DNA of 64,000 nt from Candidatus Eremiobacter antarcticus (GTDB lineage Bacteria; Vulcanimicrobiota; Vulcanimicrobiia; Eremiobacterales; Eremiobacteraceae), in assembly GCA_003244105.1 (NCBI GenBank), contig QHBK01000019.1, positions 62,001 to 126,000 of the forward strand, in the 5' to 3' direction. This document shows, one piece after another, positions 1-64,000 of the stretch. Both the position numbers and the translations under genes were made by a program. The notes beneath the pieces were generated by a model. It was given only the letters and a program-made list of their open reading frames with translations, had not been told where the DNA came from and searched no databases. Numbering within the stretch: position 1 is the first letter of the stretch; each line of letters opens with the position of its first letter.

Positions 1-748
1 TGGGTTTGAAATCGTCCGGTGACAGCCAAAAGCCGAGCCAAGAAACCACGACGATGAGGGACAGCGGAACGATGAATTTCCAGACGTAGGCCCCCGCATT
101 CCGCTTCACCTCGAGCGCGAAGACGACGCCATGCGCGGTATCGCCCAAGTAGTTGTCGCTGTAGGCTCTCATGTGAAGTCCCTGCATGCGCCATTGTGCC
201 AAGCCCGCGAACAACGAGGTCGCGAGCTGCGAGCGGGCGCGATCGGGGATCAACACGATGCGGTCGATATCGCCGTCGAGGGGCGTGACATACACCGGCA
301 AGTACTCCGCGTCGAAGGGAAAGCGGCGCAGATCCAGTTCGGTGGCAAGCTTTGCATCGAAGGTTTCGATCATGTAAACGCGGCCGTCCGGCCGCACGTA
401 CAGATCGAGTTGGCGAAGGTCCACCGTCGAAAGCGTGTTCCCGAGGCCGATGTTGGGTTTGTTTATCCGATCCATGCTGACGGAACGCCGGTCATGCAAT
501 TCATCCCTCGAACGGTACCGCAGAGCCGGCTCCAGCCACGACGCGATGAGGGTGCCGCGCAACTCCCAGCGCTCGTGCACTTCGTCGACGTCGGCCAAGT
601 TCTCGACTCTGATGGCGACATTGACCAGCCGCAGCTTGCTCGGCCGGGCGGCCGTTAGGCGACTTGGACACCATACTGCCACGCAGGCGCAAAGAAGCGC
701 CAAGACCGCGGACCACCGCTTTTCGCAGATGTGCATTGCGATGCACAT
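1..748 (-). CDS. Prokaryotic pentameric ligand-gated ion channel, N-terminal part (runs off the window)
   Basis: About 249 residues are visible; the gene continues past the left edge. The order is a signal-peptide-like start (WSAVLALLCACVAVW), then a beta-rich extracellular ligand-binding domain, then a first transmembrane helix. Family landmarks seen are LADVDEVHERWELRG, the FPFDAE element at the position of the Cys-loop (without the disulfide cysteines, as in bacterial members), and M1 with the classic IVPLSLIVVVSWLGFWLSP. The pore helix M2 and M3-M4 lie outside the window. Family members (GLIC, ELIC) form homopentameric channels in the inner membrane; the ligand cannot be predicted. ATG at 748 is used; ATG at 736 is in frame. 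Divergent from xth. Confidence 0.88.
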   Translation of the reverse strand, partial: MCIAMHICEKRWSAVLALLCACVAVWCPSRLTAARPSKLRLVNVAIRVENLADVDEVHERWELRGTLIASWLEPALRYRSRDELHDRRSVSMDRINKPNIGLGNTLSTVDLRQLDLYVRPDGRVYMIETFDAKLATELDLRRFPFDAEYLPVYVTPLDGDIDRIVLIPDRARSQLATSLFAGLAQWRMQGLHMRAYSDNYLGDTAHGVVFALEVKRNAGAYVWKFIVPLSLIVVVSWLGFWLSPDDFKP

Positions 749-851
749 TTGTGTTCCGGCGACGCGCTCTTCCTTCGTCAACGTGCGTAGAAGGCGACCG
801 CGCGAAAGCTGCGCAAGTCAGGCCGCTCGCATGGATGTGAAGCTGCCGGGT

Positions 852-1622
852 ATGCGCATCATCACGCTCAACGTCAACGGCATACGCTCGGCGGCGCGCA
901 AAGGGTTCTACGCCTGGATGCAGAGCCAAGATGCGGACGTCGTCTGTCTGCAAGAGACCAAGGCGCAGGAACATCAGTTGCCCTTGGAGTCGGCTGCCGT
1001 CGCTCACTACACCGGCGTCTTTTTCGATGCCAAGCGCAAGGGCTACAGCGGCGTCGCGATCTATGCCAAGCGCGCGCCGGACCGCATCGTGCGCGGCTTC
1101 GGGTGGCCGGAGTTCGACGAAGACGCCCGCTTTCTGCAATTCGATTATGGACCGCTCAGCATCTCCTCATTGTATGTCGTCTCCGGCGCCATGGGGCCGG
1201 CGCGTCAGGTGATCAAGGAGCAGTTCCTCGACCGCCTCTACGGATATCTGGAAGCGCTGAGCAAGGACGGACGCTCCTATATCCTCTGCGGCGACTACAA
1301 CATCGCTCATCGCGAGATCGACGTCTACAATCCCCGCCGCTGCGAGCACATCTCGGGGTTCTTCCCGCAGGAACGCGCATGGATGGATCGCGTCTTGAGC
1401 GAGCTCGGCTGGGTGGACGCGTTTCGTGTGGTCAACAAAGCGGCCGGCCAGTACACCTGGTGGTCGAACTTTCAAAACGCGTTCGAGCACAACCGTGGCT
1501 GGCGTCTGGACTACCAGCTCATCTCGCCGGACTTGGCCGGCAGCGTCAGCGATGCGGGCATCTACCGTGATGCCCGCTTTTCCGACCACGCGCCCGTCAT
1601 CATCGAGTACTCACGTCCTTGA
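852..1622 (+). CDS. xth: Exodeoxyribonuclease III / AP endonuclease
   Basis: 256 residues, the usual length for the ExoIII (Xth/ExoA) family. It hydrolyses the DNA backbone 5' of abasic sites and degrades duplex DNA 3' to 5' in base excision repair. Metal and catalytic motifs are complete: NVNGIR near residue 8, LQETK with the metal-binding Glu at 35, CGDYNIAH in the middle, and the C-terminal SDHAPV with the catalytic Asp-His pair. An in-frame ATG at 831 would add seven residues; the 852 start matches the family N-terminus MRIITLNVNGIRS. The 3' end overlaps the convergent DUF2231 gene by 12 bases. Confidence 0.95.
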   Translation: MRIITLNVNGIRSAARKGFYAWMQSQDADVVCLQETKAQEHQLPLESAAVAHYTGVFFDAKRKGYSGVAIYAKRAPDRIVRGFGWPEFDEDARFLQFDYGPLSISSLYVVSGAMGPARQVIKEQFLDRLYGYLEALSKDGRSYILCGDYNIAHREIDVYNPRRCEHISGFFPQERAWMDRVLSELGWVDAFRVVNKAAGQYTWWSNFQNAFEHNRGWRLDYQLISPDLAGSVSDAGIYRDARFSDHAPVIIEYSRP

Positions 1623-2108
1623 TGCGGAGCCCGCGCCGATGCGATCCTTGGCATAGGCGCGCGCGGCATCATCCGATTGCGGCTCGACCGCCACGCCGTG
1701 GACATAGACCATTTCACCGCCGAGCCACCCCGACACAAGGAGCAGGATCACGCCGACGATGGAAATTGTGAGCGGCAGGCCCGACGTGGTTCCGCGGAAG
1801 CGCAGCCAGGCGTCGATTGCGAACAGCGCGACGACGATGAGATTGATCACCATGTGACGGACGCCGATCTTCTTGACGGCTGGATCCTTCAGCGCCAGGA
1901 GGTCGATGAGCCCGGGAATGGCGGCCACCAGCGCGCCGATGATGCCTCCCACCATGCTGTAGAGGGCGACGGTGCCCCAAGCCGTGTTGTCAGGCTTGGA
2001 CAATCCGATGAGATCGCACACCAAAGAGAAGATGAGGAGTCCGATGGGAAACGCGACGAGGACGGGGTGCAGCGGATGGTTCTTGACGCTCGCTGGACTG
2101 GACATCAC
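1611..2108 (-). CDS. DUF2231 four-helix membrane protein
   Basis: 165 residues with four hydrophobic segments (around residues 15-33, 48-70, 85-102 and 113-132). The opening HPLHPVLVAFPIGLL and the later GLIDLLAL and WLGGEMVYVHG are typical of the DUF2231 family, small membrane proteins that sometimes sit beside Rieske or cytochrome genes. Biochemical role unknown. A good Shine-Dalgarno (AAAGGAGG) precedes the ATG. No functional partner is visible in the neighbourhood. Confidence 0.88.
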   Translation of the reverse strand: MMSSPASVKNHPLHPVLVAFPIGLLIFSLVCDLIGLSKPDNTAWGTVALYSMVGGIIGALVAAIPGLIDLLALKDPAVKKIGVRHMVINLIVVALFAIDAWLRFRGTTSGLPLTISIVGVILLLVSGWLGGEMVYVHGVAVEPQSDDAARAYAKDRIGAGSASRT

Positions 2109-2188
2109 GATCCTCCTTTAAGATGTTCCGGATAGCAAGGGTTTACTAGGTTGGCGATCATGGGCTTTGAAGTTCACGCGGGTAGCAT

Positions 2189-2473
2189 TCAGTATAGCGA
2201 CTTGGTCAAGCCGCCGTCGACGGCGATAGTTTGACCCGTCACGTAGCGGGCAGGCTCGCTGCAAAGAAAGACCACCATCGCCGCGAACTCCGCCGGCTCC
2301 GCCACGCGACCGACCCGGTTCGCCTCACGCGCCACTTGCTGGAGCCGCTCCTCGCGGCGTGCCGCGACAGCAAGCCGGACGCCCTCTGACGCCAGCGCTA
2401 AGGCGACCGCTTCACCGATGCCTGAGCTTGCGCCGGTCACCAAGGCAACGCGATCGCGCAGTCCGAGATCCAT
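2189..2473 (-). pseudogene. Short-chain dehydrogenase remnant with internal deletion
   Basis: The 94-residue frame begins as a complete SDR N-terminus ([21 protein letters not shown], then [12 protein letters not shown]) and ends as a complete SDR C-terminus ([20 protein letters not shown], then [11 protein letters not shown]). The roughly 150 residues that normally lie between, including the NNAG motif and the Ser/Tyr/Lys catalytic triad, are missing. The join near residue 50 ([10 protein letters not shown]) keeps the frame. It therefore looks like an in-frame deletion that leaves an inactive protein. It lies just downstream of the pirin gene, whose stop is at 2477. Confidence 0.85.
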
Positions 2474-2476
2474 GGT

Positions 2477-3304
2477 CTAAAACGTGCCGTCGCGATAATC
2501 CGCAATCGCTTGCGCGATCTCACGCTCGCTGTTCATCACGAACGGCCCGTATTGCACCACGGGCTCCCGCAACGGTTGACCGGCCCAAAGGATCGCATGC
2601 ATGCGCTCATCGGCTGCGATCCGGATCTGCGAAGGTCCGTCTGCATCTGCGTAGGAGAGCTACACGACTTGGCCGGCGTGCGCCTTTGTCTCGGCAACGC
2701 CGAAGCGGCCGCTGCCTTCGAGCAGGTAGAAAAATCCGTTATAGACCGCAGGCAAGTCTTGCGTCACCGCAGCCTCGGGAGACAGACGAAAATCCACCAT
2801 CGTCACCGGGACGTGGTTCGACGTCGACGCGCGCGCGTCGCCGGAGGAGCCTGAGAAGACGCGCATCTCGGCGCCGTCCGCGCGGCGCACTGGCATGTCG
2901 CTGCCACGCAGGTCCTGGTAGCGCGGTTCCACGAGCTTGAGCGCGGCCGGCAGATTCACCCAAAGCTGCAAGCTGTGAACGGGATGCTGCGGATCGGGAT
3001 TTTCGTTGTGGATGACGCCGCGGCCGGCCGTCATCCATTGCGCATCGCCTGCGCCGAGCGATCCCCGCCCGCCACGGTTATCGAAATGCTCGAGGCGGCC
3101 TTCCAACACGTAGGTGACAGTTTCGAAGCCGCGGTGCGGATGGTCGGCGAACGTTCCCGCGTGGAACCAATCCTCGTTGAGCAGCAAGAAGGGGTCGTAT
3201 GCCTGCCAGTGACCGGGCTCGAGAACCGTGCGCACGCGATGCGTGGGCGAGGATCCCGGCTCCATGTGCGTGTTCACGACCTCACGCAACCCGCGCTGCA
3301 ACAT
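2477..3304 (-). pseudogene. Pirin family protein interrupted by an in-frame TAG
   Basis: Pirins are iron-binding bicupins; some have quercetinase activity. The N-terminal cupin has the metal motif FADHPHRGFETVTYVLEG and the later HNENP. The frame reads to residue 214 (AGQVV), then a TAG at 2660-2662. It continues in the same frame for about 60 residues ending HAILWAGQPLREPVVQYGPF and FVMNSEREIAQAIADY, which is the normal pirin C-terminus. A tryptophan is common at the interrupted position in relatives, so one G-to-A change would explain it. Start ATG 3304 has GAGGG upstream. The product is truncated unless TAG is read through or the base call is wrong. Confidence 0.85.
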
Positions 3305-3431
3305 CGTATCCCTCACGGCGGCTGCTCCTGTAAGACCGGCTCGCGAAGCTCTTGGGTAGGCTGGCCTTCGATGTCCGTCGCATACTACGCGAGCGCCCCG
3401 TTTACATTGAGATGCGAAGGTGCTGGTTGCA

Positions 3432-4376
3432 ATGGAACTGAGGAACCTGGGAAGCTCGGGGCTGCGAGTCTCCGTCGTCGGCTTGGGCTGCAACAACTTC
3501 GGCAGCCGGATCGACCAAGACGCCGCCCGTGAGGTGGTCGACAAAGCGATCGACCTCGGTGTCACGCTGTTCGACACGGCCGACATCTACGGCAATCGCG
3601 GCGGCTCGGAGCGCGCGCTCGGTGAAATCCTCGGAGAGCGTCGCAAGCACCTCGTGCTTGCGACAAAGTTCGGGGGCGACATGGATGAGGCCAAGCTGCT
3701 GTGCGGCGCTTCACGGCGGTATGTGATGTCGGCGGTGGATGCGAGCCTGCAGCGCCTGCAGACGGATTGGATCGATCTGTATCAGGTGCACGTCTACGAT
3801 TCAAAGACTCCCATTGAAGAGACCATGCGAGCCCTCGACGACCTGGTGCAGGCGGGCAAAATTCGCTACATCGGGTGTTCCAATTTCAGCGCGTGGCAAG
3901 TCGTCGATGCGAATTGGACAGCCAAGCACCTCGGCCTCAACGCGTTCATATCATGCCAGGATGAGTACAGCCTCGTCGAGCGCGAGCCGGAGCGCGAGCT
4001 GCTTCCCGCGATGGAAGCTTTGGGACTCGGACTGCTGCCCTACTTTCCGCTTGCGAGCGGCCTGCTGACCGGCAAGTACCGGCGCGGGCAGCCGGCGCCC
4101 GAAGGGACCCGCTTCGCGAAGACGCCGCATCTCGCGGAGCGCTATGGCACGGAGAAGCATTGGACGATCGTCGAGCAGCTGCGGGAATTCGCCGCCCAGC
4201 GAGGCCGCAGCCTGCTGGAACTCGCCTTCAGCTGGCTTGCCGCTCAACCGCTCGTTGGCAGCATCATCGCCGGCGCGACCAAGGCGAGCCAAATCGATCA
4301 AAACGTGCGCGCCGTCGCGTGGGCGCTCTCAGCGCAAGATCTGGAGGAGATTGATCGCCTGAGCGCTGCGGACTGA
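3432..4376 (+). CDS. Aldo/keto reductase
   Basis: 314 residues forming the full (alpha/beta)8 NADPH-dependent oxidoreductase fold. The catalytic tetrad is visible: FDTAD (Asp), IYG (Tyr), ATKFGG (Lys) and YQVHVYD (His). The cofactor-binding end SIIAGATKASQIDQNV is also present. It resembles the YajO/Tas-like bacterial AKR subfamilies; the substrate cannot be told. ATG 3432 is preferred to TTG/ATG codons a few residues upstream because ELRNLGSSGLRVS is the family N-terminus. It is divergent from pirin, with a 127-base gap. Confidence 0.92.
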   Translation: MELRNLGSSGLRVSVVGLGCNNFGSRIDQDAAREVVDKAIDLGVTLFDTADIYGNRGGSERALGEILGERRKHLVLATKFGGDMDEAKLLCGASRRYVMSAVDASLQRLQTDWIDLYQVHVYDSKTPIEETMRALDDLVQAGKIRYIGCSNFSAWQVVDANWTAKHLGLNAFISCQDEYSLVEREPERELLPAMEALGLGLLPYFPLASGLLTGKYRRGQPAPEGTRFAKTPHLAERYGTEKHWTIVEQLREFAAQRGRSLLELAFSWLAAQPLVGSIIAGATKASQIDQNVRAVAWALSAQDLEEIDRLSAAD

Positions 4377-4401
4377 CGCAGGCAGTTCGCCGCACTTCTC
4401 G

Positions 4402-5274
4402 CTACGGCAAATACTTCCCAAACCAGGCTAGCGTACGCGACCAGGAATCCGGTGCAGCCGAGGGCACGTACGATTGGCGTTGGTCGTCGAAAAACGCATG
4501 CCCAGCCTCGGGATAGATCTTGATGTCGTTCGGTACGTGCAGCTTGGTCTGAAACTCGCGTACGCCTTCGGCCGGGATGCTCGTGTCTCGCGCCCCGTAG
4601 CTGCCCAGCATCGGTATCTTCAACGTGGCCGCGTATTCGTTGGCGACACGGCCGTACCAAATGGCGCATGCATCGAAGGCGTCGCTGGTTGCGGCTATTC
4701 GCAAAGCGATTGCGCCGCCCATGCAAAAGCCGGTTAGCCCAACCTTTGGCGGACGAATGCGAGCGTCCACGGCCGCGCGTTTGCGGATCCAGGTGGCGCC
4801 CGCCTCGATGTCGCCCTTGACTTGTTCGTCATCCAGTTTCGCCGCCAAGTCCCGAAACGGCCGGTAGTCGTCCGCCCGGTCACCGCTTGGGGCATTCAGG
4901 CGAGAGAAGAGACTAGGCGCGATCGTCACATAACCGGCCTTCGCGAACCGTCGGACGACGTCTCGTATCGAAGCGTCGACGCCCCAGATGTGCTGGACGA
5001 CGACGACGCCGTGGGTCGTTTGCGTCGCCGCCTTCGGTACGGCCGCATATGACCTGATGGCGCCGCCCGGCCGCGGAAGCTCTGGAGTCACGATGGAAAT
5101 CGCTGGGTCGTTTTCGGGAACGATTGGATCGTGAAAGTTTCCGAGCGTCAGAACCGCAGCGCTTGCGCTCAGGCCCGTTCCGGCCAAGATGCCGGCGCCT
5201 GCTGAAATTCCGATGAACGCCTCACGTGAAAAGGATGGCTTGGTCGCGTTGTTCGGATCGTGGATGTCGTGCAT
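4402..5274 (-). CDS. Dienelactone hydrolase family protein, exported
   Basis: 290 residues. A polar N-terminus is followed by a hydrophobic, alanine-rich stretch (residues 17-42) that looks like a signal sequence or anchor. The rest is an alpha/beta hydrolase of the dienelactone hydrolase type with a Cys nucleophile in GFCMGG, Asp in GARDTSIP and His in AGHAFF. Relatives open lactone rings such as 4-carboxymethylenebut-2-en-4-olide, but many act on other esters. The start at 5274 is supported by GGAGG about eight bases upstream; an upstream in-frame ATG gives a poor, polar extension. Confidence 0.9.
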   Translation of the reverse strand: MHDIHDPNNATKPSFSREAFIGISAGAGILAGTGLSASAAVLTLGNFHDPIVPENDPAISIVTPELPRPGGAIRSYAAVPKAATQTTHGVVVVQHIWGVDASIRDVVRRFAKAGYVTIAPSLFSRLNAPSGDRADDYRPFRDLAAKLDDEQVKGDIEAGATWIRKRAAVDARIRPPKVGLTGFCMGGAIALRIAATSDAFDACAIWYGRVANEYAATLKIPMLGSYGARDTSIPAEGVREFQTKLHVPNDIKIYPEAGHAFFDDQRQSYVPSAAPDSWSRTLAWFGKYLP

Positions 5275-5482
5275 GTGGTGTGCCTCCGGTCGATGATCGC
5301 GTGAACGGCGCGTGCGGCGCTGCCCGTTAGTGTGCTCTCTTCGCGTCTCGTCCCTCTCGCTTATGGATTCATCAATCTTTAAGTAACTAAGGTTACCATC
5401 ACCCATAGCTCGTGAGTTCACGGCGCCGTCTCGGTGCGAACTCCCATGTGGGTTTCAGTGTTTGTCACAGAAGGAGCATCTC

Positions 5483-6115
5483 TTGAAGAAGTCAGCGCGC
5501 ATCTTCCTCGTCTTCCTGGGCAGCGTGCTAGCTGCAGGTTCAATCATGCTGGTCGCGGGCTGCGGCGGCGGTGGTGGCTATGGGGGCGGTGGTTCAACCC
5601 TGCCGCAACCGCAACCGCAACCCTCGACTGCCGTTTCGCCGACGCCGGCCGTCTCTGCGGTGCCGACCGTGCATCTGAATTTCTTCGGCAGTGCCAACGG
5701 CGTTCTCACCGATCCGACATTCGGCGCCGTGAGCGGTTTCACGCAACAGCAGCACGCTCAAGTGCTCGGGCTTGATCCCGGCGTCCATGTGATCATCACA
5801 AACAACGACAGCACCGCTCACACGATCAACGTGTACTCGGGCGGCTTCCCCGCTCAAGGGGCGGTCACCTCAGCCGCTGCGCCCAATGGCGGGATCTTCG
5901 GACCAGGTTACCAGAGCGGTCCGCTTGCGCCCGGCCAAAGCACGGCGATGCTGACGACGATGAGCACAGCGGGCAACCTCTTCGTGGTCTGCGCGTTTCA
6001 CTACGCGATGGGCATGAGGGATGGCGTCATCATCAAGACGGGCGCGACGCCCGGTCCGCAGGCCACTCCGAACCCAGCGGCAACAGGGCCGGCCTGCCAC
6101 GGCTACGGCTGCTGA
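5483..6115 (+). CDS. Cupredoxin-like lipoprotein
   Basis: 210 residues. A hydrophobic signal ends in a lipobox (LVAGC), followed by a long glycine run and a Pro/Gln/Thr-rich linker, then a beta-rich domain. The domain carries STAHTINV and VCAFHYAMGM, which supply the His, Cys, His and Met expected of a type 1 copper site, so it may be a lipid-anchored electron carrier. TTG 5483 is chosen because AAGGAG lies seven bases upstream and MKKSARIF begins the signal; an upstream in-frame TTG at 5462 would put that ribosome site inside the gene. Confidence 0.8.
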   Translation: MKKSARIFLVFLGSVLAAGSIMLVAGCGGGGGYGGGGSTLPQPQPQPSTAVSPTPAVSAVPTVHLNFFGSANGVLTDPTFGAVSGFTQQQHAQVLGLDPGVHVIITNNDSTAHTINVYSGGFPAQGAVTSAAAPNGGIFGPGYQSGPLAPGQSTAMLTTMSTAGNLFVVCAFHYAMGMRDGVIIKTGATPGPQATPNPAATGPACHGYGC

Positions 6116-6134
6116 CGAGCGGATCCGCAACGAA

Positions 6135-6167
6135 GGCGCGGCCGCGACTCACCGTCGCGGCCGTGCC
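6135..6167. terminator. Strong stem-loop between convergent genes
   Basis: A 14-bp stem (GGCGCGGCCGCGAC with GTCGCGGCCGTGCC, one G-U pair) closes a five-base loop TCACC. It follows the cupredoxin gene by 20 bases and overlaps the last codons of the opposing winged-helix gene, so it could end transcription from both sides. There is no clear T-run. Confidence 0.6.
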
Positions 6168-6556
6168 TGATACCCCGTATCGTAAACGTTCTTGATCTCC
6201 AACTGAGCGCGACTGTTCTTCAAGAGCCTGCGCAAGTAAGAGATCTGCACCTTCAGCAGGTTTTGCTCTCGAGCGAGCAGCGGCCGGTCCCCGACGTCGA
6301 GCAGACTGTTGTAGGAGACGGTCGCGCAGTAATTCTTCAACAGAACGGTCAGCAAGCGGAAAAGAGCGGGCGTGCAATGCACGCTCTTTCCTGCGATCAA
6401 AAGCTCATGCGATTCGGGGTACACGGTGACGTTGGCGCCCGATACGAACGGGAAGTTCGAGAGCATTGCCTGCGCGAGCCAGGGTTGACTCTTGATTATC
6501 TCACCACTCTCACGATGTTGCTGCCGGGCTAGTCGTTGTAACAAAGCGGCGTGCAA
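6149..6556 (-). CDS. Stand-alone OmpR/PhoB-type winged helix DNA-binding protein
   Basis: 135 residues. The C-terminal 95 form a Trans_reg_C winged helix: wing strands VTVYPESHELLIAGK, then TPALFRLLTVLLKNYCATVS, and the recognition helix LLKVQISYLRRLLKNS followed by IKNVYDTGYQ. There is no receiver domain, so phosphorylation by a partner kinase is not expected. The start is uncertain: TTG at 6556 is the furthest, and the conserved domain begins near residue 32 (ATG). An AT-rich stretch with TATATTAT upstream (about 6580-6590) may be its -10 region. Confidence 0.75.
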   Translation of the reverse strand: MHAALLQRLARQQHRESGEIIKSQPWLAQAMLSNFPFVSGANVTVYPESHELLIAGKSVHCTPALFRLLTVLLKNYCATVSYNSLLDVGDRPLLAREQNLLKVQISYLRRLLKNSRAQLEIKNVYDTGYQARPRR

Positions 6557-6665
6557 AAAGTTTCAAGGTCCGCCAAAATAATATAATGTGCCATCGCTGT
6601 GCCGTAGGAAGCTGAAAATAGTCATGCCTTGACCCATGCGAAATCTGGATAGCGCGCGCCCGTAA

Positions 6666-6683
6666 CACCTAATTCGTTAGGTG
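6666..6683. other. Perfect hairpin with TTCG tetraloop
   Basis: CACCTAA-TTCG-TTAGGTG is a perfect 7-bp inverted repeat in the 260-base gap between two leftward genes. It has no T-run on either side. It may be a weak terminator of the gene ending at 6817 or an operator; nothing else is evident in this gap apart from the AT-rich promoter-like stretch near 6580. Confidence 0.4.
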
Positions 6684-6816
6684 GTTGCGCGCTCCCTTCG
6701 GTCGACGATTAAAGGAAGAGGGAACCCCTTAGTGCCGCAGGGATCCCCTCAAATGCTTTGCCCGAACCGGACGGCTGCTCGCAACGCGGCCGTGCGGCCG
6801 CGCCCTCAACGCAAGG

Positions 6817-7305
6817 TCAAGAAGACGTTCCGGCACTCCCGTGGTGCCAGCGGTGGCCCATCGATAACCTGAGCAAGTTGTAGCCCGCATCGCTGCGCAT
6901 GGCATTCCTGGCCCCGGCGCCTTGCGATCCGTCCTTCGGCAGCTGACCTTGCGGCCCAGCGGCTTGAACTCCGCCTTTCTGACGCATCTGCCGAATTTGG
7001 CCTTCGTAGCGGCTTGCAATGCTGAGCACTGACTGTCTTTCCGATGGAGTCAGGGCGGCATCAAGCGTTCTGGCCGCGTTGTGCATGTCCGGCCTTTGCT
7101 GGGTTTCCAGTTGGCCGACGACCTGCGTCACGAGCGTGCGGTGCGCCGGCGTCAGCGCGTTCAGGGCCTCCGCTTGCGCCTGCTGTCGCAGCTGTCTCAT
7201 CTGCTGTCTCCCCTGACCTTGATCAAGACTTGGGGCATCGGCTCGCGCTGCGAACGGGGCTAAGCTGAAGGCGATTGCGAGCATCGCCGGCATGAATTTG
7301 TTCAT
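6817..7305 (-). CDS. Exported protein with LTPxxR repeats (Spy/LTXXQ-like)
   Basis: 162 residues. A signal peptide (MPAMLAIAFSLAPFAARA) is followed by a helical, Gln/Arg/Ala-rich mature region with two similar units, LTPAHRTLVTQVVGQLE and LTPSERQSVLSIASRYE. These are reminiscent of the LTXXQ motif of the periplasmic Spy/CpxP chaperones, but the match is loose. The C-terminal 45 residues look disordered. The start at 7305 is set by the signal peptide. Function unproven. Confidence 0.6.
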   Translation of the reverse strand: MNKFMPAMLAIAFSLAPFAARADAPSLDQGQGRQQMRQLRQQAQAEALNALTPAHRTLVTQVVGQLETQQRPDMHNAARTLDAALTPSERQSVLSIASRYEGQIRQMRQKGGVQAAGPQGQLPKDGSQGAGARNAMRSDAGYNLLRLSMGHRWHHGSAGTSS

Positions 7306-7456
7306 GCCGCCATTGTAGGCTGCCAACCTTAGAGCGTACTGAGAAGACCGGCACAGGCAGGCGTTGGTACGTGAGAGTGTGATGAGAAACCGCGATCGCG
7401 CAAACGCGATCCGCAAATCTCAGGCGCGCCTAAGCCGCACCCCATAAAATCAGCGT

Positions 7457-8301
7457 ATGCCCAACATGAAGGCGCACACAATGTCATCACGCGTTTCTCG
7501 GGGCGCGCTCGTTAGTCTCTGCCTTGGCGCCATCCTGGCCGCCGGATGCGGCGGCGGCAACGGCCTCGGCAATACGATCGGCGGAAATTTCGGAGCGCAA
7601 GGAGCCGTTCGGCTCATCGACGCTTCTGAACAGTCGGGAGGCCCCCTCACGTTGACCGCCGACGGCCTCGTCATCAACAGCGGCATCGACAACAGCGTTC
7701 AGATAGGCAACTACGCGCTGGTCAACGCGGGCACGCACAACTTCGCAGTGCAGCCGGGTGGCCAAAACAGCAACACAAGCGTTGCTGCGTCGACCAGCTA
7801 TTCGGAAGTCCTCGAAGGGGAGCCGGGCTGTTCGGATTCCGCGATTCAAATCCAGTCATTTTCCAAGGCCTCTTCCGCGTCAAAATCAACGACGCGGCTG
7901 CCAACATCGGCGGTCCGGTCGACTTCTACCTCTGGCCGGTCGGCAGCGCTGTTCCGTTCTCGCCGTTGGTCGCCGGACTGACGCTCAACACCGACTCCGG
8001 AACGGTGGCAAGCGCACCGGGAGATTCTTACGTCCCTCGCTCGACCGATCCGGCGCCGGCTCCGATGTTCCAAGTGAGCGGCGACTTCAATCTGGCGGTC
8101 GTGCCCTCGGGACTGCGTCCGAACGCCTCAACGGACTTGCTGGAAGCAACCGGACAGCTTGACGTGGGCAATAACTACTCGTTCACGCTGGAAGATGCAG
8201 CTGGCGGATCGTTTAACAGCATGGACGTGCTCGTGTCCATCGACGCGCCGCAAATCGGCGGAAATCAATCCAGCCTGAACGTGAAGCGGCACAAGATCTG
8301 A
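7457..8301 (+). pseudogene. DUF4397-like lipoprotein with a one-base frameshift
   Basis: The first frame gives a lipoprotein signal (LCLGAILAAGC, then GGGN) and a beta-sandwich start: VRLIDASEQSGGPLTLTADG, IGNYALVNAGTHNFAVQP. After about residue 124 the protein continues in the next frame with LFGFRDSNPVIFQGLFRVK, then NIGGPVDFYLWPVGS, and runs to NYSFTLEDAAG and the stop. Adding one G in the CCGGG at about 7823-7827 restores a single protein of about 281 residues. The repeated layout fits DUF4397, a surface-protein domain of unknown function. Either a pseudogene or a homopolymer base-call error. Confidence 0.75.
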
Positions 8302-8325
8302 CGTCGACGATCGATCAGGGATAGC

Positions 8326-8353
8326 GATGCGGCGCCCACACGAGCGCCGCATC
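8326..8353 (+). terminator. Rho-independent-type terminator
   Basis: A perfect 10-bp stem GATGCGGCGC / GCGCCGCATC with an eight-base loop is followed by ATCATTTTAT. It lies 25 bases after the frameshifted lipoprotein gene and just before the stop of the opposing gene. Confidence 0.7.
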
Positions 8354-8359
8354 ATCATT

Positions 8360-8731
8360 TTATGTGGTCGTCTTCACGCACGAGATGAAGGATTGGGCGA
8401 GCGTGTAGCGCTCCGGCCTGGAGAACTCCAAGCTCACGAATTCCCGATACCACCCTTTGGAGTGAGGCAAGATCGGCGTGGAAGCGACTTGCTCGGTCAC
8501 TTGTGTGCGGCTCGAGCCCGAGCGCAGCTGCAGCGTGTACGTGTAGAGAAACTCATCTTTCGTGCTATTGGTGATGAAGAAATTCGCGTAGATCGAATCC
8601 CGGTCGAAGCCTCTGCCGCTGTTCAACGTGACCTGCGAGACCTGCAGCGGGCAAGAGCGCTGGACGGTGATGGCGCCTTGATGGTTGACGAAATTCGCGG
8701 CGAAGACCGCGAGCACGGCGGCGACGAACAC
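8360..8731 (-). CDS. Small exported protein of unknown function
   Basis: 123 residues. It opens with a short hydrophobic segment (VAAVLAVFAANFV), probably a signal peptide. The remainder is beta-rich (SIYANFFITNSTKDEFLYTY, then SLEFSRPERYTLAQSF) with two cysteines (residues 27 and 119), possibly a disulfide. The layout resembles the exported protein at 58299-58832 (an Ig-like fold after a signal), but sequence similarity is weak. GTG 8731 is used because a TAA lies just upstream in frame; no good ribosome site is seen. Confidence 0.5.
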   Translation of the reverse strand: MFVAAVLAVFAANFVNHQGAITVQRSCPLQVSQVTLNSGRGFDRDSIYANFFITNSTKDEFLYTYTLQLRSGSSRTQVTEQVASTPILPHSKGWYREFVSLEFSRPERYTLAQSFISCVKTTT

Positions 8732-8806
8732 TTTGTCTTATGCGACGAGACCGATGCTTAGCCTTAGCGTAAACGCCGAGCGCTTGCTAAAGTCGTCGCT
8801 TCCAAC

Positions 8807-8995
8807 TCAGTCCTCGGGCCCTTCATCAGCATCCGCGTCGTCCGCGTCGAGCTCCGACTTTGCCTTGCGCCGCTTCGACCTGCGTTGCAACAGCCAACCA
8901 GCGCCCCCGACGAATGCGGCCGCCGTGAAAATGGCGGCGAGATAGCGCAACGCGACGGCGGGAGGACCGCCCGCGCTTTTCTTCCGTTCGTCCAT
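8807..8995 (-). CDS. Small single-pass membrane protein
   Basis: 62 residues: a basic start (MDERKKS), one transmembrane helix (ALRYLAAIFTAAAFVGGAGW), a very basic patch (QRRSKRRKAK), then an acidic tail rich in Asp and Glu. Charge layout predicts the tail in the cytoplasm. An upstream in-frame start at 9067 would overlap the divergent ligD gene. No family recognised; codon pattern and clean topology support it as real. Confidence 0.5.
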   Translation of the reverse strand: MDERKKSAGGPPAVALRYLAAIFTAAAFVGGAGWLLQRRSKRRKAKSELDADDADADEGPED

Positions 8996-9066
8996 GCGCG
9001 CCGCTTCGGCGCGCGCAGATGCTTCCCCAGGTATAGGCGTCAGGCGGCCGGAAACCGCGCTCCGCA

Positions 9067-10017
9067 ATGCCGAGCGCAGCGAGTTCGAAGGCCGCCCCCG
9101 TTCGCATACCGGCCGAGGACAACGAAGCGGTCGTGCGCATCGGGCGCCGCGACGTGACGTTGACCAACCTCGGCAAAGTCTTCTGGCCGGATCTCGGCAT
9201 CACAAAACGCCGGCTGCTGCAATACTACGCCGACGTTTCCCCGTATCTGCTGCCGCACGTGCAGGACCGCGCCATGGTGATGAAGCGTTACCCCAATGGG
9301 GCATACTCCGATTTCTTCTTCATGAAGCGGGCGCCCAAGCCTCGGCCCGAATGGATCGAGGTCTGCACGATTCCGCACGACTCCGGGAACATCATCGACT
9401 TTCCGATGGTGCAAGACCTCGCATCGCTGCTGTGGGTCATCAACCTGGGATGCATCGACCTCAACCAGTGGTACGCCCGCTGCGACGATGTCGACCGCCC
9501 CGATTACCTGCATTTCGATCTCGACCCGGTTCCGGGCGCCGATTTCGACAAGGTTCTGCAAACAGCGCTCGTCGTCAAAGATGCGCTTGACGCGCTGGGC
9601 ATGCCGAGCTACCCGAAGACGACGGGGTCCAAAGGCATCCACGTCTACATCCCGATCGTGCGCGGCCCGCTGCAAAAGCAGGTCTGGACATTCGCCAAGG
9701 CGCTCGCGCAGAGTTTGGCGGCGCAGCATCCAGAGTTGATCACTGCGGAATACCGGGTCGCGAAGCGTCCTCACGGCCGGGTGCTCGTCGACTACAATCA
9801 AAACGCATGGGGCAGAACGCTGGCTTCCGTGTATTCCCTGCGGCCTCGCCCCCGCGCTCCGGCTTCAACGCCCGTGACATGGGATGAGATCAAACGCGGC
9901 ATCAAGATCGAAGACTTCCGCATGGACAACGTTCCGGAACGCTTGCAGGCGGTCGGCGATTTGTGGAAGCCATTGCTGCAGCGAAAAGGGCGATGCCAGC
10001 TGGAGAAGTTCCTGTGA
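9067..10017 (+). CDS. LigD polymerase (primase-polymerase) domain protein, copy 1
   Basis: 316 residues. This is the archaeo-eukaryotic-primase-type polymerase of bacterial non-homologous end joining, which fills gaps and adds ribonucleotides at breaks. The start TNLGKVFWPDLGITKRRLL and the middle NLGCIDLNQW are family landmarks. The metal-binding motif is HFDLDPVP near residue 155, followed by TTGSKGIHVYIPI and the end YNQNAWGRTLASVYSLRPRP. It has no ligase or phosphoesterase domain. Its stop overlaps the GTG of the ligase gene (GTGA), so the two are probably translated together. A second, diverged copy is at 20150-21157. Confidence 0.92.
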   Translation: MPSAASSKAAPVRIPAEDNEAVVRIGRRDVTLTNLGKVFWPDLGITKRRLLQYYADVSPYLLPHVQDRAMVMKRYPNGAYSDFFFMKRAPKPRPEWIEVCTIPHDSGNIIDFPMVQDLASLLWVINLGCIDLNQWYARCDDVDRPDYLHFDLDPVPGADFDKVLQTALVVKDALDALGMPSYPKTTGSKGIHVYIPIVRGPLQKQVWTFAKALAQSLAAQHPELITAEYRVAKRPHGRVLVDYNQNAWGRTLASVYSLRPRPRAPASTPVTWDEIKRGIKIEDFRMDNVPERLQAVGDLWKPLLQRKGRCQLEKFL

Positions 10018-11060
10018 CGAAATCGAGGGGTCTGCCCTTGCGCCCTCCGTACCCGCCGATGGAAGCGCAATCCGTGGAAGCGATACCGCAAGGCAAGGGC
10101 TGGCAGTACGAGCCTAAATGGGATGGGTTCCGCTGCATCGCCTTTCGCGACGGCGACGACGTCTATCTGCAGTCAAAAGCCGGCCAACCGCTGGCGCGCT
10201 ATTTCCCGGAGGTCGTCAAGAATCTTCAACGTCTCGCGGCCGATCGTTTCGTCATCGATGGCGAGCTTGTCATTCGGGTGGGGAGCGAGCTGTCGTTCGA
10301 CGATCTGCTCATGCGCATCCACCCTGCGGCCAGCCGCGTGAAGCTGCTCTCGCGGGAAACGCCGTCGACCTTCATCGTCTTCGACTTGCTGGTTGATTCC
10401 GACGGCAGGCTTTTGACCTCGCTGCCGTTGGCGGAGCGGCGGCCGCTTCTGGAACGGTTCGCGCAAGGCAACTTCAAGAAGGGCGGGGGCATTCGATTGT
10501 CGCGAGCGTCGGCGCAACGGGCCGTCGTCGACCGCTGGTTTGCAAGCGTGGGAGGCGCTTTGGATGGCGTGATCGCCAAGCGCACCGATCTCGACTATCG
10601 CTCGGGTGATCGCTCCGGCGCGCAAAAAGTGAAGAAGCTGCGAACGGCGGATTGCGTCGTGGGCGGCTTCCGCTACGCCAGCAGCTCCAAGGTGATCGGC
10701 TCTCTTCTGTTAGGGCTCTACGATGACGCCGGTCTGCTCAACCATGTGGGCTTCACATCGGGGCTGAAGACGGACCAGCGTAAAGAGCTGGTGAAAAAGC
10801 TAACGCCGCTTATCGCCCCGCCTGGTTTCACCGGCCGGGCGCCCGGCGGGCCCAGTCGTTGGAGCACGGAGCGCACGGAACAATGGGAGCCTCTCAAACC
10901 CGAGCTGGTCGTGGAAGTGAGCTACGATCACGTCTCGGGCGAGCGTTTCCGGCACGGCACGCGCTTGCTTCGCTGGCGGCCGGATAAGGCCGCCAAGCAA
11001 TGCACGATGGAGCAGCTGAACTTGACGACTACGGCATCGGCGCTCAGCTTGAGCACCTGA
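10014..11060 (+). CDS. ATP-dependent DNA ligase, copy 1
   Basis: 348 residues. The adenylation domain has the active-site Lys in EPKWDGFR (near residue 38), then VIDGELVI, FDLLV and LDGVIAKR (motif IV). Motif V is QKVKKLRTADCVVGGF, and an OB-fold C-terminus contains ELVVEVSYDH and RHGTRLLRWRPDK. It seals nicks with ATP. GTG 10014 is chosen over an upstream ATG because it overlaps the preceding TGA and has GGAGAAG upstream. Paired with the adjacent polymerase, it forms a two-gene end-joining unit lacking the phosphoesterase. Confidence 0.92.
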   Translation: MTKSRGLPLRPPYPPMEAQSVEAIPQGKGWQYEPKWDGFRCIAFRDGDDVYLQSKAGQPLARYFPEVVKNLQRLAADRFVIDGELVIRVGSELSFDDLLMRIHPAASRVKLLSRETPSTFIVFDLLVDSDGRLLTSLPLAERRPLLERFAQGNFKKGGGIRLSRASAQRAVVDRWFASVGGALDGVIAKRTDLDYRSGDRSGAQKVKKLRTADCVVGGFRYASSSKVIGSLLLGLYDDAGLLNHVGFTSGLKTDQRKELVKKLTPLIAPPGFTGRAPGGPSRWSTERTEQWEPLKPELVVEVSYDHVSGERFRHGTRLLRWRPDKAAKQCTMEQLNLTTTASALSLST

Positions 11061-11088
11061 AAGACAGTCCCGGGTCGCGTACACTCTT

Positions 11089-12102
11089 TCAGCCCCCGAT
11101 GTGCGACATCTCCACTTTGCGATCGCCAAGAGTGGCTTCTGAGCGGATTTCAGAATACCGGTCCGCTCTCGCTTTCCACATTCGAGTGAGAAAGGCGGCG
11201 ATCTCGTCATCCGGCCGGCCGGCCCGCAACAGCGCGCGCACATCGTGGCCGCGGTTTGCGAACAGGCACGTATATAATGAGCCGTCGGACGAGAGCCTTG
11301 CGCGCGTGCAGTCGCCGCAAAACGGCTGCGTCACCGAGGCGATGATGCCGATTTCACCCGGACCGTCGGCAAAGCCATATCGTCGCGCCACTTCTCCGGG
11401 ATAGTTGGGTTGGACCGCCACCAAAGGCACGGCCGCGCTGATGAGGCGTAAAATTTCCGCCGCGGGCACGACATCATCGAGGCGCCATCCGTTCGTGGCG
11501 CCGACGTCCATGTATTCGATGAAGCGAATGATATGAGATGTGCCGCGAAAATGGCGCACCATGTCGGCGATCGTGTGCTCGTTGACGCCGCGCTTTACCA
11601 CGACGTTGATCTTCACGGGCTCAAGGCCGGCCGCGGCCGCCGCGTCGATGCCTGCCAGCACGCGCGCCACGGGAAAGTCGACGTCGTTCATAGCCCGGAA
11701 GACGGTGTCGTCGAGCGAATCGAGGCTTACGGTGATGCGCGTCAGACCGGCGCTGCGTAAGGCAGCCGCCTTCTGGGCCAAAAGCGAGCCGTTTGTCGTC
11801 AGCGTCAGATCGCGCAGGCCGGGGATGGCGGCCAGCATCGCCACCAGCCTCTCGATCTCGCGGCGCACGAGCGGCTCGCCGCCCGTGATCCTGATCTTTT
11901 CGACGCCCAGGGAGACGAAGATGCGCGCTAGCCTTGCGATCTCTTCGAACGTCAGGATCTGGGCGAGCGGCAAGAAGTGGAAGTCTCGGCCGAAGACCTC
12001 TTTGGGCATGCAATACGTGCAGCGGAAGTTGCAGCGGTCGGTGACCGAGATGCGCAGATCGCGGAGCGGGCGCGCACGCTCGTCGGTGATGGTGAGGGCC
12101 AT
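11089..12102 (-). CDS. moaA: GTP 3',8-cyclase MoaA
   Basis: 337 residues. A radical-SAM enzyme that starts molybdenum cofactor synthesis by converting GTP to 3',8-cyclo-GTP. The SAM cluster motif CNFRCTYC is near residue 24, GGEPLVRRE follows, and the second cluster cysteines are in FCGDCTRARLSSDGSLYTC. The chain ends in the conserved Gly-Gly (SHIGG) needed for radical chemistry. No other moa gene is within the window. It faces the ligase gene tail to tail. Confidence 0.96.
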   Translation of the reverse strand: MALTITDERARPLRDLRISVTDRCNFRCTYCMPKEVFGRDFHFLPLAQILTFEEIARLARIFVSLGVEKIRITGGEPLVRREIERLVAMLAAIPGLRDLTLTTNGSLLAQKAAALRSAGLTRITVSLDSLDDTVFRAMNDVDFPVARVLAGIDAAAAAGLEPVKINVVVKRGVNEHTIADMVRHFRGTSHIIRFIEYMDVGATNGWRLDDVVPAAEILRLISAAVPLVAVQPNYPGEVARRYGFADGPGEIGIIASVTQPFCGDCTRARLSSDGSLYTCLFANRGHDVRALLRAGRPDDEIAAFLTRMWKARADRYSEIRSEATLGDRKVEMSHIGG

Positions 12103-12179
12103 AGTGGACAGTTCCGTATTGGTCGGCGTGGACGAAGGACCTGCCGCGTGCGGCGGCGCTTGCGCTGGAGCGTTGCGGC

Positions 12180-13142
12180 TTATGCGGGGCTTAGGGCTCT
12201 GATCTGCGATGCGCTGCGCCGCAAGATGTGAGAGGCGTGTTCTTTCATCGTGACGACGTCGAAGCGGCCAGCGAAGGTGTCGATGATCTCGCCCATGACC
12301 GCCAGCTTGGTTGCGCGCGGCATCGACATGCCGGGAAAGAACGCCAGCGTCTCGTTGTCCTCCACGCCCATAAAATCGAGCGGGTGAAGCAAAAGCGACG
12401 GTTGCGTTTTCGTGAGCTTGCAGAGCTGCAACGCGAAGCCGAAATAGGCCATCGCGAGCGCGCGTGAATATGCCGCCAGATAGATCACGTAGCTTGCATG
12501 GATGGGCAGGCGGAGCCCGGGCATCGTGGTCACCGGTATCTCGAGCAATTCACCGTCTTCAAATTCCCAGCGGTACGGTTTGTTCGGCCGCAAGCCGTCG
12601 GATGGGTTGCCGAACAGCATGTCGCGCTGCTGCAGCTCCTTCTTGTTGAGGCGGCTTTTCATGAAGTAGTATGCGCGCGCCAGCGGACCGATGAACGTGG
12701 GCAGCGTGGAGGCGTCGTAGAGGTAACCGCGCTGAGCCAAGACACGCAAGGTCGCGCCGGAGAAGCTGAAGCCTGGTCCGCGAAAACCGATCGGCCGGGA
12801 GCCGGTCACACGCTCGATGTTCTCCTCAGCTTCGGCGATCTCTCGTGCGATCGCATCCTCCGAATACAGATGCAGCCAAGGCTCGTGGTTGAAGGAGTGA
12901 TTTCCGATCTCGTGCCCGGCGTCTGCCAGCGAACGAAGGGGCGCTGCGTTCCCCGATAAGGCTGCATCCTGGCCCACGACGAACACGGTGATCTTCAACG
13001 ATCGGGACTGCAAAAATTCCAAGATGCGCGGCACCACGACCGAAAAATATGACGGAAACTCCGCCCATTCGGCATCGCCGTGCGTCTTGAGGTACGACCA
13101 CTCGTTGTCGAGGTCCAGCGAGAGGCTGGCGATCGGCTTCAC
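12180..13142 (-). CDS. Polysaccharide deacetylase family protein
   Basis: 320 residues. NodB-homology fold: SLDLDNEW (Asp-Asp motif 1), GHEIGNHSFNH (metal His pair, motif 2), RGPGFS (motif 3). It probably removes an acyl group from an N-acetylated sugar of a surface polymer or a lipid-linked precursor. GTG 13142 follows the stop of the upstream gene without a gap, so it is the last gene of the six-gene leftward operon. No signal peptide, so the substrate may be cytoplasmic. Confidence 0.88.
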   Translation of the reverse strand: MKPIASLSLDLDNEWSYLKTHGDAEWAEFPSYFSVVVPRILEFLQSRSLKITVFVVGQDAALSGNAAPLRSLADAGHEIGNHSFNHEPWLHLYSEDAIAREIAEAEENIERVTGSRPIGFRGPGFSFSGATLRVLAQRGYLYDASTLPTFIGPLARAYYFMKSRLNKKELQQRDMLFGNPSDGLRPNKPYRWEFEDGELLEIPVTTMPGLRLPIHASYVIYLAAYSRALAMAYFGFALQLCKLTKTQPSLLLHPLDFMGVEDNETLAFFPGMSMPRATKLAVMGEIIDTFAGRFDVVTMKEHASHILRRSASQIRALSPA

Positions 13143-14510
13143 CTAGATGGTCGGGACTGGGACTTGCCGGCTTTGCGCCTGTGGTTTCATACGGATGTAA
13201 TCGGTCGCCGTATTGGCGAGCTGCACGGTCTCGTTGACGTTGAGCGTTCCGTTGACGATATGCGATGAGTTCACGACATAGAAGCCGGGGACCGAGGTGA
13301 TCATCGGAGGCAGCCGGTCGGAATAGTTGAGCGTCGCTATGGGGAAGACATGGCGCACTCGTGAGATTCGGAAAGCCAGCACGTCAGCGCGCCGGAAGGA
13401 TGGGTACATCCGTTCGAGAGCGGCCAGGAACTCGGCCTCGATCTGCTCGTCGGGAAGTTCGAACGCCGGGTGGTCGGGCTGGACGTACTTCGGCAGATAC
13501 ACCAGGTGCCGCCCCTTGAACTCGGAGCGGTCGACCAGCGCCGACATCTCGATCACTGCCGTGAACGGAACCCAACTGTCCGTGATGTTGGTGACGTAAT
13601 AGTCCGCGAGGGGCCTTTTCAAGAGCAGGGAGGCGCAGATGATGCCTTGGTACTGCACGCCGTTCAGGCGGCTCACTTCATCGGCGGACAAGCCGGCGGA
13701 CAATCTCGCGGCGACCGGGCCGGGCACCGTTGCAACGACCCGGTTGAATTCTTTTCTGCGTCCATCCGAAAACCGGACGCTCAAACCGTCTGAGTCCTCG
13801 TTCGTCTCGATGGCGACGGCCGTTTGGCTCGTATTGATGTGCGCGCCTTCGGCTTCCAGCCGCTCCTGGAAGGATCGCAGGATGCGCGCGTAGCCGCCCG
13901 GCACGTAGCCGAATGATTCGGTCTTCATACCGGAGCGCCGCGCGGCGTACAGTCGGGCGATGATGGCCCAGATGAATGCGGCCGACGCCTGGCGGTAGTT
14001 CTCGCCGAGCTTCGCGCGAAGCAGCGGCAGCCAAATCTTCGCAAACGTGCGGCGTCCGGACAGCCTCGTCAGCCACTCGCTGACTGAGACCTTTTCGAGC
14101 CTGCGCCAGTCCTTCAGGCGCGAGGCGTACACGATGGTCGCAGCAAGCCGAAGCTTATCGGTCAGCCGCAACGGCGGAAAGGCCAAAAACTCCGCAGCGT
14201 TGGAAAGCGAATACAGCCGGCCGTCCGTATAGAAGCCCGTCTTGGTCGGCACCCAACGGATGTCGCTCTCAAGCCCGAGTTCGGCGAGCAGGGAGCGCAG
14301 GGCGCTGTCGGATCGCAGCGTGACGTGATAGTGGCGATCCCAGGTGAGATCGCCTAGCTCCCACGGACTCGCAAGGCCGCCCAAAGCGGGAGCCGACTCG
14401 AAGATAGTGACGTCGTTGCCTGCCTGCAGCAGCCGGTGAGCCGTCGTCATCCCGAGCATGCCGCCGCCGATCACGGCCCAGCGCGGACGCTCGCTGTTAT
14501 TTGGCCGCAT
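13143..14510 (-). CDS. FAD-dependent oxidoreductase (protoporphyrinogen oxidase / mutase-like)
   Basis: 455 residues. The FAD-binding site is AVIGGGMLGMTTAHRLLQAG, then ALGGLASPWELG, and the C-terminal NSSHIVNGTLNVNETV resembles the flavin-contact end of the amine-oxidase fold. Members in polysaccharide clusters are often annotated as protoporphyrinogen oxidase-like or UDP-galactopyranose mutase-like; they may act on lipid-linked sugars. In the operon it sits between the acetyltransferase and the deacetylase. ATG 14510 overlaps the upstream stop by 14 bases; an in-frame ATG at 14543 is also possible. Confidence 0.85.
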   Translation of the reverse strand: MRPNNSERPRWAVIGGGMLGMTTAHRLLQAGNDVTIFESAPALGGLASPWELGDLTWDRHYHVTLRSDSALRSLLAELGLESDIRWVPTKTGFYTDGRLYSLSNAAEFLAFPPLRLTDKLRLAATIVYASRLKDWRRLEKVSVSEWLTRLSGRRTFAKIWLPLLRAKLGENYRQASAAFIWAIIARLYAARRSGMKTESFGYVPGGYARILRSFQERLEAEGAHINTSQTAVAIETNEDSDGLSVRFSDGRRKEFNRVVATVPGPVAARLSAGLSADEVSRLNGVQYQGIICASLLLKRPLADYYVTNITDSWVPFTAVIEMSALVDRSEFKGRHLVYLPKYVQPDHPAFELPDEQIEAEFLAALERMYPSFRRADVLAFRISRVRHVFPIATLNYSDRLPPMITSVPGFYVVNSSHIVNGTLNVNETVQLANTATDYIRMKPQAQSRQVPVPTI

Positions 14511-15216
14511 GACCGGATGGACTGCCGACGCCGTCGTCTGCATCCTCGCCGTGCTGCGGCATCTCGCTGAGAACGCCGCGCGCCATGCGATATTGCAGAC
14601 CGCAGGCGGTGCACCGCTGCACGCTCGGTCCTATGGAACGCTCGTGGCCGAGGCGGAAGAGAATCTTGCCGCAGCGGCAGACGCATCCGGCGATCCGCGC
14701 GGGATTGCCTAAAGCCAAGTGAAAGTCGGGCACCGATTTTGTGACGACCGATCCCATGCCGATCATCGCAAACCGGCCGATGGTCAAGTCGCTGCCGATC
14801 ACGCTGCGCGCCCCTAGGGTCGCCCCCTCGCGCACCGTCGTGAGAGTGGTATGCTCGTCTGGTTCCGATGTGCGCAAGTGTGAGAGATCGGATGATGTGG
14901 CCCGTGGCGTGCGGTCGTTCGTGAAGACGCAGCCCGCGCACACCATGACGCCATCTTCGATGGTCACGCCGGTGCAGATATAGACGAAGGCGTTGATCTT
15001 GACTCGGTTGCCGATGCGCACGTCGTACGAGATGTGGGTCTTCTCGCCCACGATGCACTCCGCGCCGAGCGTCGTGCCCCGCCGCACGTGCACGTTATCC
15101 CAGATGGCGCAGCCTGCACCCAGGTGGACGTCTTGTTCGATGATGGCCGTAGGGTGGATGCGCGGCGCGGGTGGCTCGACGCTTGTGGGAACGCGACGGG
15201 GAGCCGGCATGCTCAT
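14497..15216 (-). CDS. Hexapeptide acyltransferase with C-terminal zinc ribbon (WlbB/WbpD-like)
   Basis: 239 residues. A left-handed beta-helix of hexapeptide repeats begins with HPTAIIEQDVHLGAGCAIWD and VGEKTHISYDVRIGNRVKI, typical of sugar N-acetyltransferases such as WlbB/WbpD that acetylate UDP-3-amino sugars. FTNDRTPRAT in the middle is a family signature. An unusual feature is the tail: CVCRCG and CTACG supply two CxxC-like knuckles about 26 residues apart, suggesting an added zinc ribbon. Its ATG overlaps the stop of the dehydrogenase gene (ATGA). Confidence 0.88.
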   Translation of the reverse strand: MSMPAPRRVPTSVEPPAPRIHPTAIIEQDVHLGAGCAIWDNVHVRRGTTLGAECIVGEKTHISYDVRIGNRVKINAFVYICTGVTIEDGVMVCAGCVFTNDRTPRATSSDLSHLRTSEPDEHTTLTTVREGATLGARSVIGSDLTIGRFAMIGMGSVVTKSVPDFHLALGNPARIAGCVCRCGKILFRLGHERSIGPSVQRCTACGLQYRMARGVLSEMPQHGEDADDGVGSPSGHAAK

Positions 15217-16298
15217 CCTGCGATGGCGGCGGGCGTGTGCACGACGACGGGCACTGTCGCCGGCGCGGCTGGAATATCCACAAACGTTTCGACAGTGAGG
15301 GGGGCGCGCAGGAACGAATCTACGGGCACCCAGCGCCGTTGCGCAAGCGAGATATACGCCGCGGTGACGGTCTCCACAGACGCGAGAGCGTCCGCACTGG
15401 TTATGCGCAACAGCTCCTGGCCGCTGATGGCGCCGCAAAAATTATCCAGCTGCGCGGCTAGTGCGGCTACCTTATCGTATCCGTCGCCGAACTTGACCCA
15501 GTCCTTCGCGATGCCGGCGCGATAACGCGATTGACCCCAGCCGATGTTCAGCGTTCCCTCAGTTCCGCAGATCTGGACGTAGGTGTCGTTCTCTTTGTTG
15601 ATGCTCCACGATGCATCGATACTGGCCATGATGCCGCCCGCGGTCTGCGCGACGATGTGGGCGGTGTCTTCGACCGGCAGTTTTTGGACGCGGATGCCCT
15701 CGGTTGCGCAAATGGTCGTGATGGGTCCACAGAGATAGCGCACGATGTCAACGGAGTGCGTGCCGTTGTCGATGATGACGCCGCCGCCGCTGATGCGGGG
15801 ATCGGAGTTCCACCGCGCCGCCATCGCGACCCGTGACGTGAAAGCGTTTTCGACCGACAGCACTTCGCCGATCAGGCCCCCGTCGATGAAAGCCTTGGCT
15901 TTTGCAAGATCGGCCACGTACCGGAACTTCGAGGCCATCGTCAGCTTGACGCCGGCGACCTCGGCTGCCTGAAGCATGAGCTTTGCGCCTGCGACATCGA
16001 CGCTGAACGGTTTTTCGCACAGCACGTGGATGCCGTGATGCATGAAATCGACCGCGATGGCGCTGTGGAACACCGGCGGAGCGCAGATGAGCGCCGCATC
16101 AACGCTGCATGCCTCCAGCATCGCTGCGGGCGATGTGAAGGACGGGCAGGAGGCGGACTCGCCGAAGTGCGCGCCCACGTCAGCGCGCGTGTCGACGACA
16201 GCCACGAGCTCCGCGCAAGCGCTATGAAGGAAGGCCTTTGCGTGAGCGCCGGCGATTCCGCCGGCGCCCACGATTGCGAAGCGAAGCTTCTTGGGCAT
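15213..16298 (-). CDS. Gfo/Idh/MocA family sugar dehydrogenase (WlbA/WbpB-like)
   Basis: 361 residues. Rossmann start RFAIVGAGGIAGAHAKAF and the CEKPFSVD motif (catalytic-region Lys) identify the family. In a sugar operon with an aminotransferase and an acetyltransferase, the likely job is oxidation at C3 of a UDP-sugar, supplying the ketone for amination (as WlbA does for UDP-GlcNAcA). That substrate is inferred from gene order. It begins three bases after the aminotransferase stop. Confidence 0.87.
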   Translation of the reverse strand: MPKKLRFAIVGAGGIAGAHAKAFLHSACAELVAVVDTRADVGAHFGESASCPSFTSPAAMLEACSVDAALICAPPVFHSAIAVDFMHHGIHVLCEKPFSVDVAGAKLMLQAAEVAGVKLTMASKFRYVADLAKAKAFIDGGLIGEVLSVENAFTSRVAMAARWNSDPRISGGGVIIDNGTHSVDIVRYLCGPITTICATEGIRVQKLPVEDTAHIVAQTAGGIMASIDASWSINKENDTYVQICGTEGTLNIGWGQSRYRAGIAKDWVKFGDGYDKVAALAAQLDNFCGAISGQELLRITSADALASVETVTAAYISLAQRRWVPVDSFLRAPLTVETFVDIPAAPATVPVVVHTPAAIAG

Positions 16299-16301
16299 GG
16301 G

Positions 16302-17543
16302 TCAGGCCGCTCGTCTGACGGCGGCGCCGGCAGCCTCTCGGATGGCCGTGGCGATATAGTCGACGTGCTCGTCGCTGTAACGGTCGTTCCACGGCACTAC
16401 GATGATGCCGTCGAGCGCCGCAAACGTTCCCGGGAAGCGTTCGGCGCTGTAGTCCAACGCCTCGGGGGTTGCCAATGTGAAAGGCCAGCGGCTTTTGCCG
16501 AACGTGCGCTGCTCGGAGAAGACGGCGCAGCGGAAGGCCGGCTTCTGGATGTAGCGGGGCGCGGCTGCAATGCCGCGTTCTTTGAGAAAGCGAGAGATCG
16601 AGGAGACGCCGTCAGGATAGAGCGCGCTATCAACCCGAATGCAGTATTTCCAGTACACGTGCCGCGCGGTGGGCCGGGCGAGCGGAAGGACGATGCCTTC
16701 GATGTCTTCCAGCTTGGCAGTCAACGCGTTTGCGAGCGAGATACGCCGCGCCACTGCTGCTTCGAGCTTTTCGAGCTGCGCGACACCGACGGCGCCCTGC
16801 AGTTCGCTCATGCGGTAGTTCAGCGCTAAGAAGTAATGGTCGGGCGCGGGATCGCCGTAGCCCCATGCCTTGTTGATGAACAGCTCCATGCGCCGCGCCA
16901 GCTTCGCGTCCGCCGTCGTGACGATGCCGCCCTCGCCGGTCGTGATATGCTTGCCTTGCTGCAGGCTGAAGCAGCCGACGGCGCCCATCGTGCCGACATA
17001 GCGACCGCGGTCGCTGGCCATGAACGCTTGCGCGCAATCTTCGATGACCGGAATGCCGCGGCTCGCGGCCAACGATAGAATGTCTTCCATGTCGCAAGGG
17101 TTGCCGAACAGGTGGGTCGCGACGATGGCTTTGGTACGTGGGCTCAGCCGTTGTTCGATTGTGCGCGCGGTCAGGTTGCACGATGCGACTTCGACGTCCG
17201 CGAACACGGGGATGACGCCCTGGTAGAGCAGCGGCGCAAGCGCCCCCATGTCGGTGATCGGCGTCGTGATGACTTCATCGCCCGGTTCCAGGTCTAAAGC
17301 GGCGATCGCGCAGTGCACCGCAGCCGTGCCGGATGCGCATGCGTAAGCGTGCTCGACGCCCAGCAGGGATGAGAAACGTTCTTGCAGCGTGCGCACGAAG
17401 GCGCCTTTGGTGCTGGTCAGGGTTCCAGTCGCTATCGCATCGGCGAGCAAGGCCATCTCCTCGTTCCCGAGGCTGCGGCCGGTGGCGTCTTGGTCGGATG
17501 GTAACGCGATGACTGTGTTCAGCGGAGGCGAGAGCTCAGGCAC
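16302..17543 (-). CDS. DegT/DnrJ/EryC1/StrS sugar aminotransferase (WlbC/WbpE-like)
   Basis: 413 residues. PLP-dependent aminotransferase fold: ACASGTAAVHCAI, ITTPITD, VIEDCAQAF (PLP-contacting Asp) and FSLQQGKHITTGEGG, with the Schiff-base Lys. It transfers an amino group, usually from glutamate, to a keto sugar nucleotide. GTG 17543 overlaps the glycosyltransferase stop by eight bases; an ATG at 17582 adds an Arg/His-rich extension that the family lacks. With the next two genes it gives dehydrogenase, aminotransferase and acetyltransferase, the set for a 3-acetamido sugar. Confidence 0.9.
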   Translation of the reverse strand: MPELSPPLNTVIALPSDQDATGRSLGNEEMALLADAIATGTLTSTKGAFVRTLQERFSSLLGVEHAYACASGTAAVHCAIAALDLEPGDEVITTPITDMGALAPLLYQGVIPVFADVEVASCNLTARTIEQRLSPRTKAIVATHLFGNPCDMEDILSLAASRGIPVIEDCAQAFMASDRGRYVGTMGAVGCFSLQQGKHITTGEGGIVTTADAKLARRMELFINKAWGYGDPAPDHYFLALNYRMSELQGAVGVAQLEKLEAAVARRISLANALTAKLEDIEGIVLPLARPTARHVYWKYCIRVDSALYPDGVSSISRFLKERGIAAAPRYIQKPAFRCAVFSEQRTFGKSRWPFTLATPEALDYSAERFPGTFAALDGIIVVPWNDRYSDEHVDYIATAIREAAGAAVRRAA

Positions 17544-18504
17544 GTGATGTCGTTCTCTTTTCGTTGAAAATGCGTGCGGCATGCGGCAGGATGCGCCAGC
17601 CGAACACGTAGCGGCCGGTCAGAAGACAGAAATAAGCAAAGCTCACGGTCTGCACGATCGCCGTCGCCAGTGTGACAGCGACGATCGTCTGATGTGACGC
17701 GCCCAAGAAGTATGTGATGGCTGCCATGAGCGGCCAGACACCTGGGATAAGACCGGGCAGCGCCAGCAGCATCGTGGGGCGATGACGGAAGGCGTCTTGC
17801 ATGACAGCCCACATATGCGCGAAGATCTTCATGCTGGAGCGCCGCGTCGGCTGGTCGCCGGAAGGCCGGCGCCACTCGAGACATGCGGGGATCTCAACGA
17901 CGGCCAAATCCTGCTTCAGGGCCGCGAAGACCAACGCGTGGTTGATGTCCATACCTTTGGCATCGACGCTGAGCGACCGGAGCGCACGCGTATCGTACGC
18001 GCGGACCATGCCCGTGAGCGTGGACACAGTGCCGCCTGCGGCCGCGGACAAGAACCGGTTTGCGCCGGCGCTGAGCATGTGACGGTCCCAGGGCACGTTT
18101 TTGACCTTGCCGCCCTTCATATAAGGAGACGTGAGGACCATTGCGGCCCCCGTCCTGCGCAACTCCGCCAGCAGCCGATCGATGTGGCTGGGGTCATAGC
18201 TGAGGTCGACGTCGAGCGTGACGATCACATCGCCATTCGCGTGGAAGACGCCCGTCTGCAAGGCGGCAGCAAGGCCGCGATTGATCGGGTGGTTCAAGAC
18301 GAAAACATCGGGGTGGCGGTCGGCGAAGGCCTGCGCGAGGGCCAGGGTCGCGTCGCTGCTGCCGTCGTTGACGATAATGATCTCGGTGCGGTAATCGCGA
18401 CTGAGGCCGGCGACATGCCGCTGGATCTCCTCGAGGTTGTTTTCGATGATCGACGCTTCATTGAAGGCAGGTATGATGAAGCTGACGAGCGGCAAGGTAG
18501 GCAT
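17536..18504 (-). CDS. Family 2 glycosyltransferase with C-terminal membrane helices
   Basis: 322 residues. The GT-A domain has SFIIPAFNEASIIENNL, IIVNDGSSDAT and the metal-binding TLDVDLSYDP, as in dolichyl-phosphate mannose synthase and polyisoprenyl-phosphate glycosyltransferases. Two to three hydrophobic helices follow in the last 90 residues. It probably moves a sugar to a lipid carrier on the inner face of the membrane. ATG 18504 has GGAG seven bases upstream. First gene of the operon; its promoter should lie in the structured gap that follows. Confidence 0.9.
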   Translation of the reverse strand: MPTLPLVSFIIPAFNEASIIENNLEEIQRHVAGLSRDYRTEIIIVNDGSSDATLALAQAFADRHPDVFVLNHPINRGLAAALQTGVFHANGDVIVTLDVDLSYDPSHIDRLLAELRRTGAAMVLTSPYMKGGKVKNVPWDRHMLSAGANRFLSAAAGGTVSTLTGMVRAYDTRALRSLSVDAKGMDINHALVFAALKQDLAVVEIPACLEWRRPSGDQPTRRSSMKIFAHMWAVMQDAFRHRPTMLLALPGLIPGVWPLMAAITYFLGASHQTIVAVTLATAIVQTVSFAYFCLLTGRYVFGWRILPHAARIFNEKRTTSRA

Positions 18505-18812
18505 CGGTTCTCCGTCTGTTAGGTCCACCTGGTCCAGTTTAGCCCAGTGAGGAGTATCACAGACAGAGCAATAGGGCACTGCACATTGGTTCCCGGGCCT
18601 GAAAGGCTCGGAGGAATGGGGACCTTCGTACCTGGTAACCCGGGGTCTTCCGGCGCGGCAAAGGCCGGAATTTCGTGTAACGGCACCGCCGAATGGGGCT
18701 TCGCAGGCACGGCGCGGAGCGCAAAGGGAGCGCGAGCGGCCAATAAGTAGTTTACCCCTAGCCGATAGTTGGAACGTAGTTTAAGGGCCTACCCCCGCCC
18801 TGAAGGATGGTT
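18505..18812. other. 308-base intergenic region, strongly structured; possible RNA or repeat element
   Basis: This gap separates the sugar operon (leftward) from ku (rightward). It contains stacked hairpins: 18593-18611 (8 bp, GAA loop), 18648-18670 (TTCCGGC / GCCGGAA, 7 bp) and a short 18681-18691 stem. Both strands have open frames (about 67-75 codons) rich in Gly/Ala or Pro that look like by-products of a structured repeat rather than genes. It resembles no riboswitch class I can name. Promoters for both operons must also lie here. Confidence 0.45.
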
Positions 18813-19709
18813 ATGGCGCACGCACTGTGGACCGGATCGATCAACTTCGGGTTGGTCACCATACCGGTCAAGTTGTACACCGCGGTCCGCGGGAACGATC
18901 TGCATTTCAATCTTTTGCACGCCAAAGACAACGGCCGGATCAACAACGTCCGCGTCTGCAGCGTTTGCGACAAGAAGCTTGACTGGAACGAGCTCATCAA
19001 GGGCTATGAGGTCCAAAAGGGCGAGTACGTGACGTTGACCGACGAGGACTTCAAGAGCGTCAACGTAGAGGCCACGCAGTCTGTGGACATCGTCGAGTTC
19101 GTCGATCAAGAAGAGATCGACCCGATGCTGTACGATCAGCCCTATTACCTGGAACCTGAGAAGAAGGGCAGGCACGCCTATGCGTTGCTGCGCGACGCCT
19201 TGAAAAAATCGGGAAAGATCGGCATTGCGCGCGTCGTGATCAGGACCCGGGAGCACTTGGCCGCAGTCAAGCCCCACCGGGATGCTCTGGTGCTGGAAGT
19301 TATGCATTATGCGGACGAAATCGTGGCCGCTGACAATTTGGAGCTGCCGCCGGCGAGCGAGAAAACGCCGCCCAACGAGATGAAGGCGGCGCTCATGCTG
19401 ATCGACACCATGGTCGACAAATTCGAGGCCGAAACGTTTCGCGACAAGTACAAAGACGACGTCCTGGCGATGATCGACATGAAAGCCAAGGGCAAACCGA
19501 TGCCCAAGGGCAAGGCCAAAGCGCCGGAAGCTACAAACGTTGTCAACCTGATGGACGTCTTGCAGCGCAGCTTGAGTGAGCGCCGCAAGCAACGCACGGG
19601 ATCGGACGCGAGCAGTGCGCGCTCCAACGGAGAGTCGCGATCGCACCGTTCAAACGGGGTGGGGTCTTCAGCCGGGAAGCGGTCGCGCAAGAAGGTTGCC
19701 GTCGCCTAA
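18813..19709 (+). CDS. ku: Ku, DNA end-binding protein of non-homologous end joining
   Basis: 298 residues, normal for bacterial Ku. The start MAHALWTGSINFGLVTIPVK is the family signature; RVCSVCDKKLDW and YDQPYYLEPEKKG follow. The core ring domain is complete, then a basic Ser/Arg/Lys-rich tail of about 55 residues (SHRSNG, KRSRKKVAVA) that in other bacterial Ku proteins binds DNA and helps recruit LigD. ATG 18813 has GAAGG upstream; ATG 18807 is in frame. Only one ku is in the window, though there are two LigD polymerase/ligase pairs. Confidence 0.96.
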   Translation: MAHALWTGSINFGLVTIPVKLYTAVRGNDLHFNLLHAKDNGRINNVRVCSVCDKKLDWNELIKGYEVQKGEYVTLTDEDFKSVNVEATQSVDIVEFVDQEEIDPMLYDQPYYLEPEKKGRHAYALLRDALKKSGKIGIARVVIRTREHLAAVKPHRDALVLEVMHYADEIVAADNLELPPASEKTPPNEMKAALMLIDTMVDKFEAETFRDKYKDDVLAMIDMKAKGKPMPKGKAKAPEATNVVNLMDVLQRSLSERRKQRTGSDASSARSNGESRSHRSNGVGSSAGKRSRKKVAVA

Positions 19710-19770
19710 CTTCGTCCTCAGTCCCTCATGTATAAGAAGCTAAATAGGCAGGGCCAACCCAGCCCGCGCT

Positions 19771-19784
19771 CGAACAGACGTTCG
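19771..19784. promoter_or_regulatory. LexA/DinR-type SOS box
   Basis: CGAACAGACGTTCG matches the Gram-positive SOS box (CGAAC, four bases of R-N-R-Y pattern, GTTCG) at every position. It ends 16 bases before the GTG of the small winged-helix gene and just before its GAAGGAG ribosome site. Confidence 0.72.
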
Positions 19785-19800
19785 TACCGCGAAGGAGCCG

Positions 19801-20172
19801 GTGTTGGCCTTCTACCAGTTGTGGCACGAGCGCGAGACGGCCGTCAGATGGCATCTGTCGACGTCAATCGCGGAATCCAAATTGCTGACGCGCACGGAGC
19901 GGCGCGTGCTCGTCTTTCTATTCTCTTACTATGATAAGGACAAGCGCCGGATCGACTATCCCGGCCACGATCGCTTCGCGGCTCGCCACCACATCCGCCT
20001 TGAGCGTCTTCAAGCGGCGCTGCTCGCGCTCGAGAGGGGCGGCTACGTGATGGCTGATCCGTTGCCGGCCAACGTTTTCGCATATATCCCCAACGCTTTG
20101 CTCATCCAAGAGGCGTTGGAACGGGCGCACGGCGCCTACCCGGAGCTTTTCAGCGCCTTCGACTCCCTCTAG
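19801..20172 (+). CDS. Small winged-helix protein under a predicted SOS box
   Basis: 123 residues. The centre reads as a winged helix: LLTRTERRVLVFLFSYYD, PGHDRFAARHHIRLERLQAA, then LLALERGGYV, much like the N-terminal DNA-binding part of replication initiators or MarR-like proteins. No catalytic motif. GTG start with GAAGGAG six bases upstream. It lies between ku and the LigD genes and its last 23 bases overlap the convergent polymerase gene. The perfect SOS box suggests induction on DNA damage; a role in repair control is inference. Confidence 0.72.
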   Translation: MLAFYQLWHERETAVRWHLSTSIAESKLLTRTERRVLVFLFSYYDKDKRRIDYPGHDRFAARHHIRLERLQAALLALERGGYVMADPLPANVFAYIPNALLIQEALERAHGAYPELFSAFDSL

Positions 20173-21157
20173 GACGAGGGCGAAGCGCAAACTCGAGCGA
20201 CTGTTTCTTGCGCGCCTCTCGTTTCCAAGGGTCGCCGTTTTGTGCCAGCAATGCGCGCACGTTCGCGATGGACCAGCGAGCGAATTCCGAATGGGGATCA
20301 CGCGCCTTCTTGCGGACCATCGCTTCAACATCGCTCCATGCGAGCGGCATCGACACGGGCGCGCCCTTGCGCGCGCGCACGACATAGGGCGGAACGATGG
20401 TCTTGCCCTTGCCCACCTGCACCCAATCGATGTAGACGGTGCCGCGTGGGCGCTTGGCGATGGTGCGCTCCAGCGTCACCTGCCGCGGCCGCTCCTCGGC
20501 TAGCCCACGCGCGATGACCTCGGCGAACGCTTTGACCGTGTCGTAGTCGTGCTTGGGCGCAAGCGTCACGATGACGTGAAGGCCGGTGCCGCCCGACGTC
20601 TTGACAAGCGGACCCAAGCCCACGTGCTTCAGCATGTCGCGCAGCTCGAGCGCCACGGAGGCGAGTGTGGACAGCGAGCAACCCTCCCACGGGTCCAGAT
20701 CGAACAGCGCGCAATCGGGATTATCCAGCGTGCCGACTTGCGACGTCCAGACATGCAGCGTGATCGACGCTAGGTTGGCGACGAACGCGAGCGTCGCTTC
20801 ATCGTCGCATAAGATGTACTCGACGCTCGCATGTCTGCCGTACGCCGGAAGTTCGATCGTCTTCACCCAGTCGGGCGCGCCGCGCGGAACGTCCTTCTCG
20901 AAAAACGATCCCTCATCGATGCCGTTCGGGAACCGCTGCAGTGTCAGAGGGCGGCCGCGCAGATACGGCAACAGCCAGCTTGCCACGTCACGGTAGTACG
21001 CGATCAAGTCGCCCTTGGTGTAACCGTCAGCCGGCCACAGCACCTTGTCGAGATTCGTGAGCTTCACGCGCTTGCCGCCGATTGCGACGATCTGTTCCTT
21101 CGGGCTGCCGGGCGGCACCGTTTTCGCGCGGGAAGCCGTCGACTTGGGTGCTTTCAT
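20150..21157 (-). CDS. ligD: LigD polymerase (primase-polymerase) domain protein, copy 2
   Basis: 335 residues. Landmarks: TNLDKVLWPADGYTKGDLI, YRDVASWLLPYLRGRPLTLQ, RFPNGIDEGSFFEKD, FDLDPWEGCS (metal motif) and TSGGTGLHVIVTL. It is closer to standard LigD polymerase domains than copy 1. A basic, Arg-rich end (RPRPRGSRRR) may bind DNA. ATG 21157 overlaps the ligase stop (ATGA), so it is the third gene of a phosphoesterase-ligase-polymerase operon, the domain order of the fused LigD of Pseudomonas. Confidence 0.94.
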   Translation of the reverse strand: MKAPKSTASRAKTVPPGSPKEQIVAIGGKRVKLTNLDKVLWPADGYTKGDLIAYYRDVASWLLPYLRGRPLTLQRFPNGIDEGSFFEKDVPRGAPDWVKTIELPAYGRHASVEYILCDDEATLAFVANLASITLHVWTSQVGTLDNPDCALFDLDPWEGCSLSTLASVALELRDMLKHVGLGPLVKTSGGTGLHVIVTLAPKHDYDTVKAFAEVIARGLAEERPRQVTLERTIAKRPRGTVYIDWVQVGKGKTIVPPYVVRARKGAPVSMPLAWSDVEAMVRKKARDPHSEFARWSIANVRALLAQNGDPWKREARKKQSLEFALRPRPRGSRRR

Positions 21158-22122
21158 TTGACTGCCGACTTCCCGGCCTTGACGCTCAGCGGCACCGGGT
21201 CCTCGCGCACGCATTCCGTGGGCTTTTTGTCGTGGCGCAACCCCAGGAAAACCGGCTGGCGCAGAATCTTGTCGGTTGTCCACTCCCCGAATCGTATCTG
21301 AGCGACGAGCTTGGGCTTCAACCAATGCGAAGGGGAATTGGTCTTAGGCTTTTTCTCAAACGGGCAGCGATCGGTCTGCAAAGGCGCCATCGCATTCATG
21401 ACATTTTGCAACCGCTCGCGGTCGAACCCGGTGCCCACGTGACCGGCGTAGCGCAGAACGCCGTCTTCATACAGGCCCAGGAGCAAGGCGCCGAACTTCT
21501 CACGGCTGCCGCGCGGCTCAGTCCAACCGCCGATGACGAATTCCTGTTCGAAATGCGTTTTGATCTTGAGCCACAGTTTCGTGCGCCGCTCGACATACGG
21601 TGCCTGACGTTCCTTCGCGATGATCCCTTCGAGCTCATGACTCTTGGCGAAGGCATACAGCTTCGAGCCGTTTCCGATGATGTGCTTGGAAAGCATGACG
21701 TGCGGCGAGACTGCGCGCAGCAGGCCTTGCAGCAGCGCCTTGCGCTCTTCCAAAGGGCGCTCGCGCAAATCCGTCTTTTTCGCGTACAGCAAATCGAAGA
21801 GGGCGAAGCGGACCGGCACCTTCGCCATCAAGCGGGGGTCTGGAGCGCGCCGGTTCAGCCGCTGCTGCAAAAGCTGAAAGGAAGACTTGCCGTCCTCGTC
21901 CATGGCGACGATTTCGCCGTCCACGATCACCGGATGCGCCGAGAACGCGAGGCGCAACGTCGCGAGCTCCGGGAATTGCACGAGGAGATCCTTGCCGCTG
22001 CGCGAGCTGATGACCGGATTTCCTGTCTTATTGACGGTCGCGATCGCCCGCACGCCATCCCACTTGATTTCGAAAAACCAATCATCATCGTCGAACGGCT
22101 TGTCGAAGAGCGTGGCAAGCAT
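21154..22122 (-). CDS. ligD: LigD ATP-dependent ligase domain protein
   Basis: 322 residues. Active-site Lys in FEIKWDGVRA (near residue 20), VDGEIVAMDEDG, FALFDLLY, LEGIIAKER (motif IV), KLWLKIKTHFEQEFVIGG (motif V) and an OB-fold with VAQIRFGEWT. Codons before the ATG (translating as GLPVIRHP, after a TAA) read like more of the family's linker, so the split from the phosphoesterase may be fairly recent, or an ATC-type start is used. It sits 30 bases after the phosphoesterase gene. Confidence 0.93.
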   Translation of the reverse strand: MLATLFDKPFDDDDWFFEIKWDGVRAIATVNKTGNPVISSRSGKDLLVQFPELATLRLAFSAHPVIVDGEIVAMDEDGKSSFQLLQQRLNRRAPDPRLMAKVPVRFALFDLLYAKKTDLRERPLEERKALLQGLLRAVSPHVMLSKHIIGNGSKLYAFAKSHELEGIIAKERQAPYVERRTKLWLKIKTHFEQEFVIGGWTEPRGSREKFGALLLGLYEDGVLRYAGHVGTGFDRERLQNVMNAMAPLQTDRCPFEKKPKTNSPSHWLKPKLVAQIRFGEWTTDKILRQPVFLGLRHDKKPTECVREDPVPLSVKAGKSAVK

Positions 22123-22152
22123 AGGGTGACGGATGACCGGTAAACCGATGGC

Positions 22153-22842
22153 TTAACGCCTGCTGCTCGCGGCCGGTCGGTTGGAGATCCATTGAGCGAC
22201 GCGCCGTCCACGCGCGATATCGTCCAGCGTGCGTCCTGACTTCACCGATTCCGCATGATCGTCCGCATTCCACTCGGGGTCAGCGCCGGCATCGTTGTCC
22301 TTGACGAGCAGCCACGCGTTTTCTTCGCTGTTGCGGCCGCGCATGCGGACCAGCGTGAACATGCCGGTCAGCTTCTTGCCTTTGAGGATGAACTTGATCT
22401 TCCCGCGGCCGATCTCGAGCGCCGCGTCGGTACCCTCCGCCAGCTTGTAGGTGCCGCGGTCCCAGACGATGACTTCGCCGGCGCCGTAGTTTCCGGCGGG
22501 GATGACGCCCTCGAAGTCGCGGTAGTCATATGGGTGGTCTTCGACTTGCATCGCGAGCCTGCGGTCGACGGGATTGAGCGACGGTCCTTTGGGCACCGCC
22601 CACGACTTCAGCACGCCGTCGGCCTCGAGCCGGAAATCATAATGCAGTCGCGTGGCGCGATGCTTTTGCACGACGAAGCGCAGCGCGCGCCCTTGGCCGG
22701 GCAGCTTCTTTCCGGCGGGCTCGGGTGTGCGCTGGAAGTTCCGCTTTTCCGCGTAGCGGCGCAGGCTGCCGGTCGCGCGCTTTGCGGTTTGGGCGGCCGG
22801 TGTGGCGCCAGTTCGCTTTTGACCGCTGGGTGCTTTTGGCAT
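22153..22842 (-). CDS. ligD: LigD 3'-phosphoesterase domain protein
   Basis: 229 residues. A basic N-terminus is followed by the PE domain: FVVQKHRATRLHYDFRLEA (active-site His residues and Asp), LKSWAVPKGPS, AMQVEDHPYDYRDFEGVIP and YGAGEVIVWDRG. The C-terminus has WLLVKDND. It trims 3' ribonucleotides and phosphates at breaks so that the ligase can seal. ATG 22842 is used; the longer frame begins with an unlikely Pro-rich stretch overlapping the STAS gene. First of the three LigD genes. Confidence 0.93.
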   Translation of the reverse strand: MPKAPSGQKRTGATPAAQTAKRATGSLRRYAEKRNFQRTPEPAGKKLPGQGRALRFVVQKHRATRLHYDFRLEADGVLKSWAVPKGPSLNPVDRRLAMQVEDHPYDYRDFEGVIPAGNYGAGEVIVWDRGTYKLAEGTDAALEIGRGKIKFILKGKKLTGMFTLVRMRGRNSEENAWLLVKDNDAGADPEWNADDHAESVKSGRTLDDIARGRRVAQWISNRPAASSRR

Positions 22843-22861
22843 CAGTCGTGCTGTGGTGAGC

Positions 22862-23218
22862 TCAAACGGTGGCGGGGGGCGCCAGCGCATGCAGCGCCTG
22901 TTGACGACTTGTGAACGTGGGGATGATCCGGTTGATGCCCGCGATGTCCAAGAGATGCAGCGTCCGAACCTGGTTCGTCACGAGGCTCAGGGATCCGGCC
23001 GCCCCTTCGATCTTATGTTTCATCGCGAGCACGGCTCCCAGCGCCGACGAATCCACGTAGCTGACTCGCTCCAGGCATACGACGAAGGTGCGATCGCCTC
23101 CGTCCACATAGGCGGCGATCATCTCCTTGAAGCGCGGTGCGCTGTAAATGTCGAACTCGCCGGACAGTTCTACGACTGTGGCGCCGGCGATGCGCTGCAC
23201 CTGCAGGGTGAAATCCAT
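22862..23218 (-). CDS. STAS-domain anti-sigma-factor antagonist (SpoIIAA-like)
   Basis: 118 residues, a single STAS domain. VVELSGEFDIYSAPRFKEMI and YVDSSALGAVLAM hold the serine that a cognate anti-sigma kinase would phosphorylate (DSSALG). Such proteins release a sigma factor in a partner switch. No RsbW-type kinase or sigma gene is in the window. It begins about 100 bases from tRNA-Cys and ends 20 bases before the LigD phosphoesterase gene, so it may share a transcript with the end-joining genes. Confidence 0.9.
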   Translation of the reverse strand: MDFTLQVQRIAGATVVELSGEFDIYSAPRFKEMIAAYVDGGDRTFVVCLERVSYVDSSALGAVLAMKHKIEGAAGSLSLVTNQVRTLHLLDIAGINRIIPTFTSRQQALHALAPPATV

Positions 23219-23321
23219 GCTTCTAGCGAGCACCCCCCGATAGTCTTTGTACCGCGTGGCTCGACGGTTCAAACGAACAGGGCAAGGAAACGCCTTTGCG
23301 CGAACCAGAAGCACGCGTTCC

Positions 23322-23392
<71 letters not shown>

Positions 23393-23487
23393 TCATGATA
23401 TGTCTTGATATGGCGTAGGGCCGGTTGCGTGGTGGTGACGATCTGCGAGTAGCTCCCAAAGATGCGGCGCGTGAGCGCGCCGATGCG

Positions 23488-25632
23488 ATGCCCGGCAAGC
23501 CTCAAGATTCATCCGTCCTCGCAAGATCCGTACGAGACATGCCCGGCGTCGCTGTGCGCACCGCGGATCAGCTTGAGCGCCTCGCGATCTTCACGCTCAA
23601 GGATCTGCTCCGTCATTTCCCCTATCGCTACGACGATCTGCGCTCAGCGCCGGCCATCGCATCGATTCTGGCCAACCGGGATGCGCCGCAGGCCCAGGTC
23701 GCGGGCGAGGTCAACGCGGTCGGACGAGTCGTACGCGCCGCTCACGTGCGGCTGCGGGGCCGCATCCGTTCGAAAACGACGGCGACCATCGACGATGGCA
23801 CGGGCAGCTTACAAGCAGTGTGGTTCGGCCGGCCTTACCTCGGCAATCAGCTGCGCGTCGACGCGAGGGTGTTCGTGCGCGGCCGCGTGGACTACACGTT
23901 GACCGGCGCCACAATGAACGTCTCCCGTCACCGCATCCTCAAGGACGATGAGGGCTACGAAGGGGAGCTGATCCCGGTCTATCCCCAGACGGCCGGCCTT
24001 GCAAGTCAAGAGCTGCGCCGGCTGATCATGCGCGCGCTGCGTGTGGCCGTCGGTGCGGACCCGGCGCTCGTTGAGCTCGATGCTCTGCCGGCCGGAATTC
24101 GCACACGCGAGCATTTTCCGGACGTGCGCACTGCGTTCTACGGAATCCATTCTCCCGCAACGCCTGAGGAAGCGGCGCAGGCGCGTCGACGGCTCGTATA
24201 CGAGGAATTCTTCTTGTTGGCGCTGTCCTCCGCATTGCGGCGCGCGCAGCGATCAGCTGAGCCGGCGCCCGATCTCTCAGGCGTTGCCGGGGCAGCTGCT
24301 CGCGCTGAGTTCGACCACATACTCAAAAGCCTGCTGCCCTTTTCTCTGACGGGCGCGCAGGAACGCGTGACCGGCGAGGTCGTGAGCGACATGCTGAAGC
24401 GCTCGCCCATGAACCGTCTCCTGCAAGGCGACGTCGGCTCCGGCAAAACAGCGGTCGCAATCGCCGCCATGCTGCTGGCTCAGCGGGGCGGATATCAGTC
24501 GGCCTTCATGGCGCCGACCGAAGTGCTCGCAGCGCAGCAATTCAATAAGATCTCCGGTCTGCTTTCGCAAGCAGGCCTCAGGTGCGCTTTGGTGATCGGC
24601 GCTCTGCGCCGGGGAACCCGAGACGATATTTTGACCCAACTGCGCCGCGCCGAGCTGGATGCGGTGATCGGAACGCATGCGCTGCTCACCGAGGACGTGG
24701 AGTTCCATAACCTCGGCCTTGTCGTCATCGACGAGCAGCACCGCTTCGGCGTGCTGCAAAGGGCAGCGTTGCGCGCGAAGGCGCGCGGGTTGTCGCCGCA
24801 CACGCTCGTCATGACCGCGACCCCGATTCCGCGGACGCTCGCGCAGACGGTCTACGCCGATCTGGATGTCTCGATCATCGACGAGCTTCCGCCGGGCAGA
24901 AGGCCCGTGAAGACGTACGTGCGCACGGCGCAGAGCAAGGGGAAGGTCTGTGAGTTCGTCCGAGCGGAAGTGGAAAAAGGCCGCCAAGCGTTCATCGTCT
25001 GCCCGGCCATCGACGAGTCCGAACGGGCCCTTCATTCCGCGGTGGCCCAAGCCCAGGAACTGCAGAAGACCGCGTTTGCAGGCATCCAGGTCGCGCTCTT
25101 GCACGGACGCATGGCGGTGATGCAAAAGGCCGAGGTGATGAAACTGTTCGCCGACGGGTTCATCAAGATCCTCATCTCGACGAGCGTCATCGAAGTCGGA
25201 GTGGACATCCCGAATGCGTCCGTCATGCTGGTGCTGGATGCTCAAGCGTTCGGTCTGGCGCAGCTGCATCAGCTTCGCGGCCGCGTGGGGCGCAGCGGCC
25301 AGCAGGCCTATTGCATCTTGATCGCGCCCGACGACGATGAGGAAGGCGCAAACCGGCTCCGCCTGGTGGCCGGCACGAACGACGGCTTCGCGATCGCCGA
25401 AGAAGACATGAAGATCAGAGGCTCGGGCGATCTGGCGGGCGTGCGGCAACACGGCGCGTTCGGGCTTCGGCTCGCGCACTTGCTGCACGACTATCCGGTG
25501 TTTCTCGCGGCGAAGAAGGCGGCTGACGCGCTCGTCAAGTCAGACCCGGTTTTGCGGCGGCCTGAACATAAGGCTCTCGCCGCCTTCGTCGCGGCGCAAG
25601 ATCGCGATTCGGCGTTGCGGCTGAGCTCATAA
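23488..25632 (+). CDS. recG: ATP-dependent DNA helicase RecG
   Basis: 714 residues. Remodels stalled forks and Holliday junctions. The N-terminal wedge/OB domain has LKDLLRHFPYRYDDL and ATIDDGTGSLQAVWFG. The helicase motor has LLQGDVGSGKTAVA (Walker A), MAPTEVLAAQQ, VVIDEQHRFGV (DExH box), MTATPIPRTLA, TSVIEVGVDIPNA and QLRGRVGRSGQQAYC, and ends with the RecG motif DMKIRGSGDLAGVRQHG. ATG 23488 is chosen; GTG/ATG codons further up give a basic extension over the gap after tRNA-Cys. Followed by rsmD, a common pairing. Confidence 0.97.
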   Translation: MPGKPQDSSVLARSVRDMPGVAVRTADQLERLAIFTLKDLLRHFPYRYDDLRSAPAIASILANRDAPQAQVAGEVNAVGRVVRAAHVRLRGRIRSKTTATIDDGTGSLQAVWFGRPYLGNQLRVDARVFVRGRVDYTLTGATMNVSRHRILKDDEGYEGELIPVYPQTAGLASQELRRLIMRALRVAVGADPALVELDALPAGIRTREHFPDVRTAFYGIHSPATPEEAAQARRRLVYEEFFLLALSSALRRAQRSAEPAPDLSGVAGAAARAEFDHILKSLLPFSLTGAQERVTGEVVSDMLKRSPMNRLLQGDVGSGKTAVAIAAMLLAQRGGYQSAFMAPTEVLAAQQFNKISGLLSQAGLRCALVIGALRRGTRDDILTQLRRAELDAVIGTHALLTEDVEFHNLGLVVIDEQHRFGVLQRAALRAKARGLSPHTLVMTATPIPRTLAQTVYADLDVSIIDELPPGRRPVKTYVRTAQSKGKVCEFVRAEVEKGRQAFIVCPAIDESERALHSAVAQAQELQKTAFAGIQVALLHGRMAVMQKAEVMKLFADGFIKILISTSVIEVGVDIPNASVMLVLDAQAFGLAQLHQLRGRVGRSGQQAYCILIAPDDDEEGANRLRLVAGTNDGFAIAEEDMKIRGSGDLAGVRQHGAFGLRLAHLLHDYPVFLAAKKAADALVKSDPVLRRPEHKALAAFVAAQDRDSALRLSS

Positions 25633-25676
25633 CAAAGGCAGAGGGCGATGCGCGAGCCGGCGTTTAACTAGCGGGC

Positions 25677-26318
25677 ATGCGGCTTTCCGGAGGCGGACGC
25701 TCGGGCCAGACCCTGCAAGCTCCCAAGGGCAAAAAGACAAGACCGACGTCTGCCAAGGTTCGCGAGGCGCTCTTCGACGTCTTAGGCAAACGAGTGGAAG
25801 GGGCTCGCGTCTTGGACCTCTTCGCTGGCTCGGGGGCGCTTGGATTTGAAGCGATGTCTCGCGACGCCGGTTCGGTCGTCTTCGTGGACAGCGATGCAGC
25901 CGCGGTGATGGCCATCCGGCGCAACGCCGTGCGAGTATTGCCCGATTCGGATCGTTGGCGGGTTTTGCCGATGACGGCTATCCGCGCCCTGCGCAAGCTG
26001 CGAGGAACGTTTGACATCGTCCTCATGGATCCGCCGTACCAGCGGGGCGCCGCGGAGGAGCTGACCATGCTCATGCAGCGGGGCTTGCTGTCGGAACTGG
26101 CGATCGTCGCGCTGGAGCATCCAAGCGTCAAGGAGACGAAGATCCCGCCCTCGATGCGCGTGTTCAAGAAGACCAAGTACGGGGATACGGCGCTCACTTT
26201 TGCGATGGCGCGCACGGGCGAGCAAACGCTCCCGGAAGACACGGCCGAAGAGGTCAACCGGCAAGGCTCAGCGGCATCGCGGCCCGCGGCGTCGCGGCGA
26301 CGCCGCAGCCGGAAATGA
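25677..26318 (+). CDS. rsmD: 16S rRNA (guanine-966-N2)-methyltransferase RsmD
   Basis: 213 residues. SAM-binding VLDLFAGSGALGFEAMSR and catalytic MDPPYQRG (the N2-methylase DPPY motif) are clear, with the N-terminal RPTSAKVREALFDVLG typical of RsmD. An extra basic tail of about 25 residues (ASRRRRSRK) follows. Its last four bases ATGA hold the start of coaD, so the two are coupled, as in many bacteria. Confidence 0.95.
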   Translation: MRLSGGGRSGQTLQAPKGKKTRPTSAKVREALFDVLGKRVEGARVLDLFAGSGALGFEAMSRDAGSVVFVDSDAAAVMAIRRNAVRVLPDSDRWRVLPMTAIRALRKLRGTFDIVLMDPPYQRGAAEELTMLMQRGLLSELAIVALEHPSVKETKIPPSMRVFKKTKYGDTALTFAMARTGEQTLPEDTAEEVNRQGSAASRPAASRRRRSRK

Positions 26319-26926
26319 AGCGCCGCCGAGGCGGGGCCATCGTCGCCGACGCTCAACCGTCGGCAGACGGTCGGCAGGCCGCTGCGACGATCGCCGTGTA
26401 CCCGGGCAGCTTTGATCCCGTGACCAACGGCCATGTCGATATCATCAGGCGTGCCGCTCTGTACTATCCACGGCTCATCGTCGCCGTATTGACCAATCCG
26501 AGCAAGTCGCCGCTCTTGCCGCTCCGCGAGCGGATGCTCTTGCTGCAAGAGGTGTGCGGAAATCTGTCGCACGTGGAAGTAGACTGCTTCGACGGTCTGC
26601 TGGTGGATTTCGTGCGGCGCCGCGGCGCAACCCTGATCGTCAAAGGGTTGCGCATCGTCTCCGACTTCGAGCACGAATTCTCCATGGCGCTGCTGAATAG
26701 AAAGCTGCGCGGAGGCGCCGACACGATGTTTCTGCCGGCCAGCCTCGAATATGCCTATGTCTCCTCATCGTTCGTCCGCGAAGTGTTCTCTCTGGGCGGC
26801 GATATATCCGAGTTCGTGCCGGCAGCGGTCTTGCGGGCGATGACTCGCATGCGCGTGCCGCACGCTGTCGAGCAGCGCAGGTCGGCCGGGCCCAAGCGCC
26901 TGGCGTTAGGAAGGAAGAAAGCATGA
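26315..26926 (+). CDS. coaD: Phosphopantetheine adenylyltransferase CoaD
   Basis: 203 residues, about 40 more than usual because of N- and C-terminal extensions. It makes dephospho-CoA from 4'-phosphopantetheine and ATP. Motifs: YPGSFDPVTNGHVDII (nucleotidyltransferase), VKGLRIVSDFEHEF and YVSSSFVRE. The N-terminal 24 residues are low in conservation; a start closer to the motif is possible, but the ATGA overlap with rsmD supports this one. CoA made here feeds the fab genes nearby. Confidence 0.95.
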   Translation: MKRRRGGAIVADAQPSADGRQAAATIAVYPGSFDPVTNGHVDIIRRAALYYPRLIVAVLTNPSKSPLLPLRERMLLLQEVCGNLSHVEVDCFDGLLVDFVRRRGATLIVKGLRIVSDFEHEFSMALLNRKLRGGADTMFLPASLEYAYVSSSFVREVFSLGGDISEFVPAAVLRAMTRMRVPHAVEQRRSAGPKRLALGRKKA

Positions 26927-27423
26927 GCGTGTACCGCGTCATCGATAAGATGGAGAACGTCGTCCGCACGGGCCTATGGTTGCCGTTCGGCGGCAGGGTC
27001 GTCAACTCGGATCGCCTGTTGGATCTCATCGAGAAGTTGCGCAGCACCTTGCCGGAAGAGGCGACTCGCGGCAAGCCCTATGGGAAGTTGCCCGGCGATG
27101 CGCCGAGCGCAGCCGCCGGCAACGGGATGAACGCAACCGCATCGCAGACCCGCTTCATGTCGAAGCCGGGGCCGGCTGATGGTGGCGCGGGTTCCGAAGA
27201 AGAAGCCGCAAGCGCGCAGAGCAAGGCGGAAGCCATCATCAAAGAGGCGCAAGCGCGCTCCGCCGAGATTCGCAGAGGAGCCGACGAGTACGCCGATCAG
27301 GTGCTGTCATCGCTTGACGCGACGCTCGCGAAGGCGCTGGCGTCGGTGCAGAAAGGCCGCCAAACGCTGGCGGCGACCACCCCGAGCAATGGAGCCAAGA
27401 CTCGGGAAACGAGCACTCTATAG
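26923..27423 (+). CDS. Coiled-coil protein (ATP synthase b-subunit-like / DivIVA-like)
   Basis: 166 residues. The start YRVIDKMENVVRTGLWLPF and NSDRLLDLIEKLRSTLPEE is followed by a disordered Gly/Ala/Pro stretch. A helical segment (SKAEAIIKEAQARSAEIRRG) then gives way to a further helix, typical of small DivIVA or ATP-synthase-b-like proteins found between coaD and yceD/rpmF in several phyla. It has no membrane helix. The start overlaps the coaD stop by four bases. Precise function unknown. Confidence 0.7.
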   Translation: MSVYRVIDKMENVVRTGLWLPFGGRVVNSDRLLDLIEKLRSTLPEEATRGKPYGKLPGDAPSAAAGNGMNATASQTRFMSKPGPADGGAGSEEEAASAQSKAEAIIKEAQARSAEIRRGADEYADQVLSSLDATLAKALASVQKGRQTLAATTPSNGAKTRETSTL

Positions 27424-27449
27424 GCGCAATCCCGCGTCTTGCCGCGTGG

Positions 27450-28445
27450 ATGGGGGGCAGAAACAGCCTCGCCTCACGCCTGCTCTGGGTTTTGGCGATC
27501 GCCGCCGTCGTGGCCGCCGCCTTGCTGCTCATCCCGATTCCGTACATCATCTTCGGCCCGGGCGCAGCCGTCGATCTGAGCGCGGCGATCACCGTGCCGA
27601 GCCATCGCTCGCCGCCGGGCCGCTTTTATCTGACCGATGTCAACATCTTGCCGGGCCGGCCGTTTTTTTATGCGACAGCGAAGGTGTTGCCGGGTTTCGA
27701 GATCATCCGCCGCCGGGAGCTCGTGCCGCCGAGCATGAGCGATCGCGATCTCGACCGCTTTCTTGTCGACGCCATGAAGCAGAGCCAAGTAAACGCCCAA
27801 ATCGTCGCGGAACGGGCGGCCGGACTTCCGGTCACAGCGAAATCGAGCTTCGTCGTGCTCAGGACCGTTCGAAAATCGCCGGGCGCGCGGTGCTTCCGGC
27901 CGGGCGATAAGATCACCGACGTCGGCGGACGGCGGCTCGTCGACGCTGATTCACTCGCCAAGGCGGCTACGGCGCTGCCCGCGGGCTCCAGCTTTGTGCT
28001 GGGGTTCGTGCGCGCCGGCCGCTTGCGTCACATCGCATGCGCCACGTTCAAATATCAGGGGAAGCCGCGTTTCGGAATCACGGGGCAGTTCCAAACTGAG
28101 GCGTATTCGCTGCCCGTGCACGTGAGCTACCGGCTGCCGAACATCAACGGGTCGTCCGCAGGGTTGATGTTCGCTCTGCAGATCTACCGCAGCATAACGG
28201 CAACGGACATATCAGGCGGCAGGGATGTCGCCGGCACCGGAGTGCTCGGCGTGGATGGCAGGGTAGGTCCTATCGAGGGCGCTCGAGAGAAGATCCGTGC
28301 CGCCATAAAATCGAAGGCAAGCATCTTCTTCGTGCCGGTCGAGAACTACGCGGCCATCAAGCACGTCGCGGGCATCGATGTCATCCCGGTGAAGAGCTTC
28401 GAACAAGCGTTAGGCGCGCTTAAGCGCGCCTCCGCCACTAAGTAA
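27450..28445 (+). CDS. YlbL-type membrane PDZ / Lon-like S16 serine protease
   Basis: 331 residues. One N-terminal membrane helix (LLWVLAIAAVVAAALLLIPI) is followed by a PDZ-like domain (GDKITDVGGRRLVDADSL) and a Lon-type protease domain. The latter has the catalytic Ser in NINGSSAGLMFAL and Lys in GAREKIRAAIKSK; GTGVLGVDGRVGPIEG is a family landmark. Bacillus YlbL, in the same coaD neighbourhood, cleaves a cell-division inhibitor after DNA damage; a similar role here is only inferred. Confidence 0.9.
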   Translation: MGGRNSLASRLLWVLAIAAVVAAALLLIPIPYIIFGPGAAVDLSAAITVPSHRSPPGRFYLTDVNILPGRPFFYATAKVLPGFEIIRRRELVPPSMSDRDLDRFLVDAMKQSQVNAQIVAERAAGLPVTAKSSFVVLRTVRKSPGARCFRPGDKITDVGGRRLVDADSLAKAATALPAGSSFVLGFVRAGRLRHIACATFKYQGKPRFGITGQFQTEAYSLPVHVSYRLPNINGSSAGLMFALQIYRSITATDISGGRDVAGTGVLGVDGRVGPIEGAREKIRAAIKSKASIFFVPVENYAAIKHVAGIDVIPVKSFEQALGALKRASATK

Positions 28446-28569
28446 CCGGCTGCTCTTCGGGGACGGCCGCCGCCTGCCAGGGCGCACGAGAGCGGCCCTT
28501 TAATATGGACCACACACTCTAAAGACCCGCTTTTCCCGCGGGGTCGTGATCTAGACCTCAGGCAGTCAG

Positions 28570-29094
28570 ATGAAAATTTCCGTCGACCGGCTGTTCCATC
28601 CGGACATCGAAGCGATCGAGATCGAGCAAACGCTCCGCTTCCGGGAAGAACTCGGCCAGCGCTACCCAAATGGCGTGCGCCTCAACGGGCGGATCACCCA
28701 TATCTCCCACGGAGTTCACGTGCACGGATCGATCGAGGGCAGCGAGCGCGAAACCTGCGTGCGCTGTCTCGAGCCCTTCTGGCGCGACACAAATATCTTG
28801 GTGGAAGAGACCTACAGCGAAGACGTCAAGCCGCAAGATGAGCTGTTCTCCGACGTGGCGCCCCTGACCGATCGGAGCATCGATCTCAGCGCTTTAGTCG
28901 CCCAACTGCTCGAGGTCGAGGAACCGCTTGCGCCAGTATGCAGGGAGTCGTGCGCTGGGCTGTGCCCGCGGTGCGGCGTGAACCGCAACGAGATCGCGTG
29001 CGGCTGCGCTCAAGATGCGCTCGACGAACGCTTGGCAGGCTTGGCAGTTTTACGGGACGAACTTTCCCGGGACGAAGAACTACACCGCCGCTAA
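28570..29094 (+). CDS. yceD: YceD/DUF177 family protein
   Basis: 174 residues. Four to six conserved cysteines: ETCVRCLEPFW, CRESCAGLCPRCGVN and CGCAQD, a likely zinc site. YceD proteins are nearly always encoded just before rpmF, as here, and act in ribosomal RNA/large-subunit biology (in plants the homologue is needed for 23S rRNA). The 124-base leader contains a hairpin with one bulge at 28524-28545 around a CCCGCGGG palindrome; no T-run. Confidence 0.9.
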   Translation: MKISVDRLFHPDIEAIEIEQTLRFREELGQRYPNGVRLNGRITHISHGVHVHGSIEGSERETCVRCLEPFWRDTNILVEETYSEDVKPQDELFSDVAPLTDRSIDLSALVAQLLEVEEPLAPVCRESCAGLCPRCGVNRNEIACGCAQDALDERLAGLAVLRDELSRDEELHRR

Positions 29095-29184
29095 GGATTT
29101 AGCCGGCGCCGGCACGTGATTTGAAAGAGGCGCCGCGCACCGCTTACCGCAGGCGATTTTTTGTGAGGTCGAAGAACCCCGTTC

Positions 29185-29391
29185 ATGGCAAATCCGAAAC
29201 AGAAACGAAGTAAGTCCAACAGCCGAAGCCGGCGCAGCAACTGGAAGCTGCAAGCCGTGAGCGTCAGCACCTGTCCGCAGTGCAAGAAGCCGCGCCGCCC
29301 TCACTTCGCGTGCGCGAATTGCGGCTATTACGACGGGCGCCTGGCGGTGAAGACGAAAGAGACAGTGCCCGCGACGCGTCCGAAGGGATAG
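29185..29391 (+). CDS. rpmF: 50S ribosomal protein L32
   Basis: 68 residues. The basic N-terminus MANPKQKRSKSNSRSRR and the two CxxC knuckles, CPQCKKPRRPH and CANCGYYDG, are the zinc-binding form of bL32. The order yceD-rpmF-fabH is one of the most conserved in bacteria. Confidence 0.97.
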   Translation: MANPKQKRSKSNSRSRRSNWKLQAVSVSTCPQCKKPRRPHFACANCGYYDGRLAVKTKETVPATRPKG

Positions 29392-29394
29392 CGC

Positions 29395-30438
29395 TTGACC
29401 GCATACGGCGCGGCGATCTCGGGTGTCGGCTCGTACGCGCCGCCTGGCGTGCTGACGAACGAAGATCTGGAGAAGCTTGTCGACACCACCGATGCATGGA
29501 TCGTGCAGCGCACCGGCATGAAGCGCCGGCACATCATCGGTCCTGACGGCGCGACGTCCGACCTCGCTTTGCCCGCCGCCCAAGCGGCTTTGTCCGCCGC
29601 GGGCAAGACGGCCGCGGACATCGACTGCATCATCTGCGCCACCGCCACTCCAGACTACTTATTCCCCGCCATGGCATGCATCGTCGGTTTTCGGCTCGGT
29701 GTCGCCGGCAAGCCCGCCTTCGACATCTCGATCGCGTGCTCGGGATTCGTGTACGCGGTCACGACCGCAGCGTCTTTGGTGCGGTCCGGCGTGTATCGAT
29801 CGGTGCTGGTGATCGGCGCCGAAACGCTCTCAAAGATCACCGACTACACGGACCGTGGGACGTGCGTGCTCTTCGGAGACGGCGCCGGTGCCGTCGTGGT
29901 CGAGCGCAGCGAGGAAGACTGCTTTCTCGGCAGCGAGCTCGGCGCCGACGGCACGGACCCGACAGTGCTGTATCTTCCCGGCGGCGGCAGCCGGATGCCG
30001 TTTAACACGAACGGGAAGTTCGCAGCCGAGCGCCTCGGCTACATCCACATGCAAGGGCAAAGCGTCTTCAAGTTCGCGGTCAACCAGATGGTGGCGTCGG
30101 TGCGCACAGCGCTGTCGAAGGCCGGTTTGACGACGGCAGACGTCGACTTTGTGGTTCCCCATCAGGCGAATCTGCGCATCATCGACGCGATGGTGAAGAC
30201 GCTCGGGCTGCCGCCGGACAAATGCATCATCAACATCGCAGAGTACGGCAACACCTCCGCGGCTTCGATCCCTATCGCGCTTGCCGAGGCGGTCGCGGCG
30301 GGATCGATCCGCAAGGGGCACATCGTCGTCATGGTCGCGTTCGGCGGCGGCCTTTCGTGGGGAGCGATGGTGTGGCGCTGGAAAGACGCCAAGGTCGGAG
30401 CGCCGGCTCGCCAGACCGTTGCGGGAGCACTCGCATAG
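29395..30438 (+). CDS. fabH: Beta-ketoacyl-ACP synthase III
   Basis: 347 residues. Starts fatty-acid synthesis by condensing acetyl-CoA with malonyl-ACP. Catalytic Cys in DISIACSGFVYA, His in VPHQANLRI, Asn in YGNTSAASIPIAL. TTG start three bases after the rpmF TAG, with AAGGG upstream. The C-terminus has about 18 more residues than the E. coli enzyme. Confidence 0.96.
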   Translation: MTAYGAAISGVGSYAPPGVLTNEDLEKLVDTTDAWIVQRTGMKRRHIIGPDGATSDLALPAAQAALSAAGKTAADIDCIICATATPDYLFPAMACIVGFRLGVAGKPAFDISIACSGFVYAVTTAASLVRSGVYRSVLVIGAETLSKITDYTDRGTCVLFGDGAGAVVVERSEEDCFLGSELGADGTDPTVLYLPGGGSRMPFNTNGKFAAERLGYIHMQGQSVFKFAVNQMVASVRTALSKAGLTTADVDFVVPHQANLRIIDAMVKTLGLPPDKCIINIAEYGNTSAASIPIALAEAVAAGSIRKGHIVVMVAFGGGLSWGAMVWRWKDAKVGAPARQTVAGALA

Positions 30439-30458
30439 GGCAGACGCCGAAGATCGGG

Positions 30459-31412
30459 GTGGTCTTTCCCGGTCAGGGATCGCAAGTAACCGGAATGGGC
30501 GCCGATGTGGCCGCCCGCTATCCGGCTTCCCAAGCGTGCTTTGATCAGGCGTCCGAAGTCCTGGGATTCGACCTGCTCGCGTCCTGCAGCACCGCGACGC
30601 CGGAAACACTGCGGGAGACACGCCTAAGCCAGCCGGCGATCTTCACCGCCAACGTCGCGATCTACCGCGCGGTCGAAACGCTCGGGATGACGCCTGTCGT
30701 CTCTGCCGGACACTCCTTTGGCGAGTACTGCTCGCTCACGATCGCCGGCGCGCTTGCATTTGACGAAGCTGTCCGCATCGTCAACGAGCGCGGTCAAGCG
30801 ATGGGAGAGGCGGCCGACGCAGCTCCGGGGACGATGGCGGCGATCATCGGTTTTGACGAAGCGCGGGTGGATGACATCTGCGCGCGAGTCCGGGAGAGCA
30901 GCGGCGGGCACGTGGAAATCGGCAACCTCAACACACCCGAGCAGATCGTCATCTCGGGCGACATCGCGGCCGTGACGGCGGCGTGCGAGCTCGCCAAGGC
31001 GGAAGGCGTTAAGCGCGTGCGCGTGCTCAACGTGTCGGGCGCATGGCACAGCTCCCTCATGCAAAGCGCCGCGCTTCGCTTTGGCGCGGCGGTGCGCACC
31101 GCCGAACTGCACATGCCGTCGTTCACCGTCGTCAGCAACGTCACCGGTGCTCCCTATGCGTCCGTCGAGGCCATGAGAGCGTCGTTGCTCGCGAGCTTGT
31201 GCTCGCGCGTGCGATGGCATGAGACCGCGTTGGCCGTCGCCGCCATGGGCGCGGATGCGATCGTGGAGTGCGGGGCAAGCGAGGTGCTCGCTCCCATGAT
31301 GAAACGGCTGCCGGCTCTGAAGGAGACGCAGGTGATGCACGTCGCCGATTCAGGCGGCGTCGCCAAGCTCGAAGCGGCAGTGCTCGCGCGGCAGGCACAT
31401 CTTGTCGACTGA
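30459..31412 (+). CDS. fabD: Malonyl-CoA:ACP transacylase
   Basis: 317 residues from the GTG used here. It loads malonate onto ACP. Landmarks: VVFPGQGSQVTGMG at the start, the catalytic Ser in AGHSFGEYCSL, and IGNLNTPEQIVISG. The usual N-terminus has several residues before VFPGQGSQ. In this frame those codons translate as IGQTPKIG and contain no ATG, GTG or TTG; the only upstream candidate near the fabH stop is ATA at 30435. So the true start may be ATA, or GTG 30459 with a clipped N-terminus. Confidence 0.93.
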   Translation: MVFPGQGSQVTGMGADVAARYPASQACFDQASEVLGFDLLASCSTATPETLRETRLSQPAIFTANVAIYRAVETLGMTPVVSAGHSFGEYCSLTIAGALAFDEAVRIVNERGQAMGEAADAAPGTMAAIIGFDEARVDDICARVRESSGGHVEIGNLNTPEQIVISGDIAAVTAACELAKAEGVKRVRVLNVSGAWHSSLMQSAALRFGAAVRTAELHMPSFTVVSNVTGAPYASVEAMRASLLASLCSRVRWHETALAVAAMGADAIVECGASEVLAPMMKRLPALKETQVMHVADSGGVAKLEAAVLARQAHLVD

Positions 31413-31413
31413 C

Positions 31414-32163
31414 ATGCGGACCAGCCTCGCGGGTAAAGTCGCCGTGGTGACGGGCGCGGGTACAGGCATCGGCCGAGCGATCGCACACGATTTCGCCCGC
31501 GCCGGAGCGGTCTTGCTGTTGAGCGGCCGCAGGCGTGAACCGCTGGAAGCGGTGCAGCAGGAGGTTGCAGAACTCGGAGGAACCGCGCACGTGCATCCGG
31601 CCGACGTGTCCGACCCGGCGCAAGCGACGGCGCTGATCGACGCCGCCAAAGCGCTGACTGGCCGCGTCGACGTGCTGGTGAACAACGCGGGCAAGTCGTA
31701 CGACGCGCTCGTGATGCGGATGAAGTGGGATGCCCTCGACGACACGCTCGCCGTCAACCTCAAGAGCATGTTCTACTTGTGCGCCACAGCGGGAAAGCTT
31801 ATGCTGTCCCAAAAAGGCGGAGCCATCATCAACATCACGTCGGTCGTCGCGCTGACGGGCAATGCAGGGCAAAGCGCGTATGTTGCCGCAAAGGCGGGCG
31901 TCGTCGGCTTAACGAAATCGCTGGCCCAAGAATTCGGCTCGCGCAACATCCGGATCAATGCGGTGGCTCCCGGCTTTATCCAGACGGAGATGACGACGGC
32001 GCTGCCTGCGAGCGTGAAGGAACAGTACCAGGCGCGCATTCCGCTGAAGCGGTTCGGAGATGCCGACGAAGTCGCGCGCGTCGTCTCGTTTTTGGCGAGC
32101 GATGCGGCCTCGTATGTGACCGGACAGGTGATCGCGGTGGACGGCGGGCTCTCGTACCAATAG
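31414..32163 (+). CDS. fabG: 3-oxoacyl-ACP reductase FabG
   Basis: 249 residues. SDR fold: [18 protein letters not shown] (NADPH), [36 protein letters not shown] with catalytic Ser, Tyr and Lys, and the ending [19 protein letters not shown] 31414 lies two bases after the fabD stop. Reduces beta-ketoacyl-ACP in elongation. fabF and fabZ are not part of this cluster. Confidence 0.95.
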
Positions 32164-32192
32164 CGCCAGACCATGGAGGTAAGGACAGCTCG

Positions 32193-32435
32193 ATGTCAGT
32201 GTTCGACAAAGTGAAAAAGTGCATCGTGGAGCAGCTCGGCGTCGACGAAGATGAAGTCACGCCGGAAGCGTCCATCACCGATGATCTCGGGGCGGACTCG
32301 CTTGACCAAGTGGAGCTCGTCATGGCCTTGGAGACCGAATTCAATCTCGACATCCCCGATGAAGACGCCGAAAAGATCAAGACGGTGGGCGATGCCGTCC
32401 GCTATATAGAAGAAGTCACAGAAAAAGCCGGCTAA
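32193..32435 (+). CDS. acpP: Acyl carrier protein
   Basis: 80 residues, acidic, helical. The phosphopantetheine-attachment Ser is in [18 protein letters not shown] (Ser near residue 38). Strong AAGGA ribosome site eight bases upstream. It closes the fabH-fabD-fabG-acpP run. Confidence 0.97.
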
Positions 32436-32492
32436 GACCCTTTCACGCTCGTGCGGCGCCGCCTGATCGCGCACCCGCACATGTAGGATTCG

Positions 32493-33797
32493 ATGTTTCA
32501 AACGCTCTCTGATCGCCTGGGCGCGATCTTTCAACGACTGCGCTCGCGTGGCAAGCTCACGGAAGCCGACGTGTCCGAGGTCTTGCGCGAAGTCCGCATC
32601 GCCCTGCTTGAAGCTGATGTGAACCTCAAGGTCGTGCGCGACTTCATCGCGTCCATCCGTGAGCGCGCCGTCGGCGTGGAAGTGACGGAATCGCTGACGC
32701 CGGCGCAAGCGGTCGTGAAGATCGTGCACGATGGGCTCATCGAGATGATCGGCCCGCAGCCCGCCCCCGTGCGCTTCGCGCCCACCGGACCGTCAGCGAT
32801 GATGCTGCTGGGCTTGCAAGGCAGCGGCAAGACCACTCAGGCGGCAAAGCTCGCGCTTCGTTTCAAAGAGCAAGGCCGCCGTCCGCTCTTGGTGGCGTGC
32901 GACGTCTACCGGCCGGCAGCCATCACGCAGCTGAAGGTGCTCGGAGAGCAGATCGGCGTTCCGGTCTATGAGGAAGGTGCGGGCGACCCGGTCGGCATCG
33001 CCTCGCGCGCGTTGGCGCAAGCTCGCACCGTGGGCTACGGCGCCGTGCTGCTGGACACCGCCGGCCGGCTGCAGATCGACGAGCCGCTCATGCGAGAACT
33101 GGAGGCGATCAAAAAGGCCGCTTCCCCCATAGAGTCGCTGCTTGTCGTCGATGCGATGACGGGTCAAGAGGCCGTGAACGTGGCCACCACCTTCGACCGG
33201 CACCTGGACATCACGGGCATGATCCTCACGAAGGTCGACGGCGACAGCCGGGGCGGCGCTGCGCTTTCCATACGAGCGGTGACCGGCAAGCCCATCAAAT
33301 TCATCGGAACGGGCGAAAAGGTCGGCGCCCTCGAGGAGTTCCATGCCGATCGTCTGGTCTCGCGCATCTTGGGCATGGGCGACATGCTGACGCTGATCGA
33401 GCGCAGCCAGCGCGTCTTCGATGAAACAAAAGCCAAGGAGATGGCGCAGAAGATCCGGCGCCAGACGTTCACGCTACAGGACTTCCTCGATCAATTGCGA
33501 CAGATGCGCAAAATGGGGCCGCTCGCGGACATCGTGAAGATGATCCCGGGATTGGGCAAGCTGACGGCGGCGTCCAACATCGACGAGGGCGAAGTGTCGA
33601 AGATCGAGGCGATGATCTGCTCGATGACGCCGCGGGAGCGAACGGACCCCGCCGTCCTCAACGCCAGCCGGCGGCGGCGCATCGCACGAGGCAGCGGCAC
33701 GCAAGTGCAAGACGTCAACCGGCTCATCAAGCAATTCGAAGCGTCTCGTCAGATGATGAAGCAGATGAGCCGCGGGCGCGGCATGGCCCGAATATGA
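32493..33797 (+). CDS. ffh: Signal recognition particle protein Ffh
   Basis: 434 residues. N domain, then GTPase G domain with GLQGSGKTTQAAKLA (P loop), DVYRPAAITQL, LDTAGRLQ (DTAGR), TKVDGDSRGGAALS and FIGTGEKV, then the Met-rich M domain (MRKMGPLADIVKMIPGLG) that binds SRP RNA and signal sequences. Directs nascent membrane proteins to FtsY. The neighbours rpsP, khpA and rimM are the usual ones. I do not see the SRP RNA gene nearby. Confidence 0.97.
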   Translation: MFQTLSDRLGAIFQRLRSRGKLTEADVSEVLREVRIALLEADVNLKVVRDFIASIRERAVGVEVTESLTPAQAVVKIVHDGLIEMIGPQPAPVRFAPTGPSAMMLLGLQGSGKTTQAAKLALRFKEQGRRPLLVACDVYRPAAITQLKVLGEQIGVPVYEEGAGDPVGIASRALAQARTVGYGAVLLDTAGRLQIDEPLMRELEAIKKAASPIESLLVVDAMTGQEAVNVATTFDRHLDITGMILTKVDGDSRGGAALSIRAVTGKPIKFIGTGEKVGALEEFHADRLVSRILGMGDMLTLIERSQRVFDETKAKEMAQKIRRQTFTLQDFLDQLRQMRKMGPLADIVKMIPGLGKLTAASNIDEGEVSKIEAMICSMTPRERTDPAVLNASRRRRIARGSGTQVQDVNRLIKQFEASRQMMKQMSRGRGMARI

Positions 33798-33827
33798 TGC
33801 CGAGCATATAATGGAAGAGAGGGACTG

Positions 33828-34124
33828 TTGAGCGTCAAGATCAGGTTGCGGCGCACGGGGGCCAAACGTCAGCCATCGTACCGCTTCGTCGTGGCGGACA
33901 GCCGGTCGCCCCGCGACGGCAGGTTCTTGGAGATCGTGGGCCACTACAACCCGCGGCGCACGCCGGTGGAGCTGGTGGTGGACGAAGACAAGGTGAAACG
34001 CTGGCTCGGACAAGGCGCGCAGCCGTCCGATACGGTCGCGCGACTGCTGGCCCAAAAGGGCCTGTACGACCAAAGCCTGCTGCGCATGCGCAAACCGCGT
34101 GCGGCCAAGAAAGGCAAGTCCTAA
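33828..34124 (+). CDS. rpsP: 30S ribosomal protein S16
   Basis: 98 residues. VKIRLRRTGAKRQPSYRFVV, ADSRSPRDGRFLEIVGHYNP and RVKRWLGQGAQPSDTVARLL-type elements match bS16. TTG start with GAGGG upstream. Confidence 0.97.
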   Translation: MSVKIRLRRTGAKRQPSYRFVVADSRSPRDGRFLEIVGHYNPRRTPVELVVDEDKVKRWLGQGAQPSDTVARLLAQKGLYDQSLLRMRKPRAAKKGKS

Positions 34125-34125
34125 G

Positions 34126-34620
34126 ATGTCCGAGCGTCCGCCAGATTATATCGATGTAGAGACCGAAGATGACTTGCTCGACGAGGAACCGATCGACGAC
34201 GAGGAGCCCCTCAGCGAGGAAGAGTCGCTCATCGACGAAGAGGAGCCGCTGCTGGACGACGAGCCGATCGTCGACGAGGATGAGCCGCTGGCCCTGGAAG
34301 AGCCGCTCCCGCCGGGCGCCCGCAACGAGATCGCGGACGAGGCTGAAGAGGACTCGTACGAGGCTGAAGGCGCTGACGTCATCGGCCGGGCGGGGGCCGT
34401 TTTGAAGTATATCGTCGAGCACATCGTCGACGATCCGTCGCAGATCTCCATCGGGGCGACGACTGACGACCGCGGCCCAGTGTTGCTGCTGAGCGTGGCG
34501 GAGGAAGACCGCGGCAAGGTCATCGGCCGTCAAGGCAGGATCGTGCAGGCTATACGCACGGTCGTCAAAGCGGCCACCGTCGGGACGGGCGAGCGCGTCA
34601 GCGTCGAGATCGTCGACTGA
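34126..34620 (+). CDS. khpA: KhpA-type KH-domain RNA-binding protein with acidic extension
   Basis: 164 residues, twice the usual length. The C-terminal 75 residues are a standard KhpA: LKYIVEHIVDDPSQISI, then GKVIGRQGRIVQAIRTVV with the RNA-binding GxxG loop. The first 85 are an Asp/Glu-rich, semi-repetitive tract (EEPLSEEESLIDEEEPLL, DDEPIVDEDEPLALEEPL) with almost no basic residue. KhpA normally pairs with KhpB/Jag to bind small RNAs; an acidic tail could block or tune RNA binding. It starts one base after rpsP and precedes rimM. Confidence 0.9.
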   Translation: MSERPPDYIDVETEDDLLDEEPIDDEEPLSEEESLIDEEEPLLDDEPIVDEDEPLALEEPLPPGARNEIADEAEEDSYEAEGADVIGRAGAVLKYIVEHIVDDPSQISIGATTDDRGPVLLLSVAEEDRGKVIGRQGRIVQAIRTVVKAATVGTGERVSVEIVD

Positions 34621-34627
34621 TTCTGCC

Positions 34628-35176
34628 TTGCTGACGGGCATCCAACCGGCTGAAGTGGTGGTCGGCCGCATCGTCGGCACGTTTGGGACCCGTGGCGAGG
34701 TGAAGATCGCCGCAGCAGACACGGACATCTTCCGCCCGGGGATGCGCCTTCGGTTGCACAGCCACAGCGAGGCAACGGCCTCGGAAGCAGAACTGCCGCC
34801 CGAGACGCGATCCGCTGTCATCGAGTCTGCCCGCCTTCACAAGAATGTGGTGGTGGCGCGCCTGCAAGGCGTCGATGATGCGAGTCAAGCTGCGGCGCTG
34901 CGCGGCGCGGCCGTCAGCGTGTCGCGCGATGCGCTGCCTGCGCTCGAAGCCGCGACATTCAGGGAGATCGACCTCGTCGGCATGCAGGTCATCGACGAGC
35001 GTCTTGGGTCATTGGGCGCGGTCCGCGAAGTGCTCGCCTATCCGGCGTGCCACATGCTCGTAGTCGGCAGCGCCCGCACGTTGGTGCCCATGCTCAGCGC
35101 TTATGGCATGACGGTGGACGCGCAGGCGCGCGAAATCCGCACCACCTTGCCCGAGGGCTTTGAAGAGCTGCGCTGA
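34628..35176 (+). CDS. rimM: Ribosome maturation factor RimM
   Basis: 182 residues. N-terminal RimM barrel (VVVGRIVGTFGTRGEVKI) and the C-terminal PRC-like barrel (EIDLVGMQVIDERLGSLG, then LPEGFEELR). Helps assemble the 30S head with S19. TTG start eight bases after khpA. trmD and rplS, which usually follow, are not here; an SDR gene overlaps the end instead. Confidence 0.93.
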   Translation: MLTGIQPAEVVVGRIVGTFGTRGEVKIAAADTDIFRPGMRLRLHSHSEATASEAELPPETRSAVIESARLHKNVVVARLQGVDDASQAAALRGAAVSVSRDALPALEAATFREIDLVGMQVIDERLGSLGAVREVLAYPACHMLVVGSARTLVPMLSAYGMTVDAQAREIRTTLPEGFEELR

Positions 35177-35966
35177 GCCGGCCGGGCGAGCCGCGCTCAT
35201 CACCGGCGCGTCGAGCGGACTGGGATATGAGCTGGCGCGGCTCGCGGCGTTCGACGGATTCGACCTCGTGCTGACAGCGCGCGGCCAGCCTAAGCTGCAA
35301 GAGGTCGCAGACGAACTCATGACGGCGTGCGGAGTGCGCGTCCACGTGTTAACCAAAGATCTTTCGGACGATCGGGCAGCAGCGGAGATCCATGCAGCCA
35401 CCGAGGCCTTGGGCGTCCGCATCAGCGTGCTCATCAACAACGCGGGCTTCGCGCAGTTTGGACCGCTCGTCGACAGCGACGTTGCGGAGCTCCTGTCTCT
35501 CCTGCATACGAATATGATCGCGCTGACCTTGTTGTGCCGGCTCTATGTGCCGGGAATGGTCAAAGCCAAGGGCGGCATGATCATGAACGTCGCATCCACC
35601 GCCGCCTTCCAACCAGGTCCGTTGATGGCCGCCTACTATGCGAGCAAGGCATACGTGCTGTCGCTGTCCGAGGCGCTGCATCTCGAGTTGGAAGGTTTGG
35701 GAGTGACGGTCACGGCGCTGTGCCCCGGGCTCACGCGAACGCCTTTTTTAACGCGCGGGTCGATGGCCCGATCCGGCTTCTCGAGCAACCGGTGGGTGAT
35801 GGATGTTGCGCCCGTCGCTGCGGCCGGCTACCGGGCGATGAAAGCAGGCAAAGCCGTCTGCATTCCCGGCATTTGGAACCGCGTCTTCGGATTCGGCACC
35901 CGTTTCGTTTCGCGCTCAATCGCGGCTCGCGCGGCTCGGCGCGTGCAGGAGCGCAGGGGCGGCTAG
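35160..35966 (+). CDS. Short-chain dehydrogenase/reductase (DltE/YqjQ-like)
   Basis: 268 residues. ALITGASSGLGYELARLAA for the cofactor, LINNAGFAQFG, IMNVASTAAFQPGPLMAAYYASKAYV with catalytic Ser, Tyr and Lys, then ALCPGLTRTPF. The C-terminal half has a semi-hydrophobic helix and a basic end. Substrate unknown. TTG start, with GAGGG upstream, lies inside the last codons of rimM, which suggests translational coupling. Confidence 0.88.
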   Translation: MKSCAEPAGRAALITGASSGLGYELARLAAFDGFDLVLTARGQPKLQEVADELMTACGVRVHVLTKDLSDDRAAAEIHAATEALGVRISVLINNAGFAQFGPLVDSDVAELLSLLHTNMIALTLLCRLYVPGMVKAKGGMIMNVASTAAFQPGPLMAAYYASKAYVLSLSEALHLELEGLGVTVTALCPGLTRTPFLTRGSMARSGFSSNRWVMDVAPVAAAGYRAMKAGKAVCIPGIWNRVFGFGTRFVSRSIAARAARRVQERRGG

Positions 35967-36697
35967 AAGCGGTCCAAGAACTCAGCGATCGCCGCGTTCA
36001 CTTCCGCCGGCTTTTCCGCTTGCACGATGTGGCCCGCGCCCGGAACGATGACGAGCTTGCCGTCCGACAGATGTTGTGCCAGATACTGTGAGAATTTTGG
36101 CGGTGTCATCTCGTCGAGCTCGCCCACGAGGATGAGCGCCGGGATCTGTATCTCGCCAAGGCGATCGCGCACGTCCCAGGCGTTGCACGCCGCATAATCT
36201 CGATGGGTCGCATCCCGCCCGACGGATCGATGCCACGCCTCCGCGCGGCGCCGCAGGTCGACGGAAGCGTTTGGGCTGAGCGCGTTGTCCACCAGCGTCT
36301 CGATGCTGCCCGGCCATCCGCCGTCGATCAGTGAAAAAAGGGCGTCGGAGACACGCAGCCGTGCGCCGGTTCCGATAAGGATCAGGCCGGCGGCCTGCTC
36401 CGGAAAATCCATCGCCCACTGAAGCGCGATCGCGCCGCCCAGTGAGTTCCCGCCGACGATAATCCGTGCACCGCCTTGAGCGGCGACCTGACGTGCGAGC
36501 CAGGAGGCCAGCTCTGCGACCGACGTGAGCGCCTCGCCGTCGGGGTGTCCTGGCAACAACAGCGCTTGGGAATCCGGAAAAGCTTCCGTTTGCGCTGCGA
36601 AGCTCTCGCCGGTGTATCCGGACCCGTGCAGCCAGAGGACCCTCACGGGGGCGCCCTTCCATGCGAAATCGACGGCTCCTAGGCCAGGTGCGCACAC
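35963..36697 (-). CDS. Alpha/beta hydrolase
   Basis: 244 residues. Alpha/beta-hydrolase fold: VLWLHGSGYTGESF (oxyanion region), VGGNSLGGAIALQWA with the Ser nucleophile, LVGELDEMTPP (Asp) and VPGAGHIVQAEKP (His). It resembles small esterases of the BioH/MenH-like type; substrate unknown. No ATG lies in the plausible region; GTG 36697 is used, only ten bases from the SOS box shared with the divergent nuclease gene. Confidence 0.82.
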   Translation of the reverse strand: MCAPGLGAVDFAWKGAPVRVLWLHGSGYTGESFAAQTEAFPDSQALLLPGHPDGEALTSVAELASWLARQVAAQGGARIIVGGNSLGGAIALQWAMDFPEQAAGLILIGTGARLRVSDALFSLIDGGWPGSIETLVDNALSPNASVDLRRRAEAWHRSVGRDATHRDYAACNAWDVRDRLGEIQIPALILVGELDEMTPPKFSQYLAQHLSDGKLVIVPGAGHIVQAEKPAEVNAAIAEFLDRF

Positions 36698-36706
36698 CCG
36701 TTCGTA

Positions 36707-36720
36707 CGAACATACGTTCG
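36707..36720. promoter_or_regulatory. LexA/DinR-type SOS box in a divergent promoter
   Basis: CGAACATACGTTCG fits the Gram-positive SOS box at every position. It overlaps a second perfect palindrome, GTTCGTACGAAC (36700-36711). It lies between the hydrolase and the DnaQ/GIY-YIG nuclease gene, two bases before the first ATG of the latter. Confidence 0.75.
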
Positions 36721-36722
36721 CA

Positions 36723-38528
36723 ATGGCTATGGCGATTCCGCTTAGCTCGGCCTTTTCGTCGCCGCTCGCTCCCGTCTCGGACGCCATGCTCGCGCAAGCC
36801 GCATGCCTCGAGAGAATGTCGACGCTGGCCGCGGTCGACTTGTGGAACCTCGCGTTTTCCGTCGTCGACATCGAAACCACGGGCAGCGTCGCAGGACGAG
36901 ATGGCATCACCGAGATCGCCATCGTCGGCGTGCACGCCGGGCGGATCACGAAGCGATGGCGCACGTTTGTCGACCCGTGTCAGGCCATTCCGCGCTTCAT
37001 CTCTTCGCTGACGGGCATCACGGATGAGATGGTCGCAGGCGCTCCCCGCATCGGCGACTTGCTTCCCGCGATCGTCGAATTGATCGGCGACGATATTCTG
37101 GTGGGGCACAACGTGCGGTTCGATGCGCACTTCATCGATACAGAATTGCAAAGGCATGGCCTTGCGCCGCTGAACAGCATCACGATCGACACCCTTGCGC
37201 TGGCGCGGCGCACCATTGCAGAGGTTCCCAACTACAAGTTAGGGACGTTGACGCGCGAGCTGGGCATTGATGTCGAGCGCCATCACCGCGCGCTGGCTGA
37301 CGCGGATGCCACCGCGGCACTGCTCATCCATTGCGTGAAGCGGCTCGAAGATTGTGCGGTGTTCACGTTCGGCACGTTGCTGGATTTCTTGAAGGCGCGC
37401 GCTGTCAGCCGGCGCAAGCCGCTCGTCCGCAGACATGCACCATGCGCTGCCCAGTTGCCCGTGTGGACCTCGGTCTTGGTCGCGGAGCTGCGCGAAGTGC
37501 CGGCTCGGCCCGGTGTCTACACGCTGCGCGATGCTGCAAACGAGGTGGTCTACATCGGCAAGTCACGCAACCTGCGGCAGCGCTTGCGCGCATATGCGAC
37601 CGCGGCTAAACCTGTCGGTCCCAAGCTGAGCGCTTTGCGCGCGGTCGTCGCTTCGTTGAGCTTCACCGTCACCGGGTCTGAGCTGGAGGCGCTGCTGCTG
37701 GAAGCGGAGCTCGTCCAGACGCACAACCCTCCGTTCAACGAGCGCCTGCGCAACTTCCGCGAATTCGGCTTCATCAAGGTCGAGCCCGGACCAGCCGGCC
37801 GGCTGTTGACCACCACGTCGCTGCGCGCCGACGGCGCGCGCTATTACGGGCCGTATCGCAGCCTGGGGGCGGCGGCCGCGTCGGTGGTCGCCCTGCAAGA
37901 GGCGTTGGGACTCCAAACCGATGCGCAGCTGTATGCGGACGGGCCGGTGCCCGCCGCGCAGCGCGAGGCTCTGCTGGACGACGCCGTGGCCTTCATCGAA
38001 GGATCGGCAGACGAGGTGCTGCTGACCGTGGCGCGCCGGCGCGACGAAGCCGCGGCCCGCTGCAGGGACGAACTCGCTGCGCGCGAGGAGCAACGCCTGG
38101 AGCGGCTGCGCCGTCTGCGAGCCCGGCATGCCGAGCTCGCGTTCGCGACGGGGCTGCACGCCATCGTACTGGCCGGTTCTCCCGAGCCTTCAGAAGAGGC
38201 GTGCTTTTTGTTCTGCGCCGGCCGCCTCGTCGCCCAAGCTCGGCTGCCTCGGCGGTTGCCTGAGCGCGCTCGGGCCCACGAGCTGATGTGCCGGATGCTG
38301 ACGGAGAGTTTTCGTCCGGAGCTGGCGCCGCGCTGTTACGCCCGCCAGCAAGAGATCGACCAGCTCCATATCTTCGCGAGCTGGTACCGCGAACGCCGTG
38401 AGGCCTTGTATTACGCCCCCTTGCCCGAGCGCACGCCGGATTCGTCGGAAGCCGTCGACTGGGCGAACGCCGTTTTGGATGGCCGCCCGGTGGGGCCGCA
38501 GTCCCCGTGTTCCCACAGTTGCGCCTAA
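36723..38528 (+). CDS. DnaQ-type exonuclease fused to a UvrC-like GIY-YIG nuclease domain
   Basis: 601 residues. Residues about 40-205 are a DEDDh 3'-5' exonuclease: FSVVDIETTGS, HNVRFDAHFIDTEL, then HHRALADADATAAL. Residues about 250-340 are a GIY-YIG domain, PGVYTLRDAANEVVYIGKSR with NLRQRLRAY, as in UvrC and Cho. The remaining 260 resemble the Cho/UvrC-like region and end CSHSCA. Similar fusions occur in actinobacteria and are thought to act in excision repair. An ATG at 36786 would place the SOS box in a normal operator position and may be the true start. Confidence 0.9.
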   Translation: MAMAIPLSSAFSSPLAPVSDAMLAQAACLERMSTLAAVDLWNLAFSVVDIETTGSVAGRDGITEIAIVGVHAGRITKRWRTFVDPCQAIPRFISSLTGITDEMVAGAPRIGDLLPAIVELIGDDILVGHNVRFDAHFIDTELQRHGLAPLNSITIDTLALARRTIAEVPNYKLGTLTRELGIDVERHHRALADADATAALLIHCVKRLEDCAVFTFGTLLDFLKARAVSRRKPLVRRHAPCAAQLPVWTSVLVAELREVPARPGVYTLRDAANEVVYIGKSRNLRQRLRAYATAAKPVGPKLSALRAVVASLSFTVTGSELEALLLEAELVQTHNPPFNERLRNFREFGFIKVEPGPAGRLLTTTSLRADGARYYGPYRSLGAAAASVVALQEALGLQTDAQLYADGPVPAAQREALLDDAVAFIEGSADEVLLTVARRRDEAAARCRDELAAREEQRLERLRRLRARHAELAFATGLHAIVLAGSPEPSEEACFLFCAGRLVAQARLPRRLPERARAHELMCRMLTESFRPELAPRCYARQQEIDQLHIFASWYRERREALYYAPLPERTPDSSEAVDWANAVLDGRPVGPQSPCSHSCA

Positions 38529-38648
38529 CCGGCGGGGACGGCTGGCCCGGGGCTTGCGATTGCCGAAACAGAAGAGCAGAGGCGCGCGAAGGTGCAGCGT
38601 CGTAAAGACCTCGTCTGAGGGCGCCCGAGTTTTTCCGGGAGTTTTGCC

Positions 38649-39218
38649 ATGAAGATGCTCCGCCTGATCCTTCCATGCGCCGCCGCCTTCGCGATCTCGT
38701 CGTTTGGCCTGCCGGCCATCGCGATTCCGCACGCGACCACGCCCGTGAACGACGCCACTCAAGACAAGCTCATCGGCACCGGCACGCTCGTCAAGATCGA
38801 GATGCTGCAGACGATCTCATCGGCGCACAGCAAAGCGGGTGACAAGTTCACGTTCCGCATCGTGCAAAACGTCATGGCCGGCAGCCGCGTAGCCATACCC
38901 GCCATGACTCAGGGCAGCGGCAAAGTGTTGGAGTCACGACCCGCTCGCGGTGGCCGAAATGACGGGCGCCTGCGCGTGGAATTCGATCCCGTCGCACTGG
39001 CCGACGGCACGAACGTAAAATTGGCGATCACGCGAGAGAGCCTGGTCGCTGATGAGAACGAGCACAACGGCACCGCGGGAAGCGTGGCCGAGATCGCCGA
39101 CATGACCATCCCGGGATTCTTCATCCTCGACTTCTTGCGCAAGGGCGACAACATCACGCTGGGAGCCGGCGCCCCATTCCATGTCGCGGTCACCGAAGAC
39201 GCGTTCTTAACCCAGTAA
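38649..39218 (+). CDS. Exported protein of unknown function
   Basis: 189 residues. A clear signal peptide (LILPCAAAFAISSFGLPAIA) with cleavage near residue 26, then a beta-rich mature domain: GTLVKIEMLQTISSAHSKAG, DKFTFRIVQNVMAGSRVAIP and GRLRVEFDPVALADGTNVKL. This pattern (requirement for defined bounds of a property and lack of catalytic motifs) resembles small periplasmic beta-sandwich proteins, but I recognise no family. It has a good start context and no close operon partner. Confidence 0.65.
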   Translation: MKMLRLILPCAAAFAISSFGLPAIAIPHATTPVNDATQDKLIGTGTLVKIEMLQTISSAHSKAGDKFTFRIVQNVMAGSRVAIPAMTQGSGKVLESRPARGGRNDGRLRVEFDPVALADGTNVKLAITRESLVADENEHNGTAGSVAEIADMTIPGFFILDFLRKGDNITLGAGAPFHVAVTEDAFLTQ

Positions 39219-39258
39219 GACGTTTGAGCGCTGCGGCGCTGTAGACAGGACCGCGCTT

Positions 39259-40011
39259 TTAGCGCTGCGGCGCGTGCCCGACGACTCGATTGCGCAGCAC
39301 GCCGATCTTCTCGATCTCGACTTCGACCACGTCCCCCGGCTGCATCGGTCCGACGCCGCTCGGCGTTCCAGTCGTGATGACATCGCCGCGTTCCAGCGTG
39401 AATGCTGCTGAAGCATATGCGACCAGAGCGGGAACGCTGTAGAGCATAGACGACGTGCGCGCCTCTTGCTTGAGCTCTCCGTTGAGGTAGGTGCGCAGTC
39501 GCAGGTCAGCAGGGTCGATGCCGCTCGTGATCCATGGGCCGAGCGGCGCGAACCCATCCATGCCTTTGGCCCGCGCCCACTGATGGTCGCTGCCCTGCAG
39601 ATCGCGAGCGGTCACATCGTTGCAGACGGTGTAGCCCCAAATGCAGGCGTCCGCCTCTTCCTCCGAGATCGAGTGACAGCGCCGGCCGATCACCACCGCC
39701 AGCTCACCTTCATAGTGAAGCTCGTGCGTGAGCTCGGGATAGACGATCTCGCCGTCCGGGTGGTTGAGCGCTGAAGGCGGCTTCAAAAAAAGCAGCGGTT
39801 CCCGGGTCCTGACGTTCTTCATCTCGGCGATGTGGTCGGCGTAATTGCGTCCGACGCCGATGATCTTCGTCGGCGTGCAGGGCGCGCAGAGTGTCAGCGA
39901 CGCCAGATCGAAGCGCCGGCCGTGCGTCGATATGAACACGTCGTCCGCGACCAAGCCTTCGCAGGGCGTTCCTTCGATCACGGCACGGGCGTGGTTGGTC
40001 GTGTGGTTCAT
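39259..40011 (-). CDS. Fumarylacetoacetate hydrolase family protein
   Basis: 250 residues. KIIGVGRNYADHIAEM, FLKPPSALNHPDGEIVYP, HYEGELAVVIGRRC (metal-binding Glu), GYTVCNDVTARDLQ and TTGTPSGVGPMQPGD are the FAH-fold landmarks. Members hydrolyse or decarboxylate acylpyruvates, often in catabolism of aromatics. ATG 40011 is preferred; the longer frame runs into the divergent gene. The region after the stop repeats AGCGCTGCGGCGC twice (39228-39240 and 39261-39273). Confidence 0.92.
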   Translation of the reverse strand: MNHTTNHARAVIEGTPCEGLVADDVFISTHGRRFDLASLTLCAPCTPTKIIGVGRNYADHIAEMKNVRTREPLLFLKPPSALNHPDGEIVYPELTHELHYEGELAVVIGRRCHSISEEEADACIWGYTVCNDVTARDLQGSDHQWARAKGMDGFAPLGPWITSGIDPADLRLRTYLNGELKQEARTSSMLYSVPALVAYASAAFTLERGDVITTGTPSGVGPMQPGDVVEVEIEKIGVLRNRVVGHAPQR

Positions 40012-40099
40012 CGCAGTGCGTTGCGGTCGGCAATTTGCGTTTGAGCGCGCCGCTTCCTCGACCAAAGGCGCCGCAACGGCTTTGGGGCAATAGACGGCC

Positions 40100-41503
40100 A
40101 TGAACCGCATTCAAGACTTCGACTTCTGCGTGCTCGGCGCCGGCAGCGCGGGCTATGCAGCTGCGAGAACCGCGCGCGACATGGGCAAATCGGTTGCGGT
40201 CGTAGACTCGACCGGACCGTTGGCGGGCCTGTGCATCTTGCGCGGCTGCATGCCATCCAAGACCCTGTTGCGATCCGCGGAGTTCGCGCACTACATGCGC
40301 ACCGGCGCGGAGCTTGGGATCAGGCCGAGCGGGGTCACGTACGACGTGCCCGCCATCGTGGCCCGCAAGCGGCGCATCATCGCGGACTTCGCACAGGACC
40401 GCGTGCGGGGCATCGAAACATTTCCGCTGTTCTTGGGTGCGCCCGAGTTCGCTTCCGAGCGTGAGCTCGCCGTCAACGGGGATGTCATTCAGGCGCGCAA
40501 GTTCTTGATCGCGACTGGGTCGATCATCAACCGCCCGCCGCTGCCGGGGCTCGCGGATGTCGGCTATCTCACGAGCGACGACATTTTGGACCTGGAGGAA
40601 CTGCCGCGCAGCGTCATCGTGTTGGGCGGTGGCCCGGTGGCCTGCGAGCTTGCGCAGTACCTTGCCCGCTTGGGGGCGCGCACGACGATGATCCAGCGCA
40701 GCGCCACGCTGCTGTCAGCCGAAGACGCCGACGTCGGCGAGTCGCTTGCCGAGAGCTTGCAGAAAGACGGCATCAGCATCCATACCAAGGCCTCCGTGCG
40801 GCGCGTCGAGCGCTGCGCCGAAGGCAAGCGCGTCGTCGCCGCAGTGTCCGGCGCCGAGATACCGTTCGACGCCGCCGAGATCTTCCTCGCGCTTGGCCGC
40901 AGCCCCAACGTGGACGGCTTTGAGCTGGACGCTGCTAACGTGAAGTACAGCGTTGCGGGCGTGGAAGTGGACGACCATCTCCAGACGAGCAGCCCGCACG
41001 TCTACGCCGCTGGGGACGTCACGGGGCGGTGGGAGCTCGTGCATGTGGCGGTTCACCAGGGGGAGCTCGCCGCGCACAACGCCTTCGAGCGGAGCCCCGA
41101 GTCTATGGACTGGGATCTGCAGTCGGCGCGCGCCGTGTTCACCGATCCGCAAGTCGGCATCGCCGGCCTGACGGAACGGCAATGCGAAAAGCGCGGCATC
41201 GAGTTCGAGAAGGCAGTCTTTCCGTTCGCGGACTTAGGCAAAGCGATCACCGCAGATCTCACCGACGGGTTCGTGAAGATGCTGGCCACGCCGGGCGGCC
41301 GCATCCTGGGCATAGCGATCGTGGGCGCTGAGGCGTCCAATTTGATCCACGAGGCGATCGCGCTCGTGTATTTCAAGGCGTCAGTGCAGGACGTGCTGCA
41401 GATGCCGCACCTGCATCCCACGCTCGCCGAGATCATCAGCTATCCGGCCGAAGAGCTGTGCGAGCGGCTGAAACATCATAAGCATGTCCTCGTCACGCCC
41501 TAG
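40100..41503 (+). CDS. Pyridine nucleotide-disulfide oxidoreductase (Lpd/MerA-like)
   Basis: 467 residues. FAD site CVLGAGSAGYAAARTA, redox-active pair in CILRGCMPSKTLL, NAD site VIVLGGGPVACELAQYLARL, second FAD motif VYAAGDVTG, and the C-terminal dimer interface HLHPTLAEIISYPAEEL with catalytic His. The CxxxxC spacing fits dihydrolipoamide dehydrogenase, mercuric reductase and related class I enzymes; no lipoyl partner or mer gene is near, so the substrate is open. The next gene starts inside its last 20 bases. Confidence 0.93.
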   Translation: MNRIQDFDFCVLGAGSAGYAAARTARDMGKSVAVVDSTGPLAGLCILRGCMPSKTLLRSAEFAHYMRTGAELGIRPSGVTYDVPAIVARKRRIIADFAQDRVRGIETFPLFLGAPEFASERELAVNGDVIQARKFLIATGSIINRPPLPGLADVGYLTSDDILDLEELPRSVIVLGGGPVACELAQYLARLGARTTMIQRSATLLSAEDADVGESLAESLQKDGISIHTKASVRRVERCAEGKRVVAAVSGAEIPFDAAEIFLALGRSPNVDGFELDAANVKYSVAGVEVDDHLQTSSPHVYAAGDVTGRWELVHVAVHQGELAAHNAFERSPESMDWDLQSARAVFTDPQVGIAGLTERQCEKRGIEFEKAVFPFADLGKAITADLTDGFVKMLATPGGRILGIAIVGAEASNLIHEAIALVYFKASVQDVLQMPHLHPTLAEIISYPAEELCERLKHHKHVLVTP

Positions 41504-42323
41504 CGGGCGTGCGCGCATGCGTGCGCGTGCCGCAGATGTCGCGCTGTACCGCGAGCCTGAGTTGTACGACGTCGCGTTCGGATTCCGCGACGTCGAGGCC
41601 GAATGCACAGCGCTGCTCAAGCTGTGCGCCGCCCACGGCGTCGCCTCTCCGCGGCGCGTCCTCGAGTTGGCGTGCGGCCCGGCGCATCACGCGCGGGAGA
41701 TAGCGCGTCGCCGGATCTCAAGCGTCGGCATCGATATCAGCGCGGCGATGCTGGCGTACGCTCGGACGCTGTGCCGCAGAGATGGTGTGACGGTCGCGTT
41801 CAAGCGCGCCGATATGCGCACGTTCCGTCTGGACGCGCGCGCCGATGTGGCGCTGTGCCTCTTCGACTCCTTCGGGCATTGCGTGAGCGACCGCGACGGC
41901 ATCGCCGCCCTGCAGCGCACGGCCGACGCGCTCCGCCGCCACGGACTGCTGTTCTTGGAGCTGTCGCACCCGGCCGATTATTTCAGCAACGGGCGGTCGC
42001 GCACGCTGGATCGATGGACTGAGCGGCGCGGACCGCTGTCGGTCAAGACCAAGTTCTTGGTCACCCGCATGGATGCGGCGGCCGAGACGTTCGTCGCCCG
42101 CGTGTCCCTCGAGGCGCGCACCCGGGCGAACGGTCGCAAGACGGTGCGCCGCCTGGCCATGCGCTGGCTGCACCGCATGTGGATGCGCAGCGCGATCGAG
42201 TATGTGGCGCTCGCGAGCGGCCGTTTCGAGATCGCTGCCTGGTACGGCGATCTCGATCCGGCGGTTCCGCTTAGCTCGGGCCCGCAAGCGTGGCGAATGG
42301 TCGCCGTGCTGCGGCGGCGTTAA
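41484..42323 (+). CDS. Class I SAM-dependent methyltransferase
   Basis: 279 residues. VLELACGPAHHAREIARR (SAM motif I), VGIDISAAMLAYART, FKRADMRTFRL and LCLFDSFGH describe a small-molecule methyltransferase. Target unknown. It overlaps the flavoprotein gene by 20 bases, which suggests translational coupling, but no pathway link is obvious. Confidence 0.87.
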   Translation: MSSSRPSGRARMRARAADVALYREPELYDVAFGFRDVEAECTALLKLCAAHGVASPRRVLELACGPAHHAREIARRRISSVGIDISAAMLAYARTLCRRDGVTVAFKRADMRTFRLDARADVALCLFDSFGHCVSDRDGIAALQRTADALRRHGLLFLELSHPADYFSNGRSRTLDRWTERRGPLSVKTKFLVTRMDAAAETFVARVSLEARTRANGRKTVRRLAMRWLHRMWMRSAIEYVALASGRFEIAAWYGDLDPAVPLSSGPQAWRMVAVLRRR

Positions 42324-42326
42324 ATC

Positions 42327-43315
42327 ATGCCGGCGACCAGAGTCGTGTGTCTCTCCCGCGTCTGGGCGGCTGAGCTCGACGCGTTGCAGGACATGTTGCC
42401 GTCCGACGTGCGCTACAGCGCGGTCGATATGGATGACGCTGCCCGCCGCGATGACGCGATCGCCTCGGCCGACGTCCTAATCACATCGGTCTTCACTCGC
42501 GAGATGGCTGAGCGCTGCAGGAATTTGGCGCTGCTGCTGTGCCCGGCAGCCGGCACCGAGTACATCGACCGCACAGCGCTTCCACCGCACGTCCGCTTCG
42601 AGAAAACGGGGTGGGTCACGAGATCGCGATCGCCGAGTACGTGATGGGCGCGCTCATCGCGCTGCGCCGGGGCTTCATCGATGTGGATGCCGGCATGCGC
42701 CGCGGTGAGTGGCGGGGCGGCTTCTTGGGACCGGGCGACGTTTATGAAGAGCTTTACGGTTCCCGCCTGGGGCTCATCGGTTACGGGCGCATCGGCGCCC
42801 GCGTGCACACACTTGCAGCCACCTTCGAGATGCGCTGTGGCGCGGTTACCCTTCACCCGGGCCGCCTGCGCAATGCGGCGCCGGCGTTGGACACGATCGG
42901 AGACATCGGCCAGGCGGCCGATGTAGACGCCCTGGTAGCCTGGGCCGATGCGCTCGTGATCTGCTGCGAGCTGTCGCCGATCACCGAAGGACTGATCGAC
43001 CGGCGACGGTTGAGCCTGATGAAAGAGACTGCGCTCTTGATCAACGTGGCGCGAGGCGCGATCGCGGTGGAAGCCGACCTCTATGAAGCACTGCGCGACC
43101 GGCGCATCGCGGGTGCGGCGATCGACGTGTGGTACAAGTATCCTGAGCGCTCCGGTGAAAACTCTACGCCTTCGCGGCTCGATTTCAGCGCGCTTGACAA
43201 TGTTCTGATGACGCCGCATTGCAGCGGCTGGACACGCGGGTTCAAGGGCAGGCGTCTTGCATGGCTCGCGAACGCCATCGCCGATTTCCGTCGGCAACGG
43301 CAGAGAGAAGCGTGA
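42327..43315 (+). pseudogene. D-2-hydroxyacid dehydrogenase with a one-base frameshift
   Basis: Frame 1 gives the N-terminal substrate domain up to HVRFEKTG (SADVLITSVFTREMAERC, LLCPAAGTEYIDRTALPP). The protein continues in another frame with GHEIAIAEYVMGALIALRRG, the NAD-binding GLIGYGRIGARVHTLA, INVARGAI and the catalytic-His region LMTPHCSGWT. One more G in the GGGG at 42608-42611 joins them into a 330-residue protein. Start ATG 42327 lies four bases after the methyltransferase gene. Either a pseudogene or a homopolymer error. Confidence 0.85.
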
Positions 43316-43399
43316 CTTAAAGCAACATGATCGGCCGGTTTGTTCGGCGGGTATGACTTGCGACAGGTTAACGCTCTTTGCCGATGAGAGGAGAACGGG

Positions 43400-43570
43400 A
43401 TGCCCGCCAAACGTGGTCCGAAACGAGGAAGCTCGAGCTCCAGCAGTTCGAAGGGGAGCAGCGGCTCGAAGACCGGAGGCCGCAAGAAGTCGAGTTCCTC
43501 GAGCAAGTCATCGAGCAGCAGCTCAGGCCGCGGCTCAAAATCAAAGGGGCGCGGCAGCAAAAGCCGGTAG
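43400..43570 (+). CDS. 56-residue Ser/Lys/Arg/Gly-rich basic protein
   Basis: The sequence starts MPAKRGPKRGSSSSSSSKGS and is built from serine runs (4-7 residues) broken by Lys, Arg and Gly, ending GRGSKSKGRGSKSR. It contains about 45% Ser and 30% basic residues, with no acidic residue and no hydrophobic core, so it is disordered and strongly positive. AGGAG lies eight bases before the ATG. The serines use AGC, TCG, TCC, AGT and TCA in turn, so the run is not a simple DNA repeat. It resembles histone H1-like tails; binding to DNA or RNA is a guess. Confidence 0.7.
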   Translation: MPAKRGPKRGSSSSSSSKGSSGSKTGGRKKSSSSSKSSSSSSGRGSKSKGRGSKSR

Positions 43571-44287
43571 TCCCCGACTTTCTTGGTCCAGCAAACGCCG
43601 TGCTCGCTCGAACACGGCGTTTAGCATTTCCTGACTGAGTTTGCCAGTGTTCGTGTTCTGCCGGCTCGGGTGGTAGGAGCTGAGCAGAACGAGCCGGGGA
43701 CCGGCAGCGGCTTGCAACTCGTATTGAAGGTCGTGACCGAACTTGGGCTTGGCGCGGGAATCGTGCAAACCGTAGCCCCGCCGCTGCAGCTGCCGGACGA
43801 TCACGTCGAAGGCGATCTGTCCGAGCGCCACAACCACTCGCACCTCGCTGAGCGCGTTCAGCTCGCGCTCGAGGTGTACGGAGCAATTGGAGATCTGGCG
43901 TGGCGTGGGCCTGTTCCCCGGCGGCGCACAACGCAGCACTGCCGTCATGTAGCAATCCACCAAGCTGTAACCGTCGTCGCGTCTGCCTGAATAGGGTTGC
44001 GTGGCGAACCCAACCGGGTGCAGCGCTCGCGCGAGCCAGTTCGCGGAGCCGTCGCCCGTGAACATACGCCCGGTCCGGTTGCCGCCGTGCGCCGCAGGCG
44101 CCAGCCCGACGATGAGCAGCCGCGCGTGCGGGTCGCCGAACGGCGGAACAGGCTTGCCCCAGTACACGTCGGAGGCGAACTCGCGCTTGCGCTCGCGCGC
44201 AATGGAAGCGCAATATGCGCGCAGCTCCGGGCAGCGCGCGCATCTGACGACGCTGCGCTGTATGGCAGAAAACGTGTCGCTATCCAT
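43541..44287 (-). CDS. udgB: Type 5 uracil-DNA glycosylase (UdgB)
   Basis: 248 residues. CARCPELRAYCASIA starts an iron-sulfur-type N-terminus. Motif 1 is GLAPAAHGGNRTGRMFTGDG, the family-5 signature (AHGANRTGR type), and motif 2 is SYHPSRQNTNTGKL. It removes uracil and other deaminated bases from DNA. The four cluster Cys are plausible (CARCPEL region, LRCAPP, NCSVH). ATG 44287 overlaps the stop of the upstream channel gene by eight bases; the 3' end overlaps the small Ser-rich gene on the other strand. Confidence 0.93.
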   Translation of the reverse strand: MDSDTFSAIQRSVVRCARCPELRAYCASIARERKREFASDVYWGKPVPPFGDPHARLLIVGLAPAAHGGNRTGRMFTGDGSANWLARALHPVGFATQPYSGRRDDGYSLVDCYMTAVLRCAPPGNRPTPRQISNCSVHLERELNALSEVRVVVALGQIAFDVIVRQLQRRGYGLHDSRAKPKFGHDLQYELQAAAGPRLVLLSSYHPSRQNTNTGKLSQEMLNAVFERARRLLDQESRGLPAFAAAPL

Positions 44288-45317
44288 CGGCGTGACGCCG
44301 TTCGATCGGCGAGCGGTCGCCGATCCATTGAGCCGGCACGATCGCCCAGTACGTGGCCATGGCGTTGAGCTGACCAGAATACTCCACCCGCAAGCGCTGA
44401 AACGTCGCCCACCCCTCCTGGGCATTGACGAGAGCATAGCCGGCGGCAGCCAAGCGCTGGCGAGCCGACTCGTACTCGCCAAACTCGACCCCCACATTTG
44501 GTCCGCCGTTCACACGGAAATACTTCGCGATGTCGTTTGTGAGGTGCGATCCGACGTTGTGCATGAGCACTGCTTGTCCCCGCGGCACGCCTTCGATGGA
44601 AGAGATGATGAGCGTCGATGCGTCGAGCATGGCGCCCAAAGCGGCCAGCCACGAGACGTCGACGTGGCTGGAGCGGAAAAACGCTAGAATCGGATAGGCC
44701 AGGTGGGTATCCAAGACTTCGGCCGCCCACTCTTGGCCTCGCTTGAACAGGTCGGGCAGGTCGTCCACCAGCAGCAAGCCCGCGTGCGTCTCCAGGAGCG
44801 AGACCCCTGAGGCCGGCGCTCCGCCGCGCGCGTCGAGCGTCACGACGAACACTTCGCGCCGCTGGAACGATGCGAACAGAGAGAAAAGGAAGGTCAAGAC
44901 GATAGCGACGGTGCCCAAGCCGGCGGCGCCGGCGCTGAGAGCGAAGAACCTCGCAGGACCGGCGGTGGCGACGATGTCGCCGAAGCCGATGGTCAGCAGT
45001 GCCGTCCCCGCGAAGTACGCCGCGTCACCCAAGCTGCCGAGCGGAGGTCGCATCTCGGAGCGCAAGCCGTAGAACATCAGCGCATAGCCGAAGATGAGCG
45101 CGATCAACCACACGATGAGCAACAGGATGACGTTGAACGGCGCGAACATCGCCAGAAAAGCGTCTTGGCGCTCCGCCGGCTGCATGCGCAGACCGGCACT
45201 GCGCCATGCGGCCCACGCGTAGCGTATGAGACGGGGGCTGACGCGCCAATCCCAGCGAACCGCTCGAGGCACGACGACCGAGGCGAAGACATCGATGAGG
45301 ATGAGGGTGACGATCAA
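44280..45317 (-). CDS. Two-transmembrane potassium channel-like protein
   Basis: 345 residues. A first helix is followed by NVILLLIVWLIALIFGYALM, a pore loop with the selectivity filter TIGFGDIVA (TxGFGD), then a last hydrophobic helix (LGTVAIVLTFLFSLFASF). The remaining 190 residues are cytoplasmic and match no RCK domain I can name. TTG 45317 is used; upstream in the same frame, ATA at 45359 is preceded by GAGGAAAGG and would add a fuller first helix, so the gene may start there. Translationally coupled to udgB. Confidence 0.8.
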   Translation of the reverse strand: MIVTLILIDVFASVVVPRAVRWDWRVSPRLIRYAWAAWRSAGLRMQPAERQDAFLAMFAPFNVILLLIVWLIALIFGYALMFYGLRSEMRPPLGSLGDAAYFAGTALLTIGFGDIVATAGPARFFALSAGAAGLGTVAIVLTFLFSLFASFQRREVFVVTLDARGGAPASGVSLLETHAGLLLVDDLPDLFKRGQEWAAEVLDTHLAYPILAFFRSSHVDVSWLAALGAMLDASTLIISSIEGVPRGQAVLMHNVGSHLTNDIAKYFRVNGGPNVGVEFGEYESARQRLAAAGYALVNAQEGWATFQRLRVEYSGQLNAMATYWAIVPAQWIGDRSPIERRHADG

Positions 45318-45393
45318 AAGCCCGGCGGCGACCAGCGCGAATTGCGATGCTGAGGTTATGGCCTTTCCTCTCTAGAAGGGGCTGCGCTGTTGC

Positions 45394-45941
45394 ATGGTCA
45401 TGAGTAGCGACCACCGGTCGACACACCAACCGATCATACGGACCGTACGGCTGGCGCTGCGCGAGTTCGCATCGTCAGATTTCGATGAGCTCTACGCCAT
45501 GTTCAACGACCCCTTGGTCATGCGCTACTATCCTGCGTGCAAAAGCCGGCAAGAGACGAGGCGTGGTTGGACTGGGCCGCCTCATCCTATGCAAAGAACG
45601 GTCATGGGCTGTGGGCGGTCGAGTTCAACGAGACTGGGCTTTTCGCAGGTCAGTGCGGGCTCATCTCTCAGGTGGTCGAGGGCATCCCCGAAGTGGAGAT
45701 CGGCTATCTCCTCAAGAGCTGCTACTGGCACCACGGCTATGCCACCGAGGCGGCAGCAGCTTGTCGCGATTACGGATTCCACGCATTAGGAAAAGATTCG
45801 CTGATCTCGCTTATCAGGCCGGAGAACACACCATCGCGCCGGGTGGCCGAACGCGTCGGCATGACCATTGAGAAGAAGACACTGCATCGCAAAATCGAGC
45901 ACTTCCTCTACCGGCTCAGACGCCCGCTTGAGAGCGGCTAG
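45394..45941 (+). pseudogene. GNAT acetyltransferase (RimJ/RimL-like) with a one-base frameshift
   Basis: The first frame encodes TVRLALREFASSDFDELYAM and FNDPLVMRYYPA, the usual start of a RimJ/RimL-type N-acetyltransferase. After about 45536 the protein goes on in another frame: KPARDEAWLDWAASSYAK, GHGLWAVEF, EIGYLLKSCYWHHGYATEAA (acetyl-CoA loop) and RPENTPSRRVAERVGM. One missing base explains it. Without correction the product would be inactive. Confidence 0.83.
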
Positions 45942-45950
45942 CCTAGCTCG

Positions 45951-48900
45951 TTAGGAGCAGCCCATGCTGCGGCCGCAGCTGTCGCACACGTAGCACGTGC
46001 CGTTGCGGCGCGTCAGCGATCCGCACACGTCGCACATCGGCGCGTCGCCCATGAGGGACGCCATCTGCGCCTCCCGTGAACGCAGCGCGTTGAGTTGGGC
46101 GGCCACTTGCGGGTTCGGCGGCGCAGCGGCAGCGCGGTTCTTTGCTTCAGACCCCGCGCGACCGTTGGTCTTCTTTGCGCCCACGCCTGAATTGCCGGCT
46201 TGCGGCTCCGCCGCAGCCGGCTTGGCAGAGCGCAGGTCGTCGAGCGCCTGGGCAGCGCTGACGCGCGCTTCGAAGTCCCCATGCGCGTCTTCGCCGGCGT
46301 GCGTTTGATCGACGTCTTCGTCTTCAGGCTTGATCTGCACGAAATCGGTGCGCTTGAGATACTCCATGCCGAGCACGCGGAAGATGTAATCGACGACGCT
46401 CGTGCAGTGCTTGATGTTGGGGTGATCGACGAAGCCGTTGGGCTCGAAGCGCGTGAAGATGAACTTGTCGACGAACTCCTCGAGGGGCACGCCGTACTGC
46501 AAGCCGATGGAAACGGCGATGGCAAAGCAGTTCATGAGGCTGCGGAAGGACGCGCCCTCCTTATGCATGTCGACGAAGATCTCGCCGAGCGTGCCGTCGG
46601 CGTATTCGCCCGTCCGCAAGAACAGCGTATGACCCGAGATCTTCGCCTTCTGAGTCCAACCTCGCCGCTTGGCGGGCAGCCGGTTGCGCTCGAGCGCTTG
46701 TGCGACCTTGCGCTTGAAGTCGGTGTTGGTCGCGTTCGCCAAGATGCGTTGGGCGGCAGCAAGGATCTCGTCCGGCCGCAGCTCCTCGGCCCGCTGTCGG
46801 CGTGCCTCCTCGAGCTGCCGAGCGAACTCTTCAGAAAGCGCGAGCTGTCGGTCCGAGCCTGTGTCCTTGTCCGACTTGTTCGAGAGCGGCTGCGAAAGCT
46901 TGGACCCATCTCGATACAAGGCGATCGATTTCAGTCCGAGGTCCCACGAGCGCATGTAGGCCTCTTTGATGTCGTCGACGGTAGCCTCGTTCGGAAGGTT
47001 GATCGTCTTGGACAAGGCGCCTGAGATCATGGGCTGCGCTGCGGCCATCATCCGCACGTGGCCCATGTGGTGGATGAAGCGGCGCCCTAACCGGCCGCAT
47101 TTGTTGGCGCAGTCGAAGACCGCGTAGTGCTCCTCCTTGAGATGCGGCGCGCCCTCAACAGTCATGGTGCCGCACACATAGTTCGTCGCAGCCTCGATCT
47201 CGTCGCGCGTGAAGCCGAGGTGCTTGAGCAAGTCGAAATCGGCCGCCTCGTACTGCTGCGCGCTGAAGCCCAAGCGCTGCAGCGACTCCTCCCCCAGCGT
47301 CCACTGGTTGAAGGCAAAGCTCAGGTCGAAGACGGTGGGCAGCGCCTTCTCGATTTTCGCGATGTCATCGTCGCTGAAACCCCGGGCGCGCAATGTCTCC
47401 GCGTTCACGTAAGGAGCGCCGTACAGAGAACCGGAGCCGTTGGCGTAGCGCACGATGTCGGAGATCTGCTCATTGCCATAACCCAGGTGGCGCAAGGCAA
47501 GAGGAATCGACTGGTTGATGATCTTGAAGTAGCCGCCGCCCGCGAGCTTTTTGAACTTGACGAGCGCGAAGTCGGGCTCAATGCCGGTGGTATCGCAGTC
47601 CATGAGCAGCGCAATGGTGCCAGTGGGAGCGATGCAGGTCGCTTGCGCGTTGCGATAGCCGTATCGCTCCCCCAGAGCCACGGCGCGGTCCCAACATTCG
47701 CGCGCCGCCGACAAGATATACGGCGGGCATAACCCCGCGTCGACGCCCATCGGCACGACCGAAAGGCCTTCGTACTCGGACGCAGCCGCGTTATACGCCG
47801 CGCGTCTGTGGTTGCGCATGACGCGCAGCATCGGTTCCGCGTTCTCTTTGTATCTCGAGAACGGACCCAGGTGTGACGCCATCTCAGCCGAGGCGGCGTA
47901 TGACTCGCCCGTCAGAATGGCGGAGATGGCGCCGGTCAACGCAAGCGCGCGCGGCGAATCGTACGGTATGCCGGAGACCATGAGCAGCGTGCCCAGGTTG
48001 GCGTAGCCGAGACCGAGCGTGCGATACTCATAGGACTTGCGCGCGATCTCCGGGCTGGGGAACTGCGCCATGAGCACCGAGATCTCCAACACGATCGTCC
48101 ACAGCCGGCAGGCGTGCTTGAGGCCGTCGATGTCGAGCCGGTTGTTCTCGGCGTCGTAGAACCTCATCAGGTTGATGCTGGCTAGATTGCACGCGGTGTC
48201 GTCCAAGAACATGTACTCCGAGCACGGGTTGCTGGCTCGGATGCGCCCGCCGGCCGGACACGTGTGCCATGAGTTGATGATGTCGTCGTACTGGATGCCC
48301 GGATCTGCGCACGCCCAGGCGGCCCGCGCGATCTCATCCCACAGGTCTCGCGCGCGCACGCTGCGAGCGACCGTCTTATCGCGCCGCCACAAAAGATCCC
48401 AAGAGCCGTCATTGCGCACCGCGTCGATGAACCTGTCGGGAATGCGCACGGAGTTGTTCGAGTTCTGCCCCGAGACGGTGTTGTATGCCTCGCCCTCATA
48501 GGCGCTCTCGTAGCCAGCGGCGATGAGCGCGGCCACTTTCTTCTCTTCCTCGACCTTCCAGTTGATGAACTTCTGGATATCGGGATGATCGATGTCCAAA
48601 ATCACCATCTTGGCGGCGCGCCGCGTGGTGCCGCCGCTCTTGATGGCGCCTGCGGCTCGGTCTCCGACGCGCAAGAAAGACATGAGCCCGCTGGACGAGC
48701 CGCCGCCCGACAGCTTCTCCCCTTCAGCGCGTATGTTGGAGAAATTCGAACCGCTGCCGCTCCCGAACTTGAAGATGCGCGCTTCCCGCACCCATAAATC
48801 CATGATGCCGTTGTCGTTCACGAGATCGTCTTCGACCGATTGGATGAAGCAGTTGTGCACGACCACGTTGTTGGCCAAGAAGTTGTGGCTCTCGGTCTCG

Positions 48901-49886
48901 ATGTCATAGACGAGCTGCTCGCCCAGCAGGCGCATGGACGTCACGGCGACCTCGCAGAGCGTCGGTGCGACCAGCGTGGATTGCTTCCCGCGCATCCAGC
49001 GTTGCAGCTCTTGCACCGCCGTGCCGCCGGTCGAGGTGGCGTCATCGTGCACCACGAGCGACCCCAGCAACTGCGAGACCTCGGTGTCAAAGCGGCGCAG
49101 GAGCTTCGCGCCCACTTCCAACTCATCCACTCTGCTCCAGATTTTGCCCAACACCGGATCGGAGACCAAGACTCTGTGATCGGCCGTCGCGTCGAGAAAC
49201 TTCCCGAACTCGAGCTCGATGCGCCATACCGGTTTCACGCCGTTGTTCTTCACGGCGACGATCCTCGTGGTAGCGTCCTTGTCATAGACGGTCAGACCGA
49301 TTAGGTTGCGGCTGCAGATCTCGCCGATGGGCATCGCGCCCTCAGGCGCATTGATCTGAGCGTCGCCCGGCAGGCACGCGTGCGGTTGCGGATGAGCGTA
49401 CGAGTCCGTCGCTCGCACGAGATCGACGGTGGCAGGATCGACGTAGTAGTGTCCTTGCGGCGGTCCGGTGATGCCGTACGCGTACGAAAGGCCGGTGTTG
49501 AACCACTGCGGCGAGTTCGGCGCGGCCATCTGGTGGATGAGCATGTGGCTGATCTCAGCGTCGAAGGCGGCCGCGTCGTCGTCGGAATCGAAGTAGTCGT
49601 AGCGCCGTCCCCAATCGGTCCAGCAGCCCGCCATGCGGCGTATCACCTGACGCGCCGATGTCTCCCGTCCGAGCGTTCCATCAGGTTGGGGAACGCCGGC
49701 CTTGCGGAAGTATTTCTGCGCCAAGATATCGGTGGCGACTTGCGACCACTCTTCGGGCACTTCGATGCCGCGCAGCTCGAACACGACGGTGCCGTCCGGC
49801 TCCCGAATGACGGACTCGCGCGTGCTCCAGCGCAGCTCGTCGAGGGGGTCTGTGCCTGCTTTGGTAAAGCGGCGTTGAATCTTCAT
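45951..49886 (-). CDS. nrdJ: Vitamin B12-dependent (class II) ribonucleotide reductase with intein
   Basis: 1311 residues including a 175-residue intein; about 1136 after splicing. It makes deoxyribonucleotides with adenosylcobalamin, so works with or without oxygen. Landmarks: WFNTGLSYAYGI, the extein junction at HPQPHAC-CFIQSV, IFKFGSGSGSNFSNIRA, TGQNSNNSVR-type SGQNSNNSVRIPDRF, SNPCSEYMFLDDTACNLAS, and TGTIALLMDCDTTGIEPDF. The C-terminal zinc/cysteine-rich tail reads MCDVCGSLTRRNGTCYVCDS with CGRSMGC, which carries the shuttle cysteines. ATG 49886 is preferred to an in-frame start at 49934. Two NrdR-like boxes lie upstream. Confidence 0.95.
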   Translation of the reverse strand: MKIQRRFTKAGTDPLDELRWSTRESVIREPDGTVVFELRGIEVPEEWSQVATDILAQKYFRKAGVPQPDGTLGRETSARQVIRRMAGCWTDWGRRYDYFDSDDDAAAFDAEISHMLIHQMAAPNSPQWFNTGLSYAYGITGPPQGHYYVDPATVDLVRATDSYAHPQPHACLPGDAQINAPEGAMPIGEICSRNLIGLTVYDKDATTRIVAVKNNGVKPVWRIELEFGKFLDATADHRVLVSDPVLGKIWSRVDELEVGAKLLRRFDTEVSQLLGSLVVHDDATSTGGTAVQELQRWMRGKQSTLVAPTLCEVAVTSMRLLGEQLVYDIETESHNFLANNVVVHNCFIQSVEDDLVNDNGIMDLWVREARIFKFGSGSGSNFSNIRAEGEKLSGGGSSSGLMSFLRVGDRAAGAIKSGGTTRRAAKMVILDIDHPDIQKFINWKVEEEKKVAALIAAGYESAYEGEAYNTVSGQNSNNSVRIPDRFIDAVRNDGSWDLLWRRDKTVARSVRARDLWDEIARAAWACADPGIQYDDIINSWHTCPAGGRIRASNPCSEYMFLDDTACNLASINLMRFYDAENNRLDIDGLKHACRLWTIVLEISVLMAQFPSPEIARKSYEYRTLGLGYANLGTLLMVSGIPYDSPRALALTGAISAILTGESYAASAEMASHLGPFSRYKENAEPMLRVMRNHRRAAYNAAASEYEGLSVVPMGVDAGLCPPYILSAARECWDRAVALGERYGYRNAQATCIAPTGTIALLMDCDTTGIEPDFALVKFKKLAGGGYFKIINQSIPLALRHLGYGNEQISDIVRYANGSGSLYGAPYVNAETLRARGFSDDDIAKIEKALPTVFDLSFAFNQWTLGEESLQRLGFSAQQYEAADFDLLKHLGFTRDEIEAATNYVCGTMTVEGAPHLKEEHYAVFDCANKCGRLGRRFIHHMGHVRMMAAAQPMISGALSKTINLPNEATVDDIKEAYMRSWDLGLKSIALYRDGSKLSQPLSNKSDKDTGSDRQLALSEEFARQLEEARRQRAEELRPDEILAAAQRILANATNTDFKRKVAQALERNRLPAKRRGWTQKAKISGHTLFLRTGEYADGTLGEIFVDMHKEGASFRSLMNCFAIAVSIGLQYGVPLEEFVDKFIFTRFEPNGFVDHPNIKHCTSVVDYIFRVLGMEYLKRTDFVQIKPEDEDVDQTHAGEDAHGDFEARVSAAQALDDLRSAKPAAAEPQAGNSGVGAKKTNGRAGSEAKNRAAAAPPNPQVAAQLNALRSREAQMASLMGDAPMCDVCGSLTRRNGTCYVCDSCGRSMGCS
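48852..49376 (-). other. Mini-intein in NrdJ (175 residues, no homing endonuclease)
   Basis: The intein begins at the Cys of CLPGDAQINAPEG (block A), has TADHRVLV (block B, TxxH), and ends with VYDIETESHNFLANNVVVHN (blocks F and G) followed by extein Cys. The His-Asn ending and the +1 Cys are all present, so protein splicing should work. There is no LAGLIDADG motif and no room for one. Confidence 0.93.
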
Positions 49887-49958
49887 CGATTTCTTTGGCC
49901 TTTCAACCGGCGACCGTCTGATCTGTCCGAGCACACGTACGTTCGAGCAGCGGAAGAG

Positions 49959-49974
49959 ACACCATCTATAGTGG
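49959..49974. promoter_or_regulatory. NrdR box 1
   Basis: ACACCATCTATAGTGG agrees with the NrdR consensus ACACTATATATAGTGT at 13 of 16 positions. Lies 73 bases before the nrdJ ATG. Confidence 0.65.
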
Positions 49975-49990
49975 TGAGAGGTCGACTTTT

Positions 49991-50006
49991 ACACATTATA
50001 TAGCCA
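49991..50006. promoter_or_regulatory. NrdR box 2
   Basis: ACACATTATATAGCCA agrees with the NrdR consensus at 10-11 of 16 positions, best in the left half. It begins 32 bases after box 1, three helical turns, the spacing typical of tandem NrdR sites. Confidence 0.55.
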
Positions 50007-50032
50007 TTCAGGGCGGTGCGCAACAACTTTCT

Positions 50033-50046
50033 CGAACGCTCGTTCG
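50033..50046. promoter_or_regulatory. LexA-like palindrome in the nrdJ/amidase divergent region
   Basis: CGAACGCTCGTTCG has perfect SOS half-sites (CGAAC, GTTCG) and a four-base spacer that differs from the R-N-R-Y rule at one position. It is in the 295-base region between nrdJ and the amidase gene; apart from this and the two NrdR boxes I see no gene or RNA there. Confidence 0.45.
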
Positions 50047-50181
50047 TACTCATGGCGTGCCTTATGCTACGGCGCATCGGCGGGTTTTCCTCACTTTTCA
50101 TCCACCGAATGCACGGGTTGCGAATATCCCGCAAGCCGAACTCCTGGGGCAGCCGAGCGCTACCGCCGAAGCACGCTCACG

Positions 50182-51213
50182 GTGAAGAAAAAGACAAGGG
50201 TTGCAAAACCGGTCTCAAGCGACCGCCTGTCCGCGCCGCGCGCTCTCGGTCTGTTGGCGTCCCCTAGGGCCAACGGCAGCGTGCTGCGCAAGCCGGGCCA
50301 AACCGTGAGCTTAGCGCTGGCGCAGTTCGCGCCGCGCAAGGGCGATGTCGAAGCGAACCTGCGCACCGTTGAGGGAATCCTGGCCTCGATCGCAGCAGAG
50401 GCGGCCGGCTTTCCGGATGTGGTGGTATTCCCCGAGACCTGTCTCTCAGGGTATTTCGTTGAAGGCGGGGCGCGCGAGGTGGCGCTCAGCGCGCGCGAGC
50501 TCGACCGGCGTCTGCAGAAGATCGCCCGGGCCGCCTGCGCGGGCAAGCGAACCTCGTTCGACGTCGTCATCGGCTTCTACGAAGACGACGGCGGCAAGCT
50601 GTACAACAGCGCCGCCTACCTGACGTTGGGAAAGGCAGGCAGCATTCGCCACGTGCACCGCAAGCTGTTCCTGCCGACGTACGGCATCTTCGACGAAGAG
50701 CGGTTCGTGTCACGCGGCCGCAGCATCAGCGCCTTCGACACGCCTCACGGGCGCGCGTGCATCCTGATCTGCGAAGACGCCTGTCACGCCGTTTCCCTGA
50801 CCGTAGCCGCATTGCGGGGCGCGCAGATCATCTACATACCAAGCGCCTCGCCCGGACGCGGGTTAGAATCGTCCGAGCCCGCCAACGTGCGGCTGTGGCG
50901 CGACATCACAAGAGTCGCCGCAGCCGAGCACGGCGTGTTCGTCGCATACGCCGGTCTCATCGGCTTCGAGGGCGGCAAAGGCTTCACTGGAGCATCCAAA
51001 ATCGTCGGCCCGTTCGGCGATCTCCGCATCGAAGCGCCATTCGACAGCGCTGCCATCGCGCGAGCGACCATCTCGCTGCAAGACGTCAGCGTCGCGCGCG
51101 CCGCGCTGCCCGCGCTTGGCGATCTCGAATCGAACCTAGCCGAGTTCAGCGCGATGTTCGAACAGGAGATGATCCGCCGCCCTGAACGCAGAGGCCGCCA
51201 CGTCAACAGCTGA
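50182..51213 (+). CDS. Carbon-nitrogen hydrolase (nitrilase superfamily amidase)
   Basis: 343 residues. Glu-Lys-Cys triad visible: VVVFPETCLSGYF (Glu), HRKLFLPTYGIFDE (Lys) and CILICEDACHAVS (Cys). The nitrilase fold is complete after a basic N-terminus of about 45 residues. In glutamine-dependent NAD synthetases such a domain is fused to NadE and supplies ammonia. Here it is a separate gene 18 bases before nadE, so it may be the amidotransferase partner; a general amidase is the alternative. GTG start. Confidence 0.88.
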   Translation: MKKKTRVAKPVSSDRLSAPRALGLLASPRANGSVLRKPGQTVSLALAQFAPRKGDVEANLRTVEGILASIAAEAAGFPDVVVFPETCLSGYFVEGGAREVALSARELDRRLQKIARAACAGKRTSFDVVIGFYEDDGGKLYNSAAYLTLGKAGSIRHVHRKLFLPTYGIFDEERFVSRGRSISAFDTPHGRACILICEDACHAVSLTVAALRGAQIIYIPSASPGRGLESSEPANVRLWRDITRVAAAEHGVFVAYAGLIGFEGGKGFTGASKIVGPFGDLRIEAPFDSAAIARATISLQDVSVARAALPALGDLESNLAEFSAMFEQEMIRRPERRGRHVNS

Positions 51214-51231
51214 CACCGCGATGAACGCCTT

Positions 51232-52098
51232 ATGACCGGTGAGCGAAACGGTTCGCCCATTTTCTACCCGGTCGGCGCGCCGGCGGATCCGCTGCGGCTC
51301 GATCCGGCTCTCGTCGAGCGCTGGCTGGTGGCGTTCCTCAAAGACGAGATCGTCCGGCGCCGAGGAATGGCCAAAGCCGTTATCGGCATCTCCGGCGGCG
51401 TGGACTCGGCCGTAGTCGCTTTTCTGTGCGCCAAGGCGCTCGGACCGAATTCCGTCATCGGCGTGAGGATGCCGTACGCGACGTCGAGCAAGCAGAGCCT
51501 GGGTCACGGCGGGTTGGTCATCGCACAAACGGGCATCAAGGATCTCGTCGTGAACATCAGCGACGCAGTCGACGGATATCTTCGGCTCGAGCCCGACGCC
51601 TCGCAGCGCAGGCGTGGAAACGTCATGGCAAGGGTTCGAATGGTCGTGCTGTTTGATCAAGCAGCGAAATGCGCGGGGCTTCCTATCGGCACGGGGAACA
51701 AGTCGGAGCGCATGCTCGGCTACTTCACGTGGCACGCCGATGACTCGCCTCCGATCAACCCCATCGGTGACTTGTTCAAAACTCAGGTCTGGCAACTCGC
51801 CAAGCACCTGGGTGTGCCGCGCGTCATCGTTGAGAAGCCGGCCACCGCCGACTTGATCCGCGGGCAGACCGATGAGGACGATCTCGGCATCAGCTACGAG
51901 CGCGCGGACCGGATCCTACATCTCCTATTGCGGGGATATACCGGGGCTGATATCCTCGATCGAGGTTTCGAAAGGGCGGATGTTGAGATTGTGAGCGCTA
52001 AGGTCAACGCGACGCATTGGAAGCGCCATTTGCCCACCAATGCCGTCGTTTCCGAGACCGCCATCAACGAGTTCTATTTGCGGCCGGTCGACTACTGA
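51232..52098 (+). CDS. nadE: NAD synthetase
   Basis: 288 residues. VIGISGGVDSAVVAFLCAKA (PP-loop for ATP), GVRMPYATSS, GTGNKSERMLGYFT and EKPATADLIRGQTDEDDLG match NadE. It adenylates NaAD and amidates it to NAD. No glutaminase domain is attached, so it needs ammonia or the adjacent amidase. Confidence 0.95.
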   Translation: MTGERNGSPIFYPVGAPADPLRLDPALVERWLVAFLKDEIVRRRGMAKAVIGISGGVDSAVVAFLCAKALGPNSVIGVRMPYATSSKQSLGHGGLVIAQTGIKDLVVNISDAVDGYLRLEPDASQRRRGNVMARVRMVVLFDQAAKCAGLPIGTGNKSERMLGYFTWHADDSPPINPIGDLFKTQVWQLAKHLGVPRVIVEKPATADLIRGQTDEDDLGISYERADRILHLLLRGYTGADILDRGFERADVEIVSAKVNATHWKRHLPTNAVVSETAINEFYLRPVDY

Positions 52099-52113
52099 AA
52101 AGAAGGAAGAACC

Positions 52114-52506
52114 ATGCCCAGGTACCTGCACACATCCATCTTCGTGAATGACATGGATGAATCGATCGATTTCTACACGCGCAAGCTCGGGTTGCGGCTG
52201 CTCGACAAGGCGCATTTCGAAGGCAACGCCGATATGGCGTTCGTGGGAAATGATTGGAACGCGTACATCGAGCTGGTCTACGACCTTGAGGAGCACGAGC
52301 CGTACCAGCACGGCAACCGGTACGAGCATCTCGCGCTCGAGGTCGACGGCGACTTAGGCGAGCTGTGCGAGCGCTTGCGCAAGCAAGGCGTGAAAGTCAT
52401 CAAAGGCCCGAAGAAATCGCCCAGTGGCTCGCGCTCGATCGCCTTTGTCGAGGATCCGAACGGCATACCCGTGGAGCTGCTCGAGCCCAAGAGAGTCGGC
52501 GCATAG
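52114..52506 (+). CDS. gloA: Glyoxalase I (VOC family)
   Basis: 130 residues. LHTSIFVNDMDESIDFYTRK, LGLRLLDKAHFEGNADMAFV, YEHLALEVDGDLGEL and FVEDPNGIPVELLE match lactoylglutathione lyase, with metal ligands His (residue 6), Glu (near 51), His (near 73) and Glu (near 122). It converts methylglyoxal hemithioacetals. AGAAGGAAG ribosome site. Confidence 0.92.
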   Translation: MPRYLHTSIFVNDMDESIDFYTRKLGLRLLDKAHFEGNADMAFVGNDWNAYIELVYDLEEHEPYQHGNRYEHLALEVDGDLGELCERLRKQGVKVIKGPKKSPSGSRSIAFVEDPNGIPVELLEPKRVGA

Positions 52507-52512
52507 TTTTCG

Positions 52513-53772
52513 ATGGCCACGGCGGAGATCATTACCGTCGGCACAGAGCTGCTGCTCGGCCAGTTGGTGGACACCAACACGGCCGCCATCGCGGCAGCGC
52601 TCGCCGAAGCGGGCGTGGACGTCTACCGGCAAACCTCGGTGGGAGATAACGAGTCGCGCATCGCGGCAGCCGTCGGCGAGGCGCTGAGCCGAGCGGACGC
52701 CGTGATTTGCGCCGGTGGTTTGGGGCCGACGGTCGACGACATGACGCGCGAGGCGGTAGCCGCTGCCGCACATCTGCCGCTGCAACTGGATGAGCCGACG
52801 CTCGCCGATCTGCGCGCTTTTTTCGCCGGCGTCAACCGTCCGATGACGGAAAACAACGCGCGCCAGGCGATGTTCCCGCAAGGCGCCGACATCTTGCCCA
52901 ACCCCAACGGCACCGCGCCTGGGTTTGCCCTGGACGTCGGGGCGAAATGCGTCATCTCACTGCCTGGACCGCCGCGCGAGATGACGCCGATGCTGCACGA
53001 TCACGTCATGCCGCGCCTGAAACGAAGATTCGGACTTGACTCGGTCATTGTGACGCGCGTCTTACGCACGGTGGGTATGCCGGAGTCGGAGCTCGATTCG
53101 CGTATCAGCGATCTCTTCCGCGCGAGCATCAATCCGAGCATCGCGGTGCTGGCGCATCTCGGCCAAGTAGATGTGAAGCTGACGGCCAAGGCGCGCTCGC
53201 TCGAGGAGGCGCTCGCGCTCATCAATGATCTCGAGCCGCAAGTCCGCACCCGCATCGGCGACTTCATCTTCTCAGGCGATGGCCAGACATTGCCTCAGGC
53301 GCTCGGCGCCGCTATGCGCACGCGCGGCTGGACGATCGCGAGTGCGGAGTCCATCACCGGCGGCATGATCGGCAATCTCCTCACGTCCGCGGCCGGCTCG
53401 TCGCAGTACTATGCCGGCGGCACCATCGCCTATTCCGATGAGGCGAAAACGTCGACGCTCAACGTGGCGCCCGAGCTGATCGAGCGTCACGGCGCCGTGA
53501 GCGAAGAGGTCGCCATCGCGATGGCGATCGGGGCGCGCGAGCTTTTCCACACCACGCTCGGTATCTCGACGACCGGCATCGCGGGTCCCGGCGGCGCTCG
53601 CCGCGATAAGCCGCTCGGCCTCACCTACATCGCTCTCGCGAAACCGGGCAGCGACGTGCACGTCGAGCGCTTTCACTTCTCCGGAGAGCGTGAAGCGGTT
53701 CAGCGCCGCGCGGCTTTATCAGCGCTCATGCTGATCTGGCGCGCCGCTCGCCCCAACGTCAGGAATGACTGA
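52513..53772 (+). CDS. cinA: CinA family protein (NMN deamidase / competence-damage protein)
   Basis: 419 residues. N-terminal MoCF/COG1058 domain: AEIITVGTELLLGQLVDTNT, ICAGGLGPTVDDMTREAV. C-terminal CinA/PncC domain: IASAESITGGMIGNLLTSAAG and STTGIAGPGGARRDKPLGL. It deamidates NMN and, via the N-terminal part, hydrolyses ADP-ribose, linking it with nadE and the amidase in NAD recycling. Confidence 0.95.
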   Translation: MATAEIITVGTELLLGQLVDTNTAAIAAALAEAGVDVYRQTSVGDNESRIAAAVGEALSRADAVICAGGLGPTVDDMTREAVAAAAHLPLQLDEPTLADLRAFFAGVNRPMTENNARQAMFPQGADILPNPNGTAPGFALDVGAKCVISLPGPPREMTPMLHDHVMPRLKRRFGLDSVIVTRVLRTVGMPESELDSRISDLFRASINPSIAVLAHLGQVDVKLTAKARSLEEALALINDLEPQVRTRIGDFIFSGDGQTLPQALGAAMRTRGWTIASAESITGGMIGNLLTSAAGSSQYYAGGTIAYSDEAKTSTLNVAPELIERHGAVSEEVAIAMAIGARELFHTTLGISTTGIAGPGGARRDKPLGLTYIALAKPGSDVHVERFHFSGEREAVQRRAALSALMLIWRAARPNVRND

Positions 53773-55240
53773 CGACGCAGCTTCGCCGATATCAGATGAC
53801 CGGCAAAGACCCGGTAGGCTAGGCTGGCTCGCTGTCGCCCTGCTATTGGGCGGACTAGCAACCCTGTGGAATGCTTTGACCCTGAGCCCTTACGTCGATG
53901 AGGGCTACACGTTGTTCGTGAGCGCCCAACCACTCCCGGCGCTCCTGCACGACCTCAGCGGCCACGATTTCCAGCCACCGCTGTTTTACGTCATCACGCA
54001 TTTCTTGCACGCGGTGATCGGCGGCCCGATTTGGCACTGGCGACTCTTGTCGGCTCCGCTTGCGTTTATCACCATCGTCTGCACATGGGCGATCACCCGT
54101 CGCATTGCGGATGACAAAGCTGCTGCTGTGGCTGCTCTGATCACGGCGGCAGGCCCCGGGTTGGTGTTGTAGGATAGCTTGTATCGCATGTATTCCGCGC
54201 TGTTCGCGCTCACCGTGCTGTCGTGGTGGCTGTTGACAAAGGCGCTCGACCAGCCTCGCACGCCAAAGCTCGGTTGGTGGCTGGCCTACGCCGCGGCGGT
54301 GATCGTCATCCCCTACATCCACTATCTCGGATTCTTTGTCATCTTGAGTCAGCTGATCTATTCGTTGGTCCGCTGCAGAGGAGCGTGGCAAGCAGCCGTT
54401 GCCGCGGGTGCGTCTCTTATTCTTTTTGCGCCATGGGCTATGAGCGCCGGTGCGCAGGCCATGCATCAAGGCGTGTTGGCGCAGACGCCTTGGCGCTTGG
54501 GTCCATGGCGCGACCTCCCCTATTTCGTCCTAGGACGCTATCTGCCGATTCACTGGCACGCTCATCCGATCGCAGCGTGGCTGTTCGCAATCGCCGTCTA
54601 CTCCCTGGCGGCTGCAGGCATCATCCTAGGCCGCCGCACCGCGCTTCCATTTCTTTTCCTCACGCCGGCGCTTCAGGCAGCCGGCACCCTGATCTTCAAC
54701 AAGAACTTCGTCTTCGACGAACGCTATTTGTACAATTCCGTGCCCGCCTTTGCGGCAGCCGTCGGTGTGGTGAGTTCAACGTGCCTTCGGGGCAGGTTTC
54801 GACTTGGCGGGTTGCTTCTCGCTGTGGCCGTGGTCGGTTGCTCCCTAATCGGCTCGTTGAACCTCTCGCTCTTACCGTACTACCAGCCTGCTAATTGGTA
54901 CGACGCAGGCGCTCTCATTTCTAAGTACGGAACTGCGTCGGACGTTTTGGTGTTCGTACCCGTAGCGACGTGGTATGCGGTTTCCGGTTTGGATGGATTC
55001 GCCAAGCATGACATGACGACGCCACAGACGACCCCGTCGATCCCGGATACCGTGGCTTGGGCGTCGGCGCACCGCAACAACAGGATCTGGTACATCCAAA
55101 ACTACTATCAGGCTACAGACCCTGCGCTGACCGTGCGTGCGCAACTCTCCCTTCGGCGCCGCGAGCTGCGTTCTTGGAGAGAGCCCAGATTCTCCGAAGG
55201 GGACGCCGTCACGGTGACCCTTTTCGATTTCGAACGTTAA
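53765..55240 (+). pseudogene. Membrane glycosyltransferase (GT39/GT83-like) interrupted by an in-frame TAG
   Basis: 492 codons in one frame with a TAG at 54170-54172. Before it: a hydrophobic helix, then ALTLSPYVDEGYTLFVSAQ, the Asp-Glu motif of lipid-phosphate-sugar transferases, and HDFQPPLFYVITHFL. After it: DSLYRMYSALFALTVLSWWL and seven or eight further hydrophobic helices. The TAG falls where relatives often have Trp or Gln before an ARMYS-like element, so a single base change explains it. It overlaps cinA by eight bases. Confidence 0.85.
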
Positions 55241-55287
55241 AGCAGACTTGATAGGGCCCGTGTCTAGAGCCTTAGAACGAGGCGCGC

Positions 55288-56688
55288 ATGCGCGACACCG
55301 GCGTGCGGCGATTGCTGCGTTCTCTATCGCTCACCGACTTCTCTGTGCTCTCGTCATCGAGCATGGCGCCGGCGTACAGCATCGCCGCGGTCATGGGACT
55401 TGTCGTTGCAGCGGCCGGGGTAGGCGCACCGCTGGCGCTGATCGTTTCCACTATTCCCATCATTTTCATCGCCATCGGCTTCTCACGCCTGAGCACCGAT
55501 ATGCCGTCTGCCGGCGGGGCCTACAGCTGGTCGCGGCTGGCCTTCGGCAACCGCACGGGCTGGTTCACGGCGATGGTCGTGATCATCGCCTACTACTTCG
55601 GCACGATCGCGACCGCGCTGCCGGCCGGCGTCTACACGGTTTACACGGCGAGTCTTATCGTCCACGGCTTGACGCCCTCGCCTCTCGCGATCGCGATCGT
55701 GGCCACGCTGTGGATCGCCTTCTCGACATATTTTCTCGTCATCGGGGCGCGCCCGACCGCGCGCTTGTCGGCGGTGTTCTTATCGTTCGAGATCATCGCG
55801 CTTTTGATCATCGCCGTCCTTGCGTTTTTCCATCCGTTCGAGGGCACGCGGCCGCAAGGCGCGCTGCCGACCGGCATCGCGCTCGGCAACGCCGGCATCA
55901 ACGGGCTCATCATCGGAGCGGTGTTCTCGATCTGGATCTCCGCCGGCTGGGAGATCTCGACGTACAGTTCGGAAGAGGCGCGCGGACCCGCCGGCAATCC
56001 GGGCGCCGGCGCGTTGATCGGTTTGATCGGCACGGTTACGCTTGTGTGGATCTGCATGGTGGCGTTCTTGCGCGTCGGTACCGTGCCGGGATTCACCGAA
56101 CATCAGCAAGATGCGCTGGCATACATCGCCGAACGGCTCGGAGGAGGGTGGGTGGCGGTGTTGATGACCGCTGCAGTATTGGTATCGAGCGCAGCATCCT
56201 TATGGACCACGATGCTGTCGTTGTCGCGCGCCGTCTTCGCGATGGGCCGCGACGGCCTCTTGCCCGAAGTCTTCGCAGCAGTCCATCCGAAGTATGGCTC
56301 GCCGTGGGCAGCCATTCTGGCGGTCGGACTCCCGTGCATGGCCGTCATGCTGGTCTCAGGCATTTTGACCAGCGCTAGGAATACGCTCTCGACCGTCGTC
56401 GGCGCGTCCTCGATATTCTTAGGGGCGACGTTTATCGTGACGGGTCTGGCCTGCGCGTACCTGTACGGCAAACGAGCCGAACGCACGCATCTGCTCAGCG
56501 GCATCGTCTTGCCGGCGGTCGGCGCGCTCGGAACGCTAGGCTTTCTGGTCTACAACGTCACGAAGCAGCAAGAGCCGCTGCTGCAGGGCATCATCGCCGG
56601 CGGCCTCATCTTGGCCCTGATCTTCGCGGCGGTCGCGGGACGATGGGTGGCGCGCCGCCCGCTGACGATAGCAGAAGAAGAGGCTTAA
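55288..56688 (+). CDS. APC-superfamily amino acid permease
   Basis: 466 residues with about 12 transmembrane helices. SSSSMAPAYSIAAVMG, PSAGGAYSWSRLAFGNRTGW, and a helix-breaking glycine pattern fit the amino acid-polyamine-organocation family. Substrate not predictable; the arrangement is like LAT/GABA permease-type members. The basic N-terminus has ATG 55288 with GAGGCGCGC upstream. Confidence 0.93.
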   Translation: MRDTGVRRLLRSLSLTDFSVLSSSSMAPAYSIAAVMGLVVAAAGVGAPLALIVSTIPIIFIAIGFSRLSTDMPSAGGAYSWSRLAFGNRTGWFTAMVVIIAYYFGTIATALPAGVYTVYTASLIVHGLTPSPLAIAIVATLWIAFSTYFLVIGARPTARLSAVFLSFEIIALLIIAVLAFFHPFEGTRPQGALPTGIALGNAGINGLIIGAVFSIWISAGWEISTYSSEEARGPAGNPGAGALIGLIGTVTLVWICMVAFLRVGTVPGFTEHQQDALAYIAERLGGGWVAVLMTAAVLVSSAASLWTTMLSLSRAVFAMGRDGLLPEVFAAVHPKYGSPWAAILAVGLPCMAVMLVSGILTSARNTLSTVVGASSIFLGATFIVTGLACAYLYGKRAERTHLLSGIVLPAVGALGTLGFLVYNVTKQQEPLLQGIIAGGLILALIFAAVAGRWVARRPLTIAEEEA

Positions 56689-56817
56689 ATTCTCCTGAAA
56701 TGCCCGGTGTCCGGAACGCGTTTCAAGAACAGCAATCCGAAACGATGTAGTAGAAGCGCTGTGCATCCAGGGCGTATCCCAAGGCTGGCAGTCCCATTGC
56801 GAATGGACGGATGTGAA

Positions 56818-58302
56818 ATGATCGGACCTCTATCGAGAACGAACCTCGCTCGCAAGGCCGGCGCAGGCGCGACCGCAATTGCCGCCACGGCTTTGCTGGG
56901 CGCGCTCGCCGCCTGCGGTGGCGGTGGTGGCGGCGGCGGCGGAACTTTTCCCGCCCCGACTCCCGCGCCTACCGCTGTGCCGGCCTGCCTGCGGACTAGC
57001 GATGTCGCCAGCAGCGCTTTGTCCATCGGAGCGTTGAGTCTTGCGCACCCGCGTGGCGTGCAAAGGCACACGCTGCCGGCGGAGCAGCCGGGAACGCTCG
57101 CGGTCAGATTCGCAAACGGAAAGATCTCGGCGTCGGCAGCAGCTGCGCTCGCCCGTCTGGGCGCTCATCAATCAACAGATCTCAACCCGCAAGGCGCCGC
57201 GACGTTTTCGATCCCATCCGGAGTGGACGCTCGAGCGGCCGGCGCGACCCTGCGCGCTGTCGCAGGCGTGCTCTCGAGCGGCCCTGTCGTGTTGCGCAGC
57301 AAGATGGCCACGCCGAACGACACGTTGTTCAACAGTATCAACCAATGGGGTCTCTTCAAGATCCAGATGCCGGCGGCATGGGACGTGTCGCAAGGCTCGA
57401 CGGCGGTGCACGTCGCGGTTTTGGATACAGGCTTTGACGCCTTCAACACGGATCTGGCCGCGAAGGTCGACGGCTGCGCCATTTTCGACTTGAAGAACGG
57501 CATCGCCAACAGCGGCGGGTCGATTGAAGATAAAGACGGCCACGGCTCCAACGTCAGCGGCATCGCCGCGGCGGCGACCAATAACGGATCCGAGGTGGCG
57601 GGCGTGGGCTGGAACGTGCACCTCTTAGAAGTGAAGGTCTTCGATACTGCCACTCCTTCGCCGCATGCGGCCTCAAATGATATCGCCGCCGGCATCAACT
57701 GGGCGGTCGCGCACGGGGCCAAAGTGATCAACCTGAGCCTGGGAAGCAGCGACCCAGATCCGACCTTCGAAGAGCCTGCGGTGGCAGCGGCCATCGCAGC
57801 CGGAGTGACGGTGGTGGCGGCAGCCGGGAACGACGGCACCAACACGATCTCCTATCCGGCACACGACCCCGGCGTCATCGCCGTGGGTGCCTCTGCGTTC
57901 CGCGATGTCAGCGCTAACACGCTCGCTGGCGGCTTTGAGTACGTGGCGCCGTATTCCAACTTCGGCGCGGAACTCGCCTTGGTCGCGCCCGGAGGTGATC
58001 CCGATTCGTTCCAGCAGACCTGCGCCCCCAACGGCACGACCTGCCCCGATTTTTTGCAGTGGATCGAGAACCTCGACAGCACCAAAGGGCCGTTTCGAAG
58101 CCCGATCGCTCTTTTCGCCGGCACATCGCAGGCCGCGCCGCATGTCGCGGGCGCTGTTGCGCTCATGATAAGCAAAGACCCGACGCTCACGCCGGCTCAG
58201 GTTCTCTCCATTCTCAAGGCCAACGCAGACGACATCGGTGATGTGATGCACCAAGGCGCGGGCCGTTTGAACGTCCTCAAGGCGTTGAACGCGACGCCTT
58301 AG
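56818..58302 (+). CDS. Subtilisin-like (S8) serine protease, lipoprotein
   Basis: 494 residues. The signal ends in a lipobox (LLGALAAC) and is followed by nine or more glycines and a Pro/Thr/Ala linker, then a small I9-like prodomain. The catalytic domain has Asp in VAVLDTGFDAF, His in KDGHGSNVSGIAAA and Ser in GTSQAAPHVAGAVALM. The His motif has HGSNVSG in place of HGTHVAG. It should be a membrane-anchored extracellular protease. ATG 56818 gives the cleanest signal peptide. Confidence 0.93.
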   Translation: MIGPLSRTNLARKAGAGATAIAATALLGALAACGGGGGGGGGTFPAPTPAPTAVPACLRTSDVASSALSIGALSLAHPRGVQRHTLPAEQPGTLAVRFANGKISASAAAALARLGAHQSTDLNPQGAATFSIPSGVDARAAGATLRAVAGVLSSGPVVLRSKMATPNDTLFNSINQWGLFKIQMPAAWDVSQGSTAVHVAVLDTGFDAFNTDLAAKVDGCAIFDLKNGIANSGGSIEDKDGHGSNVSGIAAAATNNGSEVAGVGWNVHLLEVKVFDTATPSPHAASNDIAAGINWAVAHGAKVINLSLGSSDPDPTFEEPAVAAAIAAGVTVVAAAGNDGTNTISYPAHDPGVIAVGASAFRDVSANTLAGGFEYVAPYSNFGAELALVAPGGDPDSFQQTCAPNGTTCPDFLQWIENLDSTKGPFRSPIALFAGTSQAAPHVAGAVALMISKDPTLTPAQVLSILKANADDIGDVMHQGAGRLNVLKALNATP

Positions 58303-58832
58303 GGCACACTCATGGGGGCAACCGGCGCAAAAGCACCGGGGCTCAGGGTTACTTTGGCACCGTCCGTCGGGCCGTATATGACAAGCCCCGTGACGGTAGT
58401 GTTGGCCGGAATCTCCAGCACGAAGCGCGCGTGCAGGTTCATGCCGGGCGCAAGTTTGAGGTCGCCGATCCCCGCGTTGCTCTCGAGCGGATAAAAGCTG
58501 ACGCCTTCACCGTCGGTGTCGCTGCCGTCGCTGACCACAGCGTACGGGTAGAAGCGGTCGAAAAAGGTGATGTCGTTCTTTTCGGGATTGCGTGCCCAAA
58601 ACTCGACTTGCACCGCGCGAGCACCGGTATCGGGCAACGTACCGTCCGGATATTGGGAGACGTAGGATACACGCGAGATCGCTGCCTGGAGGCCATCGAT
58701 GACAAAAGGCTCGTTGTAGACGGCTCTTTGGGCTGTTGCAGCTTTGCTCCAATCCGGCATCGCCCCGGGTGTGGCGGCACTCACGGTCAACGCCGAGACC
58801 ACGGTTGCGGCTAGGATCAACGCACTCGTCAT
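58299..58832 (-). CDS. Exported protein with beta-sandwich (DUF4352-like) fold
   Basis: 177 residues. A signal peptide (ALILAATVVSALTVSAA) is followed by a mature part with repeated beta-strand patterns: AISRVSYVSQYPDGTLPD, AVQVEFWARNPEKNDITFFD and MNLHARFVLEIPANTTVTGL. It resembles DUF4352/telluride-resistance-type Ig folds. AAGGAG six bases before the ATG. Tail-to-tail with the protease, overlapping its stop by four bases. Role unknown. Confidence 0.7.
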   Translation of the reverse strand: MTSALILAATVVSALTVSAATPGAMPDWSKAATAQRAVYNEPFVIDGLQAAISRVSYVSQYPDGTLPDTGARAVQVEFWARNPEKNDITFFDRFYPYAVVSDGSDTDGEGVSFYPLESNAGIGDLKLAPGMNLHARFVLEIPANTTVTGLVIYGPTDGAKVTLSPGAFAPVAPMSVP

Positions 58833-58948
58833 GTGGCGCTCCTTTTCATGCGCAAAACGCGTGCGAGAGGCGCAAAAGTTCCGCGCGCCGAACTTATGTG
58901 AACCGCCGTCTTTCCCGCTCCTTCAGCGCAATTCCGGAGGTCGCCCTC

Positions 58949-60253
58949 ATGGCCCGTCCTATGACGTTGACAGAGAAGATTCTCGCCGCCCACGCCGGCA
59001 AAGCCGACGTGAGCCCAGGCGACATCATCTCGATTTCGCTCGACCTCGTCATGGCGAACGAGCTGTCGGCGGCGGTCGCCATCACAGAATTCCGCAAGAT
59101 TCAAGGCGCCACCAAAGTGTGGGATGCGAGCAAGATCGCGCTCGTGCCCAGTCACTTCACGCCGAACAAGGACATCGCGACGGCCACCCTCTCGAGCCTC
59201 ATGCGCTCCTTCGCCAAGGAGCAGCAGATCGAGAATTACTTCGAGGTCGGGCGCGGGGGCATCGAGCACGTCGTGCTGCCGGAGAACGGCATGATCGGTC
59301 CCGGCATGACCATCATCGGCGGCGACAGCCACACGACGACCTACGGCGGGTTGGGCGCGTTTGCGACCGGCGTCGGCAGCACCGATATCGCGGCCGCCTT
59401 TGCGACCGGCGAGATGTGGGTGCGCGTGCCGCCCAGCATCAAAATCGTCTACGAAGGTACGCTGCGGCCGTACACGTCCGCCAAAGACATCATTTTGCAG
59501 ACCATCGGACGGATCGGCGTCGACGGCGCCATCTACGCGGCTTTGGAATTCACGGGGCCCACGGTTAAGGAGCTGCCGATCAGCGGCCGCTTTACGATGG
59601 CCAACATGTCGATCGAAGCTGGCGCGAAGAACGGGATCTTCGCCGTGGACGCAAGCGCGGAAGCCTACTGCGCCGCGGTCGGGAAAAAAGATTACACCGT
59701 CTATCACGCCGACAAGAACGCCGAGTACCAAGACGTCATCGCGATCGACTGCAGCGGCATCGAGCCGCAAGTCGCCATCCCGTGGCTGCCGGAAAACACG
59801 AAGAACGCATCAGACCTCAACCACCTCACCGTAGCGCAAGCGGTCATCGGCACATGCACGAACGGCCGCATTGAGGACATGCGCCAGGCAGCGGAAGTGC
59901 TCAAGGGCAGAAAAATACATCCCGACGTCCGCGCCATAGTCATCCCGGGCAGCCAAAAAGTCTACATGCAGTGCATCAAGGAAGGCTTGGCCGAGATCTT
60001 CGTCGAGGCGGGCTGCGTACTATCGACGCCGACCTGCGGACCATGCGTCGGCGGCCACATGGGCGTGCTGAGCGAGGGCGAGCGCTGCATCTCGACGACC
60101 AACCGCAATTTCCGAGGCCGCATGGGGCACGTCAAGAGCGAGGTATATCTGGCCGGCCCATACGTGGCGGCCGCGTCTGCCATCGCCGGCTTCATCACCG
60201 GCCCCGAGCAATTGGGCGCAGCGGCACCGGTCAGGGCGGAGGTGACGGCATGA
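58949..60253 (+). CDS. leuC: 3-isopropylmalate dehydratase large subunit (LeuC/HACN type)
   Basis: 434 residues. Iron-sulfur cysteines are in IGTCTNGRIEDM and STPTCGPCVGGHMG; HTTTYGGLGAFATGVGSTDI and SEGERCISTTNRNFRGRMG complete the aconitase-family active site. The short length is that of the archaeal/Thermotoga-type large subunits, which can act on isopropylmalate or homoaconitate. GGAGG lies eight bases before ATG 58949. Its stop overlaps leuD (ATGA). Confidence 0.92.
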   Translation: MARPMTLTEKILAAHAGKADVSPGDIISISLDLVMANELSAAVAITEFRKIQGATKVWDASKIALVPSHFTPNKDIATATLSSLMRSFAKEQQIENYFEVGRGGIEHVVLPENGMIGPGMTIIGGDSHTTTYGGLGAFATGVGSTDIAAAFATGEMWVRVPPSIKIVYEGTLRPYTSAKDIILQTIGRIGVDGAIYAALEFTGPTVKELPISGRFTMANMSIEAGAKNGIFAVDASAEAYCAAVGKKDYTVYHADKNAEYQDVIAIDCSGIEPQVAIPWLPENTKNASDLNHLTVAQAVIGTCTNGRIEDMRQAAEVLKGRKIHPDVRAIVIPGSQKVYMQCIKEGLAEIFVEAGCVLSTPTCGPCVGGHMGVLSEGERCISTTNRNFRGRMGHVKSEVYLAGPYVAAASAIAGFITGPEQLGAAAPVRAEVTA

Positions 60254-60771
60254 TCTTGCGAGGCACGGCGCACAAGTACGGCAAGAACGTCGACACCGAC
60301 GTCATCATCCCGGGCCGCTATTGCAATCTGATCGATCCGGAGCAGCTGGGCAAACACGCGCTCGAGGATCTGGACGCCAACTTCGTCGCCAAAGCCAAAC
60401 CGGGAGATTTGATCGTGGCGGACACGAACTTCGGCTGCGGCTCTTCGCGCGAGGTCGCGGCGGTCGCGCTCAAGGGCGCCGGAGTGGCAGGCGTGGTGGC
60501 CAAATCATTCGCACGCATCTTCTATCGCAATTGCATCAACACAGGCTTGCCGATCTTCGAATGCCCTGAAGGCGTCGACGGCATCAACGACGGCGACACG
60601 ATCACGGTGGACGCCGACAACGGGCTTATCACAAACGAAAAGACCGGTGCCAAGTTCAAAGCGACGCAGTTCCCGAAGTTCATGCAAGACCTCATCGCCA
60701 ACGGCGGCCTCTTGCGCTACGTCGAGAAGCGGCTGCAGGAGAAGGCGGCCGCGGCACCAGGTCAGAGCTAG
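60250..60771 (+). CDS. leuD: 3-isopropylmalate dehydratase small subunit
   Basis: 173 residues. NVDTDVIIPGRYCNLIDP, DTNFGCGSSREVAAVALKGA and VAKSFARIFYRNCINTGLP are the aconitase swivel-domain motifs. Pairs with LeuC. Confidence 0.94.
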   Translation: MILRGTAHKYGKNVDTDVIIPGRYCNLIDPEQLGKHALEDLDANFVAKAKPGDLIVADTNFGCGSSREVAAVALKGAGVAGVVAKSFARIFYRNCINTGLPIFECPEGVDGINDGDTITVDADNGLITNEKTGAKFKATQFPKFMQDLIANGGLLRYVEKRLQEKAAAAPGQS

Positions 60772-60772
60772 A

Positions 60773-61867
60773 TTGCCCAAAGCCTACCGGTTGGCCGTCA
60801 TTCCGGGCGACGGCGTTGGCCCCGAAGTCACGGAGCAAGCCCTGCGGGTCCTGGAGGCCGCCTCCGAGCATTTCGGGTTCACCTACCAGACGACAGAGTT
60901 TCCCTTCGGCGCCGACCACTATCTTGCCACCAACGAATTCATGCCCGCCGATCAGCTCGACCGCTTCCGCGAGATGGACGCCATCTTTTTGGGCGCCATA
61001 GGCGACCCCCGGCTGCCGCCCGGTTTGGTGGAGCGAGGCGTCATCGCGGCCATGCGCTTTGGCTTGGACTTGTACATAAACTTGCGGCCCATCAAGTTGT
61101 ACGCGGAGCACCTGTGTCCGCTCAAGGGCAAGAAGCCTTCGGACATCGACATGGTCGTGGTCAGAGAGAATACGGAAGACCTCTACACGGGCATCGGCGG
61201 CTACTTCAAACGCGGCACGCCGGATGAAGTCGTGATCGCAAACCAGATCTTCACCCGCAAAGGCTGCGAGCGCGCGGTCCGTTACGCGTTCGAGCTTGCG
61301 TCCAAGCGCCCGCGCAAGAAGCTGACGCTTGTGGATAAAGCCAACGCCATCGAGGTGCAGCAGCTGTGGCGGCGCACCGTGCAAGAGGCGGCGCCCGACT
61401 ATCCCGGCGTGACCTTTGACTTCGCCTACATCGATGCGGCCTGCATGTGGATGGTGAAGAACCCGGAATCGTTCGATGTCATCGTGACACCCAACCTATT
61501 CGGGGATATCTTGACGGACCTCGGCGCCATGATCCAGGGCGGCATGGGTGTGGCCGCCTCGGGGAACATCAATCCCGGCCACGTCTCGTTGTTCGAGCCG
61601 ATCCACGGCTCGGCGCCCAAGTACAAAGGAACGAACAGCGTGAGCCCGCTGGCGGCGATCGCAGCCGTGGGCATGATGCTCGGCTATCTCGGGGAACGAG
61701 AGGCCGCCGTCACCGTCGAATCGGCGATCGTCGCTTTGCTCGCCAGCGCGCGCATACCATCGCTGGACGCTGCGAGCGGTTTGCGCACGTCGCAGATCGG
61801 AGACATGGTGCTGGCCGAACTTCCCGCACACGCGCCGGCGGCGCCGGAACCTGCGCCCGCGCGCTAA
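60773..61867 (+). CDS. leuB: 3-isopropylmalate dehydrogenase (LeuB / tartrate dehydrogenase-type)
   Basis: 364 residues. AVIPGDGVGPEVTEQALRVL, GDPRLPPGLVERGVI, ENTEDLYTGIGG, CMWMVKNPESFDVIVTPN, and EPIHGSAPKYKGTNSVSPLA are the isocitrate/isopropylmalate dehydrogenase landmarks. It decarboxylates 3-isopropylmalate in leucine synthesis; homoisocitrate or tartrate are alternatives in this subfamily. TTG 60773 begins one base after the leuD stop; the ribosome site is weak. Confidence 0.92.
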   Translation: MPKAYRLAVIPGDGVGPEVTEQALRVLEAASEHFGFTYQTTEFPFGADHYLATNEFMPADQLDRFREMDAIFLGAIGDPRLPPGLVERGVIAAMRFGLDLYINLRPIKLYAEHLCPLKGKKPSDIDMVVVRENTEDLYTGIGGYFKRGTPDEVVIANQIFTRKGCERAVRYAFELASKRPRKKLTLVDKANAIEVQQLWRRTVQEAAPDYPGVTFDFAYIDAACMWMVKNPESFDVIVTPNLFGDILTDLGAMIQGGMGVAASGNINPGHVSLFEPIHGSAPKYKGTNSVSPLAAIAAVGMMLGYLGEREAAVTVESAIVALLASARIPSLDAASGLRTSQIGDMVLAELPAHAPAAPEPAPAR

Positions 61868-61880
61868 AAGAAAAGAGCCT

Positions 61881-63080
61881 ATGATTCGCAATAACACGAA
61901 CGGAAAATCCGTCGTCATCCTCAACGGTGCACGCACGCCGTTCGGCAACTTCGGCGGCGCGCTCAAAGACGTCACCGCCATCGACCTGGGCGTGGTGGCG
62001 TCGAAGGAAGCTCTGCGCCGCAGCGGCGTCTCGCCTGAGAAGATCGACCACGTCATCTTCGGCAATGTCATGCAGACGAGCGCCGATGCCATTTACGGAG
62101 CGCGGCATGTGGGCTTGAAAGTGGGCTGCCGCATCGAGACGCCCGCGCTCACGTTAAACCGCTTATGCGGCTCGGGGCTGCAAGCGATCATCTCGGGCGC
62201 CGAGCAGATCCTGCTGGGCGAGGCAGAATACGTGCTTGCCGGCGGCATGGAGAACATGAGCCAGGCTCCGCACGTCATCCGCGGCGCGCGTTGGGGACTG
62301 CCGCTGGGTCAGAGCAGGCTCGAGGACTCGCTGTGGGAAGGGCTCACCGACAGTTACAACGACATGCCGATGGCGATCACAGCGGAAAATCTGGCCCGGC
62401 AATACGAGATCAGCCGCGAAGCTTCAGATGAATTCAGCTTGCGCTCCCAGCGCGCCGCGGTGCGTTCGGGCAGCGACGGCTTTTTCGCCGAGGAGATAGC
62501 GCCGGTGCACGTGCGGGATCGCAAGGCCATGCTGACGGTCGACAAAGATGAGGGCCCGCGACCCAGCACGTCAACCGAGGCGCTGGCGAAACTGCCGGCG
62601 CGCTTCAAAAAAGACGGCATCGTCACCGCCGGAAACGCGAGCGGCATCACCGACGGAGCTGCAGCGGTCGTGCTGACGAGCGCGGAGCAGGCCGAACGCG
62701 ACGGGCTCAAGCCGCTCGGTCGCCTCGTCAGTTGGGGCATCGTCGGCGTGGACCCGGATGTGATGGGCATCGGCCCGGCCTTCGCTATCCCGCAAGCATT
62801 AGAGCGGGCGGGACTGACGCTGGACCGCGTGGACGTCGTCGAGATCAATGAAGCCTTCGCGCCGCAAGTGCTTGCGTGCGCCGACGAACTTGGACTCGAG
62901 GTCGAGCGGCTCAATCCGAACGGCGGGGCGATTTCGCTTGGCCATCCATTAGGAGCGAGCGGCGCGCGCCTGGCGTACACGCTGCTGCACGAGCTGCAGC
63001 GGCGCAAGAAGCGCTACGGCGTCGCAAGCGCCTGCATCGGCGGAGGCCAAGGCATCGCCGGAGTCGTCGAAGCCTTTTGA
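61881..63080 (+). CDS. Acetyl-CoA C-acetyltransferase (thiolase)
   Basis: 399 residues. Active-site Cys in LNRLCGSGLQAI, His in ISLGHPLGASGARL, second Cys in SACIGGGQGIAG; the start LNGARTPFGNFGGALKD is typical. It joins or cleaves acetoacetyl-CoA; with the next gene it suggests beta-oxidation or butyryl-type metabolism. Confidence 0.94.
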   Translation: MIRNNTNGKSVVILNGARTPFGNFGGALKDVTAIDLGVVASKEALRRSGVSPEKIDHVIFGNVMQTSADAIYGARHVGLKVGCRIETPALTLNRLCGSGLQAIISGAEQILLGEAEYVLAGGMENMSQAPHVIRGARWGLPLGQSRLEDSLWEGLTDSYNDMPMAITAENLARQYEISREASDEFSLRSQRAAVRSGSDGFFAEEIAPVHVRDRKAMLTVDKDEGPRPSTSTEALAKLPARFKKDGIVTAGNASGITDGAAAVVLTSAEQAERDGLKPLGRLVSWGIVGVDPDVMGIGPAFAIPQALERAGLTLDRVDVVEINEAFAPQVLACADELGLEVERLNPNGGAISLGHPLGASGARLAYTLLHELQRRKKRYGVASACIGGGQGIAGVVEAF

Positions 63081-63100
63081 TCGAGGAGAACTAAGACGTG

Positions 63101-63904
63101 ATGAAGTCAACCGAAACCATCGCCTACGAGACGTTGTTGTTGGCCCGCGAGGGACCGACCGCGATTGTGACCATCAACCGGCCGAAGTCCTTGAACGCGC
63201 TCAACGCCACGGTGCTGCGCGAGCTCGGAGAACTTTTCGAGGAGCTGGAGCATGACCGGTCGGTGCTGGCCGTGATCCTCACCGGCGCGGGAGAGAAGGC
63301 GTTCGTGGCGGGCGCAGATATTGCGGAGCTCAACGCCTTGGGCGACCAGCAAGCGGCCACCGAAAAGGCCAGGGCGGGCCACGTCGTCACGGAAAAATTG
63401 GAGCATTCGCGCCTGCCCATCATCGTTGCCATCAACGGCTTCGCGCTTGGCGGCGGCTTAGAGCTGGCCATGGCCGGCGACATCCGCATCGCGGCCGACA
63501 CAGCGAAGTTGGGTCAGCCGGAAGTCAATCTCGGCATCATCGGCGGATTCGGCGGCACGCAGCGCCTGCCGCGTCTGGTCGGCGAAGGCTTCGCGTCGTA
63601 CATGCTGTTGACGGGCGAGATGATCTCTGCACAAGAGGCCAAACAGGCGAATCTGGTCGAGAAAGTCGTGCCGGCCGAAGAGCTCATGACCGAATGCAAG
63701 CGTGTGGCAGCGCTCATCGCGAGCAAAGGTCCGCTCGCGATCGCTGCGACAAAGCGGGCGATCCACAAGGGCATGCAGACCGATCTCCATACCGCGCTGA
63801 ACATCGAGGCCGAGCATTTCGGCAAAGTCGCCGTGAGCGCAGACGCTCGCGAAGGCACGAAGGCCTTCCTCGAAAAACGACCGCCCCGCTTCACCGGTTC
63901 GTAG
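63101..63904 (+). CDS. Enoyl-CoA hydratase (crotonase family)
   Basis: 267 residues. TINRPKSLNALNATVLREL, FVAGADIAELN (oxyanion region), INGFALGGGLELAMAGDIRI with the first catalytic Glu, and GQPEVNLGIIGGFGGTQRLP with the second. GTG 63098 directly before ATG 63101 is an alternative start. Lies 18-20 bases after the thiolase gene in the same operon. Confidence 0.95.
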   Translation: MKSTETIAYETLLLAREGPTAIVTINRPKSLNALNATVLRELGELFEELEHDRSVLAVILTGAGEKAFVAGADIAELNALGDQQAATEKARAGHVVTEKLEHSRLPIIVAINGFALGGGLELAMAGDIRIAADTAKLGQPEVNLGIIGGFGGTQRLPRLVGEGFASYMLLTGEMISAQEAKQANLVEKVVPAEELMTECKRVAALIASKGPLAIAATKRAIHKGMQTDLHTALNIEAEHFGKVAVSADAREGTKAFLEKRPPRFTGS

Positions 63905-63935
63905 GTTCTAGGGCGCGGACGGCCGCGAACTTCTT

Positions 63936-64000
63936 TTAGCGGCGGCCCTCTAAGCGCTCGCGCAACATCGTGATCGAAGCATGAGCGTTGCCGGTCACAT
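63936..64000 (-). CDS. C-terminal end of a gene entering from the right edge
   Basis: One minus-strand frame (ASITMLRERLEGRR then TAA) is open from the window edge to 63936 and faces the hydratase gene. Only about 20 residues are visible, so I cannot name it and the call could be wrong. The 30 bases before it (63905-63935) contain a GC-rich imperfect inverted repeat that may end both transcripts. Confidence 0.35.
   Translation of the reverse strand, partial: VTGNAHASITMLRERLEGRR

Follow-up and report, generated by a model that had tools for sequence, protein, structure and literature searches.

A predicted tandem LexA operator at the start of a DnaQ–GIY-YIG nuclease gene

The question raised by this locus is whether a palindrome lying between two divergent genes is the operator through which LexA controls a repair nuclease. 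The palindrome, CGAACATACGTTCG (36707-36720, no strand assigned), was found in a window (the whole stretch analysed, 64,000 nucleotides) of the genome of Candidatus Eremiobacter antarcticus, where it separates an alpha/beta hydrolase on the minus strand from a nuclease on the plus strand in which a DnaQ-family DEDDh 3'-5' exonuclease is fused to a UvrC-N-like GIY-YIG nuclease. Judged from sequence comparisons, it is very probably (about 0.88) a LexA (SOS) operator, one half of a tandem pair, that would switch on the nuclease after DNA damage.

The tandem boxes and their conservation

The LexA (DinR) SOS box of B. subtilis has the consensus GAACN4GTTC (PMC4234289). By this Bacillus-type criterion CGAACATACGTTCG, here called box 2, is an exact match, at a tandem position that is conserved, and a preceding site, box 1 (CGCACACCCGTTCG, 36691-36704, no strand assigned), has one mismatch. 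In relatives box 1 is mostly CGYACNNNNGTTCG, with a degenerate left arm that mostly reads CGYAC. With up to two mismatches tolerated in box 2, both boxes are present in eight of 13 genomes, their starts 15-18 bp apart. The second palindrome that the earlier note saw overlapping the first, GTTCGTACGAAC, is present at 36700-36711 (no strand assigned), but it consists of the right arm of box 1, the dinucleotide TA and the left arm of box 2. Its exact form is not conserved, the two arms in relatives being 1-4 nt apart or box 2 being absent. It probably arises from the tandem arrangement itself, at the junction of the two LexA boxes, and a separate site here is unlikely.

The nuclease is found in all 14 genomes of the family and in none outside it among the 101 genomes searched as relatives (E ≤ 1e-30) or the 149 of the phylum (E ≤ 1e-40). 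Thirteen family genomes, including that of the window, make up the testable set; L022 was left out, its contig carrying no upstream sequence. All 13 keep a box with one mismatch at most at the box 1 position, no more than 200 bp upstream of the conserved DLW motif, compared with 2 of the 273 control windows taken from these loci (p = 1e-20, a value that overstates the number of independent cases, as the genomes are related). In each of the 13, moreover, nuclease and hydrolase form a divergent pair with the box between them. The exact match of box 2, this conservation and the recurrence of the motif in the lexA promoter, described below, uphold the earlier claim that an SOS box fitting the LexA/DinR consensus precedes the nuclease.

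We infer that LexA binds here and that the nuclease is induced. In the undamaged cell, LexA dimers on boxes 1 and 2 would lie over the region where the nuclease gene starts and keep it from being transcribed; on DNA damage, activation of RecA would lead to self-cleavage of LexA, and the nuclease would be made.

The nuclease start codon and the divergent hydrolase

In 11 of the 13 genomes, the ATG that first follows the last box, at a distance of 0-19 nt, shares the reading frame of the nuclease; this count uses one-mismatch boxes only, which gives larger distances for L016 and L017. Where the boxes are tandem, a conserved ATG follows box 2 by 0-2 nt, and the box-adjacent codon of the window is ATG 36723. 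Because an in-frame ATG is conserved directly after the last box, we favour ATG 36723 as the putative start over ATG 36786, which the earlier note had preferred. Its position suggests that the nuclease mRNA is leaderless or has a very short leader, probably beginning at or near ATG 36723. A promoter scan of 36560-36840 found no sigma-70-like promoter. Coding DNA should show a third-position excess; in the N-terminal extension this is clear only in genus g3, where it supports translation from the box-adjacent ATG, and it is weak or absent in pairs that include the nuclease gene of the window.

It could also be that LexA controls the nuclease but that translation begins at ATG 36786 or ATG 36816 on a leadered mRNA. 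The purine-rich GAGAGA in front of ATG 36816 is consistent with this, as is the poor conservation of the N-terminal extension in the nearest relatives of the window's genome. The in-frame ATG conserved after the last box points the other way, however, and in L019 and L023 that ATG is the only in-frame ATG, GTG or TTG before the conserved core; a later start is unlikely, although it keeps some weight.

The hydrolase (35963-36646, minus strand; PF12697, E = 2.2e-18) has 227 aa when read from GTG 36646; were GTG 36697 its start instead, the gene would overlap with box 1. Throughout the testable set of 13 it is the divergent neighbour of the nuclease, identity in the 12 relatives being 47-61%, and its control by LexA is possible. 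That the locus combines a tandem LexA operator abutting the start codon, a leaderless mRNA and the hydrolase as a true second SOS target, so that the two genes would form a damage-response pair, is doubtful; no description of such a nuclease/hydrolase pair was found in the literature searched. It is improbable that LexA bound here acts chiefly on the hydrolase, or equally on both genes, rather than on the nuclease first. The constancy of the divergent pair, and the location of box 1 34-99 bp from the aligned N-terminus of the hydrolase, speak for such an action, but the last box lies far nearer the nuclease start (mostly 0-19 nt), this closeness is conserved, and the identifiable genes among the other box targets are largely concerned with repair or nucleotide supply.

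Placement of the motif, lexA and other genes with boxes

The genome encodes one LexA (TIGR00498, E = 1.6e-70, above the cut-off), with a DNA-binding HTH domain (PF01726) and an S24 peptidase domain (PF00717). Its promoter contains the boxes CGAACGTATGTTTG and CGAACATGCGTTTG, 59 bp apart. Every one of the 14 family genomes has a pair of matching boxes before lexA, with a spacing of about 60 bp, and boxes of the GAACN4GTTY type lie upstream of the lexA genes read from other families of the class. The presence of the motif in the promoter of the genome's own lexA agrees with the earlier proposal of a LexA motif of the Gram-positive (Bacillus) kind.

In the 64-kb window CGAACN4GTTCG occurs three times, compared with 0.17 expected from shuffles, whereas the shorter core GAACN4GTTC, also with three occurrences against 1.07 expected, is near chance. 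Across the genome (2.64 Mb) there is no raw enrichment, CGAACN4GTTCG having nine sites and its reversed control pattern 17, nor is the refined motif CRAACRNNYGTTYG enriched, with ten sites against eight for the reversed control. Taken alone, the raw genome frequency would not have supported the earlier claim, and genome-wide enrichment was dropped as proof of a LexA site, the counts not rising above the reversed control. Placement distinguishes the two patterns: all ten refined sites are intergenic, as against one of the eight control sites (Fisher p ~2.5e-4), by calls made by eye from open frames in which, at the nuclease site, the extensions of both neighbours' frames across the box were discounted. 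Seven of the eight control sites are covered by long open frames. It is placement and conservation, not frequency, that carry the case for a LexA site.

The ten CRAACRNNYGTTYG sites, a list that is not independent of the motif since the latter was derived partly from the lexA-promoter sites, belong to lexA (two), imuA, a YoaA/DinG-type helicase, nrdJ, the DnaQ–GIY-YIG nuclease, the gap after ku, and three less clear genes. An exact box precedes imuA in 13/13 loci read, and in most of these promoters it lies between TTGNCA-like (-35-like) and TATACT-like (-10-like) elements, identified by eye; the space between -35 and -10 is the classical position for a repressor. At nrdJ all 13 loci read likewise have a box, with one mismatch at most. 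In the window this is the exact box CGAACGCTCGTTCG (50033-50046), and in most relatives a further site, often a weaker one, lies closer to nrdJ. The helicase has an exact box in eight of 13 loci, and a variant in one more. Comparison of these loci establishes the motif, shows it to be conserved, and shows that the nuclease shares it with lexA, imuA, nrdJ and the YoaA/DinG-type helicase. That the palindrome is the site of another regulator, or a chance match, is very improbable, for although the 14-bp motif is no commoner genome-wide than its reversed control pattern and about one GAACN4GTTC is expected by chance per 64 kb here, the same motif stands before lexA in every family genome, and also before imuA, nrdJ and the helicase, and the box before the nuclease is conserved throughout the testable set.

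The helicase box adjoins the helicase ATG by 0-1 nt in L093, L096, L098 and L099, as at the nuclease. Another exact box, CGAACAGACGTTCG (window positions 19771-19784), separates ku from a small gene; further on, a gene for a LigD primase-polymerase lies on the other strand. At L004:1501-1514 a box is flanked by TTGACA and an element resembling ATAAAAT, and 13 nt after the box comes the ATG of a gene for 168 aa that has no Pfam or NCBIfam match. The nrdJ gene, for a class II ribonucleotide reductase (window 45951-49934, minus strand), gives a match to the intein-splicing domain PF14890, and its alignment has a gap or jump at this region in several family relatives. As for recA, usually a core SOS gene, the upstream stretch read in the window's genome (locus L092) has no LexA box; its membership of the regulon there is not supported, its sole near match, with one mismatch, being inside the recA coding sequence.

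The nuclease and its relation to known SOS systems

From the favoured ATG the nuclease has 601 aa (36723-38528, plus strand), with PF00929 (E = 1e-31) followed by PF01541 (E = 4.9e-7). Its active-site motifs are invariant across the 13 family genomes aligned, and we take their residues to have the catalytic roles of the DEDDh and GIY-YIG motifs. Relatives of solved structure match the two halves separately, as PolC, DinG and DnaQ exonucleases and as the UvrC N-terminal domain. The match to TIGR00194 (UvrC) is limited to positions 2-140 of 574, no UvrC C-terminal Pfam domain is reported in the nuclease, and a full-length UvrC is encoded separately elsewhere in the genome. The protein would couple a 3'-5' exonuclease of the proofreading type with the kind of nuclease domain that UvrC uses for 3' incision. 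Its probable role, on the model of E. coli Cho, is that of an auxiliary excision nuclease induced in the SOS response, which would act beside the ordinary UvrC.

The wiring predicted here is an ordinary SOS operator of known type, and the host group is new for it as far as a limited search of open-licence literature goes, in which no SOS regulon described for this bacterial group was found. For this group the analysis supplies a LexA motif and a core set of SOS genes. It also places the DnaQ–GIY-YIG fusion nuclease, whose related NCBI family is named by domain only, in the SOS response, a direct and testable prediction. No report of LexA control of such a nuclease in other bacteria was found in the open-licence literature, where work on Streptomyces LexA and on UV tolerance in Curtobacterium is not decisive.

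Compared with the Bacillus-type LexA (DinR) box, the palindrome and its spacing are the same here, in the lexA promoter as well, whereas the nuclease operator is often a tandem pair set directly against a start codon, and the copy of it that is kept in more genomes has a degenerate left arm. That SOS transcripts can be leaderless has a precedent in M. tuberculosis lexA, in which the start codon is at the transcription start (PMC2897130), although this is a different gene and a single case. The nuclease itself has the same domain order as the PRK07883 'DEDD exonuclease domain-containing protein' (NF005906 and its siblings), and nearly the whole model is aligned (NF005906, E = 3.6e-108), but it scores 362.3 bits against a curated cut-off of 495; it is a relative of this family, not filed as a member. 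In E. coli, LexA regulates cho but not uvrC (PMC3820734). Like Cho, the protein encoded here has a UvrC-N/GIY-YIG nuclease with no UvrC C-terminal half detected, is predicted to be under LexA control, and has a normal UvrC alongside; unlike Cho, it is fused to a DnaQ-type exonuclease and associated with a different class of SOS box, and its incision activity is a prediction by analogy.
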